This document shows, one piece after another, positions 1 to 64,000 of a stretch of DNA of 64,000 nucleotides. The position numbers and the translations under genes are program-made. This DNA comes from an alpha proteobacterium MED-G09. Its GTDB lineage: Bacteria; Pseudomonadota; Alphaproteobacteria; MED-G09. The notes beneath the pieces were generated by a model. It did not search any database. It had not been told where the DNA came from and worked only from the letters and a program-made list of their open reading frames with translations. The DNA lies in contig CAJIZT010000002.1 in NCBI GenBank assembly GCA_905182015.1, forward strand, positions 1 through 64,000, written 5' to 3'. How positions within the stretch are numbered: position 1 is the first letter of the stretch; every line of letters begins with the position of its first letter.

Positions 1-34
1 CCGCCTATCACTCACCACCTGCTAGCTCTTCAAC

Positions 35-119
35 TGGTGGAGGGAGTTGGATTTGAACCAACGTAGGCATAGCCAACGGGTTTACAGCCCGTCCCCTTTA
101 ACCACTCGGGCACCCCTCC
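35..119 (-). tRNA. tRNA-Tyr (GTA anticodon)
   Basis: Read on the minus strand this folds as a class II tRNA with a long variable arm. The anticodon stem ACGGG/CCCGT encloses loop CTGTAAA, so the anticodon is GTA (tyrosine). The acceptor stem pairs GGAGGGG with CCCTCC plus a G-T closing pair, and the T arm carries GGTTCAAATCC. The 3' CCA is encoded (bases 35-37). It is divergent from rlmB. In many alphaproteobacteria a tRNA-Tyr/tRNA-Gly/tuf region lies next to rlmB, so the sequence beyond the left edge may continue that way, but this cannot be seen here. Confidence 0.97.
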
Positions 120-164
120 AAAGTTTAGAGAGCTTACCAGTGCTTTAATCCAAAGCAGAACTGG

Positions 165-193
165 TTTATTGTGCCTTCTGCAATGAAAGTCAA
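165..193 (-). promoter_or_regulatory. Candidate sigma-70 promoter of tRNA-Tyr
   Basis: On the minus strand a TTGACT -35 box (188-193) is followed after exactly 17 bases by AATAAA (165-170), four of six matches to the -10 consensus. This would start transcription about 40 bases upstream of the tRNA. It is read by eye, with no measured start site. The rest of the 120-318 spacer is very AT-rich, and I found no clear promoter or ribosome binding site for rlmB in it. Confidence 0.5.
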
Positions 194-318
194 TACCTAG
201 AATTCATTTATTAAAAAAAATAATATATTAAATTTTAAAAAAATCCATAAAATATCTGCTACTTGTTATTATTAATAAGAAATTTTATAACAACATCTAA
301 TTAAAAAAGTGTGAAATA

Positions 319-1068
319 ATGAGAAAAAACAACGATAATAGGAACAAAAAGCCTCCCCACTATATCTGGGGTCATCACGCGGTGGTATCGGCTTTAGGAA
401 ACCCTAAAAGAATTATAAAAAAATTATACCTAACAGAAAAAAATGAAGCCCATTTGAATGATCTTAACATTTTATCTCAACATCAAGTTAAGATTCTACA
501 CCTCGGTGAGATTGATAGGTTGTTTCATCAGCAAATGGTTACGCATCAAGGATTTGTTTTGGAGACACTACCTCTGCAAAAAAAACCCTTAGATGAAATT
601 ACAAATTCAAAACTACTGGTCGCTCTTGATCAAGTGACTGATCCTCAAAATATTGGAGCAATCATGCGATCTGCTAAAGTATTTGGTGCATCATCGATAA
701 TAACAACAAAAAAACATAGCCCAGGCGAGACTGGTTCTCTTGCTAAAGCTGCATCTGGTGCGCTAGAGTATATAAATATAGTTGAGGTTACTAATTTAGC
801 TGCAACACTAACCTTATTGTCCAAGAAGGGGTTTATAATTATTGGACTGGATGAACTCGGAGATTCCATGATGAGCGATGTAAAATTAGATCATGATCAG
901 CCAAGGGTATTAGTGATGGGGTCAGAGGGAAAGGGACTGAGACGATTAACAAAAACAAAATGTGATATTATGGCTGTTATTGAGAATAAAACTAACGATG
1001 AGTTTTCAACGTTAAATGTAAGTGTGAGTGCTGCTATTTCACTGTATCAATTATCGATAGGCAATTAA
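319..1068 (+). CDS. rlmB: 23S rRNA (guanosine-2'-O-)-methyltransferase RlmB (SpoU/TrmH family)
   Basis: SPOUT-class methyltransferase, expected to 2'-O-methylate a guanosine of the 23S rRNA peptidyl-transferase region with S-adenosylmethionine. Residues about 15-85 form the substrate-binding N-domain (start YIWGHHAVVSAL). The catalytic domain has all three SpoU motifs: motif 1 around 104-120 (DQVTDPQNIGAIMRSA, with the conserved Asn and Arg), motif 2 at about 197-210 (VLVMGSEGKGLRRL) and motif 3 at about 229-243 (STLNVSVSAAISLYQL), which forms the cofactor knot. The length (249 residues) is normal. The ATG has no clear Shine-Dalgarno sequence. The neighbouring tRNA-Tyr supports assignment as RlmB rather than TrmH. 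An acyl-CoA synthetase follows after 17 bases and may be co-transcribed. Confidence 0.93.
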   Translation: MRKNNDNRNKKPPHYIWGHHAVVSALGNPKRIIKKLYLTEKNEAHLNDLNILSQHQVKILHLGEIDRLFHQQMVTHQGFVLETLPLQKKPLDEITNSKLLVALDQVTDPQNIGAIMRSAKVFGASSIITTKKHSPGETGSLAKAASGALEYINIVEVTNLAATLTLLSKKGFIIIGLDELGDSMMSDVKLDHDQPRVLVMGSEGKGLRRLTKTKCDIMAVIENKTNDEFSTLNVSVSAAISLYQLSIGN

Positions 1069-1085
1069 GTTGGATAAGTAATTAA

Positions 1086-2828
1086 ATGGAATTTCAATCC
1101 CTCAATCAAATTTTTTACGACCGTGTTAAAGAAAGCAAAGACAAACCATTTCTTTGGTCAAAAAAAAATGAAATATGGAACTCAGTAACTTGGGGAGAAG
1201 CAGCCCTAAAAGTCAAAGAGCTTGCAAGTGGTTTGAAATCTCACGGCATCAAGCCTGGTGATAGAGTTGTAATAGTTTCAGAAAATAGACCAGAATGGAT
1301 AATAGCAGATTTGGCAATCACTCTAATTGGAGGAATAACCGTACCTGCTTACACAACAAACACTGAAGACGATCACCAGTATATAATAAAACACTCAGAG
1401 GCAAAGGCTGTAATAGCATCTAGCAATATACTAGCTAATCGACTGGCTTTGGCAATTACCCGAACAAAAATATGTAAGCTACTAATAACTATAGATGATT
1501 ACAATGGATTTGAACCAGAAGATCTTAAAATAATAAGTTTTGATGAAGTTGTTAGCTTTGGAAGGAATACAATAGAGAGTTCATCAGAACACCTTGATCG
1601 AATTCAACCTGACGATGTCTCTTGTATAATTTATACATCTGGTACCGGGGGTAGACCAAAAGGAGTAATGCTAACTCATAAAAATATTTACTCAAATCTT
1701 CTCGGAGCCGCTGATTTATTGGAAATTATTGGTAAAAAAAATAACAAATATCTCTCTCTTGTACCTTTGTCTCACTCGTATGAGCATACCGCAGGGTTAT
1801 ATCTTCAGGTCAACCTGGGGTCAGAAATATACTTCTGCGAAGGACCTGAAAAATTTTCTTCCAACCTCTTGGAAATCTCGCCAACACTCACGACAGCTGT
1901 TCCTAGAATATTCGAGGTAATACACGATAGGATTAAAATTCAAATAAAGAATAAGGGGTTTCTAATAAGATCTATGTTTAATAGATCGATAAAGCTTGGA
2001 AAGAAAAAATTGACGACCAAAATCAATGTCTTTGAGTTAATGGAGTACTATTCTTATGCTTACCTTGTTCGAAAAAAAATTAATAGGCAACTTGGTGGAA
2101 AGTTAAGAGCCTTTGTTTCAGGAGGTGCCGCCCTTAATCCCGATATAGGTAACTTCTTTTTAGCCTTAAATATTAAGATACTGCAAGGATATGGTCAGAC
2201 TGAAGCAAGTCCTTTGATTAGCGCAAATCGTCCTGAAAATATAAAAATTGAAACTGTTGGCCCTCCGGTAAGGGGTGTTGAGGTAAGACTTGGTGATGAT
2301 GGGGAGCTTCTAGTTCGAGGTGATTGCGTGATGAAAGGTTACTGGAGGGATGAAAAAACAACAACCGAAACTATTATAGACGGCTGGCTTTATACGGGCG
2401 ATATAGCATCTATTGCCGATGATGGATTTATTACCATAATAGGAAGAAAAAAAGAATTAATTGTCAATTCTGGCGGTGATAATATAGCTCCTACAAGACC
2501 AGAGGGGTCATTAATATTTCAAGATACAATTTTTCAAGCAATGGTAGAGGGTGACAGGAGGCCCTACTTAGTTGCAATAATTGTTCCTGAAAAAGAAAAA
2601 GTCTCAAACCTTACAGACCAAGAGATCAATACTTTGATTTCAGAGGAAGTAAAAAAAGCTAACGAAAGCCTTTCTTCGATAGAAAAAATAAGAAAATTTA
2701 TTGTTATTCTAGAGCCCTTTTCTACAGACAATGGCTTGCTTACTCCTACAATGAAAGTAAGGCGACATAAGGTAAAAGAAATCTACGGCGAAGCTCTAAA
2801 TGACTTATACGGCTCAAAAATAAAATAA
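1086..2828 (+). CDS. Long-chain acyl-CoA synthetase (AMP-forming, FadD/FAA1-like)
   Basis: ANL-superfamily ligase that activates a carboxylic acid to acyl-AMP and then acyl-CoA. The AMP-binding P-loop is at about 181-197 (IIYTSGTGGRPKGVMLTH). The A5 motif GYGQTEASP is at about 368-376, the A7-type motif GWLYTGDIA at about 433-441, and the A8 hinge GRKKELIVNSGGDNIAP at about 453-469. The NSGGDN variant and the segment of roughly 90 residues between P-loop and A5 fit the FAA1/long-chain class better than short-chain acetate or propionate ligases. The acyl substrate cannot be read from sequence. It lies 17 bases after rlmB and just before the P450 and oxidative island, so it could serve either housekeeping fatty-acid activation or CoA loading of island products. 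Confidence 0.88.
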   Translation: MEFQSLNQIFYDRVKESKDKPFLWSKKNEIWNSVTWGEAALKVKELASGLKSHGIKPGDRVVIVSENRPEWIIADLAITLIGGITVPAYTTNTEDDHQYIIKHSEAKAVIASSNILANRLALAITRTKICKLLITIDDYNGFEPEDLKIISFDEVVSFGRNTIESSSEHLDRIQPDDVSCIIYTSGTGGRPKGVMLTHKNIYSNLLGAADLLEIIGKKNNKYLSLVPLSHSYEHTAGLYLQVNLGSEIYFCEGPEKFSSNLLEISPTLTTAVPRIFEVIHDRIKIQIKNKGFLIRSMFNRSIKLGKKKLTTKINVFELMEYYSYAYLVRKKINRQLGGKLRAFVSGGAALNPDIGNFFLALNIKILQGYGQTEASPLISANRPENIKIETVGPPVRGVEVRLGDDGELLVRGDCVMKGYWRDEKTTTETIIDGWLYTGDIASIADDGFITIIGRKKELIVNSGGDNIAPTRPEGSLIFQDTIFQAMVEGDRRPYLVAIIVPEKEKVSNLTDQEINTLISEEVKKANESLSSIEKIRKFIVILEPFSTDNGLLTPTMKVRRHKVKEIYGEALNDLYGSKIK

Positions 2829-2884
2829 TAGTAAATATATAAGTTTTATTTTCTATAAACCTTGAGTTTAATTAATTTTAAAAT

Positions 2885-2898
2885 ACATTAATTAATGT
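2885..2898. promoter_or_regulatory. 14-bp perfect palindrome upstream of the first P450
   Basis: ACATTAATTAATGT is a perfect inverted repeat, centred about 47 bases before the P450 start. Symmetric sites of this size are typical of TetR- or MarR-type regulators, but none is encoded in the window. The core is AT-only in an AT-rich spacer, so chance symmetry is possible. The rest of the 2829-2937 spacer shows no other clear element. Confidence 0.25.
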
Positions 2899-2937
2899 TT
2901 AAGTAAATTTATTGCTAGATCAAAGGGGCGCATAACG

Positions 2938-4320
2938 ATGACTAAAGAAAGTAGTAGCAAAAACAATGAAGAGGCCAAATGTCCTATTTCGTTAGGGGAT
3001 GTTGATTTATTCGCCCCTGGCGCTCAAAAGTACTGGTATGAGTCTTATGAGATACTTCATAAAGAATCCCCCGTGCACTGTATTCCAGAAGAAGGAACAT
3101 CCCCAGATTCGGATGGTTTTATTTTATCAAAATATGAAGATATTGCTTTTGTAGTTAAGGATATTTTAAGATTCCCTCCTCCTGTAATGAAAAGCTCAGA
3201 CTTGGAAAAAAGTGGAACTAGCGGTTTTAACTCAGAAAATAAAGATGATGAAGCCCCTTCCCTGCCCGCAAGCACTGTTGTAAGCAGACACGATCCGAGC
3301 CTAATGAATGCCTTCCAGGTGTCCATTATGAGTCTAAGGCCTAATGAGGAGTTATGGAAAGCCCATAAGCGTCAGCTAACTGATCCCTGGGTAGGAACCG
3401 GCGCCGAAAGACATCAGGAAATGATAACTAAGTCTGCTAACGGTCTAATCGATAAATGGATCGACGGGAATGGTGTCGAGTTTATATCCGAATTTGCAAT
3501 GCCTTTACCTCAAATAGTTATGGCTAACGTCATAGGGTTTCCGTTAAAAGATATACCTTTACTCAAAAAATGGGGGGACGCTATGGTCATGCCATTTGTT
3601 TATGGTCAAGGTCACAGAAACCTCTTAACCAAGGAGCAATCCGATGATCAGCAAGTCTTGTTGGCCGAATTTGGTGAATACGTTGTAGACCAGCTCGAGG
3701 AAAAAAAGAAAAACCCTAAGGATGATATGCTTTCTTTTTTAACAACTGTTAACTATGAGCCATATAACCGTAAGCTTACGGATACAGAAATTATTGGAGT
3801 GGCTTTTGCTATGATAATTGGCGGCCTAGAAACAACGCAATACGCTATATCTGAACAAGCTCAAATACTGTGTAAAACTCCTGAGCTATTTAAGGAGATT
3901 AAGAAAGATAGGTCTAAGGTTAGGTCTTTTGTTGAAGAGACTCTCAGAGTCAGAGCCCCAACACAAGGACTTTCAACGAGAATGACGACACAAGATGAAG
4001 AGTTCCAAGGGGTAAAGGTTCCTGCTGGTTCAATCTTACATCTTCGTTATGGTGCCGCAAACGTTGACGCAGAAACATTTGAATGCCCTCATCAAATTAA
4101 TTTAGAAAGAAAGGCTTTAACTCGCCACCTAACTTTTTCACAAGGTCATAGGACATGCCCTGGAAACGGAATATCCAGACTCGAGCAAACAATTGCATGG
4201 AACCTTTTGTTGGATAGAGTTGAAAGCATGGAATTCGCTCCGGATGCTAATTTTGATCATCAGCCAGGTATTATGCTTGGCGCATTAGAGTTAAAAATTA
4301 ATTTTGAGAAAGAAGGTTAA
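2938..4320 (+). CDS. Cytochrome P450
   Basis: Soluble bacterial class I-type P450 monooxygenase (460 residues, slightly long). The I-helix oxygen-activation motif reads IIGGLETTQ, the K-helix ExxR is EETLR, and the heme-binding loop is FSQGHRTCPGN with the axial thiolate at Cys407. No membrane anchor is visible. The long insertion at about residues 80-115, rich in Ser, Asp and Glu, sits in the region before the C helix. No P450 ferredoxin or ferredoxin reductase lies beside it; a ferredoxin and an FNR occur at 56.6-58 kb. The substrate is unknown. It opens the oxidative island, and a small membrane protein follows after 59 bases on the same strand. Confidence 0.92.
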   Translation: MTKESSSKNNEEAKCPISLGDVDLFAPGAQKYWYESYEILHKESPVHCIPEEGTSPDSDGFILSKYEDIAFVVKDILRFPPPVMKSSDLEKSGTSGFNSENKDDEAPSLPASTVVSRHDPSLMNAFQVSIMSLRPNEELWKAHKRQLTDPWVGTGAERHQEMITKSANGLIDKWIDGNGVEFISEFAMPLPQIVMANVIGFPLKDIPLLKKWGDAMVMPFVYGQGHRNLLTKEQSDDQQVLLAEFGEYVVDQLEEKKKNPKDDMLSFLTTVNYEPYNRKLTDTEIIGVAFAMIIGGLETTQYAISEQAQILCKTPELFKEIKKDRSKVRSFVEETLRVRAPTQGLSTRMTTQDEEFQGVKVPAGSILHLRYGAANVDAETFECPHQINLERKALTRHLTFSQGHRTCPGNGISRLEQTIAWNLLLDRVESMEFAPDANFDHQPGIMLGALELKINFEKEG

Positions 4321-4379
4321 AAAAAGAAATATCTTAATATATGTATAATTCAAAGACCGGTTTAAAAAAAGGAGTTAAT

Positions 4380-4763
4380 ATGTTTTTAGCTAGAATAATT
4401 TCAATATTACCCGCAATTTTACTTCTTCCAAGAGGAGTAGGTTGGGTTTTAAATCCTGCCGAAAATGCTTTAGATTTTGGTTTTATTTTTAACGAACTTA
4501 GTAATCATGCCCAAAATACATTAATTAGAGACTTTAGTGCTTTTTTTATTGGAATCTCTATCATGTGTATCATTGGGGCATTAAGAATGAAGTATATTTG
4601 GCTCGCTGCTCCAGCACTCATATTCCTAATTGTAGTTATAGCTCACATCATAGCTGCAACAATTTATAGTACAGGTTTTATGGACGTTCTTTTCGGGGAA
4701 ATTTTATTATTTTTATTATGCTCTTTAGGATCATACTTAATTTATAAGCAAGAAAATATATAA
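4380..4763 (+). CDS. Small membrane protein of unknown function (about four helices)
   Basis: I do not recognise this family. The ATG at 4380 is chosen because GGAG (4371-4374) stands five bases before it; an in-frame ATG at 4341 would add 13 polar residues without a ribosome binding site. The 127-residue product has hydrophobic segments at about 3-25, 50-68, 73-95 and 100-122. That suggests four membrane helices with short loops, the first loop carrying an Asn/Asp-rich stretch. It lies downstream of a P450 on the same strand, so membrane association or transport related to the P450 substrate is possible but unsupported. Confidence 0.6.
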   Translation: MFLARIISILPAILLLPRGVGWVLNPAENALDFGFIFNELSNHAQNTLIRDFSAFFIGISIMCIIGALRMKYIWLAAPALIFLIVVIAHIIAATIYSTGFMDVLFGEILLFLLCSLGSYLIYKQENI

Positions 4764-4872
4764 TGCCCCCCCTTTAAGAAACTAACCTTATGTGGTTTTT
4801 AGGAAAGGTAATTATTGAGTGGTAATAAATTAATCAGTTTATTAAGTTGAGCGTTTACGCAACGAAAATTAG

Positions 4873-5790
4873 TTATTTATTTGATGTTAGTAAGGAGTAA
4901 AACATCTTTATCATTTTCATTCTTTTGAAAAAGTATGGAAAAATTAAAAGATTTAAGATTGGTATTATTTTGAAATAATGTGATGGAGATATTCTTTGCG
5001 CTATCTCCATTATTTTTGCATCCAGCCCAACAAAAATTCTTTTTTTATTTCTTTTAACACCTTTGAGTATAATTTTTGCAGCTTTATCAGGGCTCATACC
5101 AGATTCTTTAAAAGCATTACCAACCTCTTTAACCGTAAGAGAATTTCCTTTTGTATCTTTTGCATACTCACCGTTAGTTAAAAGAATATCATTTCCAAAC
5201 CTTGCATCGAGAACAATATTAGTCCCTATATGACCTGGGTAAACACAACTTACCTGAACCCGGTCATCATTTAATTCCATTGCTAAACTTTCAGTAAAAC
5301 CCCTTACAGCAAATTTTGAAGCATGATAAACGCTATTGTTTGGTGTGGTTATTATTCCAAAAATTGAAGATGTGTTTACTAGTGCCGTTTCTTCACCTTT
5401 CATTAAATGTGGTAAGAAAGCTCTGGAGCAATACACTAAAGAATTATAATTAATATCATTACACCAATCCCAGTCCGATTCCTCCATCGCTAAAAATGCT
5501 GAGGGTGAAACGACGCCGGCGTTATTAAAAAGTAAATCCACCTTTCCGTGATTCGTTAATGTTTTTTCAACCAAAATATCGATATTACTCTTATCCCTTA
5601 AATCAAGAAGGTGGGATGAGCATGAAACATTATAATTTTTAATTAAATCTTCGGTTTCTTTTAAGGAGGTCTTGTTAATATCGCATATAACAACATCAGA
5701 ACCCTCTTTAGCTAGGTTTAGAGCCAAATATCGGCCCATACCAGATCCTGCACCAGTAATAACCGAGACCTTATTTTGAAATGTTTTCAT
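4873..5790 (-). CDS. Short-chain dehydrogenase/reductase (SDR)
   Basis: Classical NAD(P)-dependent oxidoreductase of 305 residues. The cofactor motif TGAGSGMG is at 12-19, NNAG at 89-92, a catalytic Ser at about 141-142 and the YHASK active site at Tyr155/Lys159. The C-terminus runs about 40 residues past the usual 250-residue fold and ends in a hydrophobic and basic stretch (IPILNLLIFPYFFKRMK), which suggests peripheral membrane contact, as in SDRs acting on lipid-like substrates. The substrate is not predictable. It is transcribed toward the P450 region, with tRNA-Thr just upstream on the same strand. Confidence 0.88.
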   Translation of the reverse strand: MKTFQNKVSVITGAGSGMGRYLALNLAKEGSDVVICDINKTSLKETEDLIKNYNVSCSSHLLDLRDKSNIDILVEKTLTNHGKVDLLFNNAGVVSPSAFLAMEESDWDWCNDINYNSLVYCSRAFLPHLMKGEETALVNTSSIFGIITTPNNSVYHASKFAVRGFTESLAMELNDDRVQVSCVYPGHIGTNIVLDARFGNDILLTNGEYAKDTKGNSLTVKEVGNAFKESGMSPDKAAKIILKGVKRNKKRIFVGLDAKIMEIAQRISPSHYFKIIPILNLLIFPYFFKRMKMIKMFYSLLTSNK

Positions 5791-5838
5791 AGTAGCGTCC
5801 CGATATTTTTATAATTAATAAATAGGATGACAATTTAA

Positions 5839-5914
5839 TGGTGCCGACGGAGAGATTCGAACTCCCGACCCCCTGATTACAAATCAGGTGCTCTACCAGC
5901 TGAGCTACGTCGGC
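5839..5914 (-). tRNA. tRNA-Thr (TGT anticodon)
   Basis: On the minus strand a standard cloverleaf: acceptor GCCGACG/CGTCGGC, D arm AGCTCAGCTGGTAGAGC, anticodon stem CTGAT/ATCAG with loop TTTGTAA giving TGT (threonine), and T loop GTTCGAATC. The CCA end is encoded (5839-5841). It lies between the SDR gene and a long non-coding spacer. Confidence 0.97.
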
Positions 5915-6228
5915 ATATTTAGCTATTCTAAGTGGCTTAATGATTAAAATAGTCGCTCGTTAAACAATAAATTCAAAAACGAACATTTTGATACACCATA
6001 TATTAGGAAAGGTGAAGTTGAAAAAGCATTTAAGGTGATACGAAAGTTATTTATTAGTTAATCGTAAATAAAAAAGTATCCTTTATTTCTAAAGGTTACT
6101 TTTCAATCTAAAAAATATTAACCTTGGGTTAGGCATTTAATATATTTTCACGAAAGCAAAATCCGTTCTATTTCGACTTAATGAAGAAGATAACTTAGGT
6201 TTAATTGTTTGCCTTAAGCTAAAATTAA
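5915..6228. other. Non-coding spacer of 314 bases
   Basis: No open reading frame of more than a few codons is seen on either strand. It contains the hairpin at 6072-6103 and otherwise AT-rich sequence. It separates tRNA-Thr from the 6.2-14.7 kb minus-strand run of accessory genes. I recognise no known small RNA in it. Confidence 0.6.
6072..6103 (-). terminator. Candidate rho-independent terminator of the 6.2-14.7 kb minus-strand run
   Basis: A 13-bp stem with one mismatch (arms 6072-6084 and 6091-6103) closes a six-base loop. Read on the minus strand the stem runs into a T-rich tail (CTTTTTTATTT), as an intrinsic terminator does. It lies about 125 bases past the stop codon of the nitronate-monooxygenase-like gene. 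The stem is AT-rich, which weakens it. Confidence 0.5.
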
Positions 6229-7206
6229 TTAATCTTTTAAGAAACCGGCCAACCGATTATTTATAATTATCTCAGACTCTTCCATTATTTGATCAATTAA
6301 TTCTTTACACGTTGGAATATCGTGAATTAAACCAGCAACCATTCCGCAAGACCAAGCGCCAGATTCTGGCTTACCTTCAATCATTACTTTGGGGTATATG
6401 CCTGCAACTTCGTCGACGATATCTTCAAATTTAAGGTTCGGTCCTAGGTCTTTTTCTTTTTGAAGCAATCTTTCAACAGCAGGGTTATTTAAAACTCTTT
6501 CAGTGTTTCGTAATGGTCGCATCACTAATCTTGTATCTAATTCGCTAGCATTAAGAATTGCTTGCTTTACATTTTCATGAACAGGGGCTTCTTTTGTCGC
6601 AATGAATCTTGTCCCCATATTAATCCCTTCAGCACCCATCGACAAAGCACCAACAAGACTTCTCGCATCAGCCATACCGCCAGATGCAACAAAAGGTATT
6701 TCAAGTTCATCCGCGGCCCTTGGAAGGAGAATAAAGTTAGGAATATCGTCTTCTCCCGGATGCCCACCACACTCAAAACCATCAACAGACACTGCATCAC
6801 ATCCAATTGATTGGGCTTTCAGGGCATGCCTTACCGCTGTGCATTTATGAATAACTTTAACATCCGCCTCTTTCAGCATTGGCAAGTACTTTGCAGGATT
6901 GTTTCCTGCTGTTTCAACAACCTTTACACCAGAATCAATAATTACTTTAAATAAGGCTGGGTAATCTGGTGGAGTAAGGGCTGGCAAAAAGGTCATATTT
7001 ACACCGATCGGCTTATCTGTCATCTCCTGACACCTTGCTATTTCTGCTGCAAGTTTTTCGGGTGTTCCTTGTGTTAAGCCGGTTATTATTCCTAAACCAC
7101 CTGCATTTGATACAGCAGCAGCCATTTCAGCCAATCCAACAAAATGCATTCCGCCTTGAATAATTGGGTGCTCTATATTTAAAAGTTCAGTAATTTTAGT
7201 TTTCAT
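6229..7206 (-). CDS. Nitronate monooxygenase / 2-nitropropane dioxygenase family flavoprotein
   Basis: FMN-binding TIM-barrel protein of 325 residues. The N-terminus HPIIQGGMHFVGLAEMAAAV, the loop GFECGGHPGE with the family catalytic His149, and the phosphate-binding segments SGGMADARSLVGAL and GAEGINMGTRF place it in the NMO/2NPD family. This family includes nitronate monooxygenases and FabK-type enoyl-ACP reductases. Adjacency to Rieske and SDR genes, not to fatty-acid synthesis genes, favours a catabolic or detoxifying role. The ATG is preceded by GGAGA. It is the last gene of the minus-strand run and has the candidate terminator beyond it. Confidence 0.85.
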   Translation of the reverse strand: MKTKITELLNIEHPIIQGGMHFVGLAEMAAAVSNAGGLGIITGLTQGTPEKLAAEIARCQEMTDKPIGVNMTFLPALTPPDYPALFKVIIDSGVKVVETAGNNPAKYLPMLKEADVKVIHKCTAVRHALKAQSIGCDAVSVDGFECGGHPGEDDIPNFILLPRAADELEIPFVASGGMADARSLVGALSMGAEGINMGTRFIATKEAPVHENVKQAILNASELDTRLVMRPLRNTERVLNNPAVERLLQKEKDLGPNLKFEDIVDEVAGIYPKVMIEGKPESGAWSCGMVAGLIHDIPTCKELIDQIMEESEIIINNRLAGFLKD

Positions 7207-7225
7207 TTTTAATTCTCCAAATTAG

Positions 7226-8416
7226 TTATTCGAATAATGATGTTAAATCTTTATCTTTAGTCTTTAGGATCTTATCAATCCACCCATGAAAGCTTTGCCC
7301 GCCTCCTTCATTTTTACCAAACATTACACTATCAATCATTCCTGTTTTCAGGCTTTTCTGAAGTCTTAGACCCGTGGCATAATCTTCTTCGCGAACAACA
7401 TACTCTAATAATTCAAATTGCTTATTTGCTTCTTTTGTTTGCTCTTCATTAGGTTCATTTTCCATAAGATAATATTGATTAGTATAAGATTCTCCTGGTG
7501 TTTCGCCCGGCATTAATTGTGATAAAAGAATGCTTCTTCCACCGCCATTGAAAGATGCAATCGAAACATGCGGGAAAATTGTCCAAACACCCGCCATTAA
7601 TACATCCATCGGCCATTCATCCACCTCAAGGCTATCAAAGGCTTTACCTTGTCCATTTCTTTCAGGAGATCTGTAGGGTGAAATCACTCTTTGATGAGGA
7701 CCCCACTCGTAATAATTAGCTTGATTGGAGATGTCAGATCCAAAAGTCTCACTATGTAAAACAGGTAGATGATATAAATCAAGGTACCCGTCATAAGCAA
7801 CCTTCCAATTGGGCCCTTTTACTGTTCTTTGATCAAACACATGCCAATTTTTGAGATCAAATAACTCTAACATTGAATCATATCCTGATAGAAAACTTTC
7901 AATACATAAGTCTGATTTAGGGTTTAAAGTACCCCAGATGATCCCCGCTCTCTCCAATACTGGTAATGAGATTAAGCTGTGACATGATTTATCAATTTCA
8001 CCAAACTCATGGGCTGATGAAATACCAATCAGCGCACCTTGATCGTTATAAGTCCATGCATGATAAGGGCAGCTAAATCTTTTTTTATTGCCATTACCAT
8101 TCTCTACTAATGCCGAACCTCTGTGGCTGCATGCATTGAGGAAAGCTTTAATTTCACCGCTAGAATCCCTTACTAGTAAAACAGGCACTCCAACAACATC
8201 CATAGCTTTATAGTCACCAGGGTTTGGTATCTCGTTTGACACAGATAGTACCAAAGGAATTCTTTTAAAAATTAAATCAATCTCTTTTTGCCATATCGTT
8301 GGATCATAATAATTTTCAGCAGGAACTTTAACAATATTATCAACAAGCTCCATTGTTCCCGCGTCAGCGTGCTTCTTGTTATTACGGGCAATTTCTAGTA
8401 AACGCGATTTACTCAT
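7226..8416 (-). CDS. Rieske non-heme iron oxygenase, alpha subunit (copy A)
   Basis: Catalytic subunit of a ring-hydroxylating-type oxygenase (396 residues). The Rieske [2Fe-2S] ligands are Cys96-x-His98 and Cys116-x2-His119 (CSHRG, CPYHAW). The catalytic iron site shows Asp213 and His216/His221 in YLDLYHLPVLH; the third ligand is probably in the late EEDYATG segment. Asp213 sits at the usual electron-bridging position. No beta subunit, ferredoxin or reductase is adjacent, so it is probably an alpha-only oligomer fed by a shared electron chain. A clear paralogue lies at 16.7-18 kb with the same C-terminal pattern (FHxWIDKIL...KDLxSLF). The substrate is unknown; despite the family name it need not be aromatic. 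Confidence 0.9.
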   Translation of the reverse strand: MSKSRLLEIARNNKKHADAGTMELVDNIVKVPAENYYDPTIWQKEIDLIFKRIPLVLSVSNEIPNPGDYKAMDVVGVPVLLVRDSSGEIKAFLNACSHRGSALVENGNGNKKRFSCPYHAWTYNDQGALIGISSAHEFGEIDKSCHSLISLPVLERAGIIWGTLNPKSDLCIESFLSGYDSMLELFDLKNWHVFDQRTVKGPNWKVAYDGYLDLYHLPVLHSETFGSDISNQANYYEWGPHQRVISPYRSPERNGQGKAFDSLEVDEWPMDVLMAGVWTIFPHVSIASFNGGGRSILLSQLMPGETPGESYTNQYYLMENEPNEEQTKEANKQFELLEYVVREEDYATGLRLQKSLKTGMIDSVMFGKNEGGGQSFHGWIDKILKTKDKDLTSLFE

Positions 8417-8512
8417 ATCATTAAGTACCTTTGACTAAAGTTAAACTAAACCTACCTTACTTATTTTACAAAATTCAACTGATAAATAAAAGAGGTCATT
8501 ATTTTTAATAAA

Positions 8513-9292
8513 TCAAGCCCTTTTAACTGTAAGACCTCCATCTACCTGCAACACAGAGCCAGTAATAAAAGATGAAGAGGGGAGACAGAAATTTAACGTT
8601 GCATGAGCAACCTCCTCTGGCTCTCCATATCTTTTAAGGGGAACTCTTCGCTTAGAGTAAATTTCCTTATCTTTTTGAGGTATTTTTTCAGTCATGGCTG
8701 TATTTATAGGCCCAGGACAAATACAATTAACGGTTATCCCAAGACTTCCTAACTCTACCGCTAATGATCTTGTTAACCCAATCACACCGTGTTTAGCGGA
8801 TGTATATGGAGAATGTTTTGGAGACGCACCGAGACCTTCGGTCGAAGATATATTGACAATTCTAGGAAAGGTAGATTTTTTTAAAGAAGGAAGACACGCT
8901 CTAATCAGACGCACTTGACCCTTTAACAAAACATCATGGGTCTTATCCCAGAAGATTTCATAATCATCACTATCTATGCTAGTTGATATTGCTATACCAG
9001 CATTGTTAATAAGAATATCAAGGTTAGTGTACTTTTCAAGAATTTCGCTTAAGGCACTTGAAACACTTCTCTCATCACTAACATCTAAAACAAACCCATC
9101 GGCTTTATTTCCATTACTATTGATTTCTTGAACAACATCATTGACAGCTTTTTTATCTAAATCGGTTACTATCGTTATCGCCCCTTCATCAGAAAATAAT
9201 TGAGCTGTAGCTTTCCCCATCCCACTAGCTGCTCCGGTAATTAAGACAATATGCCCCTTAATAGACCTTGAAAGTTTAGTTAGCCTGCTCAT
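8513..9292 (-). CDS. Short-chain dehydrogenase/reductase (SDR)
   Basis: Classical SDR of 259 residues with TGAASGMG at about 19-26, NNAG at about 96-99, catalytic Ser in ISSTEG, YTSAK active site and the C-terminal ITGSVLQVDGG motif typical of the FabG-like class. Its ATG overlaps the TGA of the tiny upstream membrane ORF (ATGA), so its translation is probably coupled to that ORF. It likely interconverts an alcohol and a ketone in the oxidative island. Confidence 0.88.
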   Translation of the reverse strand: MSRLTKLSRSIKGHIVLITGAASGMGKATAQLFSDEGAITIVTDLDKKAVNDVVQEINSNGNKADGFVLDVSDERSVSSALSEILEKYTNLDILINNAGIAISTSIDSDDYEIFWDKTHDVLLKGQVRLIRACLPSLKKSTFPRIVNISSTEGLGASPKHSPYTSAKHGVIGLTRSLAVELGSLGITVNCICPGPINTAMTEKIPQKDKEIYSKRRVPLKRYGEPEEVAHATLNFCLPSSSFITGSVLQVDGGLTVKRA

Positions 9293-9384
9293 TTTCCGTC
9301 TAAGCTATCGAGTAACTTAACCATCAGAAATAATATTCCTACCGCAACTAAAACTCCAAACATAGAAAGTAAAAAACCTACCAA
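9289..9384 (-). CDS. Tiny membrane peptide coupled to the downstream SDR
   Basis: A 31-residue ORF begins with TTG at 9384, eight bases after AGGA; an ATG at 9363 would give 24 residues. It ends with TGA overlapping the ATG of the SDR (ATGA). The product is one hydrophobic helix (GFLLSMFGVLVAVGILFLMV) followed by a short charged tail (KLLDSLDGK). The ribosome binding site, the coupling overlap and the clean transmembrane profile support a real gene, but it could be only a leader ORF. No family is recognised. It is unusual for a soluble-type SDR to be translationally coupled to a single-helix peptide. Confidence 0.5.
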   Translation of the reverse strand: MVGFLLSMFGVLVAVGILFLMVKLLDSLDGK

Positions 9385-9450
9385 TTGAAATATCCTTTTT
9401 TTGTTACTCTATTAAAAAGCAATTAGCCTTTAGTTTCAAGAAACCATTAA

Positions 9451-10587
9451 TTAACTAGCTAGTTTTAGAATCTGAATAATATCATCTTTTTTAGTTATAG
9501 GTCTTGGATTTGATAAGACAGTTGGGTGCTTTAAACCATACTCGGCTATTTTATCCCACTGATCCTCTTTGATTCCCACCTCACCTAAGGTTATAGGCAG
9601 TCCAAGGTCTGTGATTAGTTCTGCGACAGCCTCTGAGGCTGATAGCTTAGGTCTGCCCAATGCATTTGATATCCACTTTTGTTTTTCTTTGTTAAAAGCT
9701 TCATTCCACTTTAAAACCGCAGGAAGCATCACGCACGACGTGTGGCCGTGGGGAACGGATCCTATTGACCCTAAAAGATAGCCAATTCCATGACTGGCTC
9801 CCATAGATGTATTTCCTAAGTTTTTAGCAATCATCCATACCGCTTTTTGAGAAAATGATCTCGCGATAACATCCTCTCTATCCTTATGCGTTTCCCTTAA
9901 TGATCTTGCGAATAACTGAAGGGAATTTAAGGCCATTGGAGGTATCAATGGGTTTGTTGATGATGAACACAAGCCTTCGATTGCATGATCGACTGAACGA
10001 ATAGCTGTAGAAAGCCAAAGCCAGTCAGGTGTGTGAAGTGATAATTTTGGATCTAAAATAACAACCTGAGGGCAAATATCATTTCCTGTATACCTTTCTT
10101 TAAGCTGAGTTTTTGTATCCATGGCGCCACCTATTATAGAATATTCACCTCCCGATAATGTAGTTGGAATTGCTATTTGACGAATTTTTGAAGGTTTTTT
10201 TTGATGCTTATTTGATATTTTTTTTAGATCTTCAACCGTCTCAATTCCTAGAGAATGACATAATTGAACAACTTTAACTGTATCAATCGGAGTTCCACCT
10301 CCGATAGTAATGATAATATCAGGATTTTCTTTCTTAACAGATTTTACGCAGTCAATTACATTTTCAAGAGGTGAATGCTGAATACAACTATCGAATAATC
10401 CTACAAAGCTATCACCTAAAACATTTTTAATTTTCAAAATTTCATCAGTTTTTTTTGATAAAGTTGATGATGCAACAATATAAACCTTTTTAGCACTCAA
10501 TCGATCAACTTCATTTAAAATTGCATCTGCCGCAGGTGTATCCCAAATAACTCTATCAAGAGGTGAGTATGTGTATGTATTTTCCAT
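9451..10587 (-). CDS. Iron-containing alcohol dehydrogenase (maleylacetate-reductase-like)
   Basis: Group III (Fe-ADH) dehydroquinate-synthase-fold enzyme, 378 residues. NAD(P) binding is shown by GGGTPIDTVKV near residue 97 and TTLSGGEYS near 161. Metal ligands appear in order as Asp in ILDPKLSLHTP, His in SVDHAIEG, and His in SHGIGY and PHGHTS. The sequence resembles maleylacetate reductases and Fe-ADHs acting on hydroxy acids. Maleylacetate reductase would suggest aromatic-ring catabolism, but no ring-cleavage dioxygenase is present here, so an alcohol dehydrogenase of the island is equally likely. Confidence 0.87.
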   Translation of the reverse strand: MENTYTYSPLDRVIWDTPAADAILNEVDRLSAKKVYIVASSTLSKKTDEILKIKNVLGDSFVGLFDSCIQHSPLENVIDCVKSVKKENPDIIITIGGGTPIDTVKVVQLCHSLGIETVEDLKKISNKHQKKPSKIRQIAIPTTLSGGEYSIIGGAMDTKTQLKERYTGNDICPQVVILDPKLSLHTPDWLWLSTAIRSVDHAIEGLCSSSTNPLIPPMALNSLQLFARSLRETHKDREDVIARSFSQKAVWMIAKNLGNTSMGASHGIGYLLGSIGSVPHGHTSCVMLPAVLKWNEAFNKEKQKWISNALGRPKLSASEAVAELITDLGLPITLGEVGIKEDQWDKIAEYGLKHPTVLSNPRPITKKDDIIQILKLAS

Positions 10588-10652
10588 TTATTTTATTATC
10601 CTAAAATCTGCTATAGCAATACCATATAGGATTTTTTAATTGAGAGATTTTT

Positions 10653-11573
10653 TCATTTATCAGAAATAAATGAACCTATAGCCTCTAAAGCTTCATTGGC
10701 CTCAGGAAGAAATGGAGCATAACCATGAAAAACATGGACCATATCGTCCCAAATCTCCAAACTTATATTACATCCAGATTCTTTAGCTTTTTCAGCAATT
10801 TTTTTAGAGTCACCTAATAAAACCTCCCTGCTTCCAACCTGAATTAGCATAGGTGGAAAACCATCAAAATCTCCATGAACAGGAGATGCATAAGGGTGCT
10901 TAATATCTGATTCATTTTTTATATAAAGATCTTTAAAGGCAGAAATAGCGTCTTTAGAAATATATGGATCTAATTTTTCATTAATTTCATAAAACTCTGA
11001 AACTGGATCCAGCTCAGCCCAAGGACTCAGGGGTATTACAGCATTGGGTAAATCAAAATTATCATCCTTAAGGGCTAATGTTGCTCCTATAGCTAAACCA
11101 CCTCCAGCAGAATCTCCTGAAATAAAAGATTTATCGCATCTTGTATTTCCATTAGGTCCATTTTCTAACATCCACTTAAAAGCTGTTTTTGTATCATTAA
11201 TTGCAACAGGGAATTTATCTTCTGGCGCCAAACCATAGTCAATAACTAATACCGAACAACCAGTTGCTTTAGCTAAATGACTTGCTAAGGATAAATAACC
11301 TCTTATTGTTCCGATCGCATAACCACCACCATGTAAATATAGAATCCTTTTATTAGGATCAGAGTTTTCTGTTGTTACCCATTGTGCGTATATGCCGTTT
11401 GCAACAACTGGTGAAGATATTCCGCAGGATTTGATACTTTTGTCTGCTGAAAAATAATCATCAACAGTATACCTAAAATGTTTCAATCCTATACTTTCAT
11501 CGGTAATGGAGAAAAATGTTTTACCTAAATCTTCTTGATGCTTAAATACAATTTTGCTTTCTTCTGAACTCAT
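10653..11573 (-). CDS. Alpha/beta hydrolase of the hormone-sensitive-lipase (HSL) family
   Basis: Esterase of 306 residues. The oxyanion-hole motif HGGGYAIG is at 81-88, the nucleophile elbow GDSAG places Ser155, and the catalytic His is probably His280 (DMVHVFHG), with an Asp in between. HSL-type enzymes hydrolyse carboxylic esters and some lactones in the cytoplasm; no signal peptide is visible. A good ribosome binding site (AAGGAAAT) precedes the ATG. In this context it could open the ester or lactone made by the Baeyer-Villiger enzyme at 14.8 kb. Confidence 0.9.
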   Translation of the reverse strand: MSSEESKIVFKHQEDLGKTFFSITDESIGLKHFRYTVDDYFSADKSIKSCGISSPVVANGIYAQWVTTENSDPNKRILYLHGGGYAIGTIRGYLSLASHLAKATGCSVLVIDYGLAPEDKFPVAINDTKTAFKWMLENGPNGNTRCDKSFISGDSAGGGLAIGATLALKDDNFDLPNAVIPLSPWAELDPVSEFYEINEKLDPYISKDAISAFKDLYIKNESDIKHPYASPVHGDFDGFPPMLIQVGSREVLLGDSKKIAEKAKESGCNISLEIWDDMVHVFHGYAPFLPEANEALEAIGSFISDK

Positions 11574-11592
11574 TTTATTTCCTTATAATTGA

Positions 11593-12321
11593 TTATGATA
11601 AACTCATACCACCGTCTACTGTAATCATTTGACCAGTAACATAGGAAGCGCCTTCACTGCACAAGAAACAACAGACCTCGCCCATATCCTTAGGTGATCC
11701 CCAGCGTCTTAATGGAATATTTTTTAATGAATTTTCATACCGCTTTTCATTTCCGAAGGTTACCTCAGTTAATTTAGTTGCTACATATCCAGGCGCTATT
11801 CCATTTACCCTTATTCCATTGATTGCCCAAGCCTCAGCCAACGTTTTGATAAGAGTTAATAATCCACCTTTAGATGCAGAATAAGCTGGATTTCCCTTTA
11901 CTGCATGATAACTAGCTCCAGAGCCAATAATAACAATTGAACCATTATTCTTAACTAAATTTTCATGAAAAAAAGTGCAAGATGCCATCACAGAATTAAG
12001 ATTTAAATTTATAACACTCTTAAATGTATCCATTTCAAATTCTTTACGGTCATATGCAACAATTCCTTGTGAGCATACTAAGGTATGAATATCATCAAAC
12101 GGAAGAGAGAGGTTTTTTAGGTTTTTGTCATCTGAAAGGTCGAGCTTTCTATAAATACATTTCTTTATATTATCTGTGGTATCCTCATCGTAATCGTCTA
12201 TATTTTCTCTTGTACCCGTAATACAAACGCTAGCTCCTTTATCGATAAAAGAAGAGGCAATTCCCCTTCCAATTCCACTACTACCACCAATAATAACTAT
12301 ATTTTTTGATTCAAAATTCAT
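11593..12321 (-). CDS. Short-chain dehydrogenase/reductase (SDR)
   Basis: Classical SDR of 242 residues with the cofactor motif GGSSGIGRGIA at about 12-22, Ser in IIGSGAS, YSASK active site and the C-terminal VTGQMITVDGG. It uses GG in place of the usual TG at the start of the glycine motif. AGGA stands eight bases before the ATG. It lies between the esterase and a degenerate SDR, 11 bases downstream of the latter, so they are probably co-transcribed. Confidence 0.87.
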   Translation of the reverse strand: MNFESKNIVIIGGSSGIGRGIASSFIDKGASVCITGTRENIDDYDEDTTDNIKKCIYRKLDLSDDKNLKNLSLPFDDIHTLVCSQGIVAYDRKEFEMDTFKSVINLNLNSVMASCTFFHENLVKNNGSIVIIGSGASYHAVKGNPAYSASKGGLLTLIKTLAEAWAINGIRVNGIAPGYVATKLTEVTFGNEKRYENSLKNIPLRRWGSPKDMGEVCCFLCSEGASYVTGQMITVDGGMSLS

Positions 12322-12332
12322 TTTAAAATATC

Positions 12333-13097
12333 CTAACCTGAATACCCGCCATCAACAGGAAGTGATTGACCGCTTATATAACCAGCATTATCTGAGGCAA
12401 GAAAAACTACCGCGTCAAATAATTCATTAGGATCACCTGCTCTACCTAAAGGTACTTGGCTCATCCACTGATCTAGAATTCCTCCAGGAGGGGAGTCAAT
12501 TTCTTGCGATAATCCAACCGCAATTAGTCCGACAGCAACGCAATTAGCTCTTATGCCATGATGACCTTCTTCTCTAGCAATGGCAGTACATAAGTGCTGA
12601 ACCCCAGCTTTAGGAATAGATGATAATCCATCGGTACTGATGTATTTATGTATTGCAGCAGTTGTAAGCGCGGTTATAGATCCCCCGCCGCCCTCTTTTA
12701 GGACTGGAACAACCGCCCTTAATACATGATAAAAACCTTTTATGTCCGTATCCAAAGTGTGATACACATCTTCGGGCTCAGCCTCCAAAACAGGCATAAT
12801 ATTTAAGAATGGCCCTGTTGCAAAAATAACAGAGTGAATGCGGCCAAATTTTTCTTTTGCCTCATCTACAAAACTTTGCACATTCTTTATGTCTAGAAGA
12901 TCGACACCACCAATTAATCCATTCCTTCCAATATCCTCAATACTCTTTAAATTATTTTCTGCGCCTTCCTTATTCTTATGATAAGTAAAAGCAACATCAC
13001 TTCCACTTTCAGCCAATAATTTAACAATACCAGTTCCTAGACCACCAGAACCTCCAAAAACAATAGCTGCACCATCAGAAAATCTATATTTTGTCAT
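12333..13097 (-). CDS. SDR-fold protein lacking the catalytic tyrosine
   Basis: The start at 13097 is chosen because AAAGGGG lies seven bases before this ATG; an in-frame ATG at 13112 adds five residues and overlaps that binding site. The 254-residue protein has the Rossmann motif GGSGGLGTG and the C-terminal ISGQSLPVDGG of SDRs. At the active site, however, the Lys of the YxxxK motif stands in SSIPKAG, so serine replaces the tyrosine. The catalytic serine position reads ITALTT, a threonine. The cofactor may still bind, but normal SDR chemistry is unlikely. It could be a partner or regulatory subunit of a neighbouring SDR, or an enzyme using another acid. Confidence 0.75.
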   Translation of the reverse strand: MTKYRFSDGAAIVFGGSGGLGTGIVKLLAESGSDVAFTYHKNKEGAENNLKSIEDIGRNGLIGGVDLLDIKNVQSFVDEAKEKFGRIHSVIFATGPFLNIMPVLEAEPEDVYHTLDTDIKGFYHVLRAVVPVLKEGGGGSITALTTAAIHKYISTDGLSSIPKAGVQHLCTAIAREEGHHGIRANCVAVGLIAVGLSQEIDSPPGGILDQWMSQVPLGRAGDPNELFDAVVFLASDNAGYISGQSLPVDGGYSG

Positions 13098-13158
13098 TGT
13101 ATCCCCTTTCATTTTACTTATAAAATCATAAAAACCACATGCATTAAAGCTATAAAAT

Positions 13159-14193
13159 TTAAGAAATTATTAAATCTTTTGGATTTGACTCAAATGCATT
13201 CATCAAAACATCTTTTATATTAGGAGCTGCCTTTGCTTTTAAATCAGCGTCTTCAGAAAAAGCATTCCCTTGATTAATTCGATTTTCAATTCCCTTAAGA
13301 ATACAAAATAGTTTAATTAAAGAAAAAATACAGGCATTTCTTAAAGATAATAGATCAACTGTTTTTCCATATGATTTTTCATACCAACCAAGAAAGGTTT
13401 CTGATGATGGAATTCCGTTTTTTTTCCAATCACCCCCTATTCCATACAATACACCGCTAGGTATTAACCAATTTATCATTTGAAAGCTAATATCCGCCAT
13501 AGGTTCTCCGAAAGAAGAGAGCTCCCAATCAAGTATGGCTATACAATTATTATTTTTATTAACGACAACATTGTCTAACTTATAGTCACCATGAAGAAGA
13601 GATAAGTCTCCATTTTCAGGTAAATCATCAATTATTGTATTAAATACTTTTTCTATATCCTTGTCGGGTTTATTATCTTCATTAAAAATTTGATTGTACC
13701 AAACAGATAAATTTCTTTTCATAAAGCCATGATTTTTTTTAAAAGGTAAATTCAAATCATTGGTATCAAAGCTATGCAGCCTCCCCAAGGATTCCGCTAG
13801 TGAATGGTAAATACTTATTTTTTCAATTGAAGATTTTCCCTTAATAAATGGATCGTCAAAAATATCACCATCAATAAACTCCATTACATAAAACTGCCTT
13901 CCGACAATAGAAGTATCATCGCAATGAATAATTGGCTCAGGAACAATAAAATTTTTTTCTCTTAGGGCTTTTAAAACTAAAAATTCTCTATCGACCCTGT
14001 GAGCGCCTCTGACAAGATCTCCGGGGGGCTGCATTCTCAGCACCTTTAAGTTTAATTTATTATCTTGAATCAAAAAAGTTGGATTAGACTGGCCTATTCC
14101 AATTGGTTTTGGCAAAAAAATATCATTGAGCCTTAAGCCGTTAAGATTTAAAAAATCTAAAATTTTCTTGAAATCTTTTTTTTCAATACCCAT
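13159..14193 (-). CDS. APH-fold phosphotransferase family protein (ACAD10/LvaA-like)
   Basis: Kinase-like protein of 344 residues with the aminoglycoside-phosphotransferase core: catalytic loop HGDYKLDN (His201, Asp203, Asn208) and metal-binding Asp222 in ILDWELSSFGEP. Bacterial relatives beside CoA-metabolism genes include LvaA, which phosphorylates 4-hydroxyacyl-CoA in levulinate catabolism, and the N-terminal domain of ACAD10/11. No acyl-CoA dehydrogenase lies beside it here. In this island a kinase for a hydroxyacyl-CoA or hydroxy acid is more plausible than antibiotic resistance, but that is inference. Confidence 0.8.
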   Translation of the reverse strand: MGIEKKDFKKILDFLNLNGLRLNDIFLPKPIGIGQSNPTFLIQDNKLNLKVLRMQPPGDLVRGAHRVDREFLVLKALREKNFIVPEPIIHCDDTSIVGRQFYVMEFIDGDIFDDPFIKGKSSIEKISIYHSLAESLGRLHSFDTNDLNLPFKKNHGFMKRNLSVWYNQIFNEDNKPDKDIEKVFNTIIDDLPENGDLSLLHGDYKLDNVVVNKNNNCIAILDWELSSFGEPMADISFQMINWLIPSGVLYGIGGDWKKNGIPSSETFLGWYEKSYGKTVDLLSLRNACIFSLIKLFCILKGIENRINQGNAFSEDADLKAKAAPNIKDVLMNAFESNPKDLIIS

Positions 14194-14202
14194 AATTTAA
14201 AA

Positions 14203-14652
14203 TTAAACTTCTTTTTGATATTGCTTTTCTGCATTTGAGAACATTAATTCATATAAAGATTCAAACATTAACTTCATTTCACCCTGCTCTGCACCGTGAT
14301 CCACCCAATTGCTTGATAAACAAATATCTGTTTGGTTATTTGAAATGGCATCAAGTGAAACTGTTGCAATATAATTTCTTACAGGCAGGCAGGATTCATC
14401 GACAATTGAATAAACAAAAAAAGAATCTTTATATTTAGACTCTAAGCGCTCAATGACTTTTCCAGGAAAGCGTTGTTTTTCTCCTAGCGTTAATTGTCTT
14501 AGCGATCCAATATCATTACTATCACATTCCACTTTATCTATTATTGGAGGGGGAAGAAGGCTTCCAACATCCTTAAACGCAACGAGCCTTTTCCAGAAAT
14601 AATCTTTAGGAACATCAACAATTCTTTGAAGTTTAGCAGACGATACATGCAT
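14203..14652 (-). CDS. SRPBCC-type (START/polyketide-cyclase-like) protein
   Basis: The start at 14652 is preferred because AAAGGAA lies upstream of it; an in-frame ATG at 14754 would add 34 residues including a hydrophobic run, probably untranslated leader. The 149-residue product begins with SSAKLQRIVDVPKDYFWKRL and has alternating strands and a C-terminal helix, as in the SRPBCC hydrophobic-ligand fold. The closest recognisable type is polyketide cyclase/dehydrase or coenzyme Q-binding-like. Such proteins bind or cyclise hydrophobic substrates; no catalytic residue can be assigned. It is the first gene of the minus-strand run, divergent from the Baeyer-Villiger gene. Confidence 0.6.
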   Translation of the reverse strand: MHVSSAKLQRIVDVPKDYFWKRLVAFKDVGSLLPPPIIDKVECDSNDIGSLRQLTLGEKQRFPGKVIERLESKYKDSFFVYSIVDESCLPVRNYIATVSLDAISNNQTDICLSSNWVDHGAEQGEMKLMFESLYELMFSNAEKQYQKEV

Positions 14653-14848
14653 AATTAAAATTTCCTTTATAAATAATATTAAAAATACTAAAGAAAAAAT
14701 ATAAAAAGTCGAATAATTTGAATGATTTTCAATATTGCAAGATTGAATCAACATGTTATGCTAAAAAATAAAGTCTTTTCAAGTTGGCTTTGTGTGAATT
14801 TTTAAAAGAATAAAGTATCATTTTTAAGTTTTTTAAGGAGATTCTGAT

Positions 14849-16456
14849 TTGTCTTTGAAGGTAGATTACGATGCTATTGTCGTTGGTGCTGGGTTTGCTG
14901 GTCTCGCCCTAATACATCATTTAAAAAAAATAGGTATTTCTGTAAAGGTTTTTGATAGAGCAACAGATATAGGTGGTACTTGGACTTGGAACAGGTATCC
15001 GGGCGCTGCAACGGATAGCGAGGGGTACTATTATTGTTTATCGTTTTCTAAAGAAATTATGCAAGAATGGACATGGTCAGAAAGATATCCGGGCAGGGAA
15101 GAAACACAAAGATACCTTCATTTTGTTGCAGATAAATGTGATATGTGGCCAAATATTCAACTTAACACTGAAATCATTAGCGCAGATTTTCAAAATGATA
15201 GCGGTACATGGTTAGTTAAAACTGAAGATGGAAAAGAGTTTACTTCTAAATATTTTGTAAGTGCTATGGGGATGATTTCTCAGCCTGTAGTTCCTAATAT
15301 TAAGGGACGAGAAAAATTCGATGGTCCTTGTTTTCATTCTTCTCGATGGCCACAAGAGGATTTAGATTATTCAGGCAAGAAGGTTGGTATTATTGGGTGC
15401 GGGGCTTCTACAGTTCAAATGTTACCGATTATGGCTAAAACTGCTGAAAGCGTTACTGTATTTCAAAGAACTCCGAACTTTGTTTTGCCTGCAATGCAAA
15501 AACCAATGACACCAGAATGGGAAAAAGAGATTAAAGATAATTATGATGAGATAGTTACAAAATGTCGTAATCATGTCTTTGGAATGGCCTTTGATAGCCC
15601 TGTTGGTCGTAATGCAGTTGATACTCCGGTTGAAGAACGAGAAAAAATATTCGAAGAAAAATGGCAAGGGAGTTTCCGTTGGGTTTTTGAAACTTTTGAT
15701 GACCTGTTAGCAGATCCTAAGGCTAACAAAATGGCAGCGGATTTTGTTATTAAAAAGATGAAAGAGAAAGTTAATGATCCAGAATTAGCGGACCTCCTAA
15801 CCCCCAAAGGTTATCCATTGTTTGCAAAACGCCCTCCCTTAGACCATGGATTTTATGAGGCTTTCAATCGTGATAACGTTCATCTAGTAGATATAAAGAA
15901 TAAAGAGCCTATTTCTGAAATAACTAAAAGCGGAGTTCGTACTACGCAAAATGACTATGATTTTGATATTATTGTTTTAGCAACAGGGTTTCAGGCTTAT
16001 ACCGGGGCTTTAGAAGCATTCGATATTCGAGGAGAAAGCGGAACTACAATTAAAGATAAATGGGAAGTGGAATCAAAATCGATCATGGGGGTATGTATTT
16101 CTGATTTTCCTAACTTATTTACAATAACAGGTCCACAAGCACCTTTTGCTAACCTTCCAACCTCCATTGAACAAAACGCATTATGGATTTCAGATTGTAT
16201 AAAAAAGATGGAGGATGAGGGCTATAATCTATGCCAACCTATCCTAGAGGCTGAAGAAGAATGGTCAGCTCATGTTTCAGAAATACACAAACAAACTCTA
16301 ATGGATGTTGGTGATCAAGTTCATTCTTGGATGATGGGTGCTAATATTGAGAATAAGAAGTCAAGAGTTCTAATTTATTTTGGTGGCGCAGGCGTTTACT
16401 ACGACAAATTAAGAGAATCTGTTGACAATGGTTTCCCAGAAATTTTCTTTAGCTAA
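14849..16456 (+). CDS. Flavin-containing monooxygenase, type I Baeyer-Villiger class
   Basis: FAD/NADPH enzyme of 535 residues. The FAD Rossmann motif GAGFAG is at 13-18, the NADPH Rossmann motif GCGAST at 183-188, and between them the type I Baeyer-Villiger fingerprint FxGxxxHxxxWP is exact at residues 157-168 (His163, Trp167). It should insert an oxygen atom beside a ketone to give an ester or lactone; cyclohexanone- and steroid-monooxygenase-like enzymes share this length. The start codon is TTG at 14849, eight bases after AAGGAG; no ATG fits the N-terminal FAD fold. The esterase at 10.6 kb is a natural partner. A DUF2805 gene and a Rieske gene follow on the same strand. Confidence 0.92.
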   Translation: MSLKVDYDAIVVGAGFAGLALIHHLKKIGISVKVFDRATDIGGTWTWNRYPGAATDSEGYYYCLSFSKEIMQEWTWSERYPGREETQRYLHFVADKCDMWPNIQLNTEIISADFQNDSGTWLVKTEDGKEFTSKYFVSAMGMISQPVVPNIKGREKFDGPCFHSSRWPQEDLDYSGKKVGIIGCGASTVQMLPIMAKTAESVTVFQRTPNFVLPAMQKPMTPEWEKEIKDNYDEIVTKCRNHVFGMAFDSPVGRNAVDTPVEEREKIFEEKWQGSFRWVFETFDDLLADPKANKMAADFVIKKMKEKVNDPELADLLTPKGYPLFAKRPPLDHGFYEAFNRDNVHLVDIKNKEPISEITKSGVRTTQNDYDFDIIVLATGFQAYTGALEAFDIRGESGTTIKDKWEVESKSIMGVCISDFPNLFTITGPQAPFANLPTSIEQNALWISDCIKKMEDEGYNLCQPILEAEEEWSAHVSEIHKQTLMDVGDQVHSWMMGANIENKKSRVLIYFGGAGVYYDKLRESVDNGFPEIFFS

Positions 16457-16486
16457 GGCTTTGGAGGTAATCTTAAAACTCAAATA

Positions 16487-16705
16487 ATGAAAAAAATTGA
16501 AAAAATATTCTCTAAAAGTGAAAAGAGTGAAATTATTGAATTAGCACTTTCTGACCATGCTAGCTTTCAAAATATACAAGATTTATATGGAATAGGTGAA
16601 AAAGACGTAAAAAAACTTATGAGAGAAAACTTAAAAGAAAGATCCTTTAAGTCATGGAGAAAGAGAGTTAGAACTTTTTCTGATAGAAGGTATAATTATA
16701 AATAG
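16487..16705 (+). CDS. TIGR03643/DUF2805 family small protein
   Basis: A 72-residue basic protein with the recognisable family pattern: an acidic helix (EIIELALSDHASFQNIQDLYG), a helix-turn-helix-like segment (GEKDVKKLMRENLK) and the C-terminal SFKSWRKRV. The family is widespread in marine bacteria and has no known function. The helix-turn-helix look suggests nucleic-acid binding, which is inference. It lies 30 bases after the Baeyer-Villiger gene and before a Rieske gene, probably in one transcript. Confidence 0.8.
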   Translation: MKKIEKIFSKSEKSEIIELALSDHASFQNIQDLYGIGEKDVKKLMRENLKERSFKSWRKRVRTFSDRRYNYK

Positions 16706-16737
16706 ATATGATTGCTTAATAAAAATGTGGAGGGGTT

Positions 16738-17982
16738 ATGGGCAAATCAAACACTGGGAGAGAATCTCTTATTCCTATAGTACGAGACGTAATTGAGCAC
16801 GCACGAGCAGGAACTATAAAACAAGCAAAAGATGTTATGCGGCTACCCGCAACCCATTATACTGATTCAAAACGGTTTGAGCTTGAGGTAGAGAAGGTTA
16901 TAAAACGTGTCCCCATTATTTTAGGGCCTTCATGTGAAATTCCAAAACCTGGTGATTTTAAAACTTTATCTGTTGCAGGTATGTCTTTGATAATTAGTAG
17001 GACAGAGGACGGAACTGCTCACGCAATGGTAAATGCATGCTCCCATAGGGGTGCTTGCTTAGTAAAAGAAGAAAATGGAAATCGGCGACGCTTTACTTGT
17101 CCTTATCATGGCTGGAGCTTTTCGAATACAGGCGACTTAATGGCGATTAGTGCAGAAAAAGATTTCGGCACTATAAGTAAAGATGATTATGGACTTATAT
17201 CACTTCCAGTTTATGAGTCAGCAGGATTAATATGGGCAATATTAAATCCGAATTCTGAGGTTGATATACCAAGTTTTTTATCAGGTTATGATAGTATGCT
17301 TGAGACATTTTCTTTTTCTGATTGGGTTTATGTTTCAAAGCGAAGATTTTCTGGACCGAACTGGAAAATAGCCTATGACGGTTATCTCGAATATTATCAT
17401 GTTCCAGTTTTACATCGTGAAACCTTTGGAATTGATGCGACAAATCGAGGGCTTTATTACGCCTGGGGTCCTCACCAGCACATTAAGTCACCCGCAACAG
17501 AAAAAGGTCACGTAGCAACGGAGACTTTAGGCTATATGGCTGATTTAATAGATAAACCTGAGGATGAATGGGATACGGAGACTCTCACTTATGGTGTTTG
17601 GACTGTATTCCCTACAACCTCTATTGCATCTTTTGATGCGGGCGGCCGAGGGGTGTTGATATCACAAATCCTTCCGGGTGAATCGGTCGGAGAAAGTATA
17701 ACTACTCAATACTATATTATGGAAAAACCGCCTATTGATCCGGAGGCAGCAGAAGAACAATTTGATTTCTTCCAACAGGTGGTTATGCAAGAAGACTATG
17801 CAATGGGAAGTTCTGCTCAGCCAGCCCTAAAAGAGGGCGGGCTTGATCATGTTCTGTTTGGTCGTAATGAGCAAGGTAACCAACACTTTCATCAATGGAT
17901 AGATAAGATTCTTTTATCAGACAATGATAAAGACCTTAACTCATTGTTTAAAAATGCTATTAAAAACAATATAGGTTCGTAA
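16738..17982 (+). CDS. Rieske non-heme iron oxygenase, alpha subunit (copy B)
   Basis: Paralogue of the gene at 7.2-8.4 kb, 414 residues. Rieske ligands are Cys101-x-His103 and Cys121-x2-His124 (CSHRGA, CPYHGW). The catalytic iron site reads YLEYYHVPVLH with His221 and His226, and here Glu218 stands at the bridging position held by Asp213 in copy A. A bridging Glu is known from CntA-type carnitine oxygenases. The C-terminus carries the shared FHQWIDKIL...KDLNSLF pattern plus a basic tail. GGAGG precedes the ATG. No beta subunit or reductase is adjacent; the flavin reductase just downstream is convergent. Confidence 0.9.
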   Translation: MGKSNTGRESLIPIVRDVIEHARAGTIKQAKDVMRLPATHYTDSKRFELEVEKVIKRVPIILGPSCEIPKPGDFKTLSVAGMSLIISRTEDGTAHAMVNACSHRGACLVKEENGNRRRFTCPYHGWSFSNTGDLMAISAEKDFGTISKDDYGLISLPVYESAGLIWAILNPNSEVDIPSFLSGYDSMLETFSFSDWVYVSKRRFSGPNWKIAYDGYLEYYHVPVLHRETFGIDATNRGLYYAWGPHQHIKSPATEKGHVATETLGYMADLIDKPEDEWDTETLTYGVWTVFPTTSIASFDAGGRGVLISQILPGESVGESITTQYYIMEKPPIDPEAAEEQFDFFQQVVMQEDYAMGSSAQPALKEGGLDHVLFGRNEQGNQHFHQWIDKILLSDNDKDLNSLFKNAIKNNIGS

Positions 17983-18004
17983 TCAATATACAGACAATTA
18001 CTGC

Positions 18005-18490
18005 TTATTTTAAATTTTGAAATTTACCTGACCAGAATACTAAGGGGTTTCTTTTATCATTAAGAGAGCTAATTTCTTCTACATCACCAAGTATTATAAA
18101 ATGATCTCCTGCCTCAATAATTTCACGTTTTGAGCACGCAACCCACCCAATCGAGTTCTTTAGAATCGGTCCATATTCCTGAATATCACAATCGGCATCA
18201 ATTAAGTTATGGTTATCTTTTTCTGCTAATTTGACTGCGAGATTAATTTGATCGTCCGCTAAAAAGTTAAATACATAATTCTTCTTATTAATTATACTCT
18301 CACATAACTCAGATTTTTTATCGATACACCACAACGCTATTGGAGGATCTAAAGACACAGACGTGAAGGAGTTAACTGTAACTCCAAAAGGTTGATTACC
18401 TTTACCTAAAAAAGAAACTATAGAAACGCCAGTAGCAAATTTACCAAAGGTATTTCTAAGATTAAGATTTTTGTCAATTTGAGTTTTCAT
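18005..18490 (-). CDS. Flavin reductase (HpaC-like, FMN-binding split barrel)
   Basis: A 161-residue protein with the flavin-reductase domain: FGKFATGVSIVS near residue 16 and the flavin-binding GVTVNSFTSVSLDPP near 37-51, followed by the ALWCIDKKSE strand. Such proteins reduce FMN or FAD with NAD(P)H and hand it to a two-component flavin monooxygenase. No partner oxygenase of that kind is next to it, so it may supply a flavoenzyme elsewhere or act as an electron source for the neighbouring oxygenases. It is downstream of the P450 at 18.5-19.8 kb on the same strand. Confidence 0.85.
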   Translation of the reverse strand: MKTQIDKNLNLRNTFGKFATGVSIVSFLGKGNQPFGVTVNSFTSVSLDPPIALWCIDKKSELCESIINKKNYVFNFLADDQINLAVKLAEKDNHNLIDADCDIQEYGPILKNSIGWVACSKREIIEAGDHFIILGDVEEISSLNDKRNPLVFWSGKFQNLK

Positions 18491-18535
18491 TGCTAAGCTT
18501 TAACTTAGTTTCTAATTAAAATAAATAAATATAAT

Positions 18536-19798
18536 TTATTCTATTATTTTAACAGGAAGAGACAGGTAACCTTTTACAAAAGAAGAGTTAACTCTCTCTG
18601 GTTCACCCATAACCTTGATATTTTTAAATCTCTTCATTATTTCTTCCCATAAGATTTCAAGCTGCATATCAGCCAAACGATTGCCAACGCATCGATGAAT
18701 TCCAAAGCCAAAAGATAAATGATTTCTAGGGCGCTCTCTATCGATTATAAATGAATTAGGATTCTCGATAACCTCTTCGTCTCGATTACCTGAGACATAC
18801 CACATGACTACTTTATCACCTTTTTTAATCTTCTTACCTCTTATTTCTATATCCTCCAGAGCAGTTCTTCTCATGTACGCCAGAGGTGTCTGCCAGCGAA
18901 TAATTTCAGGAACCATAGAAGAAATTAGCTCATGATTATTTCTTAATTTTTCATATTGCTCTGGACTTTCATTTAAAGCTAAAATACCACCTGTCATAGA
19001 GTTTCTTGTAGTATCGTTTCCTCCAACTATTAAAAGTATTAAATTACCTAAATACTCCATTGGTTCCATATTTCTAGTTAAGGGGTTGTGGGCTAGCATT
19101 GAAATTAAATCAGTTTTAGGCTCAGAATTCACTCTTTCATTCCAAAGCTTTGTAAAGTATTCAAGACATTCATATAGTTCTTCATATCTCTGCTCTTCAG
19201 TCTCTATCACTCCATCTCCTGGTCTAGCAGTTGCTACGTCTGACCATCTAGTTAATTTTGACCTATCCTCAAATGGAAAATCAAATAGTGTTGCAAGCAT
19301 TTGTGTTGTTAGCTCAATAGAAACTTTACTGACCCAGTCAAAAGTTTCATTTTTGGGAAGACTATTTAAAACATTTTGAGTTCTTTCTCTAATCAGGCCC
19401 TCCATATTTTTTAAATTACCTGGAGCAACAACTGGATTTACAGCCTTTCTTTGAATATCATGTTTAGGGGGGTCCATAGCAATAAACATAGGAGTAGTGA
19501 AGTCTTCAGTAGGATCAAAAAGAGTAATGGCCGGTTCAGATGAAAAAACCTTGTGATTAGTATCAACGCTCATAATATCATTGTATTTTGTAATAGACCA
19601 AAAAGGGCCTATCTCTTCGTCACGAAAGACGTCGTCGGCAATGTCATAAGGTCTCTCACAATAATGTACAGGATCTTCCTTTCTTAAGCGCTCAAAATAA
19701 GACCACATAACATTATTTTTAAATAAAGCAGGGTCTGCCGGATTTATTTTATTAAGCGGAACTGAATAAGCATCAGGTATTTCAATTTTTTTGTCCAT
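18536..19798 (-). CDS. Cytochrome P450
   Basis: Soluble bacterial P450 of 420 residues. The I helix has VGGNDTTRN, the ExxR motif is in EIIRWQTPLAYMRR, and the heme loop FGFGIHRCVGNRLA places the axial ligand at Cys370. The N-terminal INPADPALF and the overall pattern resemble the CYP125/CYP142 and linalool-hydroxylase-like classes, which act on steroid side chains and terpenoids; this is a family-level resemblance only. It is quite different from the P450 at 2.9 kb. A flavin reductase follows after 45 bases. Confidence 0.92.
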   Translation of the reverse strand: MDKKIEIPDAYSVPLNKINPADPALFKNNVMWSYFERLRKEDPVHYCERPYDIADDVFRDEEIGPFWSITKYNDIMSVDTNHKVFSSEPAITLFDPTEDFTTPMFIAMDPPKHDIQRKAVNPVVAPGNLKNMEGLIRERTQNVLNSLPKNETFDWVSKVSIELTTQMLATLFDFPFEDRSKLTRWSDVATARPGDGVIETEEQRYEELYECLEYFTKLWNERVNSEPKTDLISMLAHNPLTRNMEPMEYLGNLILLIVGGNDTTRNSMTGGILALNESPEQYEKLRNNHELISSMVPEIIRWQTPLAYMRRTALEDIEIRGKKIKKGDKVVMWYVSGNRDEEVIENPNSFIIDRERPRNHLSFGFGIHRCVGNRLADMQLEILWEEIMKRFKNIKVMGEPERVNSSFVKGYLSLPVKIIE

Positions 19799-19864
19799 TC
19801 TAACCTTTTGTTATTATTATTTTTTTTTACATTATACTAAATAAAAAAATTCTAAACCATTTTT

Positions 19865-22180
19865 TTAATTAATCCCATTAATGATCTTCCATATCTTCAT
19901 GGGTGTTATAGGCATGTCTAATTCATTAAAATCATATTCAGAAAGTGCATCGTAAATTGCATTCACATAAGCAGTAGTAGAGGCAACAGTTCCAGCCTCA
20001 CCACACCCTTTTGCACCTAATGTATTGGTCGTACACTCAGCATCTTGATTAAAGTCTAAATCAAACTCAGGGAATTCATCAGCCCTAGGCATATGATAGT
20101 CCATAAATGAGCCATTTATTAACTGCCCTGTTTCTTCCTCATAAAGAGCGTGCTCTCCCATGGCTTGCCCTAATCCCTGAACAATGCCTCCATGAACCTG
20201 ACCGGCAACTAATAATGGATTAATTATTTTTCCAAAATCATCTGTTGCTGAGTAATTATCAATTTCAATTCTTCCTGTTTCCTTATCAATTGATAATTCA
20301 CAAATATGGCAGCCATTAGGGAATGTAGGGTCCTTATGCTCATAGACACTCTCCCCATCAAGGATTTGAGTATTAGACTGTCCTTCGGCCAATCTAGCTA
20401 CTGAGTATAAGTCAATATTTCTATTAGTTCCTTTAACTTGGAATAGCGGTCCAGAATCTGTCGTATACTCAACATCATCCACAGATGCCTCAAGTTCGTT
20501 TGCAGCAATCTCAATTCCCTTTTTTAACATTATATTTGATGCATCATTAATTGCGCCAGCTGCCATATACAGAGATTTCGATCCACCTGTACCGCCTCCG
20601 CCAGGTAAATCATCACTATTACCAAAGTGAACTGAAACATCCTCAGGATTTACGCCTAATTTTTCAACTAAAATTTGAGTCCATGCAGTCTCATGGCCTT
20701 GCCCTGTAGACTGAGTTCCTGCAAAAACTTTTACAGAACCCTCGCCTGAAACTACTACCCGAGAATTTTCGGCTCCCTCTCCTTGAGTTCTCTCAATGTA
20801 ATAAGAAATTCCTATTCCCTTTAACTTATTATCTAATTTTGAATTTTCTTTTCTTTTAGCAAAGCCGTCGTAAGATGAATTAACTATAGACATCTCTGTG
20901 GTCTTTTGAAAATCACAACTGTCCAGAGGGAGTATTGCACCCTCGTGCTTTCCTATGTCCTCGGTTTGAACAAAATTCTTAATTCGTAATTGTAAAGGAT
21001 CCATCCCCAAATCATCGGCAGCTTTATCAACTAGCCTTTCAATTACATAACTAGCCTCTGGTCTTCCGGCTCCTCTATAAGCATCAACAGGAACAGTATT
21101 TGTGTAAACAACATTAACTGTATTATATAATACTGGAATCTTATAAACTCCAACATGCATGCCCGCTCCAGCAAGGGTGGGTATAAAAATACCATATTGA
21201 GACAGATAAGCGCCCACAGCAGCGACTGTATCAACCTTAACGCCAAGGAAATTTCCTTCTTTATCCATAGCAATTGATGCCTCAGTAACATGATCTCTTC
21301 CTTGGGAATCACTTAAGAACGCCTCTGATCTAGTAGAGGTCCACTTAACAGGTCTGTTAAGGGCTCTGCTTGCAAACATTGTTGCTATATATTCGGGAAA
21401 GCACATCATTTTTAATCCAAATCCACCGCCAACATCATTGGTAACTACTTTAACATTCTTCTCCTCAACTCCTATTGAGCCAGCTAGCCTTTCTCTCATC
21501 GCATGAGAGCCTTGACTTTCTACATAAACAGTAAAACGATCATCATCTTTATTAAAATCTGAAGTAGCGGAACGAGGCTCAATCGGATTAACAACAATTC
21601 TATTATTTACCAAATCAACTTTTGAAATATGATGGGCTTTTTCTTCGACATCACTCCATTCTTTTTCAGATCCTGCCTCCCAATCAACAGCAGAATTTGT
21701 TCCAAATTCATCAAATAATAATGGAGAATCTGAATTAAGGGCTTTCCCAGTATCAATAACACATGGCAGCTCGTCATAATCAATCTCAATTAATTCAGAT
21801 GCATCTAGGGCTTGATTCATTGATTCAGCAACAACAAAAACAACCGGATCTCCAACATGTCTAACTTTTCCAGTTGCAAGAATAGGTCTCTTACTTGCAT
21901 TCATTGGACTCCCATCTTTATTTTGTAAAAAATCTATAACCGACATATGTTTCAGACCTTCGCTCTTCAACTTTTCTCCAGTATAGATATCAACAACACC
22001 CGGCATCTTGAGGGCCTCTTCGAAGTTAATTGAGGATATATTTGCATGCGCATATGGCGATCTTACAAATATTCCATGCGCTGTATTGGGTAATTTTAAA
22101 TCGTCAGTAAACTTCCCTTTCCCAGTTATAAGCCTTGTATCTTCAACTCTTCTTACTGGTTGTCCAACTGCAAATTTCAT
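19865..22180 (-). CDS. Molybdenum hydroxylase large subunit (xanthine dehydrogenase / CoxL-like, form II)
   Basis: Molybdopterin-binding catalytic subunit of 771 residues. It begins with GQPVRRVEDTRLITGKG, has GGGFG at 251-255, AYRGAGR at 367-373, GQGHE in the second half and the catalytic glutamate Glu728 in GCGEAG. The loop AYRGAGR is that of form II relatives; true carbon monoxide dehydrogenase has AYxCSFR, so CO oxidation is not supported. It probably hydroxylates an aldehyde or N-heterocycle. The FAD (CoxM) and [2Fe-2S] (CoxS) subunits it normally needs are absent from the window. The downstream P450 gene starts 66 bases away; the class II aldolase lies upstream. Confidence 0.9.
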   Translation of the reverse strand: MKFAVGQPVRRVEDTRLITGKGKFTDDLKLPNTAHGIFVRSPYAHANISSINFEEALKMPGVVDIYTGEKLKSEGLKHMSVIDFLQNKDGSPMNASKRPILATGKVRHVGDPVVFVVAESMNQALDASELIEIDYDELPCVIDTGKALNSDSPLLFDEFGTNSAVDWEAGSEKEWSDVEEKAHHISKVDLVNNRIVVNPIEPRSATSDFNKDDDRFTVYVESQGSHAMRERLAGSIGVEEKNVKVVTNDVGGGFGLKMMCFPEYIATMFASRALNRPVKWTSTRSEAFLSDSQGRDHVTEASIAMDKEGNFLGVKVDTVAAVGAYLSQYGIFIPTLAGAGMHVGVYKIPVLYNTVNVVYTNTVPVDAYRGAGRPEASYVIERLVDKAADDLGMDPLQLRIKNFVQTEDIGKHEGAILPLDSCDFQKTTEMSIVNSSYDGFAKRKENSKLDNKLKGIGISYYIERTQGEGAENSRVVVSGEGSVKVFAGTQSTGQGHETAWTQILVEKLGVNPEDVSVHFGNSDDLPGGGGTGGSKSLYMAAGAINDASNIMLKKGIEIAANELEASVDDVEYTTDSGPLFQVKGTNRNIDLYSVARLAEGQSNTQILDGESVYEHKDPTFPNGCHICELSIDKETGRIEIDNYSATDDFGKIINPLLVAGQVHGGIVQGLGQAMGEHALYEEETGQLINGSFMDYHMPRADEFPEFDLDFNQDAECTTNTLGAKGCGEAGTVASTTAYVNAIYDALSEYDFNELDMPITPMKIWKIINGIN

Positions 22181-22194
22181 AAAACCTCCTAAAT

Positions 22195-22950
22195 TTATTC
22201 TCTAAAACTAATATCTATCTTATCCAATTTTCGCATCAAGGCTGGCCAAGCTAAACCACCAATTCCTCTATCGGAAGCCATCTGACCCTGGTCACTCACA
22301 AGCTCAATCACATTGTCCTCTACCATATTAAGCTTAGAACCGCCTGATAAAGCTTTAATTTGCATAGTGCATGCTCTTTCGAGGAAAAACAACCGCAACC
22401 AAGCATCAGCGCAATTTGCTCCAGTAGTGAGTAATCCATGGTTCCTTAGTATCATACAGTGCTTGTCACCTAGGTCACTTACAAGCCTTGCCCTTTCGTC
22501 GTGGTTAAAGGCTATTCCCTCATAATCATGATATGCGCACTCATCTCTAATAACCATCGCGGTTTGAGAGATTGGCAAGAGACCTTGAGCCTGAGCTGAC
22601 ACCGCTACCCCATCGCTTGAATGAGTATGAATTACAGCATGGTTGTGAGTACCAGAACTATGTACTGCCGAATGAATAGTAAATCCAGCTGCGTTAACTG
22701 AATGCTCGGTATCAGAAACTATATTTCCATCCATATCAATTTTAACTAAATCTGAGGCCCTTATTTCTTCAAAAAGTAATCCAAAGGGATTTAAAAGAAA
22801 GTGATTATCTTCGCCAGGTACTTTTGTTGAAATATGAGTAAAAACCAAATCATCCCAGCCATAAAATGCAACTAGCCGGTATAAAGCTGCTAAATCAACT
22901 CTTGCTTGCCATTCACCCTCTGAGACTTTTTCTTTCATGCTCTTATTCAT
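22195..22950 (-). CDS. Class II aldolase / adducin family protein
   Basis: A 251-residue zinc-dependent aldolase-fold protein. The metal-binding histidines His108 and His110 are in HAVIHTHSSDG and the third, His171, in LRNHGLLTTG, as in the fuculose-phosphate aldolase fold. Many bacterial members beside oxidoreductases are of unknown substrate and may act as decarboxylases or aldolases on hydroxy acids. AAGGG precedes the ATG. Only 14 bases separate it from the molybdenum hydroxylase gene, so the two are probably co-transcribed. Confidence 0.85.
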   Translation of the reverse strand: MNKSMKEKVSEGEWQARVDLAALYRLVAFYGWDDLVFTHISTKVPGEDNHFLLNPFGLLFEEIRASDLVKIDMDGNIVSDTEHSVNAAGFTIHSAVHSSGTHNHAVIHTHSSDGVAVSAQAQGLLPISQTAMVIRDECAYHDYEGIAFNHDERARLVSDLGDKHCMILRNHGLLTTGANCADAWLRLFFLERACTMQIKALSGGSKLNMVEDNVIELVSDQGQMASDRGIGGLAWPALMRKLDKIDISFRE

Positions 22951-23034
22951 TTTAAACCCTTAAGTAAAAACTCATCTAATTTATATACTAAATAATAAAA
23001 TATTCACCATGAATCAAAGAAATTAATTAATACT

Positions 23035-24516
23035 CTACTTTGTCATATCAATGGTAAGTTTTATTGCCTTATCCCAATTTAATATAATATTTCTTCGTAA
23101 AATAACATCCATGTCAGGTGAGGCCTGATCTCTTTTAATTGATAAGTTTCTTAAATCGTCTAATCCAGAATAATAACCGGCACCCAGTCCTGAAATTAAT
23201 GCAGCCCCAAGGGCAGTAGATTCTTTGGTGAAAGCTTTTTGGATTTGATAATTGCAAATATTTGATAAGTTTTGAATAAACCAATTATTCTCCACCATAC
23301 CACCATCAACTCTCAGCAAAGAGGATAAGGTTAAATTATTATTCAAAAAATCATCCTTAATCGCTTTAATCAAATCTAATGTTTGCAAAGAAACTGACTG
23401 AAGGGCAGAATGAATTAGCTCCTCCTTTCCAGTGGCTTGGGACATACCAAAAATAGTACCCTTAGAATCCGAAGACCAATGAGGCGCGCCCAATCCACTA
23501 AAGGCGGGTACAATTACAACCTTCGATGCAGGATTAACATTAGCGGCAATATCAGAGCTATCGGCAATATCATCAATAATTCCTAAATTAGACTTTGCCC
23601 AATTCATTAACCCTCCGGCCATAAATATAGACCCCTCTATTGCGTAGCTAACCTCATTATCTATTTTATAAGCTATGGTTGATAGTAGATTTTTTTTTGA
23701 ATAAATTATTTTACTTCCAGTATTGGCAAGAACAAAGCAGCCGGTTCCATAGGTTGACTTCACCTCACCTTCTTTATAGCAAAACTGTCCGAAAGCTGAT
23801 GACTGCTGATCTCCAATAACTCCAGTTATTTTTAGTGATCTACTCAATTGGTCAGTCTCACCAAAAAAATCACTCGAGTTCTTTACCTGAGGAAGGCAAT
23901 GAAAGGGTATGTTAAAGATATCCAATAGATCACTATCCCAATTCATAGTCTTAATATTGAACAAACTAGTCCGTGATGCATTAGTGGCGTCTGTGGCAAA
24001 TACCTTACCCTTTGTAAAATTCCATATCAGCCAACTATCGATAGTCCCGAAACAAACCTCCCCCTTAATAGCCTTACTTCTTAATCCAGTTACATTATTA
24101 AGGAGCCAGGATATCTTTGAAGCAGAAAAATATGGATCAAGTAACAATCCTGTTTTTTTATTAATGGTTTCCTGAAGGCCATCTTTTTTTAAATTACCAC
24201 AGAATTCTGAAGTTCTTCTGTCTTGCCAAACAATCGCGTTGTAAAAAGGCTTGCCGTTATTTTTGTCCCACGCAACAACTGTTTCTCTTTGATTTGTTAT
24301 TCCCAAAGATTCAATTTTCTCACCTGAATTACGCTCCAGAACATTCTCACAACAAAGGATAGCTGAGGAAATAATATCTTCAGGATTATGTTCAACCCAT
24401 CCTTCGTCTGGATAAATTTGTTTAAATTCTATTTGATGACTGTCAATTAATTGACCTTCGCCATCAAATAAGATTGCTCGACTTGAGGTCGTACCTTGAT
24501 CAATAGTAAGAAACAA
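23035..24516 (-). CDS. glpK: Glycerol kinase
   Basis: FGGY-family kinase of 493 residues, phosphorylating glycerol to glycerol-3-phosphate. The N-terminal phosphate-binding DQGTTSSRAILF, the glycerol-site segments GWVEHNP and NQRETVVAWD, and the C-terminal RVDGGMVENNWFIQ are characteristic of GlpK. The start is TTG at 24516 behind a GGGGG run; no upstream in-frame ATG exists before a stop, and the homologous N-terminus starts here. No glpF, glpD or glpR lies beside it. It is divergent from nadK across 75 bases. Confidence 0.93.
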   Translation of the reverse strand: MFLTIDQGTTSSRAILFDGEGQLIDSHQIEFKQIYPDEGWVEHNPEDIISSAILCCENVLERNSGEKIESLGITNQRETVVAWDKNNGKPFYNAIVWQDRRTSEFCGNLKKDGLQETINKKTGLLLDPYFSASKISWLLNNVTGLRSKAIKGEVCFGTIDSWLIWNFTKGKVFATDATNASRTSLFNIKTMNWDSDLLDIFNIPFHCLPQVKNSSDFFGETDQLSRSLKITGVIGDQQSSAFGQFCYKEGEVKSTYGTGCFVLANTGSKIIYSKKNLLSTIAYKIDNEVSYAIEGSIFMAGGLMNWAKSNLGIIDDIADSSDIAANVNPASKVVIVPAFSGLGAPHWSSDSKGTIFGMSQATGKEELIHSALQSVSLQTLDLIKAIKDDFLNNNLTLSSLLRVDGGMVENNWFIQNLSNICNYQIQKAFTKESTALGAALISGLGAGYYSGLDDLRNLSIKRDQASPDMDVILRRNIILNWDKAIKLTIDMTK

Positions 24517-24591
24517 AAAACCCCCGTAGATAATTATTCTTATTCATAGTAAAATAACTTACCAAATAATTATTATTCTTAAAGGACTTTT

Positions 24592-25356
24592 ATGAATGAA
24601 ATAAAAATACATATAGTTGCAAGTAATAATCTTATCGCTAAGAAAGCAAAAATTAATCTTGCAAAGATATATAAAAATTATTCTATCGGTAAAGCAAATA
24701 CAATTGTTGCGCTTGGAGGAGACGGTTTAATGCTTCAAACACTCCATGATAATATAGATAGAGATTTACCTATCTATGGGATGAATAGAGGGTCGATAGG
24801 ATTTTTAATGAATAAATATAATGAAAAAAATTTATTAAAGAGAATAGAAAGGTCTACACAAACAAACCTTCATCCCTTGAAGATGAAAGCAAAAAGTAAG
24901 AAAAAAATTTATACATCTCAAGCCATCAATGAGGTTTCGCTCTTAAGAGAAACTTATCAAGCAGCAAAATTAAAAATTTACATTGATGGCAAGGAAAGAC
25001 TCAATGAACTAGTTTGTGATGGCTTGCTTCTATCAACGCCAGCCGGAAGCACGGCTTATAATCTTTCTGCTCATGGTCCAATTCTTCCGCTTACTTCAAA
25101 TTTATTAGCCTTAACACCAATTTCTGCATTTAGGCCAAGGAGGTGGAAAGGTGCCCTTCTTCCGAGAAATGTTAAAGTAAAAATTGTTATATTAGAAAAA
25201 AATAAAAGACCTGTTAGCGCCGTAGCTGATAATTCAGAATTTAGGGATGTAGAATATGTTGAGATATCAGAAAATAGAGATATTCAATTAAAAATGTTAT
25301 TTGACCCAAAAACAAATTTAGAAGAAAGAATTATTAACGAACAATTTATTTATTAA
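24592..25356 (+). CDS. nadK: NAD kinase
   Basis: ATP-NAD kinase (254 residues) producing NADP+. The ATP-binding GGDG is at 42-45, followed by the [12 protein letters not shown] segment. The NE motif is at 113-114, and the substrate region [21 protein letters not shown] at about 143-163 is canonical. AAGGA precedes the ATG. It is divergent from glpK and convergent with the Nudix gene, with only six bases between their stop codons. Confidence 0.95.
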
Positions 25357-25362
25357 ATTAAA

Positions 25363-26190
25363 TTATTTTTTTAATGATGGCGCCAAAGCTCCAGGAGTAG
25401 AGGCTTCGCTCAATACCTCCCTAATCTCTCCATACCCAGCATCTTTTGGTATTGTTAAAAAAGAACCATTAATATCTTTTTCAATTGTTGGTATTACTAT
25501 AGTAACTTTACTTTTTCTTGCACTAGATATTGCTTCCTCCACTGTCTTGGATTGATTAAGCTTTTCTAAATTAAGTCGCGTTGGAAAAATAATAGTTTTC
25601 TTTCCAGAAAAACAATCATTGAGTGCGTCCTGAGGTTTTATCCAAATTGAATCAACTGATTCAAATCCGTCATGCTTGCCTTCCTGACCATCTGGAGCTT
25701 TAGCAATATAAAACTTTGTATCAAATCTTTTTGGCATCATCTTAGGAGTTACCCAATGCGCAAAAGGAATCAAATCATTTGTTGAAAAAAATATTTTTTT
25801 AGAATTAGCAAAGTCATACATGGAGGCGTTTTTATTATTAAATCTATCTCGCCATTCACTTAATTTTAATAGCTTATCAGGGCTTATATTTTCAGATTCA
25901 CCTTTTTCTTTTGCAAATAAAACATTAGCTTCTTCAAAACTTTCTCTAATTGCCGCAATTCTATAAGGCAAATCATCTTTATCATTAACGTTACTATTGC
26001 TTAAGAACTGAACAAGTTTTTTATCATAATCACTCTTATCAACTTTTCCTCCAGGAAAAACCAAAGCACCTGAAGCAAAATCTATTTGATGATTCCTTAC
26101 AACCATAAAGACTTCTAAACCAGATTGTCCATTGCGAACTATCAGAACTGTTGCTGCTGGAATTAATTTATTGGCATTGGTGTTGGTCAT
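25363..26190 (-). CDS. Nudix hydrolase with a split Nudix box (NUDT19-like)
   Basis: The start at 26190 gives 275 residues beginning MTNTNANKLIPAATV; an ATG at 26223 would add 11 residues. Neither has a good ribosome binding site. The Nudix motif is recognisable but interrupted: FPGGKVD at about 45-51, then about 28 residues later RESFEEANVLF at about 82-92. This arrangement is known for NUDT19-type acyl-CoA/CoA pyrophosphohydrolases. A role in CoA ester turnover is therefore plausible but not proven. It is divergent from the CoA-transferase gene. Confidence 0.8.
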   Translation of the reverse strand: MTNTNANKLIPAATVLIVRNGQSGLEVFMVVRNHQIDFASGALVFPGGKVDKSDYDKKLVQFLSNSNVNDKDDLPYRIAAIRESFEEANVLFAKEKGESENISPDKLLKLSEWRDRFNNKNASMYDFANSKKIFFSTNDLIPFAHWVTPKMMPKRFDTKFYIAKAPDGQEGKHDGFESVDSIWIKPQDALNDCFSGKKTIIFPTRLNLEKLNQSKTVEEAISSARKSKVTIVIPTIEKDINGSFLTIPKDAGYGEIREVLSEASTPGALAPSLKK

Positions 26191-26260
26191 GTAATGATGA
26201 TATATCATAAAATTAATAATCAAAATTTATTATCTACAATAATTACTAGTGAGGAATCAT

Positions 26261-27478
26261 ATGCTTGAGGGACTTAAAGTTATTGAAATGGCAACCTATG
26301 TTGCTGCACCAGCAGCAGGAGCTATGCTAAGGGATTGGGGTGCTGATGTAACAAAGGTAGAGCCACTAAACGGGTGTCCAATGAGAAGGTTTTTTGAGGG
26401 AATGAAATCAAATGTTCCAATCGAAGGCAATCCTATATTTACTCTAGATAATAGAGGAAAGAGAGGTGTAACGATTAATACGAGCGATAAAAAGGGTGCG
26501 GATATTGTTAGAAAAATGATAAAAGATGCTGATGTTTTTCTTACAAATGTGCGACCTCAATCTTTAGAAAGTGCAAAATTAGATCACGAGACTCTTTTAA
26601 AAATCAATCCAAAATTAATTTATTGTTCACTAACTGGTTACGGCTTAGACGGAGAAGAAAAAAATAAACCAGGTTTTGATATAGCAGCTTATTGGTCCCG
26701 ATCCGGAATGGCTCATTTGACTCAAAGAAAAGGTGAAGAACCTCTGCCAATACGGACTGCTTCAGGCGATCATATAACAGCAATATCTTCTGTTAGTGGA
26801 ATTTTAGCAGCTCTTTATGAGAGGAATAGGACAGGAAAAGGAAAGGTTGTTGAAACATCATTGGTTAGAACTGGAATATATTCTATTGGCTCTGATATGG
26901 CTCTTCAGCTGAAATTTGGAAGGGTCCCATCCACCAAAAATCGAGACCAGCAAATTAATCCTTTGTTTAATTTTTTCAAAACTAAGGATGATCGTTGGAT
27001 ATGCTTAAGTCCAAGAGCTGGAGGAGATTATGATTTTCCTAGAGTTGTTAGAGCTATAGAAAGAGAGGAATGGTTAGAAAATGATAAATTTAATACTAAT
27101 CAGGCTAGAAGAGAAAATTCTAATGAATTTATTAAAGAGATGGATAAGGCTTTTAGTAAACACTCCCTTGAGGAATGGGGAGATAAACTAGACGCTCAAG
27201 ACCTTGTTTGGTCTCCGGTTCAGAACTTAAAAGAGGTTGCGGTAGATTCGCAGGTGATAGCTAGTGGTGCATTCTCTGAGGTAGAAGATCAAGAATGTAT
27301 AGAAAACTATAGAACCGTATCATCGCCAGTTAAATTTCATAACTCAGATGATGGTCCAAAAGGACCCGCCCCTAAGTTAGGCCAGGATAATTTTCAAGTT
27401 CTTGGGGAGTTAGGTATAAATGATGATGAAATAAACTCACTAATTAACGATGGAATAGTTGGCCAGCCCAATATATAA
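26261..27478 (+). CDS. CaiB/BaiF family (class III) CoA-transferase
   Basis: The ATG at 26261 follows GAGG at 26251-26254; a GTG at 26249 that would add four residues overlaps this site, so 26261 is chosen (405 residues). The N-terminal LEGLKVIEMATYVAAPAAG and DWGADVTKVEP form the CoA-binding Rossmann part. The catalytic aspartate is Asp140 in PGFDIAAY, matching the formyl-CoA transferase nucleophile. It moves CoA between carboxylic acids; the donor and acceptor are not predictable. It could load CoA onto products of the oxidative island, but it lies outside that run of genes. Confidence 0.9.
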   Translation: MLEGLKVIEMATYVAAPAAGAMLRDWGADVTKVEPLNGCPMRRFFEGMKSNVPIEGNPIFTLDNRGKRGVTINTSDKKGADIVRKMIKDADVFLTNVRPQSLESAKLDHETLLKINPKLIYCSLTGYGLDGEEKNKPGFDIAAYWSRSGMAHLTQRKGEEPLPIRTASGDHITAISSVSGILAALYERNRTGKGKVVETSLVRTGIYSIGSDMALQLKFGRVPSTKNRDQQINPLFNFFKTKDDRWICLSPRAGGDYDFPRVVRAIEREEWLENDKFNTNQARRENSNEFIKEMDKAFSKHSLEEWGDKLDAQDLVWSPVQNLKEVAVDSQVIASGAFSEVEDQECIENYRTVSSPVKFHNSDDGPKGPAPKLGQDNFQVLGELGINDDEINSLINDGIVGQPNI

Positions 27479-27483
27479 GGTTT

Positions 27484-29397
27484 TTAGATTAAATCAGGCG
27501 CAAGAGCTTCATCTTTAATTAATTTTATACACTCATCGACATTTAATGTTGTTTGGTCTTTTGATCCAAGGCGTCTTAAGGTTATAGTATTCTCAGCAAC
27601 CTCCCTATCTCCCAACACAAGAATATAAGGAATTTTATTTATAGAATGCTCTCTCACCTTATAGTTAATTTTTTCATTTCTTAGATCAATTATTGACCTC
27701 AGACCATTGGACCGTAATTTTTCTAAAATAGATTGCGCCGTATCATCCGCGTTAGATGTGATTGTTGTTAGCGCTACCTGAATAGGCGATAACCATAAAG
27801 GGAATTTACCTTCATAATTTTCAATAAGGATACCCAAAAATCTCTCCAAACTTCCTAAAATAGCTCGATGAAGCATAACAGGTGTATGCTTGTTATTGTC
27901 TTCACCAATGTAGGATGCCCCCAATCGATTTGGTAAATTAAAGTCAACCTGTAAAGTTCCACATTGCCAAACCCTTCCAATGGCATCATGTAAATAAAAA
28001 TCTAATTTTGGACCATAAAAAGCTCCATCCCCTTTGTTTTCGTCAAAAGGAAGACCTGTCGCTTGCGCTGCTTTTGACAATGCTGACTCGGCCTTATCCC
28101 AAATAGAATCTTCACCAACTCTATCCTCAGGTCTGTCAGCAAACATGATAGAAACTTTATCGAACCCAAGCTCTTCGTAAACTTCCTTCAGAAGATTGCA
28201 AAAAAGAATTGTTTCGGCCTCAATTTGATCCTCCGTACAAAAGATATGAGCATCATCTTGAACGAAATTTCTAACCCTCATTAGTCCGTGCAATGCTCCT
28301 GAAGGCTCATAACGGTGACATGATCCGAATTCAGCCATTCTCAAAGGAAGGTCTCGATAACTTTTTATACCTTGATTAAATACTTGAATATGACCAGGGC
28401 AGTTCATTGGTTTCAACATTAACTCTCTGTTGTCAGCCTCGGATGTATACATGTGCTCAGAATACTTATCCCAGTGACCAGAGGCTTCCCATAGCTTTTT
28501 ATCTATTAGCTGAGGTGTTTTAATTTCCGAATAGCCACCTTTTGTAATCTTTCTTCTGACATATTCCTCTAGCTCTCTGTAGATACTCCATCCTTTTGGA
28601 TGCCAAAAGACCATACCCACCGCCTCTTCCTGAAAGTGAAATAAATCTAATTCCTTTCCCAACTTTCTATGGTCACGTTTTTCAGCCTCCTCAAGTAAAT
28701 GGAGATGATTCTTTAAATCTTTTTCATTTGCCCATGCCGTTCCATAAATCCTTTGGAGCATTTTATTTTTTGAGTCACCCCTCCAGTATGCTCCCGCTAT
28801 TTTCATTAATTTAAAAGATCTTAAATGCCTAGTTGATGATACATGTGGACCTCTGCACATATCCGTATACTCATTATGATAATAAAGGGCGATAACTTCA
28901 CCTTCAGGAATATCGTTAATAATTTTAATTTTATATTCTTCATTTCTATCTTCGAAAGCTTTCAGAGCAGTCTCTCTATCAACAACCTCGCGAATTACCG
29001 AGTAATTGGTTTGAGCTAGCTCCTTCATTTTCTTTTCGATTAGATCTAAATCCTTATCGTTTAGAGACTTCTCTAGATCGATATCATAATAAAAACCATT
29101 ATCAATTGTTGGTCCTATAGCCATTTTTGCATTAGGATATAATTGTTTAATCGCGTGACCAAATAAATGCGCACAAGAATGTCGTATAATTTCTAAACCT
29201 TCAGAATCAGAATTGGTAATTATAACTACCTCGGAGTCCTGAGAAATCAATTCCGATGCATCAACTAATTTTCCATCAACCCTTCCGGCAACAGTTGCTT
29301 TTGCAAGGCCTGAGCCTATAGAGCTGGATAACTCATCTATAGTAACATTCTTTTCAAAACTTTTTTTTGAACCATCTGGTAGAGTAATAATTGGCAT
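27484..29397 (-). CDS. thrS: Threonyl-tRNA synthetase
   Basis: Class II synthetase of 637 residues (E. coli 642). An N-terminal TGS domain spans residues 1-60. The editing domain carries [11 protein letters not shown], and the catalytic core includes [22 protein letters not shown] and the motif 3 segment [12 protein letters not shown]. The C-terminal anticodon-binding domain ends in CIKLIKDE. The gene is convergent with the CoA-transferase (five bases between stops) and is followed upstream by yidD, a NifU-like gene and cysS on the same strand. Confidence 0.97.
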
Positions 29398-29402
29398 TTT
29401 AA

Positions 29403-29657
29403 CTATAAGTCCTTTTTTCTTTTGATGTAATCATGAGCGCCTGGAACTGGATCATAACCAAACCCACCCCAAGGATGACAACGTATAATCCTTTTGGTTG
29501 TTAATTTCAAACCAATCATAAAACCGTGCATTTTAAACGCCTCCATTGCATATGAAGAGCAGGAAGGATCATACCGGCATGATTTAATTAAAAAAGGCGA
29601 AATAAGATTTTTATAAAACTTAATTAATAAGATACTCAGTTTAACAAAAATATTCAA
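29403..29657 (-). CDS. yidD: Membrane protein insertion efficiency factor YidD
   Basis: An 84-residue protein with the invariant cysteine-rich core [15 protein letters not shown], the [17 protein letters not shown] segment and an N-terminal amphipathic helix that contacts the inner membrane. YidD assists YidC-dependent protein insertion. It usually sits in the rpmH-rnpA-yidC operon, but in many alphaproteobacteria it is near thrS and a NifU-like gene, as here. Its ATG overlaps the stop codon of the upstream gene by four bases. Confidence 0.93.
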
Positions 29658-30112
29658 ACCTCAACCCTACTGAGCCTATCTACCTCAATTAATTCAAATT
29701 GATTAATGCAATCCACCACCGCATCAAAAGTCAGCATAACAGATGCATGACGACCCTTATAATCTTTTACAGGCTCTAAAACCATTAAATCAGACCATTT
29801 ACCTTTTGGAGGCGGGCCATCTTCTTTTAACATTTTTTGCATTGTTATGTGTAGTTTTTTTAGCTCATTGAAGCCTGATCCTATAATTTTATCAGCCATT
29901 ACTGACGATGCAGCTTGTCCAAGAGCGCATGCTTTAACTATGTGCGAGAAGTCCGATATAGAGTTATTATTAATTTTTATATCAACAATAACCTTAGAAC
30001 CACATAATTTACTCACGGCAACTGAAGAAAAATCAAATTTATCAAGCCTTCCGTTTCTTGAAATATTTGATGCAAGTTTTAATATTTTATCATTATAAAG
30101 ATCAGTCAGCAT
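29654..30112 (-). CDS. IscU/SufU-like (NifU N-terminal domain) Fe-S scaffold protein
   Basis: A 152-residue scaffold-fold protein. Three cysteines at the expected ligand positions are visible: Cys37 (KLCGSK), Cys62 (KACALGQA) and Cys135 (VVDCINQ). The usual IscU LPPVK chaperone motif is absent. Members of this branch are common in alphaproteobacteria beside folE and yidD; their role in iron-sulfur assembly is inferred from fold. It overlaps yidD by four bases. Confidence 0.85.
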
Positions 30113-30144
30113 TGTATTTCCTAATTAAATTTAAGCTTCTTAGC

Positions 30145-31479
30145 TTAATTATCATTTATCTCCACACCTAATTTAATTAATATATCCCTTATTCTATCAG
30201 ACTCTAAGTAATCCTTCTTAACTCGTGCAATTTTTCTTTCCTCAATAAGGTCTTTAATATAGTCAATATTGGATTCTGATGTTTTTTTAAATTTTTTATC
30301 ATCAGAACTAAAGTTCAATAAACCAAGTAAGTTTGCTGAACCTATCAATGATTGGGTTAGTTCAACTTTATTTTCAGATTTAGAAATTTTCTTAGAGATA
30401 GAAAAAATCTCAGCAAGGGCCTTTGGTGTATTCAAATCATCATAGAGTGCCTTAAGAACCTTTTTATCAGGAGTGCATTCATCCTTACTGACTTCAAGGT
30501 CATAACCTTTAATGGACGAGTATAATTTATTCAGAGTTTTTACGGATTGAATTAACAAATCACTACTCCAGATTAGAGGCTGACGGTAGTGAGAACTTAA
30601 TATCGCAAGACGAATAGCCTCGCCATCGTATTCCTTTAAAAGATCTTTCATAAGAATAAAATTACCAAGAGATTTTGACATTTTCAGTTTATTTGTTCTT
30701 AAAAGACCATTATGAATCCAAAATTTTGCAAGGGGCTTGTCGTTACAGCAAACTGATTGCGCTATTTCATTTTCATGATGTGGAAATGTTAAATCTTCAC
30801 CTCCACCGTGGATATCAATAGTTTCGCCTAAATGTTCTTTAATCATTGCCGAGCATTCAAGATGCCAACCTGGTCTCCCTCTACCCCAAGGACTCTCCCA
30901 CCCCACCTCATTATTCGGTGAAGGCTTCCACAGCACAAAGTCTGATGGATTTTTTTTATAAGAAGCAACTTTAATCCTTGCCCCAGGAATCATATCTTCA
31001 GTTTTTCTTCCTGAAAGCTCCCCATAGCCAGTAAAGCTAGAAACATTAAAAAGTACGTGGGATTCAGAAAAATAAGCATTTCCATTTTTTATTAAAATTT
31101 TTATAAAATCTATCATTTGGGTAATATGGTCGGTAGCATAAGGTTCGATATCAGGAGGCAAAACATGAAGCCTCGCAAAGTCATTGTGATATTCTTCAGT
31201 GAATTTTTTTGTTACAAATGATGTCTCTACTTTTTCTTCTTTTGCAGTATTTATGATTTTATCATCAACATCCGTTATGTTTCTTACGTAAATTAAATTC
31301 TTATATTTATAACGCAACACCCTCGCTAAGGTATCAAAAACTATTGCCGATCGTCCGTTTCCAATATGGCCAGGTCCGTAAACTGTTGGCCCACATGCAT
31401 ACATAGTAACACTATCGTCCTTAACTGGAATAAAGATTTGTTTCTTTCGTGTGTATGAGTTGTATAAAAAAAGATCCAT
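30145..31479 (-). CDS. cysS: Cysteinyl-tRNA synthetase
   Basis: Class I synthetase of 444 residues (E. coli 461). The zinc site starts with Cys29 (YACGPTVY) and continues in LECSAMI and FPHHENEIAQS. The HIGH signature reads HIGN (38-41) and the KMSKS loop is intact (KMSKSLGNF). It is divergent from folE over 132 bases. The C-terminal anticodon-binding part is present and the gene appears complete. Confidence 0.96.
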   Translation of the reverse strand: MDLFLYNSYTRKKQIFIPVKDDSVTMYACGPTVYGPGHIGNGRSAIVFDTLARVLRYKYKNLIYVRNITDVDDKIINTAKEEKVETSFVTKKFTEEYHNDFARLHVLPPDIEPYATDHITQMIDFIKILIKNGNAYFSESHVLFNVSSFTGYGELSGRKTEDMIPGARIKVASYKKNPSDFVLWKPSPNNEVGWESPWGRGRPGWHLECSAMIKEHLGETIDIHGGGEDLTFPHHENEIAQSVCCNDKPLAKFWIHNGLLRTNKLKMSKSLGNFILMKDLLKEYDGEAIRLAILSSHYRQPLIWSSDLLIQSVKTLNKLYSSIKGYDLEVSKDECTPDKKVLKALYDDLNTPKALAEIFSISKKISKSENKVELTQSLIGSANLLGLLNFSSDDKKFKKTSESNIDYIKDLIEERKIARVKKDYLESDRIRDILIKLGVEINDN

Positions 31480-31564
31480 AATAGTTTAAATATCACTAAT
31501 TTATGATAATTTAATACAGGTTTTTTATTTAATTATTAAATAATTTTAAAAAAATATTGCCCTA

Positions 31565-31587
31565 TAGCTTTTGCGGGGGTAAAGCTA
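31565..31587 (+). promoter_or_regulatory. Hairpin with G-rich loop in the folE leader (candidate riboswitch element)
   Basis: TAGCTTT (31565-31571) pairs perfectly with AAAGCTA (31581-31587), enclosing the loop TGCGGGGGT. A further AGCTAA follows, which could compete for pairing. The element ends 12 bases before the AGGAGA ribosome binding site (31600-31605) of folE. Alphaproteobacterial folE genes can carry the folE RNA motif (THF-II riboswitch). I cannot confirm a match to its consensus by eye, so this is a candidate only. Confidence 0.35.
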
Positions 31588-31611
31588 AGCTAATAATTTA
31601 GGAGATTACTG

Positions 31612-32235
31612 ATGGATGTAAAAGTTTCAGAAAGAACTGTTCATACTGAATCAAATAACAATAAAAAATTAAAACCTTCTCGTGAAGAAGCAATGAAGGC
31701 AGTAAAGACACTTATTTCTTGGGCAGGAGATAATCCTGAACGCGAGGGCCTTCTCGATACACCTAAACGTGTGGTAAAGGCTTATGAAGAGTATTTTTCA
31801 GGATATACCCAAGATCCACACGAAGCATTAACTCGTACCTTTGATGAAGTCGGTGGGTATGAAGATATTGTCTTTTTAAGGAATATAAACATCGAATCTC
31901 ATTGCGAGCATCATATGGCTCCAATTCTTGGTGTGGCTCATGTTGGTTATATGCCTAATAAAAAAGTGGTTGGAATATCAAAATTAGCTAGAGTTATAGA
32001 AATATTCGCAAAAAGACTCCAAACACAAGAAACAATGACGGCTCAAATTGCTCAAACTATTGAAGAATCTCTTAAGCCGCATGGTGTGGCGATTATGATT
32101 GATGCTAAGCACCAGTGCATGACTACAAGAGGGATTCATAAAACTGATGTTTCAACCGTTACAACTCAATTTACTGGGTCCTTCCAAAGGGATCAGGAAT
32201 TACGTACAAGATTTATGCAGCTTACGAAGGAATAA
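31612..32235 (+). CDS. folE: GTP cyclohydrolase I
   Basis: A 207-residue enzyme converting GTP to dihydroneopterin triphosphate for tetrahydrofolate. The zinc site is Cys98 and His101 in [10 protein letters not shown] with Cys169 in KHQCMTTRG. The catalytic region ([20 protein letters not shown]) and the end (VTTQFTGSF) are typical of type IA. AGGAGA precedes the ATG. It forms a tight pair with hisI (two bases apart), a common alphaproteobacterial arrangement. Confidence 0.97.
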
Positions 32236-32237
32236 TT

Positions 32238-32726
32238 TTGTCTGAAGAGTTTGAAAAAAAATTTTATCCAAGAGTTTCTGTTAAAGAAGTAGAGGAAGGA
32301 TCTACTTTATCACCAAAATTCGATGACAAAGGATTAATCCCCTGCATCACATCAGACTTTAAAACTAAAGAAGTATTGATGGTTGGTTATATGAATGCCG
32401 AAGCCCTAACCAAAACAATTGAAAATGCTGAAGCTTATTACTTTAGTCGAAGCAGACAAAAGGTTTGGCATAAGGGTGCAACGTCAGGATTAACTCAGAC
32501 CGTGAAAGAAATAAGAGTCGACGATGATCAAGATTCTATATGGCTGTCTGTCGAGATTGGGGGCTCCGGAGCGAGCTGCCATGTTGGATATAGGTCGTGC
32601 TTCTATAGGTCTATTCCAATAAAAAGCAAGGTAACTCAAGATTTAAAATTAAAGTGGGAAGAAAAAAATAAAGTATTTGATCCGATTGAAGTTTACGGCA
32701 ATACGCCCAACCCAACAAAGCTTTAA
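32238..32726 (+). CDS. hisI: Phosphoribosyl-AMP cyclohydrolase
   Basis: Third step of histidine synthesis, opening the purine ring of PR-AMP. The TTG start at 32238 follows GAAGG and lies two bases after the folE stop. The 162-residue product has LMVGYMNAEAL (about 47-57), SRSRQKVWHKGATSG (70-84) and the zinc cysteines Cys114 and Cys121 in CHVGYRSC. The acidic metal motif reads DDDQD, where many relatives have a Cys at the second position. No HisE domain is fused. An N-terminal tail of about 30 residues precedes the conserved core. Confidence 0.95.
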   Translation: MSEEFEKKFYPRVSVKEVEEGSTLSPKFDDKGLIPCITSDFKTKEVLMVGYMNAEALTKTIENAEAYYFSRSRQKVWHKGATSGLTQTVKEIRVDDDQDSIWLSVEIGGSGASCHVGYRSCFYRSIPIKSKVTQDLKLKWEEKNKVFDPIEVYGNTPNPTKL

Positions 32727-32729
32727 TAA

Positions 32730-33053
32730 TTAATCGGGAAATTTTCCGAATGGGAATGGCTTTTCTTTTAAACTGTTAGAAGAAAAATTCAAACAATCAG
32801 ATATATAAGTAGCCAACCTCTGAGAGAAAACCTTTAGCTCCTCAGGCTGTTCAGACCCAACGATTCTAACGATAAATCCAAGAACGGAAAGAACAACAAC
32901 TGCCCAAAAAGCCATGTAGGCAAGAACAATAAAAAATATGCTAAAGAATATATCAACAACAAAACTCATTGCGACTAACGCAACCTTGTCGTCTGTTGAT
33001 TTTTTGGAAGATTCTAAAGAACTTGAATCTTTTTCTGTCTTTTTTTCTGTCAT
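32730..33053 (-). CDS. DUF4389-like small membrane protein
   Basis: A 107-residue protein with a charged Ser/Lys-rich N-terminus (about 1-25), two closely spaced hydrophobic segments at about 27-64, and a C-terminal segment ending KPFPFGKFPD. The two-helix plan and the PFPF ending match the DUF4389 family of alphaproteobacteria, whose function is unknown. It lies downstream of the symporter pair but 70 bases away and convergent with hisI. Confidence 0.65.
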   Translation of the reverse strand: MTEKKTEKDSSSLESSKKSTDDKVALVAMSFVVDIFFSIFFIVLAYMAFWAVVVLSVLGFIVRIVGSEQPEELKVFSQRLATYISDCLNFSSNSLKEKPFPFGKFPD

Positions 33054-33123
33054 TGTATTTCTTTAAATAAATCATCTTAACTATTTTAGCAATAATTATA
33101 TAAAAAACTGCACTAAGTAGTAT

Positions 33124-34872
33124 TTATCTAGGACTTCTAATGCCATCAATTAATTTAATAACGTTTTCTGAAGGTGACTTAGTAAAAAGAGAAATAATAA
33201 TTGCAAAACTAAAATTAATTAGCATTCCAATAACACCTATTCCTTCAGGAGAAATTCCAAATAACCAATAATCCAAAGTATTAATTTCCGGAGAAATGAA
33301 TTTAAAAAATACAATATATGACGCAGTAAATAATAACCCCGAAATCATTCCCGTTATAGCGCCAATAGAATTAACTCTTTTTGAAAAAATACCCATAATT
33401 AGAGCGGGGAAAATTGATGACGCAGCTAATCCAAAAGCAAAAGCTACAACTTGAGCAACAAATGCAGGAGGGTAAATTCCGAAAATTCCTGCTACACAAA
33501 TTGCAATAGCAGCAGCTACTCTGGCTAAAAATAACTCTTGTCTATCTGTTATACTTGGTCGAAAAATTTTCTTCATTAAGTCATGGCTAACAGAAGAAGA
33601 GATAACTAAAAGTAGGCCTGCCGCTGTAGATAAGGCTGCAGCTAATGCCCCCGAAGCTACAAGAGCTATGACCCAATTTGGTAAATTTGCTATTTCAGGA
33701 TTAGCCAAGACCATTATATCTCTATCAATATAAATTTCATTTTCATTTTGAGTTAAATTATTGGAAACAACTCTTTCTCCACTCGCCCCTCTTTCTTTTG
33801 TAAAAAAAGGTTTTTCTGGATCAAGTGAACTACCGGGACCATACTGAATCAAACCATCTTTATTTTTATCTACCCAAGATATTAAGCCAATATCTTCCCA
33901 ATTCTTAAACCACGCGGGGGTAGTTTCATATGAGGAGCTATTAATCGTATTAATAAAATTTAATCTAGAAAATGATGAGACAGCTGGTGCAGCCGTATAA
34001 AGAATTGCGATAAATAAAAGAGCCCATCCTGCAGAAGCTCTTGCGTCTCGAACCTTTGGAACAGTAAAAAATCTAACTATTACATGAGGTAATCCAGCAG
34101 TTCCGGCCATCAATGCACCAGTAATGCAAAAGACATCTATTTTAGATTTCGTAGATTCTGTATAATCGTTAAAACCAAGATCATTAAGGACTGCATTTAA
34201 TTTGTCCAGCAGGTATATATCCTCTGATATTAGTTTTGATCCAAAGCCTAATTGAGGAATAGGGTTTCCGGTGATTAAAAGAGACATAAAGATAGCAGGG
34301 ACCATATAAGCAAAGATTAATACACAATACTGAGCAACCTGAGTGTAGGTTATTCCCTTCATTCCTCCAAGAACGGCATAAAAGAACACTATAAGCATTC
34401 CAATTATCACACCTGTATTAATATCTACCTCTAAGAATCTAGAAAAAACTATACCAACTCCTCGCATCTGCCCTGCAATATAAGTAAAAGATATAAAGAT
34501 AAGACAAAGCACAGCTACAAATCTTGCTGTTTTTGAGTAGTAACGATCACCTATAAAATCGGGAACAGTGAATTTACCAAATTTTCTTAGGTATGGTGCA
34601 AGAAGAAGAGCCAACAAAACATACCCTCCTGTCCAGCCCATCAGATAAACAGAGCCATCTCTTCCCATAAAAGAAATAATACCTGCCATAGAGATAAATG
34701 ATGCAGCAGACATCCAATCAGCTGCTGTAGCCATTCCATTAGCTATTGGGTGAACACCACCACCAGCAATATAGAATTCTTTAGTTGAAGACGCCTTGGA
34801 CCATAGGGCTATCCCGATGTATAGAGCAAAAGAAGCACCTGCCATTAAATATGTAAGAACTTGAAGATCCAT
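33124..34872 (-). CDS. Sodium:solute symporter, large subunit (VC_2705/ActP-like)
   Basis: SSF-family transporter of 582 residues with about 13 hydrophobic segments. The N-terminal EFYIAGGGVHPIANGMATAADWMSAASF and the APYLRKFGKFTVPDFIGDRYY segment are those of the subfamily that travels with a DUF4212 small subunit. An extended soluble loop occurs at about residues 300-385. The substrate is likely a short carboxylate such as acetate or lactate, by analogy with ActP; this is not shown by sequence. One base separates it from the DUF4212 gene. Confidence 0.88.
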   Translation of the reverse strand: MDLQVLTYLMAGASFALYIGIALWSKASSTKEFYIAGGGVHPIANGMATAADWMSAASFISMAGIISFMGRDGSVYLMGWTGGYVLLALLLAPYLRKFGKFTVPDFIGDRYYSKTARFVAVLCLIFISFTYIAGQMRGVGIVFSRFLEVDINTGVIIGMLIVFFYAVLGGMKGITYTQVAQYCVLIFAYMVPAIFMSLLITGNPIPQLGFGSKLISEDIYLLDKLNAVLNDLGFNDYTESTKSKIDVFCITGALMAGTAGLPHVIVRFFTVPKVRDARASAGWALLFIAILYTAAPAVSSFSRLNFINTINSSSYETTPAWFKNWEDIGLISWVDKNKDGLIQYGPGSSLDPEKPFFTKERGASGERVVSNNLTQNENEIYIDRDIMVLANPEIANLPNWVIALVASGALAAALSTAAGLLLVISSSVSHDLMKKIFRPSITDRQELFLARVAAAIAICVAGIFGIYPPAFVAQVVAFAFGLAASSIFPALIMGIFSKRVNSIGAITGMISGLLFTASYIVFFKFISPEINTLDYWLFGISPEGIGVIGMLINFSFAIIISLFTKSPSENVIKLIDGIRSPR

Positions 34873-34873
34873 T

Positions 34874-35131
34874 CTAGCTCTCCTCTACATTATATTTCTT
34901 ATCCAACCAGTTCATTAAAAAACAATAAACTACAATAATGATAACAAAAAATAAGATAGATCCTTGCTGAGCAAACCAAAAACCTAGACGAAAGCCGCCT
35001 ATTTTAATTTTATCTAAAGAATCGCTAAATAAAATTCCAGCACCAAATGATGCTAAGAACCATATGCAAAGCAAAGAAAATATTATAATTAAATTAGCCC
35101 TCCAGTAATTTTTTGGATTCTTCTCTTTCAT
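34874..35131 (-). CDS. DUF4212 small subunit of the sodium:solute symporter
   Basis: An 85-residue protein with two membrane helices (about 12-34 and 50-70) and the family signature NYWRANLIIIFSLLCIW followed by GFWFAQQGSILFFVIIIVVYCF. The genes for this subunit and the large symporter are nearly always adjacent; here the gap is one base. It probably stabilises or regulates the transporter in the inner membrane. Confidence 0.9.
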   Translation of the reverse strand: MKEKNPKNYWRANLIIIFSLLCIWFLASFGAGILFSDSLDKIKIGGFRLGFWFAQQGSILFFVIIIVVYCFLMNWLDKKYNVEES

Positions 35132-35161
35132 AAATTTGGCCTTTTTTTAAGTTTTTATAAT

Positions 35162-35773
35162 CTAATTATTATTGTGCCTTAGAATTTTTTGTTTCACCAA
35201 CTCGAGTCTATCATTGCCAAAATACATATCATTATTGTTTATAAAAACTGTAGGGGATCCGAATCCACCTCTCTCAATTAATTCACTGGTATTTTTTCGC
35301 AATAAATCTTTAGTTTCTTGACGTAAAATCATTTCTTTAAAATCAGTCCTATCAATCCCTATTGAGTAGGCCATTTCACATAAAATCTCTAAATCAGAAA
35401 TATCTACCCCTTTGGACCAGTACTCTTCAAAGCATAAAAAACTGTAAGGAACTAATTTATCAAATTTTTCTGCAACTAAAACGGCACGCATTACATTAAC
35501 AGCATTAAGGGGGAAAACCTCTGGCCAATTAATTATCACACTGTATGAATCTGCCCAATCCTGTAAGTCTTTTCTTAAGTACTTAAATTTAACAGGATTT
35601 GGATTTTCCCTTGCTTCATAAATATCTTTATTTATCTCGTTAAAAACGCCACCAACAAGAATTGGTCGCCATAAAACATTAGTATTCGTTTCTTTGATAA
35701 TCCCTTGAATTCTGCAGAATGCTAAGTAAGTCCAGGGGGATGAGCAATCAAAGAAGAATTCGACTTTACTCAT
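35162..35773 (-). CDS. 2-hydroxychromene-2-carboxylate isomerase-like protein (DsbA fold)
   Basis: A 203-residue kappa-GST/DsbA-fold protein. The N-terminus FFFDCSSPWTYLAF carries the catalytic serine in place of the DsbA cysteine, and the C-terminal GGFGSPTVFINNNDMYFGNDRLELV is typical of HCCA isomerases. In naphthalene breakdown these use glutathione to isomerise hydroxychromene carboxylate. Many marine bacteria carry homologues outside aromatic pathways, so the actual substrate is open. It lies seven bases from the enoyl-CoA hydratase gene in the same run. Confidence 0.87.
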   Translation of the reverse strand: MSKVEFFFDCSSPWTYLAFCRIQGIIKETNTNVLWRPILVGGVFNEINKDIYEARENPNPVKFKYLRKDLQDWADSYSVIINWPEVFPLNAVNVMRAVLVAEKFDKLVPYSFLCFEEYWSKGVDISDLEILCEMAYSIGIDRTDFKEMILRQETKDLLRKNTSELIERGGFGSPTVFINNNDMYFGNDRLELVKQKILRHNNN

Positions 35774-35779
35774 AAGAGG

Positions 35780-36556
35780 TTACTTTCCGGTCCAGTTTGG
35801 TTTTCTTTTTTCAGAAAAAGCTAATGGACCCTCAACAAAATCCTCTCCAGTAAAAAGACCTACAACTGATTCATACTTTTGAGACATTGCATCCTCTACA
35901 CTGGAATAAGAAAGGCCTGACATTGCGACATCTTTAGTTGTTCTTACTGACGTAGGCGAACATTCCATAATAGAATTTGCCCATTTTTTTGCAGAATTCA
36001 TAAGTTCCTCTGGTTTTGTTATTTCATTAACAAACCCAAGGTCTAGACCCTCAATCGCACCAACTGTTCTTCCTGTAAGCATCATACCCATCGCACGCTT
36101 CATACCTATCTGCCTAGGAAGGCGGTGCATCCCACCTGCTAAGGCAGCTAAGCCAACTTTTGGTTCAGGAAGAGCAAAGCGAGCACTTTCAGATGCAATA
36201 ATCAAGTCGCAAGCTAAAGCAATTTCGAATCCTCCCCCCATAGCAACGCCATTAACGGCAGCAATCAGAGGCTTATTAAGATCAAATCGTGATGTTAGAC
36301 CTGCAAACCCCATTGGGTTTCTCTCTAACTTTCCACCCTCTGCCTGATATCGTAAATCATTACCTGCGCAAAAAGCTCTGTCTCCAATTCCGGTAATAAT
36401 AGCAACCCAAGCATCGTCATCGCTGGAAAAGTTATTGAAAATTTCTTCAAGCTCAAAATGTGCAGGAGAATGAAGAGCGTTCATTTTTTCTGGTCTATTA
36501 AGTGTTATAATCCATAACTTTCCTTCTTTTTCCAGCTTAGAATATTTGTACTCCAT
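35780..36556 (-). CDS. Enoyl-CoA hydratase/isomerase family protein (crotonase fold)
   Basis: A 258-residue crotonase-fold enzyme. The oxyanion-hole segments are FCAGNDLRYQ and NGVAMGGGFEIALACDLI. Acidic residues stand at both catalytic positions (Glu in GGGFEIA and in LPEPKVGL), consistent with hydratase activity. The acyl-CoA substrate is unknown. It is three bases from the carbonic anhydrase-like gene and belongs to the run cysE-DUF3126-gamma CA-ECH-HCCA isomerase-symporter. Confidence 0.88.
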   Translation of the reverse strand: MEYKYSKLEKEGKLWIITLNRPEKMNALHSPAHFELEEIFNNFSSDDDAWVAIITGIGDRAFCAGNDLRYQAEGGKLERNPMGFAGLTSRFDLNKPLIAAVNGVAMGGGFEIALACDLIIASESARFALPEPKVGLAALAGGMHRLPRQIGMKRAMGMMLTGRTVGAIEGLDLGFVNEITKPEELMNSAKKWANSIMECSPTSVRTTKDVAMSGLSYSSVEDAMSQKYESVVGLFTGEDFVEGPLAFSEKRKPNWTGK

Positions 36557-36558
36557 AA

Positions 36559-37095
36559 TTACTCCTCATCAATTAATTTTAATTTATTAAAAAATAGCTT
36601 CCAATTCTCACAATAATGATCCGCCGAAGCCTTTAGAAAGACTTCCATATCAGAATCAATTGTCTTAATAACCCTTCCTGGAATGCCTACCACCATAGAA
36701 TTATCTGGTATCACCTTTCCTTCTGGAATCAAGGTCTTTGATCCAATCAAACAGTTATTACCTATTTTAGCACCATTCAATATTACCGCCCCAATTCCTA
36801 TAAGGGAGTTATTACCTATGGTACACCCATGCAGCATTACCTGATGACCCACAGTAACTCCTTCACCAATAACTAAAGGAAAACCATAGTCATTGTGAAG
36901 AACACTACTATCCTGAATATTTGTTTTTTTTCCTATTATTATCGGTTCGGCATCACCTCGAATTACAGTATTGAACCAAACACTAGCCTTTTCGTGCAAC
37001 GTTACATCCCCAATAACAGTTGCATTTGGAGCAATCCAATAATTACCTTTTTTTGGAAGCATCGGCCTTTTACTATCTAGTTCGTATATCGCCAT
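36559..37095 (-). CDS. Gamma carbonic anhydrase family protein (left-handed beta helix)
   Basis: A 178-residue hexapeptide-repeat protein. After VIRGDAEPIIIGKKTNIQD come the metal-site histidines in LHND and VGHQVMLHGC, and the repeats end around residue 145 with IPDNSMVVGIPG. The trimeric fold and His positions match the YrdA/PaaY/CaiE group, which includes zinc-binding carbonic anhydrases and a thioesterase (PaaY). In this run next to a CoA enzyme, a PaaY-like role is as likely as CO2 hydration. Confidence 0.88.
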   Translation of the reverse strand: MAIYELDSKRPMLPKKGNYWIAPNATVIGDVTLHEKASVWFNTVIRGDAEPIIIGKKTNIQDSSVLHNDYGFPLVIGEGVTVGHQVMLHGCTIGNNSLIGIGAVILNGAKIGNNCLIGSKTLIPEGKVIPDNSMVVGIPGRVIKTIDSDMEVFLKASADHYCENWKLFFNKLKLIDEE

Positions 37096-37103
37096 AAAAC
37101 TGC

Positions 37104-37511
37104 CTATAAATCAAAATCTAAAATTGACATCGTAAAAGTGTAAGATGCGCTATCATCTTTGTAAATGATTCCAATATATTCCTTTTCATCGGCGTTATCT
37201 AAGTAGACCTCTTGAGAGTCACCAATCGACCCTCTATTGCTTAATTTTATGCTATTGTTACTAAAAAGATTATTTAAATACTCGTTGTGAGTCACGGTAC
37301 TCTCTGATGATAGTGATATTGGTATACTTAATGAGTATGAAACCTCATCATCTTCTGGATCATCATCTTGAGAAATATTACCGACCGAAATACTGTTAAT
37401 AAAAATATCACACAATCCGTCACCTAAATCAGACTTTCTAATTTGTATTTCATCGCTAGAAAAGGTTGTTCTTAAATAATTTTGTAATATAAGAATTTCA
37501 TTATTATGCAT
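37104..37511 (-). CDS. DUF3126 family protein with an apparent internal duplication
   Basis: A 135-residue acidic protein. Its last 57 residues match the alphaproteobacterial DUF3126 pattern (EVYLDNADEKEYIGIIYKDD, then YTFTMSILDFDL). The first half repeats the same plan: LQNYLRTTF, then DIFINSISVGNISQDDD and SYSLSIPI. The usual DUF3126 protein is about 70 residues, so this looks like two tandem copies. The family sits beside cysE in many alphaproteobacteria, as here (14 bases), but its function is unknown. Confidence 0.7.
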   Translation of the reverse strand: MHNNEILILQNYLRTTFSSDEIQIRKSDLGDGLCDIFINSISVGNISQDDDPEDDEVSYSLSIPISLSSESTVTHNEYLNNLFSNNSIKLSNRGSIGDSQEVYLDNADEKEYIGIIYKDDSASYTFTMSILDFDL

Positions 37512-37524
37512 AAAACCTCTCCAA

Positions 37525-38274
37525 TTATTTAATTATTTTCGCAGGGACTCCTACTGCGGTACAGCCCATAGGGAGATCTTCCAACACTAAAGATCCTGCT
37601 CCTATCTTAACATTATCACCAATATTAATATTGCCTAGAATAGAGACATTCGCTGAGATAGTAACATTTTCACCGATTTTTGGATGTCTATCACCTAGTT
37701 CAGTACCTGTTCCTCCCAACGTAACGCCGTGTAGAATAGAAGTTCCATTACCAACTCTCGATGTTTCTCCAATAACAAGGCCTGTTGCGTGATCCATAAG
37801 AACACCTTTTCCAATATCTGCAGCTGGATGAATATCTATATCAAAAACTTGGGATGCTCTTGATTGAAGGTAAAATGCAGTTGCTTTATTCCCAATTTTC
37901 CAATAATGATTTGCTGCACGATAGACCTGGAGGGACTGAAAACCTTTAAAAAATAAAATAGGCTGATATGTCGTTATGCAAGCTGGGTCTCTATTAAGAA
38001 CAGTATTAATATCAGTAGAGATTTTTTCATAGCTATCTGATTCAGATATTAATGCATTATAGATGATTGATTGTGTTTTTTCTAAATCACAGTCATTTTG
38101 CTGAAGTTGGTCAGCTAGTACGTAAGAAATTGAAGACTCTATATCACTAAAACCAAGTATAGCTTTTGTAAAAAACTCTTTAAGATTCGGTTCGCGGACA
38201 ATCACCTGATTGGCTTCATCGAGAAGATTTTTCCATATCGGGCAGTTTCTTTTTGAATCCTGTATAGAAGACAT
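37525..38274 (-). CDS. cysE: Serine O-acetyltransferase
   Basis: A 249-residue enzyme making O-acetylserine from serine and acetyl-CoA for cysteine synthesis. An N-terminal helical domain (about 1-140) precedes the left-handed beta helix. The catalytic His162 (MDHATG) and His197 (GDRHPK) are present. The protein stops at VPAKIIK, directly after the last coil. It lacks the C-terminal tail (E. coli ends in an isoleucine peptide) that docks into cysteine synthase, so formation of that complex by the usual mode is unlikely. Confidence 0.95.
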   Translation of the reverse strand: MSSIQDSKRNCPIWKNLLDEANQVIVREPNLKEFFTKAILGFSDIESSISYVLADQLQQNDCDLEKTQSIIYNALISESDSYEKISTDINTVLNRDPACITTYQPILFFKGFQSLQVYRAANHYWKIGNKATAFYLQSRASQVFDIDIHPAADIGKGVLMDHATGLVIGETSRVGNGTSILHGVTLGGTGTELGDRHPKIGENVTISANVSILGNINIGDNVKIGAGSLVLEDLPMGCTAVGVPAKIIK

Positions 38275-38403
38275 AAGGCCTCACAAAATAATTATTTTTA
38301 ACAAAAGGATAAAAATATCTTTAATATTATATCCTATTTTTCTATAAAATAATTAACGTTAATTATAATAAATTCGTATATAACATTAAAGCAAGGAATG
38401 CGC

Positions 38404-39180
38404 ATGGAAAATAAAGATAAAATAGCAATTGTAACAGGGTCCTCCTCCGGTTTAGGAGCAGCTGTGGCAATCGGTTTAGCTAAAAAAAACGTTAATGTTG
38501 TTATTAATTATTCTAAAAATAAAGAAGAAGCTCTTAAGGTTCAAAAAATTTGCGATGATTACGGTGTAAAAACTTTATGTATAAGGGCAAATGTTTCAGA
38601 CGATAATGATTGCAGGCATTTAGTTGAAGAAACTATTAAAAAATTTAATAAAGTAGATGTTTTAGTGAATAACGCAGGAACTACAAAGTTTGCAAACCAC
38701 CAAAATCTCGAGGCATTAAGTGATGAGGATTTTATTGATATTTACAAAGTAAATGTTATAGGTCCATACCAAATGACTAGAGCAGTTGAGCCTCATATGA
38801 AAAAAAATAAATTTGGAAGTATTGTAAATGTCTCATCGATTGCTGGTATAACTGGAATTGGCTCATCTATTGCCTATGCAGCATCAAAGGGAGCTCTTAA
38901 TACAATGACCCTATCATTAGCGAAGGCACTTGGTCCTGAAATTAGGGTTAATACTGTTTGCCCTGGCTTTATTGGAACAGGTTGGTTTTTAGATAGATTT
39001 GGAGAAGAAAAATTTAATAAAATAATTAAAAACCAAGAAGAAATAACACCTTTAAAAAGAGCAGGTACTCCTGAGGATATAGCCAAATCTGTTATTTTCT
39101 TTTGTCTTGAGGGCGGAGAGCATATTACAGGCGAACTTCTAGTATCAGATGCAGGAATGCACCTTTCATTGCCTAGATAA
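38404..39180 (+). CDS. Short-chain dehydrogenase/reductase (FabG-like)
   Basis: The ATG at 38404 stands six bases after AAGGA and is preferred to the ATG at 38398, which lies right against that site. The 258-residue SDR has TGSSSGLG near the N-terminus, NNAGTT, a catalytic Ser in VSSIAG, YAASK and the C-terminal ITGELLVSDAG. The sequence is close to 3-oxoacyl-ACP reductase-like SDRs of unknown substrate. A zinc-finger gene follows after 14 bases on the same strand. Confidence 0.87.
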   Translation: MENKDKIAIVTGSSSGLGAAVAIGLAKKNVNVVINYSKNKEEALKVQKICDDYGVKTLCIRANVSDDNDCRHLVEETIKKFNKVDVLVNNAGTTKFANHQNLEALSDEDFIDIYKVNVIGPYQMTRAVEPHMKKNKFGSIVNVSSIAGITGIGSSIAYAASKGALNTMTLSLAKALGPEIRVNTVCPGFIGTGWFLDRFGEEKFNKIIKNQEEITPLKRAGTPEDIAKSVIFFCLEGGEHITGELLVSDAGMHLSLPR

Positions 39181-39194
39181 CCACGGGAATTATT

Positions 39195-39383
39195 ATGAAA
39201 AATAGTAAAATACCAAAAATTACAAATGATAAAGGTAAAAAAACTATAGTAGTTGAATATAAAAAATTCAAATGCCTTGGAGCAAAGCCTCCACATGATC
39301 ACCCTCACACCTTTCTGGATATAGGAAGAAAGGAAGATATTACTTGCCCTTATTGTGGCACTTTATACAAATACAAAAGTTGA
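39195..39383 (+). CDS. zf-CHCC zinc-finger protein
   Basis: A 62-residue protein with the zf-CHCC pattern: Cys27, His36 or His38 in PPHDHPHTFLDIG, and CPYCG (Cys51, Cys54). The same domain occurs in NDUFS6, the 13-kDa accessory subunit of mitochondrial and alphaproteobacterial complex I. A role in complex I assembly or stability is therefore likely but inferred from the family. GGAA precedes the ATG. It ends 10 bases before the tRNA-Leu 3' end. Confidence 0.9.
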   Translation: MKNSKIPKITNDKGKKTIVVEYKKFKCLGAKPPHDHPHTFLDIGRKEDITCPYCGTLYKYKS

Positions 39384-39393
39384 TAACTAAGAA

Positions 39394-39481
39394 TGGTGCG
39401 GCCACCCGGAGTCGAACCGGGATGGCATTATCTGCCGAGGGATTTTAAGTCCCTTGTGTCTACCTATTCCACCATGGCCGC
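39394..39481 (-). tRNA. tRNA-Leu (TAA anticodon)
   Basis: On the minus strand a class II tRNA: acceptor GCGGCCA/TGGCCGC, anticodon stem GGGAC/ATCCC region with loop CTTAAAA giving TAA (leucine), a long variable arm and T loop GTTCGACTC. The CCA end is encoded (39394-39396). Its 5' end lies only five bases after the purB stop codon on the same strand, so it is probably processed from the purB transcript. Confidence 0.96.
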
Positions 39482-39486
39482 ATTTA

Positions 39487-40779
39487 TTATTCCAAAACTC
39501 TCTGGAAGATAGTTTCAATATGTTTTAAGTGATAGTTCAGATCAAAGATATCGTCAATTTCCTCTTTAGATAAAATTGTCGAAATTTCTTTATCAGCCTT
39601 AATTAAATCATAAAAACTTCCTTCTTCATTCCATACTTTCATAGAATTTCTTTGAACCATGGAGTATGAACTCTCTCTACTTATATTTTTTTGCGTTAAT
39701 GACAAGAGGACTCTTTGGGAAAATACTAACCCATTAAATTTTTCTAAATTTTTCATCATATTGTCAGGGTAAACAACCATGTTTTCAATAACATTAGTCA
39801 AACGGTTTAGGGCAAAATCCAAAGTAATAGTTGCATCGGGGCCAATAAACCTTTCCACGCTTGAGTGAGAAATATCTCTCTCATGCCATAAAGAAATATT
39901 TTCTAAGGCAGGGATTACTGAGCTCCTTACAACCCTTGCAAGGCCTGTTAAGTTTTCCGTTAAAACAGGGTTTCTTTTATGGGGCATTGATGATGAGCCC
40001 TTTTGTTTCGATGAAAAATATTCTTCCACCTCTAAAACCTCAGATCTTTGTAAGTGTCTAATTTCAGTTGATAGCCTTTCAATGGAGCTGGCAACAATGG
40101 CTAAGGTTGAAAAAAAAACTGCATGGCGATCTCTTGGAATAACTTGAGTTGAAATTGGTTCAATTTTTAGACCCAATGCTTTAGCAACATAAGCCTCAAC
40201 GCTTGGATCAATGTTGGCAAAAGTTCCTACTGATCCAGAAATGGCACAAGAACTTATTTCCTCAACAGCATCAATCATTCTTTCCTTATTACGAGAAAAT
40301 TCAGCATACGCCTGCAACATTTTCAAACCAAAGGTCGTTGGTTCAGCGTGAATACCGTGGCTCCTCCCAACGCAAATAGTTCTTTTATGTTTTATTGCCT
40401 GCAATTTAATCGAAGCCAAAAGGGAATCTAAGTCGTTAATAATTAATTCACCGGCTTTTTTTAATTGAATATTTAAACATGTGTCTAAAACATCTGAAGA
40501 GGTCATCCCTTGATGAATAAATCTTGCTTCAGGTCCAACTGACTCAGATATATTTGTTAAAAAAGCCAAAACATCATGTTTAATTTCGGCCTCTATTTCA
40601 TCAATTCTTTTTGAATCAAAGGTAGCATTTTTTTTAACAACCTCAGCCGTACCTTTTGGAACAATACCCACTAATTCCATTCCCTCTAAAGCATAAACCT
40701 CTATGTCTAACCAAATAGAATATTTAGAACTATCGCTCCAAATATCGACCATTTCCTTTCTTGAATATCTAGGTACCAT
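39487..40779 (-). CDS. purB: Adenylosuccinate lyase
   Basis: A 430-residue fumarase/aspartase-superfamily enzyme acting at two steps of purine synthesis. The signature loop SSSMPHKRNP is intact in the middle of the protein, and the N-terminal VPRYSRKEMVDIWSD and TSSDVLDTCLN segments (with the catalytic His region GRSHGIHAEPTTFG) are typical. tRNA-Leu lies five bases downstream. The other purine genes follow at 42.5-46.4 kb on the opposite strand. Confidence 0.96.
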   Translation of the reverse strand: MVPRYSRKEMVDIWSDSSKYSIWLDIEVYALEGMELVGIVPKGTAEVVKKNATFDSKRIDEIEAEIKHDVLAFLTNISESVGPEARFIHQGMTSSDVLDTCLNIQLKKAGELIINDLDSLLASIKLQAIKHKRTICVGRSHGIHAEPTTFGLKMLQAYAEFSRNKERMIDAVEEISSCAISGSVGTFANIDPSVEAYVAKALGLKIEPISTQVIPRDRHAVFFSTLAIVASSIERLSTEIRHLQRSEVLEVEEYFSSKQKGSSSMPHKRNPVLTENLTGLARVVRSSVIPALENISLWHERDISHSSVERFIGPDATITLDFALNRLTNVIENMVVYPDNMMKNLEKFNGLVFSQRVLLSLTQKNISRESSYSMVQRNSMKVWNEEGSFYDLIKADKEISTILSKEEIDDIFDLNYHLKHIETIFQRVLE

Positions 40780-40823
40780 TTTTAAGCCTTTTATTTATAT
40801 GAATTAAGAATAAATTATTTAAT

Positions 40824-41564
40824 TTAAGCATTAATAGGATTATCGCTGTTATTTAAAGAATTGGTAAAAATCTCAACACCGCTTGATGTAACACCAACTG
40901 AATGTTCAAATTGAGCTGAAAGACTCCTGTCTCTTGTAACAGCAGTCCATCCATCTGACAATATTTTAGAATCAGGCCTGCCTATATTAACCATTGGCTC
41001 AACAGTAAAAAACATCCCTTCTTTTAGTTCTTCTCCAGTTCCCTCAGTGCCGTAATGTAATATATTCGGTTCATCATGAAAAACTTTTCCAAGGCCATGC
41101 CCACAGAACTCTCTGACCACTGAATAGTTATTTTTTTCAGCATTTTCTTGTATAATAAACCCTAAGTCACCCAGTCGGACGCCTGGTTTAATTAAATTAA
41201 TTCCTTTCATCATAGATTCGTATGTATTGTTAATTAAATTCTTAGCTTTAACAGATGGAACTCCAGCACAATACATCCTTGATGTGTCGCCGTGCCATCC
41301 ATCTAGTATTAACGTTACATCTATATTAACGACATCGCCCTCATCCAGGACGCGCTCACCCGGTATACCGTGACAGACTACATGATTAACAGATGTGCAA
41401 ATTGATTTCGTAAATCCTCGATAATTTAAGGGAGCAGGAATAGCGCCATGGTCAAATATAAAATCATATGCAAAAGTATCCAGGTAGTTAGTGGTAATGC
41501 CGGGCTTAACCTCATTCACAAATAGGTCTAAGAGCTCAGAAGCTAGCTTACCGACTGCCCTCAT
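40824..41564 (-). CDS. map: Methionine aminopeptidase, type I
   Basis: Removes N-terminal methionine. All five metal ligands are present: Asp82, Asp93, His156 (CGHGLG), Glu189 (FTVEP) and Glu220 (FEHSV), numbered from the ATG at 41564. That ATG gives 246 residues, but homologues usually carry an N-terminal helix before MRxAGKLA. An in-frame upstream stretch encodes exactly such a sequence (KIKLHGDEDFKG), so translation probably starts upstream at a non-ATG codon; see the separate entry. Confidence 0.94.
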   Translation of the reverse strand: MRAVGKLASELLDLFVNEVKPGITTNYLDTFAYDFIFDHGAIPAPLNYRGFTKSICTSVNHVVCHGIPGERVLDEGDVVNIDVTLILDGWHGDTSRMYCAGVPSVKAKNLINNTYESMMKGINLIKPGVRLGDLGFIIQENAEKNNYSVVREFCGHGLGKVFHDEPNILHYGTEGTGEELKEGMFFTVEPMVNIGRPDSKILSDGWTAVTRDRSLSAQFEHSVGVTSSGVEIFTNSLNNSDNPINA

Positions 41565-41625
41565 ACCTTTAAAATCCTCATCTCCGTGTAATTTTATTTT
41601 TTCAGCGCTAATAACAAAACCCCCC
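41565..41625 (-). other. Probable N-terminal extension of map with a non-AUG start
   Basis: Sixteen codons upstream of the first map ATG are open and read ISAEKIKLHGDEDFKG, resembling the start of alphaproteobacterial methionine aminopeptidases. The frame is closed by TAG just upstream. The only sensible start is ATT at 41612, placed seven bases after a GGGGGG Shine-Dalgarno-like run (41620-41625). An ATT start is rare but known for infC. A sequence error is the alternative. Confidence 0.5.
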
Positions 41626-41730
41626 TAAACTACAATAAATTAATTCATTTATATCACATAATAAAAAAAATAAAACTGAACTAGTACGTCAAAGTATTGT
41701 TGTCATGAAACTATACTGATATACAGTCAT

Positions 41731-42483
41731 ATGATTAAAAAAGAAAAATACTCTGCGTCGATACTCGTAATAGGTGATGAAATATTGTCTGGTCGCACAC
41801 AAGATACAAATTCGAATTATATTTCTAAAAAAATGACTGAGGTGGGTGTTAATGTCTCTGAAATTCGAGCTATACCCGATACAAAAGAAACCATTGTATC
41901 GAGTGTTAATGAGCTAAGGAAGAGAAATGATTATCTCTTTACAACAGGTGGTATAGGGCCAACACACGATGATATAACCTCAGAAAGTATTGCTGAGGCA
42001 TTAAATGTTAATATTGAAGTTAATGCTACAGCCTTTAATGACTTAGAAAAATATTATAAGGAAATGGGATCCCCTTTTAACGAAGTGAGGCAACGAATGG
42101 CAAGGATACCAGTTGGAGCAATATTAATTAATAATCCAGTATCAATAGCCCCAGGTTTTAAGCTAGATAATGTTTTTGTCTTTGCAGGTATCCCAAAAAT
42201 TATGAAAGCAATGCTTAAAAACTCTCTAAAATACATCCAGACAGGGTGTATAATGCACTCCCTGTCAATTAAGGTTGATACTGTTGAGGGAGATATTGCC
42301 GAAATATTAAGAACATTAGATTTAGAAGAGAATGAGCTAAAAATTGGTAGCTATCCATTCTTTAATTCAGAACTAGATTTTGGTGTAAATGTTGTTATAA
42401 AATCAGTTGATAAAGAAAAATTATCTAAAGCAGCAAAAGATTTTAAAGCTTTTCTTGATAGAAATTCTTTAAGTTTTAATTAA
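41731..42483 (+). CDS. CinA-N / MoaB-like molybdopterin-binding domain protein
   Basis: A 250-residue protein with the MoCF domain: ILVIGDEILSGRTQDTNSNY near the start and TTGGIGPTHDD at about 71-81. It lacks the C-terminal nicotinamide-nucleotide amidase domain of full CinA. Such stand-alone proteins are widespread in alphaproteobacteria and their reaction is uncertain; FAD or nucleotide pyrophosphatase activity has been suggested for the N-terminal domain. It starts the plus-strand run leading into purC. Confidence 0.85.
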   Translation: MIKKEKYSASILVIGDEILSGRTQDTNSNYISKKMTEVGVNVSEIRAIPDTKETIVSSVNELRKRNDYLFTTGGIGPTHDDITSESIAEALNVNIEVNATAFNDLEKYYKEMGSPFNEVRQRMARIPVGAILINNPVSIAPGFKLDNVFVFAGIPKIMKAMLKNSLKYIQTGCIMHSLSIKVDTVEGDIAEILRTLDLEENELKIGSYPFFNSELDFGVNVVIKSVDKEKLSKAAKDFKAFLDRNSLSFN

Positions 42484-42499
42484 TTTTAGGCAGGAAAAA

Positions 42500-43231
42500 A
42501 TGTCAGAAAATAAAATCTTATATGAAGGCAAGGCCAAGCAGCTTTTTGCGACAGAAAATGAATTCGAACTTATTCAGTTTTTTAAAGATGACGCCACAGC
42601 ATTCAATAAGAAAAAACATGAGATAATAAATAGTAAGGGTGTTTTAAATAACCTAATAAGTGAAAATATTTTTAAATATTTAGGTTCCAAAAATATACCA
42701 AATCATTTCATTAAAAGGCTGAACGAAAGAGAGCAGTTAATAAAGAAAGTAGAAATAATTCCTATAGAGGTAGTTGTAAGAAATATAGCCGCAGGTACAT
42801 TTACTCAACGCTTTGGAATTGAAGAAGGGAAGAAATTACCAGAAACTTTAATAGAGTTTAATTTAAAGGATGATGAGCACGACGATCCCTTAATTTCAGA
42901 CGAACACATAAAAGTTTTTAAATGGGCAAATCAGTTAGAAATAAATGAAATAAAGCTGAAAGCACTCTCCATCAATAACCATCTAACTGAGCTTTTTAAT
43001 AGTATTGATATTTTATTAGTTGATTTCAAAATAGAATTTGGGCGCACACAGTCTGGTAATACAAAAGAAATTATCTTAGCAGATGAAATTAGTCCAGATT
43101 CATGCAGATTATGGGACAAGAAATCAAATGAAAAACTTGATAAAGATAGATTTAGAAGAAACCTAGGTGGGTTAATAGAGGCTTACAAAGAAGTAGCGAC
43201 TCGTTTAGGAATAGATCTTTCAAGTATTTAG
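42500..43231 (+). CDS. purC: Phosphoribosylaminoimidazole-succinocarboxamide synthase
   Basis: SAICAR synthetase of 243 residues. The N-terminal YEGKAKQLFAT, FKDDATAFN and the signature EVVVRNIAAGTF and IILADEISPDSCRLWD are canonical. AGG precedes the ATG, 16 bases after the upstream gene. It is the first gene of the purC-purS-purQ-purL-bolA-grxD run. Confidence 0.96.
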   Translation: MSENKILYEGKAKQLFATENEFELIQFFKDDATAFNKKKHEIINSKGVLNNLISENIFKYLGSKNIPNHFIKRLNEREQLIKKVEIIPIEVVVRNIAAGTFTQRFGIEEGKKLPETLIEFNLKDDEHDDPLISDEHIKVFKWANQLEINEIKLKALSINNHLTELFNSIDILLVDFKIEFGRTQSGNTKEIILADEISPDSCRLWDKKSNEKLDKDRFRRNLGGLIEAYKEVATRLGIDLSSI

Positions 43232-43254
43232 TAACATAACTATTAAGAAAATTT

Positions 43255-43503
43255 ATGAAAGCACTAGTAAAAATAATGCCAAAAAATGGTGTCCTGGATC
43301 CGCAAGGAAAGGCTATAGAAAATTCACTAAACCAACTAGGTTTCTCTCAAGTTGGTAATGTGAGGCAAGGAAAAATCATAGAAATTGAAATTAATTCAAA
43401 TAACGAGCAAGAAGCTAAAAAAATTATAGAAGAGGCAAGCAATAAGCTTTTGGCAAATTTAGTTATAGAGGATTATGAGATTAGTTTTTTAAAGGAAGAT
43501 TAA
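43255..43503 (+). CDS. purS: Phosphoribosylformylglycinamidine synthase, PurS subunit
   Basis: An 82-residue small subunit that bridges PurQ and PurL in the three-part FGAM synthase. The MPKNGVLDPQGKAIENSL and QVGNVRQGKIIEI segments are typical. Its stop codon overlaps the purQ start by one base (TAATG). Confidence 0.95.
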   Translation: MKALVKIMPKNGVLDPQGKAIENSLNQLGFSQVGNVRQGKIIEIEINSNNEQEAKKIIEEASNKLLANLVIEDYEISFLKED

Positions 43504-44192
43504 TGAATATATCAGTAATTGTTTTTCCTGGCTCTAATTGTGATAGAGACATTGCTTTATCATTAAAGAAATTCTCAAATAAAGATCCTTTAATGGTCTG
43601 GCATCAGGATCACTCTCTACCCGAATCCGATCTCATCGTTTTGCCTGGAGGTTTTTCTTATGGTGACTACCTTAGGTGTGGTTCAATGGCTGCAAATAGC
43701 CCAATAATGAAAGAAGTTGTAAAAAGTGCAAACAATGGTTCAACCGTGATAGGAATCTGTAATGGTTTTCAAATTTTAACGGAATCAGGTTTACTTCCGG
43801 GGACACTCATACAAAATCAAGGGTTATCTTTTATCTGTAAGAATACTCCTCTGAAGGTAGAGAATGATTCTTCTTTTTTTACCCACAATTATAAAAAAGA
43901 TGACGTCATAAATATTCCTATCGCACATAATGAAGGAAATTATTATGCTAGTGATGATGTTGTTAAGGATATTGAAGACAATGAGCTTGTGGCGTTTAGA
44001 TATTGCGACCAAGACGGTGAAATTAATAACAAAACAAATCCGAATGGCTCCATAAAAAATATCGCAGGGATTTTAAATAAAAATGGGAATGTTCTGGGAA
44101 TGATGCCTCACCCCGAAAGAGCTGCTGATAGTATCATTGGACTAAATGATGGTGAAAAATTCTTTACATCCATCATTGAGTCACTGCAATGA
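43503..44192 (+). CDS. purQ: Phosphoribosylformylglycinamidine synthase, glutaminase subunit PurQ
   Basis: A 229-residue class I glutamine amidotransferase. The catalytic triad is Cys86 (GICNGFQIL), His203 and Glu205 (MMPHPERA). It supplies ammonia to PurL. It overlaps purS by one base and purL by four (ATGA), indicating coupled translation. Confidence 0.96.
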
Positions 44193-46378
44193 CTGAAATT
44201 ACCAAAGAACTTGTTGAGGAGCATGGAATCAATAACGATGAATATAAATTCATCTTAGATTCCTTAAATAGAGAACCCACTATCACTGAGCTAGGAATAT
44301 TCTCAGCTATGTGGTCTGAACATTGTTCCTACAAGTCATCAAAAAATTGGCTAAAAAAATTACCTACAAAAAATAATAAAGTAATACAGGGTCCGGGTGA
44401 AAATGCTGGTGTTATTGATATTGGTGATGGTGATGCAGCTATTTTTAAAATGGAGAGCCATAACCATCCGTCCTTTATCGAGCCTTACCAGGGAGCTGCA
44501 ACGGGCGTTGGTGGTATAATGAGAGACGTGTTTACCATGGGCGCAAGACCGGTAGCATTGTTAAATTCTATAAGATTTGGAGACCCTAAACACTCAAAAA
44601 CTAAGCATCTTCTCAGCGGAGTTGTTTCTGGAATAGGTGGGTATGGAAACTGTATGGGTGTCCCAACAGTTGGTGGGGAGGTTGAATTCAACTCTTGCTA
44701 TAATGATAATATACTTGTGAATGCAATGTGTGTAGGTGTTGCAAAAATTGATAAAATTTTTTACTCCAAAGCATCTGGTATAGGTAATTCAGTTGTATAT
44801 GTAGGATCTAAAACTGGAAGAGACGGTATTCATGGGGCAACGATGGCGTCTGCTGAATTTGACGATGACTCGGACGAAAAAAGACCGACTGTTCAAGTTG
44901 GTGATCCTTTTGCTGAAAAATTATTATTAGAAGCCTGTCTAGAGTTAATGACTAAGGATGTGATTATAGCAATACAAGATATGGGGGCGGCAGGCCTAAC
45001 GTCTTCTGCAGTTGAGATGGCGAGTAAAGGTGATGTTGGAATTGATTTAAATCTTGACCTGGTTCCCTGCAGAGAAAGTAAAATGAGCGCCTACGAAATA
45101 ATGCTTTCTGAGAGTCAGGAAAGAATGCTTATGATTATTGAGCCCGATCGAGAGCAAGAGGCTAAGGCCGTTTTTGATAAATGGGGACTCGATTTTTCAA
45201 CAATTGGCATTTTAACTGATACAAATCATCTCGTTATAAATCATCATGGAAAGCTAAAGGCCGAGATAAAGTTAGATATTCTAGAAAGTGGAGCCCCTTC
45301 TTATAATCGTCCATATAAAATAATAAGAGAGCCTGAGTTTGATAAAAGCAAAGTATCAGAAGTATTGGATAGCTCAATTGATATCTTAAGAATATTGATT
45401 AACTCACCTAATCTATGCAGCAGAAGATGGGTTTGGGAACAATACGATCATATGGTGATGAATGATACCGTACTTACGCCGGGGGGTGATGCGGCAATAG
45501 TCAGAGTTCATGGAACAAATAAGGGATTAGCTATAAGCGCAGACTCTACCCCTCGCTATTGCTCTGCAGATCCTCAAGAGGGAGGGCGTCAGGTAGTTGC
45601 GGAATCCTGGAGAAATCTAACCTCAGTAGGCGCGCTTCCAATAGCAATAACTGATTGTATGAATTTTGGTAATCCTGAGAAAGAAGAGATTATGGGTCAA
45701 TTTGCTGGAGTTGTTTCTGGAATGATAGAGGCTTGTAATACCTTAGATTTCCCTGTTGTTTCTGGAAATGTATCTTTATATAATGAAACGAATGGAAAGG
45801 GTATCAATCCAACTCCTGTTATAGGAGGTGTAGGCCTAATAAAAGACCTCAATCACTTCTCTACACCGCTTATAAAGCGGGAGAATGATGTTGTAATATT
45901 GATAGGCAAGACTGATGGCTACTTAGGTCAATCGATTTATGCCAAAGAGATTTTAAATAATACCTCCGGACTTCCTCCGCGAGTTAACCTGGAAAATGAA
46001 AAAAAGATTGGTGACGTAGTAAGGGATTTAATAAATATTCAAAAAATAGACACAGTACATGATATTTCCGATGGCGGCCTTTTAATAGCCTTAGCCGAAA
46101 TGTGTATCGCTGGAAATATCGGAGTTAAGTTGGATTTAAATAAAGAAGAAATGAATCACGGGTTTCTTTTTGGTGAAGATCAGGGAAGATACATTATTTC
46201 AGTTCCAAAAAGTTTTCTTTCAAGTACTATAAAGACTTTAGAAGGCAAGGGTATTTATTCTCAAAATATCGGAGAGACACGTGGCAAAAAAATTATTATC
46301 AATGAACAAGATCAAATTTCAATTGAAACTCTAAGAGACCTTCATGAGAAATGGTTTAAGGAGTACATGGAAGGATGA
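44189..46378 (+). CDS. purL: Phosphoribosylformylglycinamidine synthase, PurL subunit
   Basis: Catalytic ATP-dependent subunit of 729 residues, the small PurL type that works with PurS and Pur[13 protein letters not shown] and the [31 protein letters not shown] region form the first nucleotide site; the [16 protein letters not shown] and [14 protein letters not shown] segments are also diagnostic. bolA follows after seven bases. Confidence 0.97.
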
Positions 46379-46385
46379 GTAAATT

Positions 46386-46622
46386 ATGAGTATGACAAAG
46401 GATGAACTTTTAGAAACCCTTTCCAATGGCTTGCCAGGCTCAGAGATACAGATTGAAGACTTAGCCGGTGATGGCGACCATTATGCGGCAACAATAAAAT
46501 CAAAAAAATTTATTGGATTAAATAAAATACAACAACATAAATTAGTATATGATGCCTTAGGCGAAAAGATGGGATATACTCTTCATGCTTTATCAATAAA
46601 AACAGAAATACTAGAGGATTAG
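46386..46622 (+). CDS. bolA: BolA family protein
   Basis: A 78-residue BolA2-type protein with the conserved core DLAGDGDHYAATIKSKKF and HKLVYDALGEKMGYTLHALSIKT. BolA proteins form [2Fe-2S] complexes with monothiol glutaredoxins, and here the glutaredoxin gene follows directly, supporting that partnership. It takes part in iron-sulfur distribution or iron sensing. Confidence 0.93.
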   Translation: MSMTKDELLETLSNGLPGSEIQIEDLAGDGDHYAATIKSKKFIGLNKIQQHKLVYDALGEKMGYTLHALSIKTEILED

Positions 46623-46628
46623 ACCGCA

Positions 46629-46958
46629 ATGCAAAAGAATGCTAAAGAAATGATAACAAAAGAAATTTCATCAAATGATGTTCATTTATTCATGAAAGGA
46701 ACTCCGCTTTTTCCTCAATGTGGTTTTTCTAGCACCGTAGTTCAAATCTTAACTTATCTTGAAGCACCCTTCACAAGTACAAATGTTCTTGAAGACGAAA
46801 ATGTTAGAGAGGGAATAAAAGAATTCTCTAACTGGCCAACTATTCCTCAGCTCTACGTTAAAGGTGAGCTTATGGGCGGTTGCGATATAATCAAGGAAAT
46901 GTTTGAATCTGGTGAGTTACAAAAAATTCTTAAAGAGAAAAGTATAATCTCTAAGTAA
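46629..46958 (+). CDS. grxD: Monothiol glutaredoxin (Grx4/GrxD type)
   Basis: A 109-residue glutaredoxin with the CGFS active site at Cys31 (FPQCGFSSTV), the WPTIPQLYVKGELMGGCDII segment for glutathione binding and GG at the expected place. It binds a bridging [2Fe-2S] cluster with BolA and delivers it to targets. It is convergent with rpsD, only one base between the stop codons. Confidence 0.95.
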   Translation: MQKNAKEMITKEISSNDVHLFMKGTPLFPQCGFSSTVVQILTYLEAPFTSTNVLEDENVREGIKEFSNWPTIPQLYVKGELMGGCDIIKEMFESGELQKILKEKSIISK

Positions 46959-46959
46959 T

Positions 46960-47580
46960 TTAGTTTCTAGAGTAAAACTCAACAACAAGGTTGGGCTCCA
47001 TCTGAACTGGATAAGGAACCTCCCCAAGACTAGGAATTTTTGTAATTTTTGCTGACATCTTTTTTCCGTCAACCTCAATGTAGTCTGGGATATCCCGCTC
47101 TGAACTTTCCGTTCCTCTAAGAACAATCTCTAATCCACGAGATTTATCTCTAATTTCTATTATATCACCAGTTTTGACACGGTAGGATGCAATATTTACT
47201 CTTCTACCGTTAATTTTAACGTGACCATGATTAATAAACTGTCTAGCTGAAAAAACAGTAGGAACAAATTTAGCTCTATATATGATAGCATCCAACCGTC
47301 TTTCTAAAAGACCTATTAGATTTTCTGAAGTATCACCTTTGATTCTCTCTGCTTCTTTAAATATTTTTTTGAATTGCTTTTCGGTGATATTTCCATAATA
47401 CCCCTTGAGTTTTTGCTTTGCTCTCATTTGAAGACCAAAATCAGATAGTTTTTGTTTTCTTCCTTGACCGTGTTGACCAGGTCCATAGGCTCTAAGGTTT
47501 ATCGGGCTTTTGGGTCTACCCCATATATTCTCACCCATACGTCGATCAATTTTATATTTAGCCTGAATTCTTTTAGTCAT
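46960..47580 (-). CDS. rpsD: 30S ribosomal protein S4
   Basis: A 206-residue ribosomal protein. The N-terminal [20 protein letters not shown] and the S4 RNA-binding domain ([36 protein letters not shown]) are canonical. The N-terminal zinc-binding cysteines of some S4 proteins are absent, as in many alphaproteobacteria. GAGG precedes the ATG. Confidence 0.97.
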
Positions 47581-47664
47581 TAAAACCTCAAATTATTAAA
47601 AAGAAAATATCTCATCTATCATCTAATAGTATTGGCGATTTAGTAAAGATAACGAAGCATTAAG

Positions 47665-48489
47665 TCAATCGTCTTTATCATGTTTATTTTTATCATTTCC
47701 ACCTGCTATTACTTTTATTCTTTTGGTTTTATCATTATCCATAGTATCACTTGGCCATCTCAAAAGCGCATTGATGATTCCACGCAATGTTTTAACTTCC
47801 TGATCAGTTAAATTAGATCGATTAAACATATTTCTAATATTCATCACCATCGTTGGCTTTTTTTCTAAAGGTTTCAAGAATCCTGATGCGTCTAAAGCCC
47901 TCTCCAGATGATCAAAGAAGCTAATAAGGTCACCTTTCTTTGCAGGAAAACTATCGGGGATTGGCATCTCTTCCTTCGAATAACTAACATTTAAACGATT
48001 GATTTCAGATACAATTAGAATAACGGCTTGCGCTAAATTAAGTGAAGAAAAATCTTTATTTGTTGGAATTTCAATAATAGCGTCTGTTAAGGAGATTTGA
48101 TGATTGGTTAGTCCTGACCTCTCCCTTCCAAAAACTAAGGCAACTTTTTCATTTCTCTCTGTTTTTTGAAAAACTTTTTCAGACATTTTTTCAAGACCGA
48201 AAACGGGCTTTACCATATCTCTGGGTCTTATAGTTGTAGAAAACGCATACGTAAAACTCTCTAATGCGTCTTCTAGAGTTTCGAAAACAAGGGTACCATT
48301 AATAACTTTATTAGCCCCCGCAGAAGCCTTTAGTGCATAAGCGTTAGGCCAATCATCTCTTGGATTAATTAATACAAGATTTTCAAAGCCAAAATTTAGC
48401 ATTGCTCTAGCGGTAGTTCCTATATTCTCACCTAATTGAGGTTCAACCAAGATAACCGATATGTTGTTTTTAAATTTTTCTGTATTCAT
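47665..48489 (-). CDS. tRNA (Cm32/Um32) methyltransferase TrmJ-like
   Basis: A 274-residue SPOUT methyltransferase. Motifs are VEPQLGENIGTTARAMLNFG near residues 15-34, the ALVFGRERSGLTNHQISL region near 130-150 and the SLNLAQAVILIVSEI knot. The C-terminal extension with a basic tail is typical of TrmJ, which methylates position 32 of the tRNA anticodon loop. Relatives may modify rRNA, so TrmJ is the best guess. Confidence 0.87.
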   Translation of the reverse strand: MNTEKFKNNISVILVEPQLGENIGTTARAMLNFGFENLVLINPRDDWPNAYALKASAGANKVINGTLVFETLEDALESFTYAFSTTIRPRDMVKPVFGLEKMSEKVFQKTERNEKVALVFGRERSGLTNHQISLTDAIIEIPTNKDFSSLNLAQAVILIVSEINRLNVSYSKEEMPIPDSFPAKKGDLISFFDHLERALDASGFLKPLEKKPTMVMNIRNMFNRSNLTDQEVKTLRGIINALLRWPSDTMDNDKTKRIKVIAGGNDKNKHDKDD

Positions 48490-48588
48490 TGCGTTGTATT
48501 TATAAATATGATTTTTATTACTATTGAAAAAATAACCCTATATGTTATTGAGTATCATTAATTTAATTATTATCGGGTGGGAATGTAA

Positions 48589-49809
48589 ATGTCTAAAATA
48601 AAAGTAGAAAATCCTATTGTTGACCTTGATGGCGATGAAATGACCAGGATCATATGGCGTTTAATTAAAGAAAAGCTTATTCTCCCCTATCTTGATCTCG
48701 ATATTCAATATTATGACCTTGGGATCGAAAGCCGTGATGAAACTAACGATCAAATAACAATTGATTCAGCTGAGGCAATAAAAAAATGTGGCGTAGGAAT
48801 TAAATGTGCAACAATTACGCCTGACGAAGAAAGAGTTGAAGAATTTAATCTAAAAAAAATGTGGCGCTCTCCTAACGGGACAATCAGGAATATTCTTGAT
48901 GGAACTGTTTTTCGAGAACCTATTCTTTGTCAAAATATACCAAGATTAGTTCCTGGTTGGACAAAGCCTATAGTTGTTGGGCGACATGCGTTTGGTGATC
49001 AGTACAGAGCCACTGACTTTGTGGTTCCTGGAAAAGGTAAGCTGACTATGAAATGGGAATCGGAAGATGGTAAAGAAAAAATAGAAAGAGATGTATATGA
49101 TTTTCCTGGTGGTGGTGTAGCACTCAGCATGTACAACTTGGATGATTCTATAAGGAATTTTGCCAGAGCCTGCATGAATTATGGCCTAGACAGAAAATGG
49201 CCAGTATATCTTTCAACAAAAAATACAATTTTAAAAGCTTATGATGGGCGCTTTAAGGATCTGTTTCAAGAGGTTTACGAACAAGAATACGAAGAGCTTT
49301 TTAAAGAAAATAATGTAACTTATGAGCATAGGTTGATTGATGATATGGTTGCATGTGCATTGAAGTGGTCTGGTGCCTTTGTTTGGGCAACTAAGAATTA
49401 CGATGGAGACGTCCAATCAGATACTGTGGCACAGGGTTTTGGCTCACTTGGCTTAATGACAAGTGTTTTAATGACGCCAGACGGTAATACAGTTGAAGCT
49501 GAGGCAGCTCATGGCACGGTAACACGTCACTATAGAATGCATCAACAAGGCAAGCCGACATCAACAAACTCAATTGCATCAATCTTTGCTTGGACGAGAG
49601 GTCTTCAACATAGAGCTAAGCTAGATGATAATGAAAAATTAAAAGACTTTGCTCTAACTCTAGAGAATGTATGTATAAATACCGTTGAAAAAGGCTCAAT
49701 GACAAAAGATCTAGCTTTACTAGTTGGACCTCAACAAAAGTGGTTAACAACAGAAGAATTTTTAGATAAAGTTGATAGTAATTTACAGATAAAAATGGGC
49801 AGTAATTAA
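48589..49809 (+). CDS. icd: NADP-dependent isocitrate dehydrogenase (eukaryote-like type)
   Basis: A 406-residue homodimeric IDH of the eukaryote-like subfamily. [47 protein letters not shown] and [16 protein letters not shown] are diagnostic, as is [12 protein letters not shown]. It makes 2-oxoglutarate in the citric acid cycle. This subfamily is common in alphaproteobacteria. The stop lies two bases from the alaS stop on the other strand. Confidence 0.96.
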
Positions 49810-49811
49810 TT

Positions 49812-52379
49812 CTATTTGATTGATTTGATTCGATCGATTAAAGATTTAACCGCATCCTCAGCTTTGTGTGGTTCAGTTCCTCCTGACAAAGCCATATCGG
49901 GCCTTCCACCACCGCCCTTACCTGACATTGCCTCAGAGACAATTCTTACCAACTCAACTGAATCAAAATTATCCAAAAGATCTTCGGTAACCCCTACGGC
50001 AATCGTGGCTTTTTTATCATCACGACTAATTAAGCAAATAATTCCCGAGCTTAAATCTTTCTTACAGTCATCGATGAGGGATCTAAGATCCTTTCCATCA
50101 ACACCCTCTAAGATATCATAAAAGAACTTTACTCCATTAATTTCAGACAACTCCCCAGTTAAAATAGACTTTGAAACCTTGAGGGATTTAGTCTTCTTGG
50201 ATTTTTTTTCTTTTTCCTCAGCATTCTTTACAGATATTTTATCCATTATTGAAAGAGATAATTTTGCTTCAGAGCCTGTAACAGCTTCAATTCTTCTTAT
50301 CCCTGAAGCAACAGAGCTCTGAGCTATTAATTTAAATGAACCGATCTCACTCAAATTATCAACGTGCGTCCCTCCGCACAACTCTACTGAGAACGAGTCT
50401 TCACCCATAGACAAAACTCTAACCTCGTCATCATACTTTTCTCCAAATAAAGCCAAAGCACCTTTTTTAACAGCATCATCATAAGAGAGAATATCAGTAC
50501 TCACCGATGAATTTTTTTCAATTAACATATTAATTTTGCTTTCCACACTTATTAACTCTTCGTTGCTAAGGGCTTTAGTGTGGCTAAAATCAAATCTTAG
50601 CTTCTTAGAGGATACTTGCGATCCTTTTTGGGTCACATGACCACCTAAAGCTCTTCTAAGGGCCTCGTGAAGAAGGTGTGTGGCAGAATGATTGGCTTTA
50701 ATTTTCTTACGATTCTCGGCATCTACCTTTAAACTCATTATATCCCCATTAGAAATGCTACCTTTTCTTAATGTACCTGTATGAGCATATAATCCATTAA
50801 TCTTTTTCTGAGTATCAATTACCTTAAAATTAACATCCTTAGAAAAAATTACACCCTTGTCACCAACCTGCCCTCCGCTTTCTGCATAAAAAGGTGTTTG
50901 ATTTAAAACTAGTGTAGCATTTTCACCCTCATTAATATGATCGGACATTCTTCCATCCAGAATTATTGCATTAACTTCGCCCATAGATTCATCTTCCTTG
51001 TAACCAAGAAATTCAGATGGGTTGCATTGATCAGAAACATCAAACCAAATTTCTTCGGTTTTTTTCTGACCGGAGCCAAGCCAAGATTTTTTTGCGTCTT
51101 CTTTTTGTTTCTTCATCGCGATATCAAAAGATTTCTTATCGAGTTTTAGTGATTTATCTCTAAGTAAATCTTCAGTTAAATCTAGAGGAAATCCAAAGGT
51201 ATCGTAGAGCTTAAAAGCAGAAAATCCATCAAAAGTATCACCGGGGTTAAGTAACTTTGATTGTTCGTCTAGAATCTTAATTCCTTTTGATAAGGTAGAA
51301 AGAAACCTCTCTTCTTCATGAAATAATGTTAACTTAATTAACTCTTCAGCTCGATGAAGTTCAGGATAGGAAGGGGCCATTAATTTTACAACTATATGAG
51401 ATAATTTGAACAGAATAGGTTCTTTAAAACCCAAGAGATGATTATGTCTCATAGCTCTTCGCATTATTCTTCTCAAGACATACCCCCTTCCCTCATTGGA
51501 AGGCAAGACACCATCTGCAATAAGAAATGATATAGACCTCAAGTGATCTGCTATAACTCTAAAGTTAGCTATATTTTGATCTGTATTTTTAATTTTAATT
51601 TGATCTTCGATTCCCCCTATAAGCGAAAGAAAGAGATCGGTCTGAAAGCTATTCGTCTTACCTTGAAGAACTGTTGATATTCTTTCAAGGCCCATACCAG
51701 TGTCAATTGAAGGCTTTGGTAGTGGCACTCTTTTGGAATCAATTGTTTTTAAAAATTGCATAAAGACTAGATTCCAGATTTCTACAAATCTATCTCCATC
51801 TTCATCTTTGGACCCTGGCAGGCCTCCCTGAACGCCATCCCCATGATCAAAAAAAATCTCCGAACAAGGTCCGCAGGGACCTTCCTCCCCCATTGACCAA
51901 AAATTATCCTCTGTAGAAATTCGTATAATCTTATGATCAGGAAATCCTGATATTTTTTTCCATATTTCTGCAGCTTCTTCGTCTTCACTAAAAACAGTAA
52001 TAAGAAGTTTGTCAGGTGGAAGACCGAGTTCCTTTACAAGAAGGTTCCAGGCTAACTCTATTGCTTCTTCTTTAAAGTAATCGCCAAAAGAAAAATTACC
52101 CAGCATTTCAAAAAAAGTTAAATGTCTTGCAGTATGCCCGACGTTATCCAAGTCATTATGCTTGCCGCCTGCTCTTACACATTTTTGAGAACTGACTACT
52201 CTTTTATTTTTTGGAGATTCGTTTCCTATAAAGTAATTTTTAAAAGGAACCATACCCGCATTAACAAACATTAGCGTTGGGTCATTGTGCGGAATTAGAG
52301 GGCTAGATTGAATAATCTCATGATTATTTTTTTCAAAGAAATCTAAAAATGTCGTTCTTATTTTATTTAATTCGGTCAT
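49812..52379 (-). CDS. alaS: Alanyl-tRNA synthetase
   Basis: An 855-residue class II synthetase (E. coli 876). The catalytic domain has NAGMVPFKNYF and ARHLTFFEMLGNFSFGDYF. The editing domain has the metal site HSATHLLHEAL and CGGTHVD, and the C-terminal C-Ala domain ends with the GKGGGGRPDMALSGG segment. All parts are complete. It is upstream-adjacent to recA on the same strand, a widely conserved neighbourhood. Confidence 0.97.
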   Translation of the reverse strand: MTELNKIRTTFLDFFEKNNHEIIQSSPLIPHNDPTLMFVNAGMVPFKNYFIGNESPKNKRVVSSQKCVRAGGKHNDLDNVGHTARHLTFFEMLGNFSFGDYFKEEAIELAWNLLVKELGLPPDKLLITVFSEDEEAAEIWKKISGFPDHKIIRISTEDNFWSMGEEGPCGPCSEIFFDHGDGVQGGLPGSKDEDGDRFVEIWNLVFMQFLKTIDSKRVPLPKPSIDTGMGLERISTVLQGKTNSFQTDLFLSLIGGIEDQIKIKNTDQNIANFRVIADHLRSISFLIADGVLPSNEGRGYVLRRIMRRAMRHNHLLGFKEPILFKLSHIVVKLMAPSYPELHRAEELIKLTLFHEEERFLSTLSKGIKILDEQSKLLNPGDTFDGFSAFKLYDTFGFPLDLTEDLLRDKSLKLDKKSFDIAMKKQKEDAKKSWLGSGQKKTEEIWFDVSDQCNPSEFLGYKEDESMGEVNAIILDGRMSDHINEGENATLVLNQTPFYAESGGQVGDKGVIFSKDVNFKVIDTQKKINGLYAHTGTLRKGSISNGDIMSLKVDAENRKKIKANHSATHLLHEALRRALGGHVTQKGSQVSSKKLRFDFSHTKALSNEELISVESKINMLIEKNSSVSTDILSYDDAVKKGALALFGEKYDDEVRVLSMGEDSFSVELCGGTHVDNLSEIGSFKLIAQSSVASGIRRIEAVTGSEAKLSLSIMDKISVKNAEEKEKKSKKTKSLKVSKSILTGELSEINGVKFFYDILEGVDGKDLRSLIDDCKKDLSSGIICLISRDDKKATIAVGVTEDLLDNFDSVELVRIVSEAMSGKGGGGRPDMALSGGTEPHKAEDAVKSLIDRIKSIK

Positions 52380-52450
52380 ATTGTGCCAAGATAATATTAA
52401 GATTATTTCTTAGCACAATAATTAGACGATTTGTTCTTTCTTGCAATAAT

Positions 52451-53587
52451 TTACTGCGATAAAGCAACATCCTCTTCTGAGGGCGCAATATCTTTAGTCT
52501 TAGGCTTTAGGGCTGACTTACTTTTAATTAGCGCTTGATCTATCTTCAAACCGGCACTTTCTCTGACGGCAATCTCGATTGTAGCTGATATATCGGGATT
52601 TTCATCTAAGAATACTTTTACATTCTCTCTGCCTTGCCCCATACGTTCACCTTCGTAAGAATACCAAGTACCAGCTTTTTCGATAATTCCTGCTTCAACA
52701 CCAATATCAATGATTTCGCCTGTTTTTGAAATACCTTTCCCGTAAAGAATATCAAATTCAACAGTTTTAAATGGTGGCGCCACTTTATTCTTAACAACCT
52801 TGACCCTAGTCTGATTGCCAACGATTTCTTCTCGATCCTTTAGGGCTCCGATACGACGAATATCAAGCCGTACAGTGGAATAGAATTTTAAAGCGTTCCC
52901 TCCTGTAGTGGTCTCAGGACTTCCAAACATAACACCAATCTTCATTCGAATTTGATTGATAAAAATTATCATACAATTTGATTTTGAAATTGATGCTGTT
53001 AATTTCCTTAATGCCTGACTCATTAATCTAGCCTGTAATCCAGGTAAACTATCGCCCATTTCACCATCAAGCTCGGCTTTTGGAGTTAGTGCCGCAACTG
53101 AGTCAATAACAATAACATCTACAGCAGCTGATCTAATCAAGGTATCCGCTATCTCAAGAGCTTGCTCACCATGGTCAGGTTGAGAGATCAATAAATCTTC
53201 AATTTTTACACCAAGATTACGAGCATATATCGGATCAAGAGCGTGTTCAGCATCAATAAATCCACAAGTACCACCTGCTTTTTGAGCTTCTGCAATTGCA
53301 TGAAGTGCAAGAGTTGTCTTACCAGAGCTTTCTGGACCATAAATTTCAACAACCCTTCCTTTTGGAAAACCGCCTATCCCTAACGCAATATCAAGTCCAA
53401 GAGAGCCGGATGAAATACCTTCTATTTCGGCAATCGCTTTATCGCCTCCTAATTTCATAATAGACCCTTTACCAAATTGCTTTTCAATTTGTCCAAGAGC
53501 TGCCTCTAGTGACTTTGATTTATCCATACCATTTCCTTTTTCGACTACGCTTTTAAGTGCTTCTTTAGCTTTAAGTGATTCTTTCAT
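52451..53587 (-). CDS. recA: Recombinase RecA
   Basis: A 378-residue strand-exchange and SOS coprotease. The Walker A motif GPESSGKT is at 84-91, and the core [32 protein letters not shown] and [17 protein letters not shown] is intact. Two starts are possible: the ATG at 53587, with GGAG eight bases upstream, and an internal ATG at 53527 ([13 protein letters not shown]), with AAGGA six bases upstream, which matches the common start of RecA. The longer form adds 20 residues. A LexA-like site lies upstream. Confidence 0.97.
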
Positions 53588-53629
53588 TTTTGTTGCTCCA
53601 ATTTTTTAGAAGGTTTATCTGTTCACTTT

Positions 53630-53644
53630 GTACTACTTTTGTTC
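53630..53644 (-). promoter_or_regulatory. Candidate LexA-type SOS box upstream of recA
   Basis: The alphaproteobacterial LexA box is GTTC-N7-GTTC. Here the plus strand reads GTAC-N7-GTTC, one mismatch, 43-57 bases upstream of the recA start. A second GTTC lies at 53621-53624 but not at the right spacing. The position is right for a recA operator; the mismatch and the AT-rich context keep confidence low. Confidence 0.3.
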
Positions 53645-53759
53645 TTATTTTGCAATAAAAAATAAGTAATTGATTTAAAGTGATAAATTTATGAATGTTC
53701 TTATTTTAGTCTGAATAATAGGAGTTTTATATTATATTTACCGAATCGATTAATTATTA

Positions 53760-54176
53760 TTAATCCTCTCTATAAACCCTTTCTTTTCGTTCGTGTCTCT
53801 CTTGAGAATCTATCGATAAAGTAGCTATAGGCCTTGCTGTTAAGCGTTTAAGGCCAATGATCTCACCAGTATCCTCGCAGTAACCGTAGGAACCCTCATC
53901 AATACGTGAAAGCGCTTCATCAATTTTTGAAATAAGCTTCCTTTGCCTGTCGCGTGAACGAAGCTCTAGAGAACGATCAGTTTCAGATGAGGCTCTATCG
54001 GCCAAATCAGCAAAATTAACCACTTCTTTCTGGAGACTGTTTAAAGTTTCTTTAGTCTCTTGAACAATATCAGCTCGCCATGCAAGGAGTTTGCGCTTAA
54101 AGAACTCTTTTTGTTTTGCATTCATAAAAGGTTCGTCTTCTGACGGTGTATAGTCTTTTGGTAAGCGAGTAACCAT
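53760..54176 (-). CDS. dksA: RNA polymerase-binding transcription factor DksA
   Basis: A 138-residue DksA. The coiled coil carries the tip residues in the DLADRASSETDRS region, and the C-terminal domain reads YGYCEDTGEIIGLKRLTARPIATLSIDSQERHERKERVYRED. Only one of the four zinc cysteines of E. coli DksA is kept, as in other alphaproteobacterial members. It should modulate transcription with ppGpp. It is a monocistronic minus-strand gene. Confidence 0.94.
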   Translation of the reverse strand: MVTRLPKDYTPSEDEPFMNAKQKEFFKRKLLAWRADIVQETKETLNSLQKEVVNFADLADRASSETDRSLELRSRDRQRKLISKIDEALSRIDEGSYGYCEDTGEIIGLKRLTARPIATLSIDSQERHERKERVYRED

Positions 54177-54320
54177 TGATACCTCTTTACATCAGAATGG
54201 GTTTTAAAACATAAATATTAAAATCTCAAGTAAGATTCGTAATAATCGTTGTTGATATTAAATATTTTGCTGATTAGATTAACGACTTAATTATTTTATA
54301 CATATTATTTGAGGTGAAAA

Positions 54321-55166
54321 ATGAGGTTCGAAGGTACAGAAAATTATATTGCTACAGAAGATTTACGTATTGCGGTCAATGCGGCGATAACTCTTGAAAG
54401 ACCACTCCTTATAAAGGGGGAGCCCGGTACAGGAAAAACTGTTTTAGCAGAAGAGATTTCTAAGGCACTTAAGATGCCCTTAATCACCTGGCATGTTAAA
54501 TCTACAACAAAAGCTCAGCAAGGCCTATATGAGTATGATGCCATAACTAGGCTAAGAGATTCGCAACTTGGTGATGAGAAAGTAAAGGATATTAAAAATT
54601 ATATCAAACGAGGAAAATTATGGGAATCTTTTGAGGCTGATGAAAGGCCGATACTTCTTATCGATGAAATTGATAAAGCTGATATAGAGTTTCCAAATGA
54701 TTTACTTCAGGAACTGGATAGAATGGAGTTCTATGTATATGAGACCAATGAAACTATTAAGGCTATAAAGAGACCTGTTGTTATTATAACTTCAAATAAT
54801 GAAAAAGAATTGCCCGATGCCTTTCTTCGACGATGTTTCTTTCATTACATATCATTCCCAGATACCTCGACAATGGAAAAAATTGTTGATGTTCATTATC
54901 CAAAAATAAAATCTAAATTGGTTTCAGAATCTCTGAAAGTTTTTTATGAACTCCGCGATGTTCCTGGGATCAAGAAAAAACCATCAACATCTGAATTACT
55001 TGACTGGCTAAAGCTGCTGATGAATGAGGATATTAAACCTGAAATGCTTAGAGAAAAAAATGCTAGTAATTTAATCCCTCCTTTGCACGGTGCATTATTA
55101 AAAAATGAACAAGATGTTCATTTATTTGAAAGACTAGCTTTTCTTGCAAGAAGGGATAATGGTTAA
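54321..55166 (+). CDS. MoxR-family AAA+ ATPase
   Basis: A 281-residue AAA+ protein: Walker A GEPGTGKT at 33-40, Walker B ILLIDEID at 111-118, sensor 1 in VVIITSNNE and arginine finger region DAFLRRCFFHY. MoxR proteins act with VWA proteins as chaperones that insert metals or mature enzymes. The VWA (CoxE-like) gene follows after eight bases, so the pair probably works together. GAGG precedes the ATG. The client is unknown; such pairs occur in many alphaproteobacteria without CO dehydrogenase. Confidence 0.9.
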   Translation: MRFEGTENYIATEDLRIAVNAAITLERPLLIKGEPGTGKTVLAEEISKALKMPLITWHVKSTTKAQQGLYEYDAITRLRDSQLGDEKVKDIKNYIKRGKLWESFEADERPILLIDEIDKADIEFPNDLLQELDRMEFYVYETNETIKAIKRPVVIITSNNEKELPDAFLRRCFFHYISFPDTSTMEKIVDVHYPKIKSKLVSESLKVFYELRDVPGIKKKPSTSELLDWLKLLMNEDIKPEMLREKNASNLIPPLHGALLKNEQDVHLFERLAFLARRDNG

Positions 55167-55174
55167 TTAGTAAG

Positions 55175-56356
55175 ATGTTTGTAAATTTTTTTCATGAACT
55201 AAAGACTGCTAAACTTCCTGTCTCTTTAAGGGAATACCTAACGCTGCTCGAGGCGATGGATAAAGGTGTGCCAAGTAGAAAGGTTGAAGATTTCTATTAT
55301 CTTTCGAGAGCCACGCTTGTGAAGGATGAGAAAAACCTTGATAAGTTTGATCAGGTTTTTGGTCATGTATTTAAGGGGTTGGAATCTTTAGAGGCAGATC
55401 AGGTAGCTGAAATTCCAGAGGAGTGGCTTAAAACATTAAACGAAAAATTTCTAACTGAAGAAGAAAAAGATAAAATAGAAGCCATGGGAGGCTGGGAAAA
55501 ACTTATGGATGAATTAAAAAAACGTCTGGAAGAACAAGAAAAAAGACACGAAGGTGGTTCAAAGTGGATTGGTACAGGTGGAACATCGCCATATGGTTCT
55601 GATGGATATAATCCAGAAGGAGTAAGGATTGGTCAAAAGGAAAATAAAAACTTCAAAGCTGTAAAGGTGTGGGACAAAAGAGAATTCAAAAATTTAGATA
55701 AGGATGTGGAGATTGGAATACGAAATATAAAGGTTGCGCTAAGAAGGTTAAGAAAATTTGCAAGAGATGGTGCGGCAGACACGCTAGATCTTCCTGGAAC
55801 AATTAAAAACACTGCTGATAGAGGCTATCTTGATATCTCTTTAGTTCCTGAAAGAAGAAACAAAGTTAAAGTATTGTTATTTTTTGATGTAGGTGGATCA
55901 ATGGATCCTCACGTAAAATTATGCGAAGAATTGTTTTCTGCTGCAAGGACTGAGTTCAAAAATATGGAAAATTTTTACTTTCATAATTGTCCTTACGAAT
56001 CAGTCTGGAGGGATAATAAAAGACGTCATGTAGAAAAAATTAATACTTGGGATATTTTGCACAAATATTCCTCAGACTATAAAGTTATATTTATTGGCGA
56101 CGCCTCTATGAGTCCTTATGAAATTACTTACTCGGGAGGTAGCGTGGAGCATTGGAATGATGAGGCCGGAGCTGAGTGGCTTCAAAGAATAACCGATATA
56201 TACCAAAACGTTATTTGGATTAACCCTGTTGATAAAAAACATTGGGAATTTACACCCTCTACTCAGATTATAAATCAAATATTTTCTAACAGGATGTTTC
56301 CATTGACTTTAGAAGGCTTAGATCATGGAATGAAAGAGCTAGGCCGAAATAAATGA
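55175..56356 (+). CDS. CoxE-like VWA-domain protein
   Basis: A 393-residue partner of the MoxR ATPase. The N-terminal half is helical and charged (about 1-130), followed by a glycine-rich linker GGSKWIGTGGTSPYGSDGY and the VWA domain from about 225. The MIDAS motif reads DVGGS (Asp238 to Ser242), where the classic motif has Ser at the third place; this variant is common in CoxE-like proteins. It likely scaffolds metal-cofactor maturation of some enzyme; a link to the molybdenum hydroxylase at 20-22 kb is speculative. Confidence 0.87.
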   Translation: MFVNFFHELKTAKLPVSLREYLTLLEAMDKGVPSRKVEDFYYLSRATLVKDEKNLDKFDQVFGHVFKGLESLEADQVAEIPEEWLKTLNEKFLTEEEKDKIEAMGGWEKLMDELKKRLEEQEKRHEGGSKWIGTGGTSPYGSDGYNPEGVRIGQKENKNFKAVKVWDKREFKNLDKDVEIGIRNIKVALRRLRKFARDGAADTLDLPGTIKNTADRGYLDISLVPERRNKVKVLLFFDVGGSMDPHVKLCEELFSAARTEFKNMENFYFHNCPYESVWRDNKRRHVEKINTWDILHKYSSDYKVIFIGDASMSPYEITYSGGSVEHWNDEAGAEWLQRITDIYQNVIWINPVDKKHWEFTPSTQIINQIFSNRMFPLTLEGLDHGMKELGRNK

Positions 56357-56363
56357 GGATAAT

Positions 56364-56624
56364 ATGAAAAAATATTTTATTTTAATATCAATAATTTTTC
56401 TTTCTTCTTGCGCATCTCAGCTAGAGATAGAAGAAAGAGCAACTGCTAGAGACAAAATAGATCAAGAGGAATGTTTCTCCCTTGGCTTTATCGAAGGAAC
56501 AGAGGCATATGGAAGCTGCCGCTTAACCTTAAAATCCATCAGGGCTCAAAATAGAAATACAGATGCTATAAGAAGAAATGGTCTTGATAATAACAGATTC
56601 TGTAATAGGTTTTATTGTTGGTAG
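56364..56624 (+). CDS. Small putative lipoprotein
   Basis: An 86-residue protein with a signal peptide and lipobox ending LSSC (mature Cys near residue 16), so it is probably anchored in a membrane facing the periplasm. The mature part has four further cysteines in ECFSLGF, GSCRLTL, FCNRFYCW that could form disulfides. The pattern C-x3-GF-x5-Y-x2-CRL is shared by small alphaproteobacterial lipoproteins of unknown function. The eight-base gap from the CoxE-like gene suggests one transcript. Confidence 0.75.
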   Translation: MKKYFILISIIFLSSCASQLEIEERATARDKIDQEECFSLGFIEGTEAYGSCRLTLKSIRAQNRNTDAIRRNGLDNNRFCNRFYCW

Positions 56625-56626
56625 AA

Positions 56627-57661
<1,035 letters not shown>

Positions 57662-57681
57662 TTATATATTATACTTTAAAA

Positions 57682-58023
<342 letters not shown>

Positions 58024-58142
58024 TTAGGTTAACAATTAATGAATGTTTATAAATGTTCTGTAGATTTATTCAATTATAATTATTTATTATATCAATGTAA
58101 TAAAGTCCTGGTTATTAAAAATTTATAAAAATTTATTAAATT

Positions 58143-59417
58143 ATGATACAAGTCTCAATGAATAAAATAAACGATAAACCTCTAAGAATTTTAATGCCCA
58201 GCTACAGAAGTCACCCATATACCGGGGGACAAGGTATTTACATGCGCTTGGTTACAAAGGCTATGCTTGATTTGGGTCATACAGTTGAGGTACTCTCCGG
58301 ACAACCGTATCCAATTCTTGATAAAGGGATTGGTCTTACAAAACTACCCTCTCTTGACCTATATTCTTATGAAAACCCCTTAGATGCCTTTAGACTGGGA
58401 TTACTTAAGGAGCCAATTAATTTATATGAATTCTTGAGTCACTTATCAGGTGGTTTTTCAGAGCCTTACACATTTGGTGAACGGATGGCATTGTGGGGTA
58501 AGAGTAATTTCAAACGATTCGATGTTGTTCATGATAACCAAACACTGGCCTACGGACTTCTCAAGTTAAAGAAACTTGGACTACCAGTTGTTGGAACGAT
58601 TCATCACCCAATTACAATGGATAGAAGAATTGATATTAAGCATGCTGACACAATCGGATTAAAAATACTTAAATGGCGATGGTATAGTTTTTTAAAAATG
58701 CAAATAAAGGTTGCAAGAAAATTAGATCCCATAATAGTTGTTTCAGAAAATACAAGAAAAGACCTAATTAAAGATTTTAAAATTGATTCAGGGAAAACTA
58801 GAAAAGTCTTACACGGTATTGACCATGAAACCTTTCATCCAATTCCATCTATAAAAAGAAAGAATAATCAATTAATTACTACCGCGAGCGCTGATGTCCC
58901 TTTAAAGGGCCTTATTTATCTCATAAGAGCATACTCAGTTCTTTTAAAAGAATTTCCAGACCTAAAATTAACTGTAATTGGAAGGCTAAGGGAAGGCCCC
59001 ACCGATCAAGAGTTAAAAAAAGAAGGCATAAAAGATAAAGTTAAATTTGTTTCAGATCTTACGGGTCGAGAAATTGCTGAACTATATGCGGAATCAACAA
59101 TTGCTATTTCTCCATCCGTTTATGAAGGCTTTGGGTTCCCTGCAGGAGAAGCCATGTCTTGCGGTATTCCTTTAATTTCTTCGAACGGAGGCTCCCTTCC
59201 TGAGGTTGTAGGTGATGCCGGCATTATAGTTCCTCACTCAGATCCAAAAGCTCTAAAAGACGCAGTATCATCATTACTAAAATCACCAGAGAGGCAATTG
59301 GAGCTTGGCGAAAGGGGAAGGAAAAGAGTGTTGGAAAAATTTACCTGGAAAAGGGCAGCCAAAGAGTTAGTCGAGATCTATAGAGAGGCAATTGATAATG
59401 CTAACAATAGATCTTAA
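58143..59417 (+). CDS. Glycosyltransferase family 4 protein
   Basis: A 424-residue GT-B-fold retaining transferase. The N-terminal RILMPSYRSHPYTGGQGIYMRLV is a donor-binding glycine loop typical of GT4, and the C-terminal SPSVYEGFGFPAGEAMSCGIPLISS has the E-x7-E nucleotide-sugar motif. An ATG at 58158 is an alternative start. It belongs to a cluster with a methyltransferase whose start overlaps its end by 20 bases. The acceptor is unknown. Confidence 0.9.
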   Translation: MIQVSMNKINDKPLRILMPSYRSHPYTGGQGIYMRLVTKAMLDLGHTVEVLSGQPYPILDKGIGLTKLPSLDLYSYENPLDAFRLGLLKEPINLYEFLSHLSGGFSEPYTFGERMALWGKSNFKRFDVVHDNQTLAYGLLKLKKLGLPVVGTIHHPITMDRRIDIKHADTIGLKILKWRWYSFLKMQIKVARKLDPIIVVSENTRKDLIKDFKIDSGKTRKVLHGIDHETFHPIPSIKRKNNQLITTASADVPLKGLIYLIRAYSVLLKEFPDLKLTVIGRLREGPTDQELKKEGIKDKVKFVSDLTGREIAELYAESTIAISPSVYEGFGFPAGEAMSCGIPLISSNGGSLPEVVGDAGIIVPHSDPKALKDAVSSLLKSPERQLELGERGRKRVLEKFTWKRAAKELVEIYREAIDNANNRS

Positions 59418-60114
59418 TAAGATAAAGATAAAAGACGGTCACACAATACTTGATTTAGGTTGTGGTAAGGGTAGGCACATTCATAAGCTCTATTATTACA
59501 AAAAGTGTCATGTAATTGGATTGGACTTATCCTACGGAGATCTTCAGACGACGTATGAAGGATTTGAAAAATATCCCGATACTTCAAATGACCCAGAACG
59601 ACAATTTAATTTAATGGTAGGTAATGCACTCAACCTTCCATTTCCTGATGAAACGTTCGATAGGGTAATTTGTTCAGAAGTTCTCGAGCACATACCTGAT
59701 TATGAAAACGTTATAAAGGAAATCTTTCGAGTAACAAAAAAAGATGCACAAATTGGAATTTCTGTGCCCCGCTGGTTACCAGAAAAAATATGTTGGTACC
59801 TTTCAGATGATTATCATAATGAGCCAGGTGGACATGTACATATTTTTAACTTTAAAGATTTAAGAGCGGACTTTAAGAATAATGGATTCTCTTATCTCTT
59901 TAAATCCTACAAACACGGTCTTCATTCACCCTACTGGTGGTTAAAGTGTTTTGTAGGAGTTAAAAATGATAAAAATATTTTAGTTAAGGTTTATCAAAAA
60001 TTTCTTGAGTGGGATATTCTACAAAGACCACTTTTAACTAGGTTCTTAGAAAAAATATTTGATCCTCTACTTGGAAAATCATTAGTTTTATATTTTAAGA
60101 AAAATAATAAGTAA
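59398..60114 (+). CDS. Class I SAM-dependent methyltransferase
   Basis: A 238-residue methyltransferase starting inside the GT gene (ATG at 59398 after GAGG; a TTG six bases earlier is less likely). Motif I is ILDLGCGKGRHIHKLYY, motif II VIGLDLSYGDL, and the VICSEVLEHIPDYENVIKEIFRVTKK region is typical of Methyltransf_11. The C-terminal part is basic and aromatic (HSPYWWLKC). It probably methylates a product of the adjacent GT4 enzyme. Confidence 0.87.
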   Translation: MLTIDLNKIKIKDGHTILDLGCGKGRHIHKLYYYKKCHVIGLDLSYGDLQTTYEGFEKYPDTSNDPERQFNLMVGNALNLPFPDETFDRVICSEVLEHIPDYENVIKEIFRVTKKDAQIGISVPRWLPEKICWYLSDDYHNEPGGHVHIFNFKDLRADFKNNGFSYLFKSYKHGLHSPYWWLKCFVGVKNDKNILVKVYQKFLEWDILQRPLLTRFLEKIFDPLLGKSLVLYFKKNNK

Positions 60115-60117
60115 TAA

Positions 60118-61188
60118 ATGAAAAAGAATTTAAAATATCAAGATTTTTTTAAGGGATCGATTGATAGAATCATAAAGCTTCAAAGGCAAGATGGTTCAAT
60201 AACATGGTTCTCTAATGGTGTATTTGATTCGTGGAATCATCTTGAGTCTGTGATGGCCTTAAATATTTTTCAATATAAAAAAGAGACGAGTCTAGGATTT
60301 AATTACCTAAAAGATTCCCAATTAAGTGATGGCTCATGGTACGGACAACTTGGTAGCGCAGTTAATATTGATGCAAATGATGGGGTGTTCAAAGGTGATG
60401 AAACAAAAGCTGGAAAACCAATAAGGGATACTAATTTTTCTGCATACATAGCAACTGCTTGTTGGCATGATTACCTTATAAGCCAATCTACAGAATTTTT
60501 AGAAGAAATGTGGCCCACAATAGAAAAAGCGATTACATTTGTTCTTAACCACCAATCAGTCAATGGAGAAATAAGGTGGGCTGCAAAAGATGAATCAGCA
60601 CCTCACGATGACGCTCTAATTACAGGATGTTGCTCTATATATAAAAGTCTTATATGTGCAATCAATTGCGCTTCAATTCTAAAGATAAAAAAAGAAGATT
60701 GGAAGAAATCTCTTTCCATGCTTGGAGAGGCGATTAAAAATAGGCCACATCTATTTGACAGAACATGGGAATCTAAAGAACGTTTTTCAATGGACTGGTA
60801 TTATCCGATATTATCAGGAGTAATATCAAATAAAGAGGCAGAAGATAAGTTAAAAGAAAAATGGGATACCTTTGTTGTTAAGAACATTGGATGCAAGTGT
60901 GTGTCTGATCAGCCCTGGGTTACTGTTGCGGAGACAGCTGAATTGGCTATAACTTTAATGAAGATGGGTAAAGAGCCAGATGCGAAGAAGATGTTATCTT
61001 GGGCCGATAAATGGAGAGACAGTAATGGTGCTTACTGGATGGGAAGACAATATGAGCAGGATGTTTTTTGGCCTAAAGAAAAACCTCCCTGGACATCTGC
61101 TGCTGTTATCCTTGCCTATGATTCCATTTTTAAAATAAGCAAAGCATCGGAATTATTTTTACAAGATGGCTTAAGAGATTCTTTTTAA
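60118..61188 (+). CDS. Alpha/alpha-toroid (prenyltransferase/squalene-oxidase-repeat-like) protein
   Basis: A 356-residue protein of the (alpha/alpha) barrel type. Repeats such as LQRQDGSITWFSNG, DSQLSDGSWYGQL, HQSVNGEIRW and SNGAYWMG recur with similar Gly-Ser/Asp-Gly turns, and FDSWNHLESVMALNI resembles prenyltransferase and squalene-cyclase-like domains. No DxDD cyclase motif is seen, so a cyclase is not supported; glycan or lipid binding or hydrolysis is possible. It is three bases after the methyltransferase and its end overlaps the convergent second methyltransferase. Confidence 0.7.
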   Translation: MKKNLKYQDFFKGSIDRIIKLQRQDGSITWFSNGVFDSWNHLESVMALNIFQYKKETSLGFNYLKDSQLSDGSWYGQLGSAVNIDANDGVFKGDETKAGKPIRDTNFSAYIATACWHDYLISQSTEFLEEMWPTIEKAITFVLNHQSVNGEIRWAAKDESAPHDDALITGCCSIYKSLICAINCASILKIKKEDWKKSLSMLGEAIKNRPHLFDRTWESKERFSMDWYYPILSGVISNKEAEDKLKEKWDTFVVKNIGCKCVSDQPWVTVAETAELAITLMKMGKEPDAKKMLSWADKWRDSNGAYWMGRQYEQDVFWPKEKPPWTSAAVILAYDSIFKISKASELFLQDGLRDSF

Positions 61189-61785
61189 TATTCTGAGGGA
61201 TTTTACAGCACTAATCTCTTTAAAATTATTTGATTCTAAAGCTAATTTATAAATCTCGTAAGGCGGCCTACCACCATCTTCAGGGTTTGGAAAAACATCA
61301 TGAATTGCTAAGAACCCTCCCTTCATTACCCTACCGTTCCAATTATCAAAATCAGACTTAGCGGCGGCCATACTGTGACCGCCATCAATAAAAATCATAG
61401 ATGATTGTATTGTCCAGAATCTAGAAACTAGCGATGAAGATGAGACAATGGGAATTACAGTATTCTCTAAATTTGCATTTCTAATATTTGTTCTAAATGT
61501 TGGAAATGAATTAATCTTCCCTGTTTCCTCATCAAACAACTGATCATCATGATACTCCCACCCAATTTGGTTTTCCTCAGACCCCATGTGATGATCGATC
61601 GCATAAAGAATTGAATTATTTTCTTTGCATGCAAGTCCGATATAAATTGTCGACTTACCGCAATAAGATCCAATTTCAATTACTGGCGCTCTTTTTGATG
61701 CCTTGAGAGCAGTCCTATAAAGGCACTCACCCTCCTCCGGATCCATAAAGCCCTTAACTAAATTAAAATTACTAGGAAGTTTCAC
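61171..61785 (-). CDS. Class I SAM-dependent methyltransferase (Methyltransf_24/CmcI-like)
   Basis: A 204-residue methyltransferase. Motif I is VIEIGSYCGKSTIYIGLA, followed by YAIDHHMGSEENQ, the acidic FIDGGHSM region and GGFLAIHDVFPNPEDGGRPP. The DGGH/HD pattern suggests a metal-assisted O-methyltransferase. It is convergent with the toroid gene, overlapping it by 18 bases, and upstream lies the symporter gene overlapping it by 14 bases. Confidence 0.85.
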   Translation of the reverse strand: MKLPSNFNLVKGFMDPEEGECLYRTALKASKRAPVIEIGSYCGKSTIYIGLACKENNSILYAIDHHMGSEENQIGWEYHDDQLFDEETGKINSFPTFRTNIRNANLENTVIPIVSSSSLVSRFWTIQSSMIFIDGGHSMAAAKSDFDNWNGRVMKGGFLAIHDVFPNPEDGGRPPYEIYKLALESNNFKEISAVKSLRILKRIS

Positions 61786-63274
61786 GATTATTAAATTTCA
61801 AAAAATAATTAGCATATTCTTTTTTGACTATGCTCGCCAAAATATAAACACCAATAAGGTTAGGGATCGCCATTAAAAAGAGAGCGGCATCAGAAAGATC
61901 TATTACTTTTTCTAGATCAAGGGATGAACCTACTACCGCAAATCCACAAAAAATAATTTTGTATAAAATTTCTACATTCCTTGATTCACCAAAAATGAAG
62001 GTTACCGCTTTAACGCCATAGTACGACCATGAAATCATTGTTGAAAACGCAAAAAGGGTTGCAACTAAGGCCAATAAATAAGGAAAACTAGGTAAAACAG
62101 ATCCAAATGCCTGCGATGTAAGGCGCGCGCCTTCAATGCCCTGTCCTGATGAGTAAACTCCGGTAGTGATGATCACTAGAGCTGTTAATGTACAAATAAC
62201 CACTGTATCAACAAATGGCTCAAGTAGTGAAACTAAACCTTCAGTCACAGGCTGGTCTGTCTTAACCGCTGAATGGGCTATTGGAGCAGACCCAATACCG
62301 GCTTCATTAGAAAATACAGCTCTGCGAAAACCTAAAATCAGAACGCCCATAAAGCCCCCTGTCACTCCTTCAGGTGAAAATGCTCCAGTAAAAATTGACG
62401 ATATAGCTGAAGGTAATTGGCTGTAATTTGATATAATAATTATTAAGGAAGATACTACGTAAATAAGAGCCATTGAAGGTACTAATTTGGATGTAACAGA
62501 TCCAATCCTAGTTATCCCTCCAATAATAACTAAACCAACTAATACAGCAATAATCAATCCATAAACCCAGGAGTGCAAATCAAGAAAGCTTCCACTTCCT
62601 CCTGTAACAAAAATCAATAGATCTAAAGATTGGTTTACCTGAAACATATTGCCCCCACCTAGGGATGCTAAAATACAAAACACTGCAAATGTGTAGGCAA
62701 GAATGACACCTAAGCCGCCCAACCCCTTTTCTTTTAACCCTTTGGATAAATAATACATTGGCCCACCAGAGACACTTCCATCAGCATTAATCTTCCTATA
62801 CTTAACCCCCAACGTACATTCACAAAACTTTAACGACATTCCAATAAAGCCAGATAATATCATCCAGAAAGTTGCTCCTGGTCCGCCAAGTGAAATAGCC
62901 ACTGCAACACCACCAATATTCCCAAGACCTACTGTGCCAGATAAGGCTGTAGCAAGAGCTCTAAAGTGAGAAACCTCACCCACTGAATCCTTATTTGAAA
63001 ATTTTCCTGAAACAAGCTGAATGGCATGCTTGAAGCCTGTAAAATTAATAAATTTAAAGTACACTGTACAGAATACTCCTCCTGCGATCAGCCAAATCAC
63101 GATTAGCTCTACATTTGCCTCACCAAAAGGTAATGAATAAAAAACTATATTTGAGATTGTTTTTGAAAGTGGTGCTAGAAATTCATTTATATTCTGATCA
63201 ACACCCGCGAAAGCTTTTAACGGTAAAGTAAGTGCACTTAAGAAAATTAAGAATTTAAGAGAAAAATTTTTCAT
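61772..63274 (-). CDS. Alanine/glycine:cation symporter (AGCS family)
   Basis: Sodium/amino-acid symporter; the ATG at 63274 gives 500 residues, and a TTG at 63289 would add five. The N-terminus has a signal-like segment (FLIFLSALTLPLKAFA). GTVGLGNIGGVAVAISLGGPG and FSNEAGIGSAPIAHS are the family signatures, with about ten further membrane helices. It likely imports alanine, glycine or a similar amino acid. Its stop codon overlaps the methyltransferase start region by 14 bases. Confidence 0.92.
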   Translation of the reverse strand: MKNFSLKFLIFLSALTLPLKAFAGVDQNINEFLAPLSKTISNIVFYSLPFGEANVELIVIWLIAGGVFCTVYFKFINFTGFKHAIQLVSGKFSNKDSVGEVSHFRALATALSGTVGLGNIGGVAVAISLGGPGATFWMILSGFIGMSLKFCECTLGVKYRKINADGSVSGGPMYYLSKGLKEKGLGGLGVILAYTFAVFCILASLGGGNMFQVNQSLDLLIFVTGGSGSFLDLHSWVYGLIIAVLVGLVIIGGITRIGSVTSKLVPSMALIYVVSSLIIIISNYSQLPSAISSIFTGAFSPEGVTGGFMGVLILGFRRAVFSNEAGIGSAPIAHSAVKTDQPVTEGLVSLLEPFVDTVVICTLTALVIITTGVYSSGQGIEGARLTSQAFGSVLPSFPYLLALVATLFAFSTMISWSYYGVKAVTFIFGESRNVEILYKIIFCGFAVVGSSLDLEKVIDLSDAALFLMAIPNLIGVYILASIVKKEYANYFLKFNNRETS

Positions 63275-63366
63275 TTTTTTTAGATCCAAGCTTGAATATA
63301 GCTAATATAAGACTACTTTAATCATTATAATGAGTCTGTAAATCCACAAATCATAGATGAGAAATT

Positions 63367-64000
63367 ATGAGATCACTCACAATAAAAAATCTTAAGAAAA
63401 AGTTTAAAAATGTTAACGCCGTTGATGGAATCAATATTGAAATAAACGAAGGAAAGATGATTGGAATTATTGGGCGATCAGGCGCTGGTAAATCAACATT
63501 ATTAAGAATGATTAACAGGCTAACAGACCCTAGTGAGGGTTCAATAGAGTTTGATGATACAAAGGTTACCTCACTGAAAGGAAGGGCCTTAAGAAAGTGG
63601 CGTTCAGAATGTGCAATGATATTTCAGCAATTCAACCTTATTGAGCGATTGGATGTCTTAACTAATGTTTTAATCGGAAGTTTAGGAAGAAATTATAGCA
63701 TTTTAAATTTATTTGGAATTTTTTCAAAAGAAGAAAAAATCAGTGCCTTAAGGAATTTAGAAAGGTTTGATCTATCTGAAAAAGCACTCCAACGAGCCAG
63801 TACCCTATCAGGAGGTCAGCAGCAAAGAGTTGCAATAGCCAGGGCTTTAATGCAAAACCCTAAAATTCTTCTTGCTGACGAACCTATTTCATCACTTGAC
63901 CCTAAAAATGCAAAAAGAGTTATGGATGATATGCGTAAAATTAATAGAGAGGACGGGATAACGGTAATTTGTAATCTTCACTCTCTCGAGGTTGCAAAAA
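63367..64000 (+). CDS. phnC: Phosphonate ABC transporter ATP-binding protein (partial, continues past the window)
   Basis: The first 211 codons are open to the window edge. Walker A is GRSGAGKS (about 38-45), followed by [23 protein letters not shown], a segment characteristic of PhnC. The signature [15 protein letters not shown] and Walker B ILLADEP follow. PhnC drives import of phosphonates with PhnD and PhnE, which are expected beyond the right edge. Phosphonate use is common in oligotrophic marine bacteria. Confidence 0.9.

Follow-up and report, generated by a model that had tools for sequence, protein, structure and literature searches.

The closest described counterpart of the locus is the methylmannose polysaccharide (MMP) cluster of mycobacteria. 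In the available text of PMC9883506, this cluster consists of the GT4 mannosyltransferase ManT, the putative 3-O-methyltransferase pMeT3, the endo-mannosidase MmpH and the 1-O-methyltransferase MeT1, the tags in M. hassiacum are consecutive (MHAS_04402 to 04405), and the activities of mycobacterial ManT, MmpH and MeT1 are reported as demonstrated. MMP is a proposed holder of fatty acyl-CoA and has been linked to growth in the cold. No description of MMP genes outside Actinobacteria was found in the literature searched, and a word-start search for 'Proteobacteria' in the available text of PMC9883506 gave zero occurrences.

Four genes in the window (the whole stretch of 64,000 nucleotides analysed) are listed in Table 1. 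They very probably form an MMP-type cluster making a free cytoplasmic, self-recycled methylmannose chain, an assignment based on the best matches to M. hassiacum proteins, the structural Z score of the third protein (the 'toroid protein'), the kept residues and the gene order. Since the same genes stand in the same order in the mycobacterial MMP cluster, the statement of the earlier note that no known operon could be recognised was wrong. The range of its hosts is unexpectedly wide.

Table 1. Genes of the MMP-type set and their positions in the window.
Feature	Position	Strand	Length	Proposed activity
ManT-like GT4 glycosyltransferase	58143-59417	+	424 aa	proposed alpha-(1->4)-mannosyltransferase
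MeT3-like class I methyltransferase	59392-60114	+	240 aa from TTG	proposed 3-O-methyltransferase
MmpH-like (alpha/alpha)6-barrel endo-mannosidase ('toroid protein')	60118-61188	+	356 aa	
MeT1-like methyltransferase	61171-61785	-	204 aa, GTG start	proposed reducing-end 1-O-methyltransferase

The coordinates given previously were all correct, as were the overlap of the GT4 and methyltransferase genes, the gap of 3 bases before the toroid gene and the 18-base overlap of its end with the convergent MeT1-like gene. The first overlap amounts to 26 bases from the TTG start and to 20 bases from the ATG at 59398, which matches the start of the Nonomuraea homologue and is likely the true start of the MeT3-like gene. 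The protein families named before also held in Pfam (GT4, PF00534/PF13439; class I methyltransferase, PF08241; Methyltransf_24, PF13578). At 0.360, the G+C content of the four genes does not depart from that of the window (0.357), and a sequence check found no hydrophobic N-terminal stretch in any of the four proteins.

Among solved structures, the GT4 protein, a GT-B type enzyme, matched 7qsg, presumably the ManT of M. hassiacum, with a phmmer E-value of 4.9e-91 and 308.8 bits, the next chain reaching 74.7 bits; its identity to the Nonomuraea homologue was 45%. In the alignment, the equivalents of ManT Gly15, His142, Lys240, Glu313 and Glu321 are kept in the window as G28, H154, K255, E328 and E336. 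Lys240 is kept in all 74 rows with a letter at that position (4 gaps of 78), and both glutamates in 77 of 77 rows (1 gap); according to the available text of PMC9883506, mutation of K240, E313 or E321 of the mycobacterial enzyme abolished or strongly cut activity. Asp293, a proposed contact to guanine, is not kept (G308 in the window), but it is variable in other aligned rows as well and is therefore no family-wide feature.

The middle methyltransferase (Pfam PF08241) shares 44% identity over 234 aa with the methyltransferase at the corresponding position of the Nonomuraea cluster; no close solved structure was found for it. Its gene occupies the slot that the available text of PMC9883506 assigns to pMeT3, and this position together with homology suggests that the enzyme acts at O-3. 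The convergent methyltransferase is a full-length homologue of 6g7d (phmmer E 3.7e-57; next chain E 0.82), which we take to be M. hassiacum MeT1, and is 49% identical to its Nonomuraea homologue. The PDB title of 6g7d reads methyltransferase domain protein.

The best solved-structure match of the toroid protein, by far, was MmpH (7qsj; phmmer E 1.3e-69). Its AlphaFold model (pLDDT 89.1) was superimposed on 7qsj with a Z of 47.3 and an rmsd of 2.0 over 334 residues at 35% identity, the next entry having a Z of 32.6. Other (alpha/alpha)6-barrel glycoside hydrolases and phosphorylases share the fold at a Z of about 26 to 33, namely bacterial glucoamylase, glucodextranase, GH63 and GH94-type entries, but their identity to the toroid protein is 7 to 14%, far below that of MmpH. 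In the alignment, Asp47, Trp49, Glu262 and Glu265 of MmpH are represented by D37, W39, E272 and E275, and Asn40 stands in place of Asp50. Asp47 and Glu262, whose mutation abolished or strongly cut the activity of the mycobacterial enzyme according to the available text of PMC9883506, are kept in 82 of 82 aligned rows. In comparison, position 50, whose Asp the same text describes as required for most of the activity of the M. hassiacum enzyme, is Asp in 53 of the 82 rows and Asn in 29, including all 24 rows labelled Alphaproteobacteria. Asn is also present in the actinomycete of locus L103, and the residue therefore varies inside the MmpH family. The invariance of Asp47 and the variability of Asp50 bear on a question left open by the studies in mycobacteria and favour Asp47 as the catalytic acid of MmpH.

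A squalene-hopene or terpene cyclase or a prenyltransferase was rejected as an identity of the toroid protein. A motif scan agreed with the earlier observation that the DxDD motif is lacking, no Pfam family scored above its cut-off (PF13243 reached 14.2 bits, E 0.022, where 26.1 bits are required), and the protein matches MmpH. The protein is a known enzyme, as the earlier note had allowed for, but not one of common metabolism.

The distribution of the set was followed through 81 loci collected by their MmpH homologue, and all co-occurrence figures are therefore conditional on MmpH. Hosts include OCS116/PS1 and other Alphaproteobacteria, SAR86, Halieaceae, Microbulbifer, SAR324 and haloarchaea. 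In the window's order, the homologue was present in 15 of 18 genomes and in all six genomes at least 90% complete; the MMP-type set is a fixed part of the small genomes of this order. All 70 loci with room upstream have ManT and MeT3, in that order, ahead of MmpH, and of the 77 with room downstream, 64 have a convergent MeT1 no more than 1 kb away. Where MeT1 was absent from the locus, it was located elsewhere in nine of ten genomes searched; the haloarchaeal loci keep the three other genes, and MeT1 was not found there. The search for the four genes across genomes thus showed frequent, not rare, co-occurrence. The three-gene order, extending over Alpha- and Gammaproteobacteria, SAR324, Syntrophaceae and haloarchaea plus an actinomycete, makes the set more than chance, and the probability that unrelated genes became adjacent by accident is negligible.

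In the window's lineage, the set is neighboured by genes for a ferredoxin, a ferredoxin reductase-like protein and an alanine symporter. A recent transfer into this lineage was not supported: G+C equals that of the window, all 24 labelled alphaproteobacterial MmpH rows group together in a tree built by a quick method and rooted at the midpoint, and the ferredoxin reductase-like neighbour recurs upstream in nine loci. A phage or plasmid origin was rejected as well. The PHROGs hits were limited to generic families of glycosyl- and methyltransferases; the toroid protein had no hit there and no match in phage records, and the one matching record of the plasmid collection was from Nonomuraea and 11.85 Mb in size.

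By analogy, the window enzymes would share the substrates of the mycobacterial MMP enzymes. ManT would add mannose in alpha-(1->4) linkage onto a short methylated mannan, and MeT3 would put a methyl group at O-3 of every new mannose unit. MmpH would then split the finished chain inside the cell, giving two primers, and MeT1 would methyl-cap the newly freed reducing end, so that both pieces could be grown again. Such a cycle would be a self-recycling, partly conservative replication, as proposed for mycobacteria, its product being a free cytoplasmic methylmannose chain able to hold acyl chains. A free chain makes the most sense of a reducing-end methylase and an endo-hydrolase kept together. 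The chain may also play a part in lipid metabolism or in growth at low temperature. The earlier reading of one functional set, conserved across genomes and glycosylating and methylating a carbohydrate, stands, even if the system was not recognised; instead of decorating a glycolipid or small metabolite, the enzymes, judging from their homologues, probably build, cut and cap a short methylated mannan.

That the set, recruited from a cytoplasmic polymer pathway, would make or trim a methylated mannan of the LPS (core or O chain) of Gram-negative bacteria is unlikely, despite its surroundings in some hosts. In SAR86 (L083) it lies inside an LPS inner-core locus with heptosyltransferase II, RfaP-like kinase, HldE, lipid A acyltransferase, heptose epimerase and Kdo transferase; in Pseudohalioglobus (L060) it adjoins HldE, Kdo transferase and RmlA, and the gene cluster with the HldE of both loci recurs in 12 of 81 loci. 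Against this, MeT1 would find no free reducing end on an LPS-bound chain, which would also pass out of the compartment where MmpH resides, and the neighbours in the window's lineage are not LPS genes. Moreover, the same set is present in mycobacteria and Nonomuraea, bacteria that lack LPS, and haloarchaea have it without MeT1.

The supply of the sugar donor, presumably the same sugar nucleotide as in the mycobacterial system, was sought in the window's genome (97.9% complete) with TIGR01479, PF02878, PF00483 and PF12804. An ordinary GDP-mannose pyrophosphorylase was not found by the TIGR01479, PF00483 and PF12804 searches: the TIGR01479 hit was confined to the isomerase part of another protein, PF00483 returned a single 455-aa frame of GlmU length, and PF12804 gave no evident candidate. 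This result, the absence of ManT Asp293 and the D50N exchange in MmpH would fit enzymes of the same families producing a different short methylated oligosaccharide, for example one with a different hexose or linkage, from a sugar donor that is not GDP-mannose. Such an alternative is very improbable, given that the catalytic and other sugar-site residues are kept, that the genome has a phosphomannomutase-family gene and a mannose-6-phosphate isomerase-type domain, and that Asn at position 50 is shared with Nonomuraea, an actinomycete. For the MMP-type reading, an unusual nucleotidyltransferase-isomerase fusion protein is a candidate donor enzyme.

Bacteria such as that of the window are taken to have FAS II and an LPS envelope. 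Tentatively, and with considerable doubt, MMP may be no actinobacterial speciality but a cytoplasmic polymer commonly made by abundant marine groups of bacteria (OCS116/PS1, SAR86, SAR324, Halieaceae) and by certain haloarchaea, serving as acyl carrier in FAS II/LPS-envelope cells, tied to LPS assembly in SAR86, and built in the window's lineage from a mannose donor whose synthesis would fall to a non-canonical nucleotidyltransferase carrying a fused mannose-phosphate isomerase domain. If the MMP-type reading of the set is right, a polymer studied as a mycobacterial oddity would be encoded by some of the commonest surface-ocean bacteria, and Microbulbifer, Haliea and Cellvibrio relatives would offer cultured non-mycobacterial hosts for testing its role.

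Overall, the MMP cluster of nontuberculous mycobacteria, in the available description, has all four genes in the same order as the window (MHAS_04402-04405), and its enzymes show near full-length homology where compared, with the mutation-tested catalytic residues of ManT and MmpH kept, apart from Asp50, and a matching MmpH fold. The window differs in its host, a small-genome marine alphaproteobacterium that presumably has FAS II and an LPS envelope, and, relative to the M. hassiacum enzymes, in Asn for Asp50 of MmpH and the lack of Asp293 in ManT. Nonomuraea gerenzanensis (L103, NZ_LT559118.1) has ManT, MeT3 and MmpH in line and a convergent MeT1, as in the window, and the same Asn in place of Asp50; unlike the window, it carries a DUF1702 gene between MmpH and MeT1 and a GDP-mannose dehydratase-like gene upstream.

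Sequence comparison makes a strong case that the four window genes are those of the methylmannose polysaccharide (MMP) cluster, given in PMC9883506 as manT, pmeT3, mmpH and meT1 (tags MHAS_04402 to 04405). Among solved structures, the toroid protein had its best match in the M. hassiacum enzyme MmpH (7qsj; E 1.3e-69), with the next entry at 0.33. The convergent methyltransferase matched 6g7d, which we take to be MeT1, at E 3.7e-57 (next 0.82). The best match of the GT4 protein was 7qsg (E 4.9e-91; 308.8 bits against 74.7 for the next), an entry that bears the title 'D-inositol 3-phosphate glycosyltransferase'; we infer that it is ManT of PMC9883506 from the matching sequence features and the neighboring entry code. 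No close solved structure was found for the middle methyltransferase (best E 6.3e-9), which shares 44% identity, across 234 residues, with the methyltransferase at the same position in the Nonomuraea cluster. The general libraries Pfam and NCBIfam returned only the labels GT4, class I methyltransferase and Methyltransf_24, and for the toroid no match above cut-off. Its AlphaFold model, built from a 23-row alignment (pLDDT 89.1, pTM 0.91), had 7qsj as its top hit both in Foldseek (E 8.8e-29, against 2.5e-7 for the second entry) and in VIA-align 2 (Z 47.3 against 32.6 for the second entry; 334 residues aligned with an rmsd of 2.0).

Coordinates of the genes and of related features
Feature	Location	Strand	Remark
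GT4/ManT	window 58143-59417	+	
MeT3	window 59392-60114	+	
Toroid/MmpH	window 60118-61188	+	
MeT1	window 61171-61785	-	
AAA-type ATPase-like protein (by eye) adjoining VWA protein (CoxE-like, PF05762)	window 54321-56356		upstream of set
MMP-type set inside LPS inner-core locus	L083:2420-14389		SAR86 AG-343-L05
Cytidylyltransferase-like (PF01467, front half) + mannose-6-phosphate isomerase cupin (PF01050) fusion	L105:4143-4931 = G000:C10:12142-12930	-	outside window

The positions and overlaps on which the earlier note based its compact cluster of GT4, methyltransferase, toroid protein and convergent CmcI-like methyltransferase hold. The true start of MeT3 is probably ATG 59398 rather than TTG 59392, because the Nonomuraea homologue starts at the same residue. 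On the upstream side, gene calls and Pfam show a VWA protein (PF05762), a ferredoxin reductase-like oxidoreductase of the pyridine nucleotide-disulphide type and a 2Fe-2S ferredoxin; on the downstream side lies a sodium:alanine symporter. The base composition of the set is that of the window. No signal-like N-terminal stretch was seen in any of the four proteins, which makes a cytoplasmic location likely.

Scanning 84,980 species genomes yielded at least 587 confirmed stretches, of which the best 80 were used. The hosts of these best 80 include the OCS116 and PS1 clades, Rhodobiaceae, Parvibaculum, SAR86, Halieaceae, Microbulbifer, Cellvibrio, Endozoicomonas, SAR324, Syntrophaceae and Natrinema, and in their tree the window groups with OCS116/Rhodobiaceae-labelled MmpH loci. 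In the window's order, an MmpH homologue occurs in 15 of 18 genomes, including all six that are at least 90% complete; the three without it are 55 to 76% complete. Over the phylum Pseudomonadota, MmpH is patchy, given its presence in 5 of 398 sampled genomes, the window's genome counted. The class of Natrinema has it in 11 of 145.

ManT and MeT3 lie upstream of MmpH in all 70 of the best 80 loci with more than 2.2 kb upstream, and a convergent MeT1 lies within 1 kb downstream in 64 of the 77 with more than 800 bases there. Since the loci were gathered by MmpH, these counts are conditional on it and silent on ManT or MeT1 without it. MeT1 stands anywhere in the stretch in 69 of 81 loci (the best 80 plus Nonomuraea), and elsewhere in 9 of 10 searched genomes whose loci had none (in L073 as a fragment only). 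The haloarchaeal-class loci L088, L130, L131 and L132, three of them additional to the Natrinema one, carry ManT-MeT3-MmpH without a nearby MeT1; in Natrinema a search of the whole genome found none either.

Residue counts (M. hassiacum numbering) were made after removal of rows scoring below 60 bits against the window protein. In the 82 MmpH rows (window, Nonomuraea and the best 80 of at least 587 loci), Asp47, Trp49, Met215, Tyr219, Glu262 and Glu265 are conserved throughout, and the Asp50 position is occupied by Asp in 53 rows and by Asn in the other 29. Asn occurs in the window (N40), all 24 rows labelled Alphaproteobacteria, L024, L051, L099 and Nonomuraea, and Asp in 46 of 47 gammaproteobacterial rows. 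The mycobacterial work could not settle which of Asp47 and Asp50 is the catalytic acid (PMC9883506); natural sequences among these best 80 vary at Asp50 and never at Asp47, which favors Asp47. In the 78-row ManT alignment (loci again from the best 80), Gly15, His142 and Lys240 are kept in all 74 rows with a letter there, and Glu313 and Glu321 in all 77 such rows, whereas Asp293 lacks this conservation.

In the mycobacterial model, chain extension falls to ManT, methylation to a 3-O-methyltransferase, cleavage to MmpH and renewed capping to MeT1 (PMC9883506). Because the same four enzymes with conserved active sites occur in the window organism, we argue that this cycle probably also runs here: ManT would lengthen the chain and MeT3 would methylate it; once mature, the chain would be cleaved by MmpH to give defined primers, and the piece with a free end would be capped again by MeT1. 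The main rival is that the set makes or trims a part of the lipopolysaccharide (LPS), as it sits amid LPS core genes in the Pseudohalioglobus locus L060 and in SAR86 L083, where these encode heptosyltransferase II, an RfaP-like kinase, HldE, a lipid A acyltransferase, a heptose epimerase and a Kdo transferase. However, an endo-hydrolase accompanied by a reducing-end methylase suits a free chain rather than one fixed to lipid A.

As to the mannose donor, a phosphomannomutase-family gene is present in the window's genome; profile searches there found no ordinary GDP-mannose pyrophosphorylase, and the TIGR01479 match was confined to the isomerase part of a protein of 263 aa, whose front half is the cytidylyltransferase-like domain. 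Of the 17 genomes searched in the family, 8 have this nucleotidyltransferase-isomerase fusion at full length and one more has part of it. It is a candidate maker of the donor, although one genome (G003, 96% complete) has MmpH without it. Five of these 17 genomes also hold a strong PF00483 hit, 251-262 aa in length.

The Nonomuraea gerenzanensis record (L103, NZ_LT559118.1; 11.85 Mb) is filed as a plasmid, yet is chromosome-sized. Its cluster differs in having a DUF1702 gene between MmpH and MeT1. Overall, the set is very probably a known four-gene system, met here in hosts that are unexpected and diverse.
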